A stretch of 26,290 nucleotides of DNA, from positions 1 to 26,290 of IMG/VR virus record IMGVR_UViG_3300007734_000526; one strand, 5' to 3'. A model generated the notes under the pieces. That model did no database searches and was not told where the DNA came from. It saw nothing but the letters and a program-made list of their open reading frames with translations. How positions within the stretch are numbered: the stretch's first letter is position 1; each line of letters starts with the position of its first letter. Source of the stretch: a virus. This document shows positions 1 through 26,290 of the stretch, piece after piece. The translations under genes were made by a program, and so were the position numbers.

Positions 1-1
1 T

Positions 2-982
2 TTTGCTGACCGAATTAGATGCAATCACCATGGTGGTTGCTGATACTGCTGCAAGTTCTGACTGCGATGCAACGCTGGTGTGCGTGGTAATTGTTGGACG
101 AATAAACGTCTTGGATTGTCCGCTGTCTGGGTAAGCGCGTGCTCCGACTGCTTCAACTACTGGACGCAAGAAGTTCAAATCCTGAACCAATGGCCCAAGA
201 ACTGGAACTGGCAAAAGACCAGGTGTATCGGTCGTGAGCACGTCACCTGCAGCTGCTTGCAATGCGGTGCGCTTTGATGCCGTGTATTCGGCTACTGCTG
301 CGTTCATGTTCTTGAACGTGTCGCCACCGATGTGATAAGCGGCCATGAATTCGCCTGCGCTTGGCAAAACAAATTCTTTTTTGGCTTGTGCGAAAATTGG
401 TGCAGTAGGGATTGTTGCCTCGACTGCTGGTGCGGTTACTTCTGACATTTCTTGTTTCTCCTCTACTGGGGTTACTTCTTCATTTAACACTACTTCTTCT
501 GGCTCTTGGTGGATACTTGCAGCAACCTTGGTGATTGGTGCCATGTCGCCAAACGCGCCGATCGGCACAAGCGACAATTCCATCCAATCGGCAGCCTCAA
601 TAATCATCGTGCCGTCTTCGTCATAACTAAACTTGGTTGGGTTTACGCCCACCGAAACTTGGTCAATTGTGCCGTCTTGTGCCATGACCAGAGCATCGTT
701 TCCAAGCGTGGTTGCGCTGATTTTGGCGCTAAACATCATGCCCTGTTCGGTGTCCACGCGCTCGGTCACAACACCAACTGGTTGGCTGGCATCGTGGTAC
801 ATAAACAGGCGTGGTGCTTTGCCCTCGACTGGCAATGATCCTGGCTTAAAGATTACAGCTGTGCCATCGCTGACTACTGCCGGCACGTTGTATGGCGCGG
901 CAATTCCGCTGATGGTGCGGCGTGGTTGGCCATCGCCTGCAGCGGCGTCAACCGTAAAATCTCCTGCAATTAACTTGATCAT
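2..982 (-). CDS. Capsid maturation protease-major capsid fusion, C-terminus cut by window edge (unit C)
   Basis: The reading frame is open from ATG at 982 to the left edge (327 codons, no stop), so the 3' third lies outside the window. It aligns along its whole length with the 534-aa protein at 13230-14834. The N-terminal 150 or so residues are an HK97-type prohead protease: the MYHD histidine and a QVSVG serine match the catalytic pair of that family. An acidic Pro/Glu/Thr linker follows, then the start of the HK97-fold capsid domain (AYHIGGDTF, TDTPGLLPVPVLGP). The start overlaps the portal stop as ATGA, so translation is coupled. Such phages make protease and shell as one chain that cleaves itself on maturation. 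No separate scaffold gene is visible. Base composition is less GC-rich than the unit B copy. Confidence 0.9.
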   Translation of the reverse strand, partial: MIKLIAGDFTVDAAAGDGQPRRTISGIAAPYNVPAVVSDGTAVIFKPGSLPVEGKAPRLFMYHDASQPVGVVTERVDTEQGMMFSAKISATTLGNDALVMAQDGTIDQVSVGVNPTKFSYDEDGTMIIEAADWMELSLVPIGAFGDMAPITKVAASIHQEPEEVVLNEEVTPVEEKQEMSEVTAPAVEATIPTAPIFAQAKKEFVLPSAGEFMAAYHIGGDTFKNMNAAVAEYTASKRTALQAAAGDVLTTDTPGLLPVPVLGPLVQDLNFLRPVVEAVGARAYPDSGQSKTFIRPTITTHTSVASQSELAAVSATTMVIASNSVSK

Positions 983-2100
983 CGTGCTAACTCCTCTTGA
1001 GTGTTTTCTCTTACAACTACTTCTTCACGGTCATCCATTTGGTCGGCCATAAAGTTTTCTTCTAGGTATTCATCGGCATCAAATTCAACATAGGTTCCGC
1101 GCGGTAGCACGTTGTCCATTGACAGCGCTCCAGCAATTGCGTCAGCGTAAAGTTTCACGCCAAACAGATACAGGTCTGCGCGTGCTTGTTGACTGCTCTG
1201 ATAAGAGTATGCGCCAGTTGCCACGCCCACCAAATATGGGGGAACATTTGCCAGGCGTGACATCTCAAGCGCCTGATATTGCGATGCTTCAATCAAGAGC
1301 ATTTTGTCAGGCGTGCTGTTTGTTTCGGTGTATGTTAAATACTCGTTAAGCGCAGCCGTTTGGTTTGTTGCTCGAGCAGCGTTAAACGCGCTAGCCAAAT
1401 CAGCCAACTCTTGCGCGCTTAATGGTTCGCCACCTGTTTGCTTAAGTACGCCGGCAGGGATGCTTGACGATGCGTTGCGGTTGCGCGCAGCTTCTAACTT
1501 GAGCGCGGTTTCAATAGCACCTGGTGCGGAGTAGATCAGGCCTTGCGCTGGCGACAAGAATTGCACAAGGTTTGCTGGGTCTATTTCTCCGCCTTGGAAA
1601 TACACTTGTGTTGACGGTGCAAACCACACAGGGCCAGCCATGTCGGTGGTTGTGATTGAGCCTGCTGGCAGTCGAGTGAACGTGGCAGGGTAGCCGTCAG
1701 CGGTGCGCGAGGTGATGTACCAAAACGCTCTGCCAAACATCATGAGGTCATCAAGTGTCCAGCTCATGAGAAATTGAAAACTCACATTTGGGTCTGGTCT
1801 GCGTATCCATGAACGTGGCGCGATGTACACCTTTTCCATTTCATCGCCGTTCCACATTTCGTTGTACATTTTTAACGGCATTGAGCCAATAACTGATGCC
1901 ATAAGATCGCGCGCACGGTTGATCGTTGGCACGCTGATTGCAGCGTTGCGTGCTTCGCCTTCGCGGTAGGTGTAGTACTGGCCAATCATGTTGACGCCCA
2001 CGTTGGACGATGAATAGCCGGGAGCAAAACCGCCTGCAGCTGCAGCCTTGCTTGGCGCTGGGCTTATCGCTGCTTTTTTGGTTTTGTTAAAAATTGCCAT
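979..2100 (-). CDS. Portal protein (unit C)
   Basis: This 373-aa protein is an HK97-type phage portal, the ring at the capsid vertex through which DNA enters and to which the tail attaches. It aligns almost without gaps to the portal at 14831-15943. Shared blocks include GQYYTY.EGEARN, AINRARDLMASVI, AFWYITSRTADGYPATFTRLP and LPRGTYVEFDA near the C-terminus. A length of about 370 aa is short for the family but equal in both units. The ATG at 2100 was chosen by agreement with the other copy (MAIFNK versus MALFGK); a GTAGG stretch sits unusually close to it. It ends inside the capsid start (ATGA). An 85-bp gap with a hairpin separates it from the terminase. Confidence 0.92.
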   Translation of the reverse strand: MAIFNKTKKAAISPAPSKAAAAGGFAPGYSSSNVGVNMIGQYYTYREGEARNAAISVPTINRARDLMASVIGSMPLKMYNEMWNGDEMEKVYIAPRSWIRRPDPNVSFQFLMSWTLDDLMMFGRAFWYITSRTADGYPATFTRLPAGSITTTDMAGPVWFAPSTQVYFQGGEIDPANLVQFLSPAQGLIYSAPGAIETALKLEAARNRNASSSIPAGVLKQTGGEPLSAQELADLASAFNAARATNQTAALNEYLTYTETNSTPDKMLLIEASQYQALEMSRLANVPPYLVGVATGAYSYQSSQQARADLYLFGVKLYADAIAGALSMDNVLPRGTYVEFDADEYLEENFMADQMDDREEVVVRENTQEELAR

Positions 2101-2126
2101 AGTCCTACTTTGTCACATAAGTGGCA

Positions 2127-2172
2127 ACCGCGCATGACTTATCCGATTCCGACAAAAGGCAAGGTGCGCGGT
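2127..2172 (-). other. Long hairpin between terminase and portal (unit C)
   Basis: Perfect 8-bp inverted repeat ACCGCGCA (2127-2134) and TGCGCGGT (2165-2172) enclosing 30 nt. The loop contains CCGACAAAAGG on the plus strand. The homologous gap in unit B also holds a hairpin with a nearly identical loop motif (15979-16022). It starts 13 nt after the terminase stop and has no T-run, so it is not a standard intrinsic terminator. RNA processing, attenuation or a protein-binding site are possible. Confidence 0.55.
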
Positions 2173-2185
2173 CGCCGCGATCATC

Positions 2186-3913
2186 TTAGTTATTTACTGC
2201 AACAAGCATTGGCTTTCCGCTGTTAACTGGACGGGCACACATGCCAATTCCCCAAACCATTGTGCGCGCTAACTCAATCGGCCCTGGACTCCGTTTACTG
2301 CTCAAAACTATGGTGTTGTCCGTGCGTACCGCTACCGCGCGCTGTACGTGTTCCGCCAATAGTTTTTCTCCTGTGTGCAATAGGCGTGCTTCGGCAATCA
2401 TGTTTTTGGCAAGCGGTGTAAACCGTCCTAATTCCGCGTAGCCGACCACGACCCTGCGGCGCTCAATGTTTGGTGGGCAGGTTGCGTCCACGGTTGGCGA
2501 CAGAGCAAACCTGATCGTGGGGTCTTTGGCAAGTTCTTGCACGTTTTCCCACAGTTCGGTAATTGATTCGGCAATGAATGCCACGGTTACGAGCACACGG
2601 CCGTCTGACAGGTTGACGCATCTGGTTGCGCTATATCGGGAGTCGTCCAGCGATGACTCGATCGCGACTACGCCACCGCTTGGCACCTCACCTGTGTATT
2701 CCAAAGACGGCCAACGCCCAGGCTCAATCCAACCTCGGACAACACTCACCCACAAGTTGAGACTTGCGCGCAGGAACGATGCGCGATCGGGGTTTGTGGA
2801 TTCTTGCCTAATTGTGTCCATGTCCAACGTGTAGCCGAGCGCAGGATTACCCCACGCCCATGACGATGGATGCAACGGGTCAAGGCTCGGGTCAGGCGAC
2901 CATTCCGCCATATACATCGTTGACGGTTCGCCTTTGTCTATTGCTCGAATGCCCGCCTCACGCCAACGCTGAAACAGCACAGATTCCTCGGTGCCGGCGG
3001 TACTGAAGAAACACGCCAACGGGTTTTTGCGTGCGCGCTGTGCCGGCAACAAACCGCCTTCTACAGAGTCAGGGTTGACGTCAAACAGCTCGTCCACGAT
3101 CACGAGGTCAATGCTCATGCCGTGTCCTTGGTTTGGCTTTAACGCTTTGACCCACCATTTGCTGCCGTCTGGCATGGTGGCCTGATAACGGCCGTAGGAC
3201 TTGACGATCTTGGCGCCGTAATACTCCTCAAGGATTGGTGCCAAATCATCAAACAACAAACACGCAAGATCAAGTCTGTGCGCGCCAGATACAACGGTTT
3301 GTTTTTGTCCACGTATCTTTGGCATCTCCACAAGCCAAAACAGAATAAGCGCCTGAATGATCGTGGTCTTGCCGTTCTGCCGCGCGACTGACACAAGGCT
3401 CGAGCGATGCACAAACTTGCGATCGGCGTCAACCGCAAGCATTCCTTCAAGAGCATGTATTTGCCACGGCATCAAATCAATGTGAAGTATCTGTTTTGCC
3501 ATGTTCCCCACAAGTCCAGCGAGTGAGCCGGCATGGTCAGGGATGATCGTTTCCAGTCTCGGCCGGTCATGGCCAGTTGGCGCTGGTTCAGGCTGGTTTC
3601 GGCTGGTGGCGACAAATTCTTGGTTGGGGCTCGGGGTGATCGCGTTTGTGTGTAAAAAATCATTCAGGGCTTTGTCGCGTGTTTGTTTGGCTGCGGCGAG
3701 TTTGCGGTTGCGGAAGGCTGCGCCTCGTGCGCTGTTGCAGGGTTTGCAGCTTGGCACCATGCCGTCGGCGTGTGTGCCTCCGCGTTCTACTTCGACGAGG
3801 TGGTCGGCTTCGGTTGCGGGTCGGCGTCGGCACCAATGGCAGATTGGGCTGTCGGCAAGTAGGGCTTTGCGGGCGGCTTGGTAGGACGGGTCGGAGTATT
3901 CGCGCTTAGGCAT
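2186..3913 (-). CDS. terL: Large terminase with N-terminal HNH nuclease domain (unit C)
   Basis: 575 aa. Residues 20-65 form an HNH/zinc module: CHWC (25-28), Asp-His 37-38, CKPCN (56-60). After a linker comes the terminase motor: LMPWQ adenine-side segment near 147, Walker A VARQNGKT (176-183), Walker B LVIVDE (270-275) and the coupling motif FFSTAGTEE (302-310). The C-terminal RNase H-like nuclease begins around VVAIESSLDDSRYSA. The enzyme cuts concatemeric phage DNA and pumps it into the capsid. The frame stays open upstream to a TTG at 3973, but ATG 3913 has a GGGAG ribosome site 6 nt upstream and gives exactly the 575-aa length of the unit B copy. A separate HNH protein next to TerL is common; one chain is less so. 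No small terminase is recognisable. Confidence 0.93.
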   Translation of the reverse strand: MPKREYSDPSYQAARKALLADSPICHWCRRRPATEADHLVEVERGGTHADGMVPSCKPCNSARGAAFRNRKLAAAKQTRDKALNDFLHTNAITPSPNQEFVATSRNQPEPAPTGHDRPRLETIIPDHAGSLAGLVGNMAKQILHIDLMPWQIHALEGMLAVDADRKFVHRSSLVSVARQNGKTTIIQALILFWLVEMPKIRGQKQTVVSGAHRLDLACLLFDDLAPILEEYYGAKIVKSYGRYQATMPDGSKWWVKALKPNQGHGMSIDLVIVDELFDVNPDSVEGGLLPAQRARKNPLACFFSTAGTEESVLFQRWREAGIRAIDKGEPSTMYMAEWSPDPSLDPLHPSSWAWGNPALGYTLDMDTIRQESTNPDRASFLRASLNLWVSVVRGWIEPGRWPSLEYTGEVPSGGVVAIESSLDDSRYSATRCVNLSDGRVLVTVAFIAESITELWENVQELAKDPTIRFALSPTVDATCPPNIERRRVVVGYAELGRFTPLAKNMIAEARLLHTGEKLLAEHVQRAVAVRTDNTIVLSSKRSPGPIELARTMVWGIGMCARPVNSGKPMLVAVNN

Positions 3914-4016
3914 TGTTGCTCCCGCGCGCTTTGCGCTTGGGCTGGCGCGGCGACGTTGTCGCCTTGCCCTCAAGCTGCTGTCGGGCCGTTGTGTCGGGTT
4001 CAGGTTTGTTGCGCAT
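3906..4016 (-). CDS. Conserved basic micro-ORF before terminase (unit C, 36 aa)
   Basis: A 36-codon ORF starts at ATG 4016 and ends at a TAA that overlaps the first codons of the terminase. Its C-terminal part reads PRQPKRKARGS, matching PRQRKRSARA of the micro-ORF at the same place in unit B (17756-17842). In both units it lies between the structured RNA and TerL and overlaps the TerL start, so translational coupling is likely. The ribosome site is weaker here (AAGG about 12 nt upstream). The Arg/Lys-rich tail could bind nucleic acid. It is too short to be a usual small terminase. It may be only a leader peptide; function is unknown. Part of the similarity could come from conserved DNA upstream of TerL. 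Confidence 0.5.
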   Translation of the reverse strand: MRNKPEPDTTARQQLEGKATTSPRQPKRKARGSNNA

Positions 4017-4049
4017 GTTTGATATCAACCTTAGTTCGCAGGGTGAAAG

Positions 4050-4210
4050 CCTAGATGTGTAATGCCCACCCCCCGGCTTGCCTCTACCCGGGTCCCACTT
4101 GCATGTCTTGACCTCATCGCTTCGACGCCTTGCCCGTTCCCTTTCGTGTAGCAGTTCACGGGCGCGTCGATCTACCCCCGTTACCGGGTGTCATCCAACA
4201 GCCATGCGAC
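4050..4210 (-). ncRNA. Candidate structured RNA upstream of terminase (unit C)
   Basis: Read on the minus strand. P1 is CCCG-GTAA-CGGG (4188-4177), a GNRA tetraloop. A GGTAGA linker follows (4176-4171). P2 pairs TCGACGC (4170-4164) with GCGTCGA (4128-4122), stacked on GCCCGT/ACGGGC (4163-4158/4137-4132), with a 3-nt AAG bulge and a 20-nt loop holding ACACGAAA. P3 is ATGC/GCAT (4104-4101/4065-4062) enclosing P4 CCCGG/CCGGG (4092-4088/4076-4072) with GGCAA in its loop. The element starts with GTCGCATG and ends with ACACATCTA. The unit B copy at 17895-18066 has the same helices with different base pairs, as expected for a conserved RNA. Function unknown; position suggests packaging, or control of the terminase operon. 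Confidence 0.72.
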
Positions 4211-4231
4211 TGGCGTAGGTCTATGGGCGAT

Positions 4232-4405
4232 CTAGTCGCCGCGAGTTGTGAGCTCTATGGAATACCAGTAGGCCTTTGCCGTTTTACGGGCGGCCCAACG
4301 CAAATACTTTTCTAATTCGGGGCTGTATTCGTCTTGTGGCATGTCTTTGACCATGGCCAGCAACCGAAGCAGGTGTTCAAGTTGATCAAGCAGCGGGTGG
4401 CTCAT
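4232..4405 (-). CDS. Small helical protein after the annealing protein (unit B, 57 aa)
   Basis: ATG 4405 overlaps the stop of the annealing-protein gene as ATGA and the ORF runs 57 codons to TAG. The protein is predicted largely helical and charged, with a Leu-rich N-terminus (LLDQLEHLLRLL) and a central YLRWAARK segment. Unit A has a 48-aa ORF at exactly the same position and overlap (18441-18587) with CVRWAIKH at the matching place, so this is a real but fast-evolving small gene. No family is recognised. Its place next to the annealing protein hints at an accessory role in recombination, but that is inference. In unit B it is the last gene before the junction RNA; unit A has an extra nuclease gene here. 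Confidence 0.6.
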   Translation of the reverse strand: MSHPLLDQLEHLLRLLAMVKDMPQDEYSPELEKYLRWAARKTAKAYWYSIELTTRGD

Positions 4406-4971
4406 GACGCCATGCCCTTCAGGGTGTCGATGACTTTTTTGGCTTGAGCCAATGTCATGACCGATGGGAGTGTGCCAGTCAGCTCAATGACCTTGGCTTC
4501 GTAGGCTTGTTCATCCATGCCAGCCTTTTTGGCCAGCGACCAGGCAAACCCGGCTTGTTTCTCGGTGCGGATCTGTTGTCCGCCGATCGTTGTGATCTCG
4601 GTTTGAGCCGAGGACGGGGACGAAGCAAGGTTGGGCGCCCCCGCCCTCGACACTTTTGCCATCTCCTCGCGAGATGGTCTTTTACCGTGGGTCGCATAAC
4701 CACAGTTCGCTAACGCCCGGCCAATCGCAGACGTCTCGCAGTTCTCTACGAACGACGTACGGTTGACGGGGCTTGAGCCTTTGACTTCCTCGGCGTAACC
4801 AGTCGCGGTGGGTGCCGACTGGGTGGCGTCAAAGTAGATTTCGGCTCGGAATATGCAGCTGTCGCCGTCGTACGCCATCATGGTCGTCTCAATGCGACCG
4901 TTTGGATGGTCGCGCCAAAAGCGTGCCAAGCGATCCTCGACGGTTTCGTAGGCGGACAGATCAAATGCCAT
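4402..4971 (-). CDS. Putative single-strand annealing protein (ERF/Rad52-like) (unit B)
   Basis: 189 aa, the same length as its partner in unit A (18584-19153). The core (residues 1-110) holds YETVEDRLARFW, a strand-rich stretch with YDGDSCIFRAEIYF, ATGYAEE, and the signature ENCETSAIGRALANCGYATHGKRPSREEM (in part 77-103). This actinophage family is often placed with ERF/Rad52-type annealing proteins because the SAIGRALA helix resembles the conserved helix of ERF proteins. That link is remote. The variable C-terminal half ends in a helical segment. Such proteins coat and anneal single strands in phage recombination and concatemer formation. ATG 4971 has an AGAGG site 6 nt upstream and matches the partner start; the open frame extends 33 codons further without support. 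Confidence 0.6.
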   Translation of the reverse strand: MAFDLSAYETVEDRLARFWRDHPNGRIETTMMAYDGDSCIFRAEIYFDATQSAPTATGYAEEVKGSSPVNRTSFVENCETSAIGRALANCGYATHGKRPSREEMAKVSRAGAPNLASSPSSAQTEITTIGGQQIRTEKQAGFAWSLAKKAGMDEQAYEAKVIELTGTLPSVMTLAQAKKVIDTLKGMAS

Positions 4972-5155
4972 TGTCAACCTCTGCAAACATGGCGGTCGGT
5001 GCTTCTTGTGCATGCCATTGGTTGTGATCGCATGATGGGCAGTCGCCGTGTGGTTTGCCTCGACCATCAAGTGTGCAGATCACAGCCCCGCAGTAGGCGC
5101 ATGACCACAAGGTTTGTTTGCCGAACATGCTGGCCTGTGTGTGCTTGAACTTCAT
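4961..5155 (-). CDS. Small zinc-ribbon protein (unit B, 64 aa)
   Basis: 64 aa with two Cys pairs, CAYC and CPSC, about 20 residues apart, as in a zinc ribbon. Its ATG at 5155 overlaps the upstream stop (ATGA) and its own stop overlaps the annealing-protein start by 11 bp, so it sits inside a coupled operon and is very likely translated. The family is not recognised beyond the zinc ribbon. Unit A carries a different small Cys-rich ORF (19641-19829) in the same cassette but one gene further upstream, so the small zinc proteins have been shuffled or replaced. A role in binding DNA or a partner protein is plausible but not shown. Confidence 0.7.
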   Translation of the reverse strand: MKFKHTQASMFGKQTLWSCAYCGAVICTLDGRGKPHGDCPSCDHNQWHAQEAPTAMFAEVDNGI

Positions 5156-5550
5156 GCGCTAGCCCAAACGGTAAGGCGTTGTGCGTGATCGTGCTGGCCG
5201 CCACGGTTGGCGTGGCGTACGTTGCCGGTGTTTACGATGATGCGGCGACGTACAGCTGCATTGAGCCGGCCAGCAAGCCCTTTGGTCACCGGGAAGTGTT
5301 GCCCAAGGCGGGCCCACACGTCGTCGGCCGTAAAGACGCCAAGCTGCTTGGCGCAGGCTTCGATGGCGTCGTCGACTTGGCGTTGCTGAAATGGTGTCCA
5401 TTTGGCGTCGGCGACTGCCTGGCTGATTTGCATCGCTTGACCGTACGGGGTGACGTCGGTGCGCTTCGGTACGCGACCGTCACAGACGAAGTGGGTGCGG
5501 CCTTGAATGTCGGGCCATGAGATCGGGTAATGACAGATGGTGCAGTTCAC
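5152..5550 (-). CDS. Zinc/winged-helix DNA-binding-like protein (unit B)
   Basis: 132 aa starting at GTG 5550, which overlaps the previous stop as GTGA. The N-terminus has CTIC and a further Cys near residue 23 (a possible half zinc finger). The C-terminal 80 residues look like a winged helix: WTPFQQRQVDDAIEACAKQ, then TADDVWARLG, then a recognition-type helix AGRLNAAVRRRIIV and a hairpin ending QHDHAQRLTVW. Similar wHTH modules are common in small actinophage early regions. Unit A has a 163-aa winged-helix protein in the corresponding slot (19153-19644), though sequence similarity is weak. It could be a transcription regulator or a replication/packaging accessory, including a cryptic small terminase; the sequence does not settle which. 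Confidence 0.7.
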   Translation of the reverse strand: MNCTICHYPISWPDIQGRTHFVCDGRVPKRTDVTPYGQAMQISQAVADAKWTPFQQRQVDDAIEACAKQLGVFTADDVWARLGQHFPVTKGLAGRLNAAVRRRIIVNTGNVRHANRGGQHDHAQRLTVWASA

Positions 5551-5813
5551 AGTTTGCGCTCCAAAGCCGTAATCGCCTTTTCCAACGTCTCGATGTCGTA
5601 CAACGGTGCCGGGTCACACAAGGTCATCGCGTTACGCAGGGTGCGTAGGCGGCGCACGATGTCGCTGTGCGGGTTGAAGATCGTGTCCACGATGTCGCGG
5701 ATTGCTTGGGCGTGTCGATCAGTTGCGCTGATCGGCTCAAAGTTGTTTGCCATCATCTGTCGTGTCTCCTTGCTTAGTGTGTCGTCGGGATCGATGTATG
5801 GATGTTCTAGCAC
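5547..5813 (-). CDS. Conserved small helical protein, LSxETRQM family (unit B)
   Basis: 88 aa, probably starting at GTG 5813, seven bases after the transglycosylase stop; no strong ribosome site is visible. The segment LSKETRQMM near residues 13-21 and a C-terminal helical part (RRLRTLRNAM ... LEKAITALE) match the protein at 19846-20124 (LSEETRQMI ... IRGLRNMVI ... CVILAIEEL), at the same position between lysis and recombination genes. No known domain is recognised. It is all-helical by eye and acidic to neutral. Conservation in two diverged units shows that it is a real gene of this phage group. Its place at the head of the DNA-metabolism cassette suggests a regulatory or structural helper role, which remains a guess. 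Confidence 0.7.
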   Translation of the reverse strand: MLEHPYIDPDDTLSKETRQMMANNFEPISATDRHAQAIRDIVDTIFNPHSDIVRRLRTLRNAMTLCDPAPLYDIETLEKAITALERKL

Positions 5814-5820
5814 AGGTGTG

Positions 5821-6330
5821 TCAGGGTTTCGTGGTAGCCCACGGGCCCCACCCGGAGTTCAGCCAAATTGCTAATGCGGCGCGTAGGTTTGTTTCGGCGT
5901 TGAAAAGGTCATCGCATTGCTCAATAATGTTTTGTGCTTGGAGCCAGCCAATCGGCCATTGGCTGTTTGGTAGGCACCAAAAGCCATTGATTTGAGTGAG
6001 GCCGTAGGACCCGCCGTTGGGGTCGGCGACGTTGTGCGCGGTTGGCGCACAGCTGTACCCGGACTCACGTGCCATGATGACGCTGAGGGTGGGTAGTTCC
6101 TCGACGGGCCAGCCAACCGCCTCGGCCACGGCGATCGCGTCATCGCAGCTGGCCACCGTGGTCGGGATCGTCGTTGTGGTGGTGGGGGCGTCCACGTAGC
6201 CGTTGTCCACCCAAACGGTTGTCGGCGTGGTGCTCAAAGGCTCGGAGAGGCCTCTAGGCCCGTAGAGCGTCGTGAAGCCAAATATGGCTGTCACACAGGC
6301 CATAAGTGCGGCAAGCGGGTTTAGGGTCAT
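5821..6330 (-). CDS. Lytic transglycosylase-like muralytic enzyme with N-terminal anchor (unit B)
   Basis: 169 aa. Residues 1-25 are hydrophobic (LAALMACVTAIFGFTTLYG): a signal-anchor or signal peptide. A Thr/Pro-rich stretch (35-58) leads to a lysozyme-fold domain with catalytic-type Glu 89 in MARESGYSC, then GGSYGLTQIN (106-115) and a C-terminal ALAIWLNSGWGPW, the layout of a small GH23/SLT domain. It should cleave glycan strands of peptidoglycan, outside the membrane. ATG 6330 has AAAGGA 9-10 nt upstream and matches the start in unit A (20121-20618); the open frame begins ten codons earlier. A conserved leader precedes it (6340-6366). It works beside the M15 peptidase upstream, giving glycan plus peptide cleavage. 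Confidence 0.85.
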   Translation of the reverse strand: MTLNPLAALMACVTAIFGFTTLYGPRGLSEPLSTTPTTVWVDNGYVDAPTTTTTIPTTVASCDDAIAVAEAVGWPVEELPTLSVIMARESGYSCAPTAHNVADPNGGSYGLTQINGFWCLPNSQWPIGWLQAQNIIEQCDDLFNAETNLRAALAIWLNSGWGPWATTKP

Positions 6331-6339
6331 GTCTTGGTT

Positions 6340-6366
6340 TCCTTTCGTCGGTAATCCCACCTTAGG
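6340..6366 (-). promoter_or_regulatory. Conserved leader / possible promoter of the transglycosylase gene (unit B)
   Basis: On the minus strand CCTAAGGT, then nine bases, then CCGACGAAAGGA. The unit A copy (20627-20654) has CCTAGGGT at the same spacing (one base more) and the same CCGACGAAAGGA. TAAGGT/TAGGGT fit the TANNNT -10 pattern of actinobacteria, and AAAGGA serves as ribosome site. The block lies in a 49-bp gap after the endolysin stop. Unit B shows no clear -35 box. Confidence 0.35.
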
Positions 6367-6379
6367 GCGGGGTCAGGCG

Positions 6380-6910
6380 TTAGGCGGGGATGCCCTCAAA
6401 GACCTTGAGAAATGCGGCTTTGACAAGGTTGGGGTTGTCAGCCATTTTGGGGGTGATCTCGACATGCCACCAGTCGCCGCCCGGTGCACCGTGGACGGTT
6501 TCTTTGCTGTAGACCTGCCAGGCCATGCGGTCGCAGCGCCAGGCACGTCCGTAGGGCTGTGGCCAGTAGTCGATGACCATTTGAACGCCAAGCTCGTTGG
6601 CGTTGGCTACGCAGGCCTCGATGAATACTTTGGATAGTTGGCGGCCGTTGGGTTTGCCTCGATCGTCGGGCATGTCGCGGTAGGACAGGTCGACGGCGCG
6701 CCCGGTGGCGTGTACGGACAGGCTGCCGGGTTTGCCGCGCATGTCGCGCTGGCCCCATGATCCGTTGTTCCACAGGCTGCCATTGGCATATCTGATTGCT
6801 TGCCTGATCCATTCGTCCATGCCTGGGCGCGGCTTGGGTGCGGGGCCGTCGGCGTTGCCGATGTAGTCGGTGGCGCCTGGGACGCCTGGTTTAGCTTTGG
6901 CTATTGCCAC
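6380..6910 (-). CDS. M15-type peptidase endolysin (unit B)
   Basis: About 176 aa from GTG 6910, chosen because it overlaps the preceding small membrane-protein gene and gives a length near the unit A lysin (179 aa). The frame is open further upstream to 7036 but that part is Pro/Ser-rich shadow of the membrane-protein gene. SVHATGRAVDLS supplies His 67 and Asp 74, and GDWWHVEI supplies His 149: the metal ligands of M15 (D,D-carboxypeptidase/VanY-like) peptidases. It should cut peptide cross-links or stems in peptidoglycan. Although unit A has an M15-type lysin in the same slot, the two sequences barely align outside the metal motif, so the gene has been replaced in one lineage. No separate wall-binding domain is evident. 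Confidence 0.83.
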   Translation of the reverse strand: MAIAKAKPGVPGATDYIGNADGPAPKPRPGMDEWIRQAIRYANGSLWNNGSWGQRDMRGKPGSLSVHATGRAVDLSYRDMPDDRGKPNGRQLSKVFIEACVANANELGVQMVIDYWPQPYGRAWRCDRMAWQVYSKETVHGAPGGDWWHVEITPKMADNPNLVKAAFLKVFEGIPA

Positions 6911-7085
6911 GACCGTAGGCCGTATCTTTCGGGTTGGCCCATCGCATGACGACGGGGATGAGGGCGGCGACGGCGGCTTTGGCGAGGTCTTGCGGGTTGG
7001 TGTTGCCGGTCGAGGCGACAGCCGCAACAGCGGCAATGACTGATCGGGCGTATGAGGCGAGCATGGCTTTGGTTTGTGCGTTCAT
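6891..7085 (-). CDS. Small membrane protein, holin candidate (unit B)
   Basis: 64 aa, the same length as the unit A copy (21190-21384). KAMLASYARSVIAAVAAVASTGNT contains the first hydrophobic segment; DLAKAAVAALIPVVMRW gives a second, followed by a charged tail. The block KAMLASYARS...AALIP..MRW is a recurrent small membrane protein of phage lysis cassettes. It overlaps the neighbouring membrane-protein stop (ATGA) and the M15 start. GGAG lies about 9 nt before the ATG. Together with the 54-aa protein at 7082-7246 it forms a two-gene holin-like pair; which is the true holin is not clear from sequence. Confidence 0.7.
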   Translation of the reverse strand: MNAQTKAMLASYARSVIAAVAAVASTGNTNPQDLAKAAVAALIPVVMRWANPKDTAYGRGNSQS

Positions 7086-7246
7086 GGGTGGTTCTCCGTG
7101 TGGTGGTCGATTTTTTGTTCTATTCGCCCAAGTGCTTGATGAACTCGCCCGTGGTCTTGCCTGTTTTCTTTGCCGTGTTTATGAATAAGCGCAACGACCA
7201 CAGAGAAACCGCCACCGATAACAGCCACCAGCACCGTATTATCCAT
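7082..7246 (-). CDS. Membrane-anchored coiled-coil protein, holin/antiholin candidate (unit B, 54 aa)
   Basis: 54 codons from ATG 7246 to a TGA overlapping the next ATG. One N-terminal transmembrane segment (VLVAVIGGGFSVVVALI) is followed by a charged helix HGRVHQALGRIEQKIDHH. The unit A counterpart (21365-21529) is also 54 aa with an almost identical C-terminal helix, which proves the frame. The arrangement resembles actinophage holins of the DUF2746 type. The ribosome site is poor; the gene begins 7 nt after the fibre gene stop and may rely on reinitiation. Confidence 0.72.
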   Translation of the reverse strand: MDNTVLVAVIGGGFSVVVALIHKHGKENRQDHGRVHQALGRIEQKIDHHTENHP

Positions 7247-7253
7247 TTTGACA

Positions 7254-7802
7254 TTAGGCAGAGATTTCAGCCACGACGATGGTGGATGCGTAGCGGGCGT
7301 AGTTGGTGCCGTTGGTATCGGTGCTTGATCGATTGATGTACAGGGTGCCACCTGCGATGTCAGCGGCTTGTGCCGCGTAGGTGATTGCTGATGTGGTGGC
7401 CGGGCTGTCCAGGTACAGCATGGTGACGGGCACGACGTCGTTGGCGTCGATGGACTGTGCGCCTGTGGCCACTTGGCGACGTGACCCGGCAGCTGCACCA
7501 CGGTATGCGGTGGCGGTGTTGCCACCTGTCAAGCCGAAGATTGCGCGGTTGCCACCGTTTGCGCCGTAGTTCAGCGTTACGTAGATCAAGATTTGTGATG
7601 TGGTTGACGACGGGGTAATCGTTGCTGACAGCCCAGTAATTGTGGTGAGGGTGCCGGACGCGCTCGAGTCGGTGTAGGTGTCTGTTTTGGTTGTGCTAAC
7701 TACTTGAAGTACACGGAATGCGCCTCGAAGGTTGTTGAGGGAGGCGGATGTAAGGACCTGTCCAGAGGTCCAAGCGGCGGGAAGTGAGGTAGGTGTTGCC
7801 AT
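7254..7802 (-). CDS. Tail fibre / receptor-binding-like minor tail protein (unit B)
   Basis: 182 aa with a strong AAAGGAG ribosome site 7 nt before ATG 7802. Composition is rich in Thr, Ser, Ala, Gly and small beta-strand repeats. The N-terminus (SGQVLTSASLNNL) resembles the short adaptor that opens many phage side-tail proteins (unit A: TGQVLTAAQMTSL), and the remainder looks like a single beta-sandwich-type receptor-binding domain. It sits just after the tail hub gene and before the lysis genes, as fibres do. Beyond the first 15 residues it does not align well with the 290-aa unit A protein, as expected for host-range genes under fast change. Which receptor it binds cannot be told. Confidence 0.65.
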   Translation of the reverse strand: MATPTSLPAAWTSGQVLTSASLNNLRGAFRVLQVVSTTKTDTYTDSSASGTLTTITGLSATITPSSTTSQILIYVTLNYGANGGNRAIFGLTGGNTATAYRGAAAGSRRQVATGAQSIDANDVVPVTMLYLDSPATTSAITYAAQAADIAGGTLYINRSSTDTNGTNYARYASTIVVAEISA

Positions 7803-7814
7803 AGTTGTCTCCTT

Positions 7815-9116
7815 TTAGCCTAGAACATTGTCCGAGTCGAGTTGGCCATATGTGCTGTCGTCGAGGGTCAAATAATAGATTTGCGTGGTTGGTGACGTGT
7901 ACAGCCTGACACGATGCCCTGTGTTGAAGTCCAATAAATGCTCGATGCCTTCGACGGCAAGTGTTTGGGTAAGGCTGCTGGTGGTGGCCCCTGTTTGGAA
8001 TGTTTTGCTGATGCTGATGGTGTCGCCAATGTCGATGGTGGCGATCGTGTCGCGCTGGGTGTTGGTCAGCATGTTGAAGCGGGTGCTGACGTCGGTGTAT
8101 CGAGCTGCCGGGTAGGGCTCTAGCAGGTAGGTGGCGGCGACGCTGATTTCGGTGGCGTCGTGTAACAGGCTGTTGGTGATGCTGGTGTTTTGGATGAAAT
8201 AGGTGGCGATCGAGGTGGCGTTGCTGGCTGTGGAGCTGGTGCCGTTGAGGCCGGTAACGACGGCACGGTTTACTACCTGGTCGGCTTGGAAGCTGACGCC
8301 GATGTTGTCGTATTTGATGGCTGTGCCGGCGTCGTTGAATGTGGCGACGGCGGGATCGAGGGTTGCGCCAATCCTGTTGTCGAACGTCAATTTGCCATCG
8401 CGGGATACGAATAGGCGGCCGAATTCGGCGGTGTCATTGATTTGCGTGAGATAGGCCAAAGCGTTTGTGCCTGCGGGTATGTCGTAGGCGGCGTCGTGGC
8501 CGAGGTTGACGGTGCCTGTGGCGATGTCGCGGTTGGTTGCGCCGGTCGGGTAGGCGACCTCGGGCAGGTTGAGGACGGTGTTTATTCGTGCGCCTGATAG
8601 TTCGGGGCTTGGGTTGAATGCGTTCAGGAATGTTTGGGAAAGCAGGTACATGTTGTCGGCGCAGTAGACGCTGACGGTGTTGGTGCCACCCAATGCGAAC
8701 GAATAGTCGTAGTCAACGATCTTGCCGCGAAACAAATATTTGGCGGTGCCTGTTTGGTCATAGCGGATCAGGTTGACTTGGCGTAGTGGGGCGAGGCCTG
8801 GCACGTTTGCGTTGTCGTTGTAATAAGGACTGGTTTGGTCAAACGGATTGAACACGCCATTAGCAAGAGTGTCGTTGAGAGTGAACGTCATGGTGCCTGC
8901 GCTGAAGCTGTCGCCGCTGTCTTTTCGGCCTCGACGCACGCTGATGTTCATGGTGCCTGCGGTGACGTCAGCAAATTGGGTGGTGCCGTTCAGGACGTAC
9001 TGGGTGTTGTCTAAAACGCCTTTGGTGACGTCATCCAAGGTAAAACCATCGACAACAAAGCCTGCGTCAATTTCAAGCTTGTAATTGCCAGATTGAACTA
9101 TTGAGGTGCCGGGCAT
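7815..9116 (-). CDS. Tail hub / baseplate minor tail protein (unit B)
   Basis: 433 aa directly after the tape measure (the tape-measure TGA and this ATG overlap as TGATG). Residues around 57-100 carry the actinophage hub pattern SVRRGRKDSGDSFSAGTMTFTLND...FNPFDQTSPYYN, followed by FRGKIVDYDY, all typical of baseplate hub proteins. The C-terminal third (VEGIEHLLDFNTGHRVRLY) is a second beta domain. In unit A the same protein is split into two ORFs, 23209-23997 (N-terminal part) and 22611-23204 (C-terminal part). It should close the tail tip and hold the fibre. It is the only large tip protein here, so the tail tip of this phage must be very simple. Confidence 0.75.
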   Translation of the reverse strand: MPGTSIVQSGNYKLEIDAGFVVDGFTLDDVTKGVLDNTQYVLNGTTQFADVTAGTMNISVRRGRKDSGDSFSAGTMTFTLNDTLANGVFNPFDQTSPYYNDNANVPGLAPLRQVNLIRYDQTGTAKYLFRGKIVDYDYSFALGGTNTVSVYCADNMYLLSQTFLNAFNPSPELSGARINTVLNLPEVAYPTGATNRDIATGTVNLGHDAAYDIPAGTNALAYLTQINDTAEFGRLFVSRDGKLTFDNRIGATLDPAVATFNDAGTAIKYDNIGVSFQADQVVNRAVVTGLNGTSSTASNATSIATYFIQNTSITNSLLHDATEISVAATYLLEPYPAARYTDVSTRFNMLTNTQRDTIATIDIGDTISISKTFQTGATTSSLTQTLAVEGIEHLLDFNTGHRVRLYTSPTTQIYYLTLDDSTYGQLDSDNVLG

Positions 9117-10654
9117 CAGACGTACCCGCTTACCTCGATGCGCGCCGGGCCGGTGGCCCTGTTGTAGGCGCGGATGCTGTCTACGACCGCTTGGCCGATC
9201 TCTGCTGAGGTGGCGAGCCCGCCGGTGACGTTGATGATGACATTTTCCAACATGGCATTGCGGGCCGCTGACGTGAACGGGTTGCTGGCGATGCCCGCCC
9301 CGAGCATGTTTGGGGCCTCGACGATGGATGGGCCAGCACCGCCGCCGCCACCGCCTCCACCGCCCCCGGAGGGCACGCTAGGAGCCGCTACGACGAGCGC
9401 AGCGCCCCCAGATGAGGGAATGGGCACCCCAAGGTTTTTGTCGCCCGTATAGCCGCCTGTAGCGCTTGTAACGCCAGGCAGGGTGGGAAGCTTTAGATAG
9501 CCAATTGATTGCAGATATGGGATTTCAGGGATATCGACGCCTGGTATTGCGTTCATGCCTTTGATGACCAGGTTGATGCCTTGTAGCACGCTGTTGACCA
9601 TTGAGTTGACGGCGTTGGCCACGAATATGACGGTGTTTGCGATGGCGGCCGCAAACTGCTTGAACGGCAGTAAGAATTCTGCGATGGCGCGTGGGCCTTC
9701 GCGGTACAGCTCATACAGCGCGCCGATGGTGACGGTGACGATTGCGAGCGATGCGCTGAACGCGGCGATTGACGCTTGTGTCGAGTAGAACGATCCTGTC
9801 AATGCAAGGTTGACAAGTTTGGTGGCGATTGCTGCGGCTTCGTACGCCCGTAATGCACCGTTGGCGACTACTACGGCGGCTGACAGCCCACCAATTGCTA
9901 ACGCAAATTTGACGACCAGCCCGCTGTTTTCCTCAACCCATTGCGCCACTCTGGTAATAATTGGCAACAGTTTTTCCATGACAGGCAGTAACGCCGATCC
10001 AATTGCTTCGGTTGCTTCGCTGAACGCAATGTTGAGTTTGGCCATTCCTCCTTCAGCGGTGTCAGCAAACGCGGCATTAGCACCGCCGAACGTTCCACCC
10101 AACACGCTGATGATGGTGTCGAGGTCTGCTCCCTCTTTGATGAGGTTGGCCATTTCAGGCGTTAGGCCGCGCAGGGCTTTGTAATTGCCTTCATATGCCT
10201 TGGCAAGCGCGTCAGCAACCGTGGTGGCGTCAATGGATGTTGCCCGGCTGATGTCGAGCACCAGGCTCATTTGTTTTTGTGCTTCGTTTATGTCTTTTGT
10301 GCCACGGACGAGCGCGGCAAACGCAGGGCGCAGGACATCGTCAGCGACCGCCGCTTGGCGTGACATGACGCTGATGGATTTCTCCACGGCGGCAATTTGT
10401 TCTTGGCTGGCCCCAGTCGAGTTCTCTAGTTGTACCTGTAGCGCTTTTTGGGCGGCCTCATCTTCGGCCGCGGCTTTGGTGGCCATGCCCAAACCAGCCG
10501 CTAATGCGCCAGCCGCCGCAGCTGCAGGCACCAAACCTTTCTTGAGCGCAAAAGCGGCTTTTTCGCCGTTCGTTTCTAGTTTGTCAAACGCTTTGATCGA
10601 CTGCTGTATGCCTTTGTCATCAAACTCGCTGATGATCGGAATGCGAACGCTCAT
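9116..10654 (-). CDS. Tape measure protein (unit B)
   Basis: 512 aa, the largest tail gene but small for the family; at the usual 0.15 nm per residue it predicts a tail of about 75-80 nm. The N-terminal 240 residues (PIISEFDDKGIQ, LETNGEKA, LVRGTKDINEAQ, ALAKAYEGNYKALRGLTPEMA, LGGTFGGA) align with the unit A tape measure. Hydrophobic segments follow near 240-310 (FALAIGGLSAAVVVAN and others), the likely membrane-channel part. A Gly run lies near residue 435. The C-terminus (IINVTGGLATSAEIGQAV) is again shared with unit A. The gene overlaps both neighbours by 1-4 bp. The middle differs completely between units. Confidence 0.92.
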   Translation of the reverse strand: MSVRIPIISEFDDKGIQQSIKAFDKLETNGEKAAFALKKGLVPAAAAAGALAAGLGMATKAAAEDEAAQKALQVQLENSTGASQEQIAAVEKSISVMSRQAAVADDVLRPAFAALVRGTKDINEAQKQMSLVLDISRATSIDATTVADALAKAYEGNYKALRGLTPEMANLIKEGADLDTIISVLGGTFGGANAAFADTAEGGMAKLNIAFSEATEAIGSALLPVMEKLLPIITRVAQWVEENSGLVVKFALAIGGLSAAVVVANGALRAYEAAAIATKLVNLALTGSFYSTQASIAAFSASLAIVTVTIGALYELYREGPRAIAEFLLPFKQFAAAIANTVIFVANAVNSMVNSVLQGINLVIKGMNAIPGVDIPEIPYLQSIGYLKLPTLPGVTSATGGYTGDKNLGVPIPSSGGAALVVAAPSVPSGGGGGGGGGGAGPSIVEAPNMLGAGIASNPFTSAARNAMLENVIINVTGGLATSAEIGQAVVDSIRAYNRATGPARIEVSGYV

Positions 10655-11133
10655 ATGGCTGCAATCTTACGGTTGATTGTCTTAGCAACTTCGTCAATTG
10701 CTTTGGTCATTTCGTTTTGCACGTCGGTGACGTGGGCCTCGGCAGCTGGCCACATGACGCGCGCAGGGGCGCCCCAGGCCAGCGTCGACAACGACCGACC
10801 TAAGCGGATGTCGGCCGCAAACTCAATAATGCTGGCGGCAGGGTCTTTTTGGATGACAGTCACCACACCGTCAGATCGTTTTCCTGCATCCACTTTGACC
10901 GTGATGCCGCGGCGGGCTTTGCGCTGATCCCACGGCAGCAGCTGTCGCCCGTTTTGTGTCCAACGGTATTTCATGCCTGACAGCACCTGTGCCGGGTACC
11001 GGCCTTGAGCTGCAACAACAATTGGCGCGGCAATCTGTTTGGCGTCCTTGGCAAATTGTTTGCGGGCCTCTGGGTCAATGGTTTTGAGGTCGCGCAATAC
11101 CTGTTTGACGCCTAAGACTTCAACGCTGGCCAT
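10651..11133 (-). CDS. HK97 gp10-like / tail completion protein (unit B)
   Basis: 160 aa, starting as TAATG on the chaperone stop and ending as ATGA on the tape measure. Features are a helical N-terminus (VKQVLRDLKTIDPEARKQ), an R-W-rich middle (RWTQNGRQLLPWDQ), SIIEFAA and ARVMWPAAEAH before a C-terminal helix. This is the pattern of HK97-gp10-like head-tail or tail-completion proteins. Unit A has the same gene in the same place (25334-25846; NWTTKSGFKMLPWE, SRVMWKAWQQ). Its position between the tail chaperones and tape measure, rather than among the connector genes, is unusual for gp10 and suggests a tail-assembly role. Identification rests on motifs only. Confidence 0.6.
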   Translation of the reverse strand: MASVEVLGVKQVLRDLKTIDPEARKQFAKDAKQIAAPIVVAAQGRYPAQVLSGMKYRWTQNGRQLLPWDQRKARRGITVKVDAGKRSDGVVTVIQKDPAASIIEFAADIRLGRSLSTLAWGAPARVMWPAAEAHVTDVQNEMTKAIDEVAKTINRKIAAI

Positions 11134-11288
11134 TAGCGGCCGCGTTTCTGTTGTTGGGCTTGTTGCTCAAGCACATAGAACACGGTGGTCAGATCCCGTG
11201 TCTCAAATTCCACTTGCGGCGGCCAGTAGCCCGTCATAACTAAGACTTCAGCGAGGGAGCGTCGCCAAGTGCCGCGGTGGTAGGGGTT
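11133..11288 (-). CDS. Tail assembly chaperone, -1 frameshift extension (T part, unit B)
   Basis: This frame has no start with a ribosome site of its own but encodes a conserved segment RRSLAEVLVMTGYWPP...FETRDLTTVFYVLEQQ that matches RRQLADLLVAVGWWPP...FDSQDLATVITVLNEQ at the same place in unit A. It lies in the -1 frame relative to the G chaperone and overlaps its 3' end, as in lambda G/GT. The functional product is therefore a G-T fusion covering 11133-11548. The ORF stays open to 11408, so slippage could occur anywhere downstream of that point; AAACCCC at 11283-11289 is the likely zone. The stop joins the next start as TAATG. Confidence 0.75.
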   Translation of the reverse strand, partial: NPYHRGTWRRSLAEVLVMTGYWPPQVEFETRDLTTVFYVLEQQAQQQKRGR

Positions 11289-11548
11289 TCGTCGATGATT
11301 TCTTCGACGGGCGTGATTTCCATGTCGGGGTGTTCGGCGACCCATTCGCGCCAGCTGCCGGGCACTTTGTCGCCTGCAAGTTTGGCGAGGACGTATGCCC
11401 AGCAGCACATGTCAGCGAAGCCGATGCCTTTGCCGTCTGCGGATCGTCGGTTCTCGATCTTTTCCCATTCGACAATGGCCAGCATGTTGGTGACCATTTC
11501 TCGTGGGCCGCGACCGTCTTTGAGGTCGACGCGGAGTTTTACTCGCAT
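11240..11548 (-). CDS. Tail assembly chaperone (G part, unit B)
   Basis: 102 aa from ATG 11548, with AAAGG about 8 nt upstream; the open frame starts seven codons earlier without support. MRVKLRVDLKDG, then VTNMLAIVEWEKIENRR, then CCWAYVLAKLAGDKVPGSWREWV is the pattern of actinophage tail chaperones, and the unit A protein (25956-26255) shares VITEWERLERR, CCWMHTILKIKGEQVGDTWRDWI. The tail is acidic (PVEEIIDE). Chaperones of this kind bind the tape measure and recruit tail tube subunits. A minor GT form is made by -1 frameshifting near the 3' end. The upstream 88-bp gap carries the repeated CCGACGAAAGG motif (11555-11565). Confidence 0.82.
   Translation of the reverse strand: MRVKLRVDLKDGRGPREMVTNMLAIVEWEKIENRRSADGKGIGFADMCCWAYVLAKLAGDKVPGSWREWVAEHPDMEITPVEEIIDETPTTAALGDAPSLKS
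11283..11289 (-). promoter_or_regulatory. Probable -1 frameshift zone AAACCCC (unit B)
   Basis: AAACCCC on the minus strand within the G/T overlap. The same heptamer lies in the unit A overlap (25986-25992). In unit B it reads GAA ACC CCT in the G frame, out of phase for a canonical A AAC CCC slip because one base has been added between the heptamer and the downstream conserved GCGGCAC. Slippage of CCT to CCC remains possible. Confidence 0.4.
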
Positions 11549-11636
11549 TGTTTGCCTTTCGTCGGGCAAGGCTCCGCCAGCGCGGGCTTGCTTTGTTTGT
11601 TTTCAGCGCCGCCCGATTGGGCTGGCGAGAACATGA

Positions 11637-12047
11637 CTAGCTGGTGGCCTTTGTGAGGGTGCCACCGGTGAAGGTGAGGTCGATCGTGGACAGTTCGCCA
11701 AGCGATGCGTTGATCGGCGTGTGGCTCTCCAAGTAGGTCGTTGCAAATGTGTAGGACGGATTCGTGCTTGAAACAGCCGCGGACGAGGGCTTTACGACGA
11801 CCGTGGTCGTTTGTCCGACAAGGCTGTAGATCGAGGCTTCGGTTTCCGATCCTGCGTACGACTGGTACAGGGTGACGGTCACGCTGTTGTTCTGCAAGCC
11901 CGACGTGTAGGTGCGGGCCGTTGAACCGAATGCCGTGTTTTCCAGCGCCTCGGCCGTGTAGGTGATGGTGCAGGCGGTGCATTGATCGGTCAAGTCAACC
12001 GAGTTGATCGTGACGCTTGGGTTGGACAGGTAGACGCTGGTTGCCAT
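11637..12047 (-). CDS. Major tail (tube) protein (unit B)
   Basis: 136 aa with GAGGAG 9 nt before ATG 12047. It is a compact beta-strand, Thr/Ser-rich protein (TINSVDLTDQCTACTITYTAEALENTAFGSTARTY in part) with a C-terminal DLTFTGGTLTKA. Its position between connector genes and tail chaperones, its size and the strong translation signal fit the tail-tube protein, which stacks around the tape measure. 136 aa is at the small end, consistent with a single tube domain without decoration. The unit A copy lies beyond the right edge of the window, so no pairwise support is available here. Confidence 0.8.
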   Translation of the reverse strand: MATSVYLSNPSVTINSVDLTDQCTACTITYTAEALENTAFGSTARTYTSGLQNNSVTVTLYQSYAGSETEASIYSLVGQTTTVVVKPSSAAVSSTNPSYTFATTYLESHTPINASLGELSTIDLTFTGGTLTKATS

Positions 12048-12050
12048 GAG

Positions 12051-12209
12051 CTATTTCTCCTCGACTGGTTCTGCTTTGACTTTAGACGACTTTTTCGGTT
12101 TGTCGGTGGATATGAGGCCACCTTCCAGTAGCGCGTCGACATTGATGCCGTCGTGTGGCTCGTACTTGTCGCCTGGTGTGCCGATGCGGGGGCTGACGAT
12201 TACGTACAT
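12051..12209 (-). CDS. Small conserved protein before the tail tube gene (unit B, 52 aa)
   Basis: 52 codons from ATG 12209 with AGGAGA five bases upstream. N-terminal MYVIVSPRIGTPGDKYEP and DALLEGGLI look folded; the C-terminus is a Lys/Glu-rich tail (STDKPKKSSKVK). It sits between the tail terminator candidate and tail tube gene. A small ORF of this type occurs in the connector region of several actinophages, but I do not recognise a defined family. It may be a minor head-tail joining factor. The strong ribosome site is the main evidence that it is expressed. Confidence 0.65.
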   Translation of the reverse strand: MYVIVSPRIGTPGDKYEPHDGINVDALLEGGLISTDKPKKSSKVKAEPVEEK

Positions 12210-12217
12210 GGGTTCTC

Positions 12218-12583
12218 CTATGCGGTTTGAGCTTGCATGGCTACGGTGAGATCGTAGGCAGGTAGGATGCTGCCACCGATGTCTATGACGGTTGGTCGGC
12301 CTGCGGTGACGGCGACGTTTTTGGCGAGCAGTTGGGCGCACATGTTGAGCAGGGATCGCTGTGCGTCGAGGTTGGCGGGGCCGAGCGTCAGCACCTTGAC
12401 CGGGAAGGTCAATTTGACAATGTTGTAGTTCCAACTGTCCCACGATGGGGCGTCAATGAATACGCAGGGCGGGACAATGTTGCGGGGGTCGTTGACGACT
12501 TGTAGCCCGGTGATCGTTTGCAACGTGGCGGTGAGATCGTCAATGGCCTCGTTGAACAGGTCGGTGTATGCCGGTACGGGCAT
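12218..12583 (-). CDS. Tail terminator / neck protein candidate (unit B)
   Basis: 121 aa. The start overlaps the upstream stop as TGATG. A helical N-terminus (YTDLFNEAIDDLTATLQTITGLQVV) is followed by beta strands (PPCVFIDAPSWDSWNYNIVKLTFPVKVL) and a helix (LDAQRSLLNMCAQLL), then PAYDLTVAMQ. This mixed alpha/beta order with a central strand pair and late helix is that of phage tail terminators and minor capsid/neck proteins. Position right before the tail-tube gene agrees. The exact family (tail terminator versus head-closure protein) is not proven from sequence. Confidence 0.6.
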   Translation of the reverse strand: MPVPAYTDLFNEAIDDLTATLQTITGLQVVNDPRNIVPPCVFIDAPSWDSWNYNIVKLTFPVKVLTLGPANLDAQRSLLNMCAQLLAKNVAVTAGRPTVIDIGGSILPAYDLTVAMQAQTA

Positions 12584-13209
12584 CAGGCCACCTGTGGGCG
12601 GTCAATACCGAGCAGCTGCTTGACCATCCCGGAGAGGCCGACGACGGGGGCTGTGGCCATGCCGTCAAATGATGCGTACTGGTCGATCGAGCCGCGCTGA
12701 CGGTACAGGGCGCCGCCGTACATGATCGTGCCAAGCTTGACGTCTTGGCTGGGCACCGTGGTCAGGCTGTCGATGTATCCGGCTTCGACGCGACGCCTGT
12801 AGCAGAAAGCGTTGGCGGCCGACGCGCAGATCGTCAGGAATGCGGCGTCGCCTGCGGTAGCGGTGCCAATCCCAATCCAGTCCTCAATGTCGGTGGCGGT
12901 GATCCAAGTGCAGGTTGGCGTGAATGACAAGGTGCCGGTGGCTGCGGTGCGCTCGACGTCGTCCGCCGTCTTGGCGTAAAGCACCTGATTTTGGATCGGT
13001 ACCTGGTAGTCGTACAGCAGGTCGCCTTCGCTGTCTACACCCAAATACAAGTATTGCGGGAGTGCGTAGACGGTGTAGGAGCCGTTGAACGTTGCGTCGA
13101 CGCCTGTTACGACGATGGCGCCGCCTACAGTCACCTCGGAGGGGGTGAGGAGCTGTAGGACGGCGTAGTCGTCGATTAGGTATTTGTGGGTGACCGTGTA
13201 GGTGGCCAT
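12583..13209 (-). CDS. Head-tail connector with N-terminal beta domain (unit B)
   Basis: 208 aa following the capsid gene. The C-terminal half (from about residue 105: TATDIEDWIGIGTATAGDAAFLTICASAANAFCYRRR) is the helical bundle of gp6-like head-tail adaptors that bind under the portal. The N-terminal 100 residues are beta-rich (VTVGGAIVVTGVDATFNGSYTVYALPQYLYLG) and look like a small immunoglobulin-type or virion-surface domain fused to the adaptor, which is not usual. The ribosome site is weak (AGG 13 nt upstream). In a genome this small, fusion of a decoration-like domain to a connector would save a gene, but this is inference. Confidence 0.68.
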   Translation of the reverse strand: MATYTVTHKYLIDDYAVLQLLTPSEVTVGGAIVVTGVDATFNGSYTVYALPQYLYLGVDSEGDLLYDYQVPIQNQVLYAKTADDVERTAATGTLSFTPTCTWITATDIEDWIGIGTATAGDAAFLTICASAANAFCYRRRVEAGYIDSLTTVPSQDVKLGTIMYGGALYRQRGSIDQYASFDGMATAPVVGLSGMVKQLLGIDRPQVA

Positions 13210-13229
13210 AGCTGGGCCGACCTATCCGA

Positions 13230-14834
13230 TCAGGCGATCGCGATGGACTTGACCTGGTCGCTGTCTGCGATGAAGGTTGCAACGTAGCCGTGGTACGAGA
13301 ACTGGCGACCGAGGGTGCCCGGGTTCTCCCACGACATGAGGCCGCGTACCTGCTCGTAGAACTCGATGGCCGAGGCGCGCGCCACGATCATCGTGCCGGC
13401 TGCAAAGTTGTAGTCGGCGACGAGGTTGAGTCCGAACGGGTTGTAGGTGTTGGCCTGCGTGATGTTGGCGGTGCCTGCACCGTTGATGCCCATGAGGCCT
13501 GCTGCGCCCGTGTACGGGAAGATCGGACGCTTGTCAACGTCGAGCTGCGAGCCGAGGTTCTTCCACACGTTTGGCGACACAAACACGGTGTCCGGGAGGA
13601 AGTTGGTGGCGGTGAGGATGTCGGTGGCTGCGTCGTAGAGCGCGGCGATCAGCGACGACGGATCGGTCGAGCTAAACGTCCAGGTGCTTCCCGATGCGGA
13701 CGCGCCCGCAACGATGGCGTCGGCTGCGACGTCATCACTCTTCAATAGATACTGTCCGGCGAGGTCTCGCAAGATGATTTCCATACTGGCGGGCGAAGTG
13801 AAGTCGACGTCCTGCACCGACAGCGTGACCTGGCCAGCGAGCGTGGTCTTGGTCACGACGTTGGATGCGATCACCGGGGTGGTGGCAGAAACCGAAGACA
13901 GTTCGGTTGACTGGCTCGCAACCGACGGGTGCGTCGTCCACGTCGGGCGAATGAACGTCTTGCTGTTGCCGTTGTCCGGCATGGCACGAGCGCCGACGGC
14001 CGCGACGACCGGGCGGATGTAGTTGAGATCCTGGAACACCGGGCCGAGCACCGGGACTGGGAGCAGACCGGGCGTGTCGGTGGTGAGGGTGTCACCGGCG
14101 GCTGCCTGCAACGCCGACTGGCGCGACTTGGCGGCTTCGATGAATGCGTCGTTGACGATGCGGAAGGTGTCGCCACCGATGTGCATTGCGGCGAGGTATT
14201 CGCCTGCGGTTGGCATGCCGTAGTTGCGCTTCGGCTGTGCGGGGATCGGTGCGGTTGGGATCGTGGCCTCGACTGCGGCGGCCTCGACGACTGGTGCTGC
14301 TTCCATTGCTGGTGTCTCCTCTTGTGGGGTCTCTTGTTCAGTATTGCCGATTTCTTCGGGTTCTTGGTGGATACTTGCGGCCACTTCGGTGATGGCGGCT
14401 GCGTCGCCGAACGCGCCGACCGGGACAAGCGAAAGCTCGATCCAGTCTGCGGCCTCGACGATCATGGTGCCGTCGTCAGCAAACGTAAATTTGGTGGGGT
14501 TGAGTCCGACCGATACCTGATCGATGACGCCTTCGGACAGCATGATCATGGCGTCTTGGCCTTGGCTGGATGCCGAGACTTTGGCGGTGAACATCATGCC
14601 TTCGGGGGTGTCGACGCGCTCGGTGACGACGCCAACGGGCATCGTGCTGTCGTGGTACATGAACAGGCGGGGGGCTTTGCCTTCGACGGGCAGGGCGCCC
14701 GGCTTGATGATGACAGCCTGGCCTGACGAGACCTCGGCGCGCACGTTGTAGGGAACGGCAACGCCGCTGATTTCGCGGCGGCCGGAACCTTTGCCAGCGG
14801 TGATGCTGAAGTCGTTGGCGGTGAGTTTGATCAT
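13230..14834 (-). CDS. Capsid maturation protease-major capsid protein fusion (unit B)
   Basis: 534 aa, complete. Residues 1-155 are an HK97-type prohead protease: PYNV, MYHD with His 61, DQVSVG with Ser 108, and WIELSLVPVGAFGDA. A Glu/Pro/Ala-rich linker (about 155-205) joins an HK97-fold capsid domain: AGEYLAAMHIGGDTF, TDTPGLLPVPVLGPVFQDLNYIRP, a long beta/E-loop region and the C-terminal GTLGRQFSYHGYVATFI. Fusion of protease and shell in one chain is known from several of the smallest actinophages. The flexible linker probably takes the place of a scaffold or delta domain and is the expected cleavage region. Start ATG overlaps the portal stop (ATGA). No separate scaffold or decoration gene was found in the unit. 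Confidence 0.92.
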   Translation of the reverse strand: MIKLTANDFSITAGKGSGRREISGVAVPYNVRAEVSSGQAVIIKPGALPVEGKAPRLFMYHDSTMPVGVVTERVDTPEGMMFTAKVSASSQGQDAMIMLSEGVIDQVSVGLNPTKFTFADDGTMIVEAADWIELSLVPVGAFGDAAAITEVAASIHQEPEEIGNTEQETPQEETPAMEAAPVVEAAAVEATIPTAPIPAQPKRNYGMPTAGEYLAAMHIGGDTFRIVNDAFIEAAKSRQSALQAAAGDTLTTDTPGLLPVPVLGPVFQDLNYIRPVVAAVGARAMPDNGNSKTFIRPTWTTHPSVASQSTELSSVSATTPVIASNVVTKTTLAGQVTLSVQDVDFTSPASMEIILRDLAGQYLLKSDDVAADAIVAGASASGSTWTFSSTDPSSLIAALYDAATDILTATNFLPDTVFVSPNVWKNLGSQLDVDKRPIFPYTGAAGLMGINGAGTANITQANTYNPFGLNLVADYNFAAGTMIVARASAIEFYEQVRGLMSWENPGTLGRQFSYHGYVATFIADSDQVKSIAIA

Positions 14835-15943
14835 CGGTTTGCAATCCTCTCTTGCGTGTTTTCTTGAATGTTGACGTCGGACGGTTCGTCCATCTTGTCG
14901 GCCAGGTATTCCTCGGACAAGTAATCCTCGGCATCAAATTCGACGTACGTGCCGCGTGGTAGCACGTTGTCCATTGACAGGGTGGCGGCGATCGCTTCGG
15001 CGTACAGTTTGACGCCAAAGATGTAAAGGTCGGCGCGGGCCTGTTGTGCTGACTGGTACGAATACGAGCCGGTGGATACGCCGACGAGGTATGGCGGTAC
15101 GTTGGCAATGCGGGCGGCTTCTAGCGCGGAGTAGTTGGCGCTTTCGATCAGCAGCATTTTGTCCGGGGTTGCTGTTGACGCTTCGTACGTCAGGTATTGG
15201 TTGAGTGCAGCGGTCTGATTGGTCATGCGGGCCGCGTTGAACTGGGCCGCAATGTCGGTCAGCTCCTGTGCCGATAGGGGCTCGCCGTCGGTTTGCTTGA
15301 GGATGCCTGCGGGAATGGCGCTGGATGCGTTGCGGTTGCGGGCCGCCTCCACCTTGAGCGCGGTCTCGATGGCGCCCGGGGCCGAATAGATCAGACCTTG
15401 CGTCGGTGACAGGAACTGCACCAGGTTGGCGGGGTCAAGTTCGCCGCCGTTGAAATACACCTGCTTAGATGGCGCAAACCACACAGGGCCAACCTGATCA
15501 GGGGTCGTAATCGAGCCTGACGGCAGACGAGTAAAGGTGGCGGGGTAGCCGTCGGCGGTGCGTGACGTGATGTACCAGAATGCGCGACCAAAAAAGAACA
15601 GGTCGTCAAACGTCCACGCCATGATATGACCGAATGTGACGGACGGGTCGGGTCGTCGAAGCCATGAGCGCGGCGCCAAATACACCTTGGTCATTTCTTC
15701 TTCAAGGTCGTTCCAAACTTCGTTGTACATGCGTAGCGGCATGCACGAGATGACGGATGCCATGAGGTCGCGGGCACGATTGATGGCGGGCACCGACACG
15801 GCACGGTTGCGGGCTTCACCTTCCTGGTAGGTGTAGTACTGGCCGATCATGTTTGGGCCTTGCGCGTTTGACGTGTAGCCCACAGCTGCCGTCACCTCGG
15901 GGGTGGTGGAGATTGCAGCAACCTTTTTGCCGAATAATGCCAT
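14831..15943 (-). CDS. Portal protein (unit B)
   Basis: 370 aa from ATG 15943 (MALFGKK), chosen to match the unit C start; the open frame runs 13 codons further upstream through part of a conserved hairpin. It is an HK97-type portal with the same blocks as unit C: GQYYTYQEGEARN, MPLRMYNE, AFWYITSRTADGYPATFTRLP, LANVPPYLVG-type segment IANVPPYLVGVSTGSYSYQS and LPRGTYVEFDAEDYL. Roughly 70% of residues agree by eye. It docks the terminase outside and the gp6-like connector inside the neck. The stop is shared with the protease-capsid start. Confidence 0.93.
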   Translation of the reverse strand: MALFGKKVAAISTTPEVTAAVGYTSNAQGPNMIGQYYTYQEGEARNRAVSVPAINRARDLMASVISCMPLRMYNEVWNDLEEEMTKVYLAPRSWLRRPDPSVTFGHIMAWTFDDLFFFGRAFWYITSRTADGYPATFTRLPSGSITTPDQVGPVWFAPSKQVYFNGGELDPANLVQFLSPTQGLIYSAPGAIETALKVEAARNRNASSAIPAGILKQTDGEPLSAQELTDIAAQFNAARMTNQTAALNQYLTYEASTATPDKMLLIESANYSALEAARIANVPPYLVGVSTGSYSYQSAQQARADLYIFGVKLYAEAIAATLSMDNVLPRGTYVEFDAEDYLSEEYLADKMDEPSDVNIQENTQERIANR

Positions 15944-15978
15944 GCCTACATAGTGCCATGTGGCGTCGATGTTTGTGT

Positions 15979-16022
15979 GCACCCGCCCCGGACACTTTCC
16001 CGACGAAAGACAGGGCGGGTGC
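15979..16022 (-). other. Long nested hairpin between terminase and portal (unit B)
   Basis: Perfect 10-bp outer stem GCACCCGCCC (15979-15988) / GGGCGGGTGC (16013-16022) and a 5-bp inner stem CTTTC (15995-15999) / GAAAG (16005-16009) with a CCGAC loop. It begins nine bases after the terminase TAA. No T-run follows on the minus strand, so it is not a typical intrinsic terminator. The unit C gap has its own hairpin with a different stem and the loop motif CCGACAAAAG, so structure and loop are kept while the stem changes. Confidence 0.65.
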
Positions 16023-16031
16023 GTAGCGATG

Positions 16032-17759
16032 TTACACGGTGACGATCATGGGGCGCCCTGTTTGTGCGGGTCGGGCGACCATACCGGCGGCCCATACCAT
16101 GCAGCGGGCCAACTCGATCGGGCCAGGCGATCGTTGCGACGAGAGCACCAAAGTGTTTTGGGTTTTGACGGCAACGGCACGTTGCACATGTTCAGCCAAC
16201 ATCGTTTCGCCCGTGTGCAGCAAGCGGCCTTGATTAATCAGGTCGCGCACAACGGGGGTGAGTTTGCCAAGTTCAGCGTAGCCGACGACTACGCGGCGAC
16301 GCTCTAAATTCGGTGGGCATAAAGCGTCAATCGTTGGGGACATGGCGAAGCGCACAGCGGAATCAGCGGCTGCGTCAGCTAGCCGGTCGTACAGTTCGCC
16401 GATCGTGTCAACGACGAAGGCGATGGTGGTAACGGTGCGACCGTCGGGCAGGTTGACGGCCCGCACAGCTGCATACCGAGACTCGTCAAGGCTGGCTTCA
16501 ACGGCGATAATGCCACCCATTGGAATCGGGCCTTTGTGTTCCAGTTCGGGCCAGCGGCCGGGTGCGATCCACCCTCGAGCCACCGTCACCCACAGGTTTA
16601 GCGATGCTCGCAGGAACGATGCCCGATCGGGGTTTTCGCTTTCCTGTCGCAGGGTGTCAATCGTCAACGTGTGACCGATGGCGGGATTGCCCCAATACCA
16701 GGCGGCTTCGTTGAGCGTATCGATGTGTGGGGGCGGTGACCATTCGGCCATGTAGTTGACGGTGGGTTTGCCGGTGTCAATTGCGCGTAGGCCGTGTTCA
16801 CGCCAGCGTTGGAACAGGGTGCTGGCCTCGGTGCCGGCCGTGGACATGAATAGGGCGAACGGGTTTTTGCGAGCACGTTGCGCTGGCATGAGGCCGCCCT
16901 CAACGACCTCGGCATCAACGTCAAACAGCTCGTCAACGATCAGCAGGTCAATTGACATACCGTGGCCGGCGTTGTGCTTGGCGGCTTTGATCCACCATTT
17001 TGTGCCGTCAGGCATGGTCACCGTGTTGCGACCATACGACCTGGAGACGGTCGCCCCGTACTTGTTCTCTAGGATGTCGGCCAGGTCGTCAAACACCATG
17101 ACTGCCAAATCAAGGCGGTGCGCCACGCTGACGATCGTTTGACGTTCACCACGGATCTTCGGCATCTCCAACAGCCAAAACAAAATCACCGATTTGAGAA
17201 TGATCGACTTGCCGTTCTGACGGGCCACCGACCCCAACGCCGAGCGATGCACCAACATGTCGTTGCCATCAAACGTCAACGCCCGGTCAAGAAAGTGCAC
17301 CTGCCACGGCATCAGCTCAATGCCAAGGGCGTCTAGGCATATGTCCCCCACAAGCGGCCCAAACGAACCGACCCCATCCGGGCTGATCGTTTCCAGTCGA
17401 GGCCGGTCATGGCTAGTCACCGCCAGTTCAGGCTGATCCCGGCCAGTTCGGGGATATTCGAGATTGGGGCTCGGGGTCAGTTGGGTGTCGTATAAAAAAT
17501 TGTTTATTGCTTTTTCTCTGTTTTGTTTTGCGTTTGCGAGTTTTTTGTTTTTGTATGTTGCTCCGCGTGCGCTGTTGCATGGTTTGCAACTGGCGACGTA
17601 TCCGTCTTCGAGTGTGCCGCCTTTGTCTGATTCGATTAGGTGGTCTAGTTCTGTTGCTGTGTTGCGTTTGCACCAATGGCATAGGGGTTGGTCGCGCAGT
17701 AGTTCGGCGCGTGCTTGTTTGTAGATTGCGGTGTCGTGTTCGGTTTGTTTGCGTGTCAT
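16032..17759 (-). CDS. terL: Large terminase with N-terminal HNH nuclease domain (unit B)
   Basis: 575 aa from ATG 17759, which overlaps the micro-ORF stop as ATGA. HNH/zinc module: CHWC (27-30), Asp-His 39-40, CKPCN (58-62). Motor: LMPWQ near 149, Walker A SVARQNGKS (177-185), Walker B LLIVDE (272-277), MSTAGTEAS coupling motif. The nuclease domain starts at IIAVEASLDESRYAA; the first acidic position is Glu where many TerL have Asp, and the same is true in unit C. The frame extends upstream to 17930, but this would run through the structured RNA and lose the equal length of the two copies. It packages phage DNA; the HNH part may help make or activate the cut, as known for separate HNH proteins of HK97-like phages. 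Confidence 0.94.
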   Translation of the reverse strand: MTRKQTEHDTAIYKQARAELLRDQPLCHWCKRNTATELDHLIESDKGGTLEDGYVASCKPCNSARGATYKNKKLANAKQNREKAINNFLYDTQLTPSPNLEYPRTGRDQPELAVTSHDRPRLETISPDGVGSFGPLVGDICLDALGIELMPWQVHFLDRALTFDGNDMLVHRSALGSVARQNGKSIILKSVILFWLLEMPKIRGERQTIVSVAHRLDLAVMVFDDLADILENKYGATVSRSYGRNTVTMPDGTKWWIKAAKHNAGHGMSIDLLIVDELFDVDAEVVEGGLMPAQRARKNPFALFMSTAGTEASTLFQRWREHGLRAIDTGKPTVNYMAEWSPPPHIDTLNEAAWYWGNPAIGHTLTIDTLRQESENPDRASFLRASLNLWVTVARGWIAPGRWPELEHKGPIPMGGIIAVEASLDESRYAAVRAVNLPDGRTVTTIAFVVDTIGELYDRLADAAADSAVRFAMSPTIDALCPPNLERRRVVVGYAELGKLTPVVRDLINQGRLLHTGETMLAEHVQRAVAVKTQNTLVLSSQRSPGPIELARCMVWAAGMVARPAQTGRPMIVTV

Positions 17760-17842
17760 GCTCGCGCGCTTCGCTTGCGCTGACGCGGCGCTTGCGCGCC
17801 TTGTCCACGGTTTTGGTTGGTTGTGCCGGCTGTCGGGTTCAT
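17756..17842 (-). CDS. Conserved basic micro-ORF before terminase (unit B, 28 aa)
   Basis: 28 codons from ATG 17842, with AAAAGGA about nine bases upstream, to a TGA overlapping the terminase ATG (ATGA). The sequence is polar with a strongly basic end, PRQRKRSARA, matching PRQPKRKARGS in unit C (3906-4016). It is the best ribosome site in this junction; the terminase itself has none of note, which suggests that the micro-ORF is translated to deliver ribosomes to TerL. The peptide could also be functional, for example a basic nucleic-acid-binding tag acting with the terminase. It is not a recognisable small terminase. Confidence 0.58.
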   Translation of the reverse strand: MNPTAGTTNQNRGQGAQAPRQRKRSARA

Positions 17843-17894
17843 GTTTGTGTGTCCTTTTGTTTGTCAACTGTATGTTAAACGAACTGCGAAACAT

Positions 17895-18066
17895 TAGATG
17901 TGTGAATGCTCCACCCTCTGGATTGCCCATCCCAGATCCCTATTGCATTACTTCATCAGTCTGTTTACTGATCGCCCGATCGCAGTGCCCGTCTCATTTC
18001 GTGTTGCATGATTCGAGGCGCGACCGTCTACCCAGGTTCCCCTGTTTACCGCCCACCTCATGCGAC
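17895..18066 (-). ncRNA. Candidate structured RNA upstream of terminase (unit A/B junction)
   Basis: Minus strand. GTCGCATG (18066-18059), 14 nt, P1 CAGG-GGAA-CCTG (18044-18033; GNRA loop), GGTAGA (18032-18027), P2 CGGTCGC/GCGATCG (18026-18020/17983-17977) stacked on GCCT/GGGC (18019-18016/17990-17987) with a 3-nt ACT bulge and ACACGAAA in the loop. An extra hairpin ATCAGT/ACTGAT (17972-17967/17960-17955) is absent in unit C. P3 AATGC/GCATT (17949-17945/17909-17905) encloses P4 TCTGG/CCAGA (17936-17932/17921-17917) with GGCAA in the loop. The end is ACACATCTA. Spacings match unit C: 14 nt before P1, 6 nt P1-P2, 8 nt P3-P4. Seven pairs are replaced by other Watson-Crick pairs between copies. 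No coding frame is conserved here. Confidence 0.75.
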
Positions 18067-18096
18067 CGAGGCACACGCTTGCTACTAGCCGATTGT

Positions 18097-18441
18097 TTAC
18101 AGTCTGGGATTACTCAACGTGTAAAGGATGTATTCCATGTCGCTGGGCTTCCACACCGCAGCATGACAGCCTGCCATTTCACACGCGTTTAACCAAATCT
18201 TTTGCCCAGGTGTTGTCTTACCCTTCTCAGCCTTCAACTCAATGACCAACGGACGGCCACCTTGGAACGGATGCACCATGAACAGATCAGGGAAACCAGC
18301 ATCACCTTGCACGTTCGTTAACCAACGCCCTCGAGTGTTCTGCGCCGGCAGATCATGATGAACTAACCAGCCGTACCGTTTAGCAATGCTGATAACCATG
18401 TCTTTAAAGTCGGCTTCGCTCATCTTTGCGTCAATTTTCAT
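18097..18441 (-). CDS. VRR-NUC domain nuclease (unit A)
   Basis: 114 aa, a whole VRR-NUC (PD-(D/E)xK superfamily) domain: N-terminal helix SEADFKDMVISIAKRYGW, then GFPDLFMV (Asp 52), VIELKAEKG (Glu 68, Lys 70) and PGQKIWL (Gln 80), followed by WKPSD. Stand-alone phage VRR-NUC proteins are structure-specific nucleases, often proposed to resolve branched DNA or to replace RuvC-type resolvases. It starts at ATG 18441 on the stop of the 48-aa ORF (TAATG) and is the last gene before the junction RNA. Unit B has no counterpart between its annealing protein and RNA, so this gene is optional in the group. Confidence 0.88.
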   Translation of the reverse strand: MKIDAKMSEADFKDMVISIAKRYGWLVHHDLPAQNTRGRWLTNVQGDAGFPDLFMVHPFQGGRPLVIELKAEKGKTTPGQKIWLNACEMAGCHAAVWKPSDMEYILYTLSNPRL

Positions 18442-18587
18442 TAAAGCGACGCCATATAAGTTTTGTCAGCAAGGTGTTTGATCGCCCAGCGAACGCATTG
18501 TTTTGCTTCGCGCTGGTCATCCTCGTTCATGCGGTCATAAATGCTTTGCAAACGTTCAATCGCGCTAATCAGTTCATCCAATGTCAT
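18441..18587 (-). CDS. Small helical protein after the annealing protein (unit A, 48 aa)
   Basis: 48 codons between ATG 18587 (ATGA overlap with the annealing-protein stop) and TAA 18443-18441 (TAATG overlap with the VRR-NUC start). Predicted as two amphipathic helices, DELISAIERLQSIYDRM and REAKQCVRWAIKHLADK. The position and the RWA core agree with the 57-aa ORF of unit B (4232-4405). The double overlap means that it is read in a coupled series from annealing protein to nuclease. No family is recognised; partner or regulator of the recombination proteins is only a guess. Confidence 0.65.
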   Translation of the reverse strand: MTLDELISAIERLQSIYDRMNEDDQREAKQCVRWAIKHLADKTYMASL

Positions 18588-19153
18588 TTCAGCCTCTCAA
18601 TAATCTTGCTTGCTTCATGTGATTTCAAAAGTTCTAGCACCGCGGTGTCATCCTCTAACTGGAACTGGATCATTTCAAGCAGCGCCAGATCGTCCATTCC
18701 CTTGTCGCGTGCCAGTTTTTTGATGTAACCAATTTGCTTAGGTGTAGCAAACGCCCCTCGAGGCGTGTGTTCCAAAGCCCCGGACGGAGTTGGAGACGCG
18801 TGACCTGCGTTGGGTTGCTCCGCCCGGGACACCTTGGACATTTCTTCACGACTAGGCCGTTTGCCATGGGTCGCATATCCACAATTGGCTAACGCGCGGC
18901 CAATCGCGCTTGTTTCACAGTTTTCCACAAATGACGTGGAGTTGACGCCACGATCCGATCGGATTTCGTGCGCATAACCTGTAGCGGTTGGGACGGTTTC
19001 GCTGTTTTTAAAATAGATTTCGGCACGGAATACGCAACTGTCACCGTCGTAACTCATCATCGTGGTCTCTACTCGAGCGCCTGGGCCATGTTCAGCCCAA
19101 AAGCGCACAAGACGATCCTCAACGGTCTCATAGTTGCTTAGGTCAAAGCCCAT
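18584..19153 (-). CDS. Putative single-strand annealing protein (ERF/Rad52-like) (unit A)
   Basis: 189 aa, ATG 19153 overlapping the upstream stop (TGATG). The first 110 residues match the unit B copy closely: YETVEDRLVRFW, YDGDSCVFRAEIYF, ATGYAHE, ENCETSAIGRALANCGYATH, GKRPSREEMSKVSRA. The middle is a Pro/Ser linker and the C-terminal 60 residues (ATPKQIGYIKKLARDKGMDD) look like the helical tail seen in other phage recombination proteins. The ERF/Rad52 label is tentative, as for the unit B copy. It lies with a winged-helix gene and a VRR-NUC gene, which makes a recombination cassette plausible: annealing plus junction cleavage. Confidence 0.62.
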   Translation of the reverse strand: MGFDLSNYETVEDRLVRFWAEHGPGARVETTMMSYDGDSCVFRAEIYFKNSETVPTATGYAHEIRSDRGVNSTSFVENCETSAIGRALANCGYATHGKRPSREEMSKVSRAEQPNAGHASPTPSGALEHTPRGAFATPKQIGYIKKLARDKGMDDLALLEMIQFQLEDDTAVLELLKSHEASKIIERLK

Positions 19154-19644
19154 CAGTTTTCCAACGCTTTCAATGCTTCGTATGCGGTGCGTAATTCATG
19201 AACGGTCTGGAATGTTTGTGCGTTTAGAAATGTTTCTACTGCTGCGAGCAGGTCGTTAAATGCTTCTTTGTTTTGTGTTGCTTTTGTGACCGCTGGAATG
19301 TCCAGGCGTAGCGCGTCACCATGATCGTCCCTGAAACGCGCATGCAGGTATATTTGTGAGCCCTCTCGAGTGCGCTTCAATGCAAAGATTCTGCCTGCCT
19401 TATGCAACACGCTTAACGCGCCCGATATTTGGCCGTGATGCAAACCAAGTTTTTCGGATAGTTCTTTCCATGTGTTGCCGTATTCGGTTTTTTCTAGCAC
19501 GTCAAGTATTTGCTTTTGGCGTGATGCGGTTACGCCGCTTTCATCTTCATGGATTGCGCGCGCCGTGGATGTTTCCGAGTTGGCAATATGGCCAGACTTG
19601 CCGGCATACGGTAACGCTGGATGAAACAGGTCTTCTTTGTTCAT
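19153..19644 (-). CDS. Winged-helix DNA-binding protein (unit A)
   Basis: 163 aa. Residues 40-100 are a winged helix: SRQKQILDVLEKT, TWKELSEKLGLHHGQISGAL (helix-turn-helix, 58-77), then SVLHKAGRIFALKR and the wing ending GSQIYLH. This HHGQxSGxLSxLHKAG pattern is common in actinophage early genes. The C-terminal 60 residues are helical (NDLLAAVETFLNAQTFQTVHELRTAYEALK) and could dimerise or bind a partner. It is coupled on both sides (ATGA upstream, TGATG downstream). It may regulate early or late transcription, or act in packaging as a DNA-recognition subunit; the latter would fit the lack of a visible small terminase but is speculative. Confidence 0.75.
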   Translation of the reverse strand: MNKEDLFHPALPYAGKSGHIANSETSTARAIHEDESGVTASRQKQILDVLEKTEYGNTWKELSEKLGLHHGQISGALSVLHKAGRIFALKRTREGSQIYLHARFRDDHGDALRLDIPAVTKATQNKEAFNDLLAAVETFLNAQTFQTVHELRTAYEALKALEN

Positions 19645-19829
19645 ATAACGATCCTGTTGTAGATCTTTGCAATTTGGTCATCAATGCAAACGTGGTAACA
19701 ACCGCGCTCTATTTCATAAGAGATTGGACCGATACGCAAACCATTTTTTTCTTTTATTATTTCTTTTGATTCACTAAGAATTGTTCGTTCTTTACAGGCT
19801 TCACATGTAAAGCAGTAAAATTTTGACAT
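19641..19829 (-). CDS. Small Cys-rich protein (unit A, 62 aa)
   Basis: 62 aa from ATG 19829, chosen because it lies just after the previous stop; the open frame continues 30 codons upstream inside that gene. MSKFYCFTCEACKERT has three closely spaced Cys (a partial zinc-knuckle pattern), with two more near residues 45-50 (GCYHVC). Together these could ligate one zinc. The end overlaps the winged-helix start (ATGA). AT-rich codons set it apart from unit B genes. No family recognised. Unit B carries a different zinc-ribbon ORF one gene nearer to the annealing protein. Confidence 0.6.
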   Translation of the reverse strand: MSKFYCFTCEACKERTILSESKEIIKEKNGLRIGPISYEIERGCYHVCIDDQIAKIYNRIVI

Positions 19830-19845
19830 GTCGGGATTCTTTCTG

Positions 19846-20124
19846 TTAGTCGGGTTTAACTTGTCCACCAAGTTCTTCAATTGCCAAAATAACACATTCG
19901 GCATAGTCATCGTTGCCACTTAACTGAAAGTCAATGACCATGTTGCGTAGGCCGCGGATTAGGTGATCGTCACGATGTTTTCTGGGTACGTGTGTTGGTC
20001 GCGCAATTTCGTCAAGCAAATTGAAAACGGCCATTTGATGTTTCATCATCGGGTTGCTGTCCATGATCATTTGTCGGGTTTCCTCGCTTAGTTCGCCTTG
20101 GTTCCATGCCACGCCTTCGCTCAT
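19846..20124 (-). CDS. Conserved small helical protein, LSxETRQM family (unit A)
   Basis: 92 aa from ATG 20124 (ATGA overlap with the transglycosylase stop); a second ATG four codons upstream is less likely. LSEETRQMIMDSNPMMKHQM, LLDEIARP, LIRGLRNMVIDF and CVILAIEELGG are shared with or similar to the unit B protein at 5547-5813. Charged and helical, no known domain. The position right after lysis and before the DNA-binding genes is fixed in both units. Function unknown. Confidence 0.72.
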   Translation of the reverse strand: MSEGVAWNQGELSEETRQMIMDSNPMMKHQMAVFNLLDEIARPTHVPRKHRDDHLIRGLRNMVIDFQLSGNDDYAECVILAIEELGGQVKPD

Positions 20125-20618
20125 TTCACACTCCAAGGCCCCCAGCCGAAACCGTAACGGTCGACACCGTAATTGTAAATTGCTAATCCTGCACGCAAGT
20201 TAACTACAGGGTCTAACAGACTTTTTTTGTTTGTTATGAGGCCTTGTGCGCGTAGCCATTTTTGCCAACCGCCCCAGTTAATTTGCAGGAGCCCGTATGA
20301 GCCGCCAAAAGGGTCTTTGGAATTGACCGCAATAGGTACGCAGGATGATTCTCGAGCCATGATTGACTCCAGGACGGTTCGCTGATCGGCAGGCCAACCG
20401 AGGTTTACGGCAAGCGCGCTGAACTGCTCACATGCGCTGCTGTGCGGGTCAATGTAGATCGTTGAACTGGTTGTCGTGGTCGGCTCAATCAGGTATTCCC
20501 GTACTGACGGGATGGTGCTAGACGGTGCGCCAGACGCGTCAGGAGCCCCTAGGAGCGAGGCAAACCCCCATAAGGCTGTAATGAAGCCTGCGATGAGTTT
20601 AGGTGCGGTTAGTTGCAT
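20121..20618 (-). CDS. Lytic transglycosylase-like muralytic enzyme with N-terminal anchor (unit A)
   Basis: 165 aa from ATG 20618 with AAAGGA eight bases upstream. Hydrophobic N-terminus (LIAGFITALWGFASLLGA), Thr-rich spacer (about 45-56), then a lysozyme-fold domain with Glu 90 in MARESSCVP, GGSYGLLQIN (105-114) and YGFGWGPW at the end. It matches unit B (5821-6330) along its length, so unlike the endolysin this gene was kept vertically. It should be exported or membrane-tethered and cut glycan strands. The stop overlaps the next start (ATGA). It might act as a virion-independent lysis partner to the VanY-type peptidase. Confidence 0.85.
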   Translation of the reverse strand: MQLTAPKLIAGFITALWGFASLLGAPDASGAPSSTIPSVREYLIEPTTTTSSTIYIDPHSSACEQFSALAVNLGWPADQRTVLESIMARESSCVPIAVNSKDPFGGSYGLLQINWGGWQKWLRAQGLITNKKSLLDPVVNLRAGLAIYNYGVDRYGFGWGPWSVK

Positions 20619-20626
20619 GATGAATA

Positions 20627-20654
20627 TCCTTTCGTCGGGTACATCGACCCTAGG
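20627..20654 (-). promoter_or_regulatory. Conserved leader / possible promoter of the transglycosylase gene (unit A)
   Basis: Minus strand CCTAGGGT, ten bases, CCGACGAAAGGA, the counterpart of 6340-6366. Here a TTGCAA box lies 17 nt upstream of TAGGGT (inside the end of the VanY gene), giving a plausible -35/-10 pair with a short leader that begins near CCGACG. The repeated motif ends in the ribosome site AAAGGA. Confidence 0.4.
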
Positions 20655-20666
20655 CAAGCCGACCGG

Positions 20667-21206
20667 CTATTGCAAGGATTTCGCTTTACGCCACTCCAAA
20701 ACCAATGCTGGTATGACGTCAGCGTTAAAGCAGTTGACGTGCCAGGGCTCCGAGTCCAGTTCCCAACTAAAGCCGTAGTCCAACGCGGTTGCTTTCATGA
20801 ACTCCAGCCGCGCCCCTGATGCCTCGCTGACGTCTACCGAGATTCCCCAGTTGTGGTTGCTTTTGCCGGGTTGTGCGATCGGTGCAAAACCATCTTTCAG
20901 CCACCAATTTTTGCCTTGGAATACTCGAGGGGTTTTGCCGGCTTGTGGGACTGTGGTCATGCGCTGATTCCATGCGACCATTTGTGTGGTGTAACTGCGA
21001 TAGGTGTCGTTTGCGCTGGTTGGTTTGAATGTTTTGATGCCTTCCGCGAAAGCACGGTCACGCCATGCGAGCCAACAATCAGCAACAGAAAACAGCAGTT
21101 TGCCGTATGGTTTGACGTCAACCAACATGTTGGCTGGTAGTTCGCCGGGTTTGCAATGCGCAACGATTGTCGGGAGTATGACCTTGCGTTTATGAGGTAC
21201 GGCCAA
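20667..21206 (-). CDS. VanY-type (M15) peptidase endolysin (unit A)
   Basis: 179 aa starting at TTG 21206, which has AAAAAGGA eight bases upstream and overlaps the holin-like gene by 17 bp. The N-terminal 100 residues set up the substrate cleft (LLFSVADCWLAWRDRA, YRSYTTQMVAWNQR). Metal ligands: His 118 and Asp 125 in SNHNWGISVD, His 156 in EPWHVN, the classic VanY pattern. It should hydrolyse stem peptides of peptidoglycan. The lysin in the same slot of unit B is also M15-type but of another subfamily, with SVHATGRAVD and WWHVE and no alignable N-terminus. Confidence 0.88.
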   Translation of the reverse strand: MAVPHKRKVILPTIVAHCKPGELPANMLVDVKPYGKLLFSVADCWLAWRDRAFAEGIKTFKPTSANDTYRSYTTQMVAWNQRMTTVPQAGKTPRVFQGKNWWLKDGFAPIAQPGKSNHNWGISVDVSEASGARLEFMKATALDYGFSWELDSEPWHVNCFNADVIPALVLEWRKAKSLQ

Positions 21207-21384
21207 AGCCTGCGTCCTTTTTGTTTACCCAGCGCATAATTGGCGGTATGAGCGCTGCGATAGCACCTTTGGCGTAGTCGCTTGGGTTGCTTGTGCCTGT
21301 TGAATAGACGGCGACGAGCGCACCGACGAGTGATCGCGCATAACTGGCGAGCATTGCTTTGTCTTTATTTGTGATTGTCAACAT
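21190..21384 (-). CDS. Small membrane protein, holin candidate (unit A)
   Basis: 64 aa from ATG 21384, equal to the unit B protein in length; a TTG three codons upstream is the alternative. KAMLASYARSLVGALVAVYSTGTSN and YAKGAIAALIPPIMRWVNKKDAGFG align closely with 6891-7085. Two hydrophobic segments, charged C-terminus. It starts within the 54-aa membrane-protein gene and its end overlaps the VanY start, a compact lysis cassette. Confidence 0.7.
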   Translation of the reverse strand: MLTITNKDKAMLASYARSLVGALVAVYSTGTSNPSDYAKGAIAALIPPIMRWVNKKDAGFGRTS

Positions 21385-21529
21385 GATGATCAATCTTTTG
21401 TTCTATTCGACCAAGGACTTGGTGGACTTTGCCGTGGTCTTTTTTGTTGTCGCTGCCGATTTTGCCAATGAGCGCCACCAACACAAGGAAACAACCACCG
21501 ATGAGAGAAACCACAATTTCAGTTGCCAT
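21365..21529 (-). CDS. Membrane-anchored coiled-coil protein, holin/antiholin candidate (unit A, 54 aa)
   Basis: 54 codons from ATG 21529 to TAA. IVVSLIGGCFLVLVALIGKIG forms one transmembrane helix; DHGKVHQVLGRIEQKIDHH is an amphipathic cytoplasmic helix nearly identical to that of unit B (7082-7246). It begins four bases after the stop of the 67-aa tail-associated ORF and overlaps the next gene by 20 bp. Too short to be called by length filters, but the match to unit B makes it secure. Likely function: holin or holin partner of DUF2746 type. Confidence 0.72.
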   Translation of the reverse strand: MATEIVVSLIGGCFLVLVALIGKIGSDNKKDHGKVHQVLGRIEQKIDHHVDNHK

Positions 21530-21533
21530 TTCA

Positions 21534-21737
21534 TTACGACAGCAAGGCGTTTAATTCCTCGGCTGTCAAACCTAAACGCTCAAGGATTGCCTGCTTTTCT
21601 TGCGCTTTTGCCTGAGCGTCTAAAACGGCTTGGGCGGCTTGTGCCTGGTCAATTTTGTACTGAGCAAATTCGGCGTCGGTCATTTCCCGATATTCAAAAC
21701 CGTCTTGCACCATTGGTTTAACTGAGCGCGTAGCCAT
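21534..21737 (-). CDS. Small coiled-coil protein after the tail fibre (unit A, 67 aa)
   Basis: 67 aa from ATG 21737, overlapping the fibre gene by 20 bp. The centre is an Ala/Gln/Lys-rich helix (EFAQYKIDQAQAAQAVLDAQAKAQEKQ), and the C-terminus reads LERLGLTAEELNALLS, a pattern typical of small proteins encoded after tail fibres (fibre assembly or attachment factors). Unit B has no such ORF between its fibre and membrane protein, so it travels with this particular fibre. A fibre chaperone is the most economical reading but is not proven. Confidence 0.65.
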   Translation of the reverse strand: MATRSVKPMVQDGFEYREMTDAEFAQYKIDQAQAAQAVLDAQAKAQEKQAILERLGLTAEELNALLS

Positions 21738-22590
21738 AAACCTCGTAACTTCCTGTAATCGTTCCTGCTGCTGGATAAAGCGTTACCGAGTCAAATTGTG
21801 TTGCCGCGCGATATTCGCCGTTGCCGTGACCGCCGCCCTGTGCGCCACCAACGCGGCCGTATGTGTCCCACAGGAAGTTAGTGTCCGCTGCAATTTGTGG
21901 CGACAGTAATTGCAGTTGGACTTTGTTTCGGTCTGCCGAGTTAAACTGGGTGAACTGCCATGACGTACCGCTGAGGATGTTTGCTGCTGCGATAGTCGCT
22001 GCGCCAATCACATAAGTGACACCAGCGTTGCTGTAAAGCGCACCAGTAGCATCAGTTCCTGCGGCGCGTAGTCGAGCGTTAATAACCGTGGAGTCAGTTG
22101 ACGCCGCCGTAACCGTGTAGTTAATCAAATAGTTTTTATATGTTGCCGTAAACGTGTTGTTTGGCAGACTGACCGTTGCAGCGGCGCTAAATGATGTTCC
22201 CGTGATGTAAACAAGTCCTGAACCTGCGCTTTTGGCGTCTGGGAAAAAGATTGCTGCGGATGCGCTTGTGAAATACAGGATGCCTGAGGCCCATTGGGTT
22301 AGCGCTAATGCTCCGGCTGAAGTTACTGTTGCAGTCCCGGCGGTAATTGTGCAGGTACCAGCGCCAATGTTGGTGATTCGAAGCGTGTCGCCGGCTGTAA
22401 ATAGTGCGGTATTAACCGTGATGGTTGTCGCGCCTGCAGCGTTCATGGTGACATGTTGACCAGCGTTAGTCGCTACAAGCACGTAGGAGCCCGTCTGTGC
22501 GCTCACAGTCCAGTTGTAGTCGTTGGCCTGCAATGAGGTCATTTGTGCTGCGGTAAGCACCTGCCCTGTGGTAAATGTTTGCTTTGCCAT
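21718..22590 (-). CDS. Tail fibre / receptor-binding-like minor tail protein (unit A)
   Basis: 290 aa with AGGAG before ATG 22590. The short N-terminal adaptor QTFTTGQVLTAAQMTSLQANDYNW resembles that of the unit B fibre. Residues 30-110 are repeated Thr/Ala/Gly beta strands (VTMNAAGATTITVNTALFTAGDTLRITNIG), often seen in fibre shafts. The C-terminal 170 residues (YITGTSF onward) form a separate beta domain ending VTLYPAAGTITGSYEVYGYA, the likely receptor-binding head. It lies after the hub and before the lysis genes. Length and sequence differ from unit B beyond the adaptor, as expected if the two phages bind different hosts. Confidence 0.68.
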   Translation of the reverse strand: MAKQTFTTGQVLTAAQMTSLQANDYNWTVSAQTGSYVLVATNAGQHVTMNAAGATTITVNTALFTAGDTLRITNIGAGTCTITAGTATVTSAGALALTQWASGILYFTSASAAIFFPDAKSAGSGLVYITGTSFSAAATVSLPNNTFTATYKNYLINYTVTAASTDSTVINARLRAAGTDATGALYSNAGVTYVIGAATIAAANILSGTSWQFTQFNSADRNKVQLQLLSPQIAADTNFLWDTYGRVGGAQGGGHGNGEYRAATQFDSVTLYPAAGTITGSYEVYGYALS

Positions 22591-22610
22591 ACTTCTCCTA
22601 AGTTAGTGGA

Positions 22611-23204
22611 TTATGCGAGCCCGTAAGTGGCATCGTTGAGCGTTGAGGTATCGAGAATGAACTGCAGGTATGTGGTTGCTGGGCCTGTGTAGATCGTGAC
22701 AATATGCGACTCAGGGGTTATGTGATGGCTGATGCCTTCAACAAACAGGTACTCGGTTACCGTCTGGGGTACTACGCCGGCAGGGAATGATTTGGTTACG
22801 GCGATCTGTTGCCCTATTTCTAGGTTGGCGACAATGGTTTTGTTAGCAGCGGAAAGCGTGTTGAGGGATACCGCCAGGTTGCTAAACCAGTAGGCAGGTA
22901 CGGATCGGATCAGGTATTGCGCTAACGCTCCAGCGTCCTCGATTGTTGCAAGCAAAGTAATGACGATCGGTGTTTCTTGGACGCCAAATGTGTCAATGCT
23001 GATTTCGTCGGTTGCGGTCGCATATGTGGTTTGAGGTGTCGGGTTTAGCGATGTTGGCGCTGCTGGGGCTATTGCGACGTTTACTGTGTTAACAACCGAC
23101 TGGCTGGTTTCTTGGAAGTAGTTGCGGTTTACTGAGTTTGATGTTGCGGTGCTATCTGGTAGCGATGCGATTCGTTCAGCGATTCCGATGGTGTAGTCAG
23201 GCAT
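22611..23204 (-). CDS. Tail hub protein, C-terminal part as a separate gene (unit A)
   Basis: 197 aa starting at ATG 23204, four bases after the stop of the N-terminal partner (23209-23997) and with no ribosome site of note. It corresponds to roughly residues 276-433 of the single-chain unit B hub: VEGISHHITPESHIVTIYTGPATTYLQFILD versus VEGIEHLLDFNTGHRVRLYTSP. TAACTTTATG at the junction suggests termination-reinitiation. The two frames differ, and no classic slippery heptamer is seen. Either the hub is naturally made from two chains here or the gene was broken by a small indel and is still rescued by reinitiation. Confidence 0.7.
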   Translation of the reverse strand: MPDYTIGIAERIASLPDSTATSNSVNRNYFQETSQSVVNTVNVAIAPAAPTSLNPTPQTTYATATDEISIDTFGVQETPIVITLLATIEDAGALAQYLIRSVPAYWFSNLAVSLNTLSAANKTIVANLEIGQQIAVTKSFPAGVVPQTVTEYLFVEGISHHITPESHIVTIYTGPATTYLQFILDTSTLNDATYGLA

Positions 23205-23208
23205 AAAG

Positions 23209-23997
23209 TTAACTGTTCGCTATGTCAAATGTGTCGTAGTCAATCCCTGTGCCGGTGTCGGTCAGGGTTGCTAATGGGTTGGTGATTTCTGCTTGCACTC
23301 GAGCCTGTGCGGTAAATGCTCCTGAGCGTGAAATAAACATGCGACCATATTCGCAGTTTTGGATGCGGAGCAAATAGTCCTGCAATGCTGCGCCTTCTTC
23401 AATTGGTACTGCGCCGATTGTGGAGACGCCCGTTGCGATGTTGCGTTCGCCCGCGCCAGTCAATACGCCTACAGCGTCTAGTACAGCGTTTACACGCGCA
23501 CCATAAGATTGCTGGGTCGTGGTTTGCGCGTTGAGTTTAATGTTGTTAAACGTCTGGATTGCGTCGGAGCAGGTGACGTCAACTGTTGAGTAGTTGGGTT
23601 GCTGGATGTTTTGGTCGTAGGTCGTGATCTGGCCTACAAACAAAAACTCGCCGTCTCGTTTGATTCGCACAGGAGTAGAAACACCGATTGCTAGTCGAGC
23701 GTCTGTGCTGTTGTAATACGGGCTTGCCGTGTTGACGACCGAGAAATAGAAGTTCGGGTCGTAGATGCGGAATGATGCTGTGCCAGGGTTGCAAGACGGT
23801 TCACGAAACGGGTTGCGTCTGCCGCGCATAATTTGCACGTTTTGAATGTATTGGCTTATGTCGTACCATGTTGCGCCACCGAGTACAGCGGCCGAGTCCA
23901 ATGCTGATGAGTCGAGAATAAACGCGTTGGTTGGTGGGGCTCCGGTTGCGTAAGCCTCGATCGTGTATGTCCCACAGTTAGGGATGGTGCTCGGCAT
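23209..23997 (-). CDS. Tail hub protein, N-terminal part as a separate gene (unit A)
   Basis: 262 aa right after the tape measure. The actinophage hub pattern is visible: QNVQIMRGRRNPF, ASFRIYDPNFYFSVVNTASPYYN, PVRIKRDGEFLFVGQITTYDQ, matching unit B residues 1-275 (SVRRGRKD, TFTLND, TSPYYN, LFRGKIVDYDY). The end, ATLTDTGTGIDYDTFDIANS, aligns with ATFNDAGTAIKYDNIGVS of unit B, where that protein continues into its second domain. The C-terminal portion is encoded in the next ORF. Role: tail tip or baseplate hub to which the fibre attaches. Confidence 0.75.
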   Translation of the reverse strand: MPSTIPNCGTYTIEAYATGAPPTNAFILDSSALDSAAVLGGATWYDISQYIQNVQIMRGRRNPFREPSCNPGTASFRIYDPNFYFSVVNTASPYYNSTDARLAIGVSTPVRIKRDGEFLFVGQITTYDQNIQQPNYSTVDVTCSDAIQTFNNIKLNAQTTTQQSYGARVNAVLDAVGVLTGAGERNIATGVSTIGAVPIEEGAALQDYLLRIQNCEYGRMFISRSGAFTAQARVQAEITNPLATLTDTGTGIDYDTFDIANS

Positions 23998-23999
23998 GG

Positions 24000-25334
24000 T
24001 TAGGCAGTTCTAATTCGTAACGGGCCGACGTTCTGATTGTAGAAACGCAGGTTTTCATAAACGGCATTAGCGATATCTGTGGACGTTCCTAAGCCGCCTG
24101 AAATGTTAATTGTAATGCCACCATTTGCGCTGCCCATTTTGTCCAATGGAATTACCGCTTCAGGCCCAGACTCTCCGATCAATGCCAATGTTGGACTTTT
24201 TACAATTCCACCTTGGGCGAGCATTGGAATATCAGGAACGTCGAATCCTTTTCCGCCCAAACCTGGCACCCAATCGGGAACTGAAAACGACAATTTCCCA
24301 ATGGTATTGTTCCAAAGTTTTGCAATCATATTAAAAATGGATTTGTATACGCCAAGAATGGTTTGCACATAGTTTGTAATAAAATCGATACTGACTTTGA
24401 TTGCGCTTTTGATAAACTTAAAAACACCGTCAACTACGTCTCTAAATGTTTCAAACTTTTTGTACGCAATAACAACTGCAGCAATTACTGCCATGATCGC
24501 CAAAGTAATAAGAACGGCTGGGTTTAACGCCATTGCAATATTTACAGCAACAATTGCCGCGGCAAGTAACGCAAACGCTCCCACAAGCACTAAAATTAAA
24601 GTGGGGTTTTCTTGTGCCCAATCTCCAAACTTTTGCAAGACTGGCAACATTTTTTCAAATACCGGAAGAAATGCTGCACCGATAGATTCTTTTGTTTCGC
24701 TAAAAGTGTTGCTGAGAATTGCCATTTTGCCAGCAGCGGTTTGCGCGTTCTTTGCTGTTGCTCCGCCAAAGGTTCCACCAAGCACGTCCATAATTTCATT
24801 CAGGCTTGCGCCTTCTTTAATCATTGTGGCCATTTCTGGCGACAGTGCTTTTAGACCCTTATAGTTGCCCTGATAGGCCTTAGCCAAAGCATCGGCCACA
24901 GTCGCGCTATCGGTTTGCAGCGCCGTACTGATGTCCATGACCAGGTTCATGTCGCGCATAGCAATGTCAACGTCTTTAGTACCACGGACTAATGCCTCTA
25001 AAGATTTTCTGTATTCGGTGTCAGCAATACCGGAAGCGCGACTCATTGCGGTTATTTGTTCTTCAACTTGCGCGGTTTGCGCAGCGCCTGCACCGGTCAC
25101 ATTTTGTAGGGTTAACGCAAGCGCGGCTTGTTCCTGCTGGTCTTCCATTGCGGCCTGAGTAGCGCTACCAAGGGCAACGGCTAATCCACCTAGCGCGGCG
25201 GCGGCTGGGACTGCAGCCTTTTTGATAGCGAACTGGGCTTTTTCACCATTGGTTTCTAATTGCTTAAATTGGGCAATGGCTTTAGAAATGCCTTTGCCGT
25301 CAAACTCGGAGACGATGGGTATTACGACGGCCAT
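24000..25334 (-). CDS. Tape measure protein (unit A)
   Basis: 444 aa; at 0.15 nm per residue this predicts a tail of about 65 nm, among the shortest for siphoviruses. The first 230 residues match unit B (IVSEFDGKGISKAI, LETNGEKA, LVRGTKDVDIAMRD, ALAKAYQGNYKGLKALSPEMATMIKEG, VLGGTFGGAT). Three or more hydrophobic segments follow (LVLVGAFALLAAAIVAVNIAMAL; LAIMAVIAAVVIAYKKF). The C-terminal INISGGLGTSTDIANAV...NQNVGPLRI is shared with unit B. The region between about 24300 and 24650 is markedly AT-rich. Overlaps the gp10-like gene as TAATG; two bases separate it from the hub gene. Confidence 0.92.
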   Translation of the reverse strand: MAVVIPIVSEFDGKGISKAIAQFKQLETNGEKAQFAIKKAAVPAAAALGGLAVALGSATQAAMEDQQEQAALALTLQNVTGAGAAQTAQVEEQITAMSRASGIADTEYRKSLEALVRGTKDVDIAMRDMNLVMDISTALQTDSATVADALAKAYQGNYKGLKALSPEMATMIKEGASLNEIMDVLGGTFGGATAKNAQTAAGKMAILSNTFSETKESIGAAFLPVFEKMLPVLQKFGDWAQENPTLILVLVGAFALLAAAIVAVNIAMALNPAVLITLAIMAVIAAVVIAYKKFETFRDVVDGVFKFIKSAIKVSIDFITNYVQTILGVYKSIFNMIAKLWNNTIGKLSFSVPDWVPGLGGKGFDVPDIPMLAQGGIVKSPTLALIGESGPEAVIPLDKMGSANGGITINISGGLGTSTDIANAVYENLRFYNQNVGPLRIRTA

Positions 25335-25846
25335 TACATCAACTCCTTAGACGTGAGATCCATGACACGTTTGACGAGTTTTTCCATTTCGGAGTTTACG
25401 CTGCTTTCGTTTTGTTGCCATGCTTTCCACATTACTCGCGAACGACTGCCATAGCGTGCCGTTAGCGCAGCACCTAAACGTCCTTGCGCTGACATGTCAA
25501 ACATGGTGCCAGTAGCAGATTGGTAAACGATGCTGAATGTTCCCACGTTTGTGGTGCGTCCGGCATACTCCTTGATTGCTCGAGTGTTAATTTTGGCGGC
25601 GATTTTTTGTTTATGACCTAATTCCCAAGGCAACATTTTAAAACCTGATTTGGTTGTCCAATTGCGCGCCATACCAGATAACGGCACGTTGGTTGGGATT
25701 AGATTTGTGGCGTCAGTAATTACAGGTTTTGCAATGCTGCGATATTCACGAGTTATTTCAACACGCAATTTCTTGTCTATTTTGTTGAGCGTTTTGAGTG
25801 CGTCTTTGAGTCCTGCGATCTCTATGGTTGCGGTGACTTCTGACAT
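25334..25846 (-). CDS. HK97 gp10-like / tail completion protein (unit A)
   Basis: 170 aa between the chaperone and tape-measure genes, both overlaps TAATG. Motifs: IAGLKDALKTLNKIDKKLRVEITRE, PLSGMARNWTTKSGFKMLPWE, GTMFDMSAQ, RSRVMWKAWQQNE and a C-terminal helix. These align with the unit B gene at 10651-11133 (SGMKYRWTQNGRQLLPWD; ARVMWPAAEAH). The gp10-like label (head-tail joining or tail completion) rests on this pattern. Basic overall, which fits a protein that contacts DNA or the acidic neck. No other candidate for tail completion was seen nearby. Confidence 0.6.
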   Translation of the reverse strand: MSEVTATIEIAGLKDALKTLNKIDKKLRVEITREYRSIAKPVITDATNLIPTNVPLSGMARNWTTKSGFKMLPWELGHKQKIAAKINTRAIKEYAGRTTNVGTFSIVYQSATGTMFDMSAQGRLGAALTARYGSRSRVMWKAWQQNESSVNSEMEKLVKRVMDLTSKELM

Positions 25847-25992
25847 TATTTGCTCCGTTTGTTTTGCTCATTTAATACAGTAATGACCGTCGCTAGGTCT
25901 TGTGAGTCAAACGGGATAGTTGGCGGCCACCAACCGACCGCAACCAAAAGATCGGCTAATTGGCGGCGGTAGGTGCCGCGTCGGTGGGGTTT
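25846..25992 (-). CDS. Tail assembly chaperone, -1 frameshift extension (T part, unit A)
   Basis: About 48 codons in the -1 frame relative to the G chaperone, from the slip site to a TAA joined to the next ATG (TAATG). It encodes GTYRRQLADLLVAVGWWPP...DSQDLATVITVLNEQNKR, which matches unit B (GTWRRSLAEVLVMTGYWPP...). No ribosome site or good start is present, so it is made as a G-T fusion covering 25846-26255. This copy has the canonical slip heptamer A AAC CCC in the G frame at 25986-25992. Confidence 0.8.
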   Translation of the reverse strand, partial: KPHRRGTYRRQLADLLVAVGWWPPTIPFDSQDLATVITVLNEQNKRSK

Positions 25993-26255
25993 GTATCAGT
26001 CTCATCCAATACTGGCAGGATATCAATGTCGGGGTTTTTGCTAATCCAGTCGCGCCATGTGTCGCCAACTTGTTCGCCTTTAATTTTTAAGATGGTGTGC
26101 ATCCAGCAGCAATAGTCGGAGTACAGCGGTTGAGATGAGAGTTGCTGAATGTTGCGTCGCTCAAGTCGTTCCCATTCGGTAATGACAAACAGGTTTGTCC
26201 AGTAGTACTCAGGTGTTGCGTCTTCAGTTCGTTTAAGTTGCAGTTTGATTTTCAT
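25956..26255 (-). CDS. Tail assembly chaperone (G part, unit A)
   Basis: 99 aa from ATG 26255 with AGGAG seven bases upstream. MKIKLQLKRTED, NLFVITEWERLERRN, CCWMHTILKIKGEQVGDTWRDWI align with the unit B G protein. It acts as chaperone for the tape measure, with a frameshifted GT form. It is the last gene on the right; the remaining 35 bases (26256-26290) hold its ribosome site and CCCGACGATAGG, a variant of the repeated motif found before the unit B copy. Confidence 0.85.
   Translation of the reverse strand: MKIKLQLKRTEDATPEYYWTNLFVITEWERLERRNIQQLSSQPLYSDYCCWMHTILKIKGEQVGDTWRDWISKNPDIDILPVLDETDTNPTDAAPTAAN
25986..25992 (-). promoter_or_regulatory. Slippery heptamer A AAC CCC for -1 frameshift (unit A)
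   Basis: On the minus strand the G frame reads ACA AAC CCC ACC; the heptamer A AAC CCC has the X XXY YYZ form. A -1 slip gives AAA CCC and then CAC CGA CGC GGC, entering the conserved T frame directly. The G frame ends 30 bases later at TAG. Confidence 0.75.
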
Positions 26256-26290
26256 GTTGCTCCTATCGTCGGGCCGGGGGGTACGCCACA

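Follow-up and report, generated by a model that had tools for sequence, protein, structure and literature searches.

The stretch of DNA analysed here (the window) is a virus contig of 26,290 bases in which all clear phage genes lie on the minus strand, in the order tail genes, lysis genes, VRR-NUC nuclease, a structured RNA, HNH-TerL, portal, and capsid protease. The VRR-NUC gene (18097..18441 (-), Pfam PF08774) ends about 19 nt before the RNA. An HNH-TerL frame with PHROG terminase and HNH matches is found at 16032..17930 (-); judged by homology, it likely starts at the ATG near 17758. A second HNH-TerL frame, 63% identical to this copy, occupies 2186..3973 (-). Within the 16032..17930 frame lies cosN (17465..17475 (-)), recognised from contig ends and with an 11-nt 3' overhang, CCCGAGCCCCA, and a second cosN was placed at 3625..3635 (-) from its identical sequence and its position in the frame. 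Dozens of independent contigs begin directly after CCCGAGCCCCA, and most right ends that reach there stop directly before it. The phages of the HNH-TerL clade are linear genomes of ~13.6-14.8 kb with an 11-nt 3' cos overhang. Because the cos cut falls inside the HNH-TerL frame, the linear genome has HNH at its right end and TerL at its left end, and end-joining at cos restores the fused gene in frame. The RNA is present in these linear genomes as a single copy, ~400 bp from the right (cos) end.

The GC content of the window is 0.53 left of the cos sites, 0.59 between them, and 0.50 to the right. Contig L004 matches the middle genome (X) at both ends (86%), and contigs L280 and L312 match the flanking genome (Y) at both ends (90/81% and 85/81%). 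Together, GC content and end matches indicate that the contig has the structure Y|X|Y, i.e., two different ~14 kb phages joined at cos, either in vivo or during library preparation or assembly. The frame at 16032..17930 thus combines the HNH of Y with the TerL of X, and the frame at 2186..3973 the HNH of X with the TerL of Y. An earlier note on this DNA, made from the sequence alone, had taken the two RNA-bearing junctions as repeats of one genome; instead, the two RNA copies are homologues belonging to two phages, not one duplicated junction. Contigs L056 (27.7 kb) and L062 (30.5 kb) also contain two RNA copies each and may be similar joins.

The whole element of phage Y spans 17896..18078 (-) (covariance-model match over model positions 1-182; 147.8 bits, E 4e-46 in 790 kb), and the copy of phage X spans 4053..4222 (-) (107.8 bits, E 6e-33). 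These E-values are rough owing to a shortened calibration, an uncertainty that strong matches exceed by far; matches scoring less than about 25 bits count as candidates. Across the family, the RNA measures ~100-190 nt and is built, from 5' to 3', of P0, P1 (a 4-bp hairpin with a GNAA loop), a GGGUAGA strand, P2, an optional P3, and P4. In copy Y, P0 (18055..18071 (-)) is a CCTC/GAGG hairpin with a conserved U-N-G-C-A loop and two-sided pair changes in alignment A9. It is followed by P1 (CAGG-GGAA-CCTG, a GNRA tetraloop hairpin at 18033..18044 (-)), in which 100% of cells are paired and double changes occur in 4/4 pairs, and by the GGTAGA linker (18027..18032 (-)), the columns of which are invariant or near-invariant. 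P2, its bulge, and the inner helices P2b/P2c cover 17977..18026 (-) (99.3% and 93.6% of cells paired); in shorter members of the family, a second GNRA loop takes the place of the inner helix with its AAA-type bulge. The P3 hairpin (ATCAG/CTGAT with a TAAACA loop, 17955..17972 (-); 98.6% of cells paired, double changes in 4/4 pairs) is absent from copy X and from some relatives. P4 (17905..17949 (-)) consists of an outer helix AATGC/GCATT and an inner helix TCTGG/CCAGA, with double changes in 11/11 pairs and a conserved GGGCAA loop, the loop type being GGGCAA/GAGGCA across the family.

P1, the linker, P2 with its 3-nt bulge, and P4 were found at the minus-strand places at which the earlier note had drawn them in both copies, and the compensatory changes that it had described between Y and X are real: CAGG-GGAA-CCTG versus CCCG-GTAA-CGGG in P1, CGGTCGC/GCGATCG versus TCGACGC/GCGTCGA in P2, and TCTGG/CCAGA versus CCCGG/CCGGG in P4. 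The extent given there was too small, since P0 and, in copy Y, P3 belong to the element as well. With respect to loop-loop contacts, the covariation screen returned nested helices and one non-helix pair; loops that do not vary cannot be judged by covariation. Kissing (loop-loop) pairing through P0 was considered; some lineages, though not most, have a palindrome (UGCA) as loop sequence. In alignments A3/A9, the 5' (P0-P1) and 3' (P2-P4) halves are swapped between lineages at the invariant GGGUAGA, as if cassettes had recombined.

Folding energies of the single sequences were not significant (z = -0.99 and -1.47 for the two copies), so the case for the fold rests on comparison. Related viral contigs were fetched with the HNH-TerL pair, 80 out of 484 relatives being kept and divergent sets added later. 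A sequence profile placed the element upstream of HNH-TerL in almost all loci that reach far enough, and an alignment of 48 homologues by sequence only already contained many double changes. The covariance model (R1; 182 positions, 40 pairs) gave 98 matches in 100 sources (the first 790 kb), each upstream of HNH-TerL and essentially one per phage genome. In the resulting 98-row alignment, 95.7% of base-pair cells pair, versus 70.4% in shuffled and 26-40% in slid alignments, and 39/40 pairs have changed on both sides, with 721 compensatory cells. Since kinship among sequences can mislead counts of double changes, a tree-based null was used in which substitutions are re-dealt along a FastTree tree, our simplified version of the R-scape idea. 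The significantly covarying column pairs were proposed pairs in 16/17 cases for the covariance-model alignment, and in 4/5 for a MAFFT-only alignment made without structure. On the minus strand, G.U cells number 186 and A.C cells 16 when two misaligned outer pairs are excluded (193 versus 64 when both are included), and an excess of G.U over A.C on one strand points to a structured RNA on that strand rather than a DNA cruciform. By comparative sequence analysis, the fold is real and the RNA lies on the minus strand, as had been proposed from the two copies.

In the HNH-TerL clade, the RNA begins a few nucleotides past the stop codon of the preceding gene, the identity of which varies, and consensus scans, which are uninformative in this clade, recognised no promoter or terminator of its own. 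In several genomes, a further gene separates the RNA from HNH-TerL and encodes either a second HNH-type endonuclease or a probable DNA methyltransferase (L055, L058, L064, L195, and L196; L050 and L059). Genomes of the L055 type have an altered cos sequence (CCCGATACCCA-like). At L115:2600-2850, in a member of the clade without a model match, the same place is taken by another sequence, which appears to be structured and resembles the RNA at its 3' end; it is possibly a replaced or very diverged RNA. The arrangement differs in relatives of 18 kb, two of which (L276 and L299) were found by scanning viral contigs for a 14-mer of the RNA core. In these two, the RNA lies on the strand opposite to every flanking gene. 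TerS-like ORF, TerL, and HNH are separate in the 18 kb relatives, and the RNA is located about 3 kb away. Eight aligned copies of this group have in common the sequence TTGCNN...TGCTAYTAT, which immediately precedes the RNA, and a long U-tract, which immediately follows it. From this conservation, the RNA of the 18 kb group would have a putative extended -10 promoter, TGCTAYTAT, which a strict consensus scan did not call, and a terminating U-tract. The RNA of L534, a phrog_38 copy, likewise has its 3' end in a U-rich tract. The covariance model had no match in 80 bacterial loci that share a 14-mer.

To view the terminase linkage in loci collected independently of the terminase, contigs were fetched by RNA sequence only, with two 18-19-base versions of P1-GGGUAGA, which yielded 121 model matches. 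Weak matches in this set are partly circular because the pattern belongs to the model; P0, which lies outside the search pattern, has its loop kept in 92/120 of these loci, distant relatives included, versus 5% in shuffles. A recognisable TerL was present in the stored stretch of 100/121 loci, and in about 98 of these 100 the RNA lies near the terminase. The linkage is therefore wider than first claimed, and it extends over several TerL families: 74 HNH-TerL (phrog_9), 23 phrog_38, 2 phrog_979, and 1 of the 18 kb type. With distances counted across cos where needed, the RNA and HNH-TerL share a strand in 73/74 HNH-TerL phages, with the RNA ~0.1-0.6 kb upstream, nearly always at 0.1-0.3 kb; the one exception, L539, is an aberrant contig. 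At phrog_38 (23/23) and phrog_979 (2/2) TerL loci, on contigs of up to 46 kb, RNA and terminase are on opposite strands; the RNA is mostly 0.1-3.3 kb upstream, with outliers at 5.4 kb (L694) and, for a second copy, 12 kb (L543). L543 carries two different family RNAs (2302-2477 and 13004-13134), one near TerL and the other about 12 kb off.

Searches of databases gave no named relative of the RNA. Rfam contained no gathering-level match, and no relevant weak match, for the window or 12 related loci, in agreement with the earlier note, which knew of no family of this shape. BLASTN of the RNA against phage records yielded nothing useful, no relative of HNH-TerL was found in genome contigs, and no description of the RNA was found in the searchable literature, which leaves out most subscription journals. 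The RNA was absent from the seven sequenced isolates tested, namely, six small actinophages with a comparably remote TerL (RRH1, EricDab, GMA5, Decurro, McGonagall, and Penoan) and Streptomyces phage WRightOn (first 3.5 kb only). A 13.5-bit partial match in McGonagall was rejected as merely a P4-like hairpin. A phrog_11717 protein (window 18584-19153 and 4402-5070), which we read as ERF-like, is encoded in both RNA-bearing groups compared and in 0/6 of the RNA-less small isolates, which makes it a candidate partner of the RNA or a lineage marker. Lysis and tail genes are also common to the RNA-bearing groups and missing from the RNA-less small isolates. The carriers of the RNA are probably tailed phages of Actinobacteria.

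Several known phage RNAs invite comparison. The pRNA of phi29, about 174 nt long, is to our knowledge the sole RNA that forms part of a phage DNA-packaging motor. The RNA described here resembles it in being a small folded phage RNA with one gene per small (~14-19 kb) tailed-phage genome, in its probable action in trans, and, in the HNH-TerL clade, in lying near a genome end. It differs in host and fold, and in that no covarying loop-loop contacts were found; moreover, phi29 is protein-primed and uses a gp16-type ATPase, whereas the packaging enzymes here are TerL proteins of phrog_9, phrog_38, and phrog_979 and the ends are cos ends. Membership in the phi29 pRNA family was rejected on the lack of an Rfam match, the TerL-type motors, and the cos ends. 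Other phage-linked RNAs are GOLLD and ROOL. One report (PMC12286853) describes these as structured RNAs of unknown function that were first seen in environmental DNA. They are much larger (several hundred nt) and form homo-oligomeric complexes, and the present element, at ~100-190 nt and without an Rfam match, does not belong with them. The lambda pR' (6S) leader RNA and the HK022 put RNAs are cis-acting phage RNAs at operon starts. The RNA of the HNH-TerL clade is similar to these in its position at the start of the late genes, and unlike them the family includes several phage types in which the RNA is encoded on the opposite strand. Membership in a cis leader, riboswitch, or put-type class was rejected because a place directly upstream on the same strand is confined to the HNH-TerL clade and is not shared by the 18 kb, phrog_38, and phrog_979 types, and because genes can intervene.

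The tentatively preferred explanation is that these are structured, free-standing phage RNAs of a new family, which accompany the terminase region and have a packaging role in trans. Its parts differ in strength. Action in trans is very probable: TerL family and RNA strand change, yet the RNA keeps close to the terminase, a pattern more easily explained by a product of the terminase module that acts in trans than by a cis element. A role in packaging or in a terminase step is possible, and is favoured because the position relative to the terminase is the one constant. The RNA would be transcribed from the minus strand within a one-directional phage operon in the window, and in relatives from its own promoter to the U-tract. 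It would then fold into a compact shape of P0, the GNRA hairpin P1, the GGGUAGA strand, P2, and P4, bind part of the machinery for DNA packaging or cos cleavage, or else another late protein, and thereby contribute to packaging in trans. Several findings count against a packaging role. The 18 kb phages have their own TerS-like ORF, TerL, and HNH, with the RNA at a distance of ~3 kb, small isolates with a comparably remote TerL lack it, and it co-occurs with the ERF-like and tail genes as well. Furthermore, a motor-specific RNA would have to fit all of the at least three TerL families with which it occurs. Proximity itself may reflect only that there is room before the terminase, where these compact phages keep free space.

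The main rival is another trans-acting RNA, one with control over the infected cell or over the early-to-late switch through protein binding or message base-pairing. This is a quite possible alternative, with a host or phage protein (a polymerase, a nuclease, or a defence factor) as target and the place near the terminase as a boundary with free space. It agrees with the stand-alone antisense RNA gene in relatives and with the unrelated TerL families, and the ERF-like, lysis, and tail genes shared by RNA-bearing groups and missing from RNA-less small phages would fit such a host- or replication-related role. However, it gives no reason why the RNA should be only a few kb from the terminase in about 98/100 loci, and in the 13 records searched, sites complementary to the exposed GGGUAGA strand were few and inconsistent beyond the RNA gene itself. 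From the HNH-TerL clade alone, a cis-acting leader of the HNH-TerL/late operon, which works by translational control or put-like processive antitermination, would be reasonable, as the RNA there is on the same strand, 0.1-0.2 kb upstream, and a few nucleotides past the preceding stop, with no promoter or terminator of its own seen. Yet a co-transcribed RNA could still be processed into a free one. A leader controlling the terminase operon, one of the functions first suggested, is contradicted as a general role by the opposite strand of the RNA in three other phage types and by the genes inserted between the RNA and HNH-TerL, and we consider this reading improbable.

Two further readings can be given much less weight. 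A self-cleaving or splicing element would agree with the compact multi-helix fold and the conserved loops, but Rfam gave neither a ribozyme nor an intron match and the genes around the RNA are not interrupted, which makes it very unlikely. Least likely of all is a DNA-level packaging or replication site (cosB, pac, or a cruciform), although its position in the HNH-TerL clade, ~400 bp away from the cos end, would suit it: the G.U excess is found on one strand only, conserved GNRA loops occur on that same strand, the 18 kb relatives have a putative promoter and U-tract, and the distance to cos varies.

If the packaging reading holds, ordinary terminases can use an RNA. That the family constitutes a second, independent class of viral packaging RNA, unrelated to phi29 pRNA and acting in trans with cos TerL motors of several families, is possible, though less likely than not. 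Alternatively, a common environmental phage group would depend on a new regulatory RNA that is kept at the terminase. In either case, an RNA absent from Rfam is strongly conserved beside terminases of at least three families; it occurs in both orientations in uncultured phages that range from 14 to about 46 kb, and further members can be sought with the covariance model. As a minor observation, a short ORF (ending in RGQGA-APRQ..RSARA) lies between the RNA and HNH at 17760-17860 (-) in the window and likewise in homologues. It overlaps the HNH start and is rich in GC hairpins, and in L064 and L195 it forms the start of an inserted gene.
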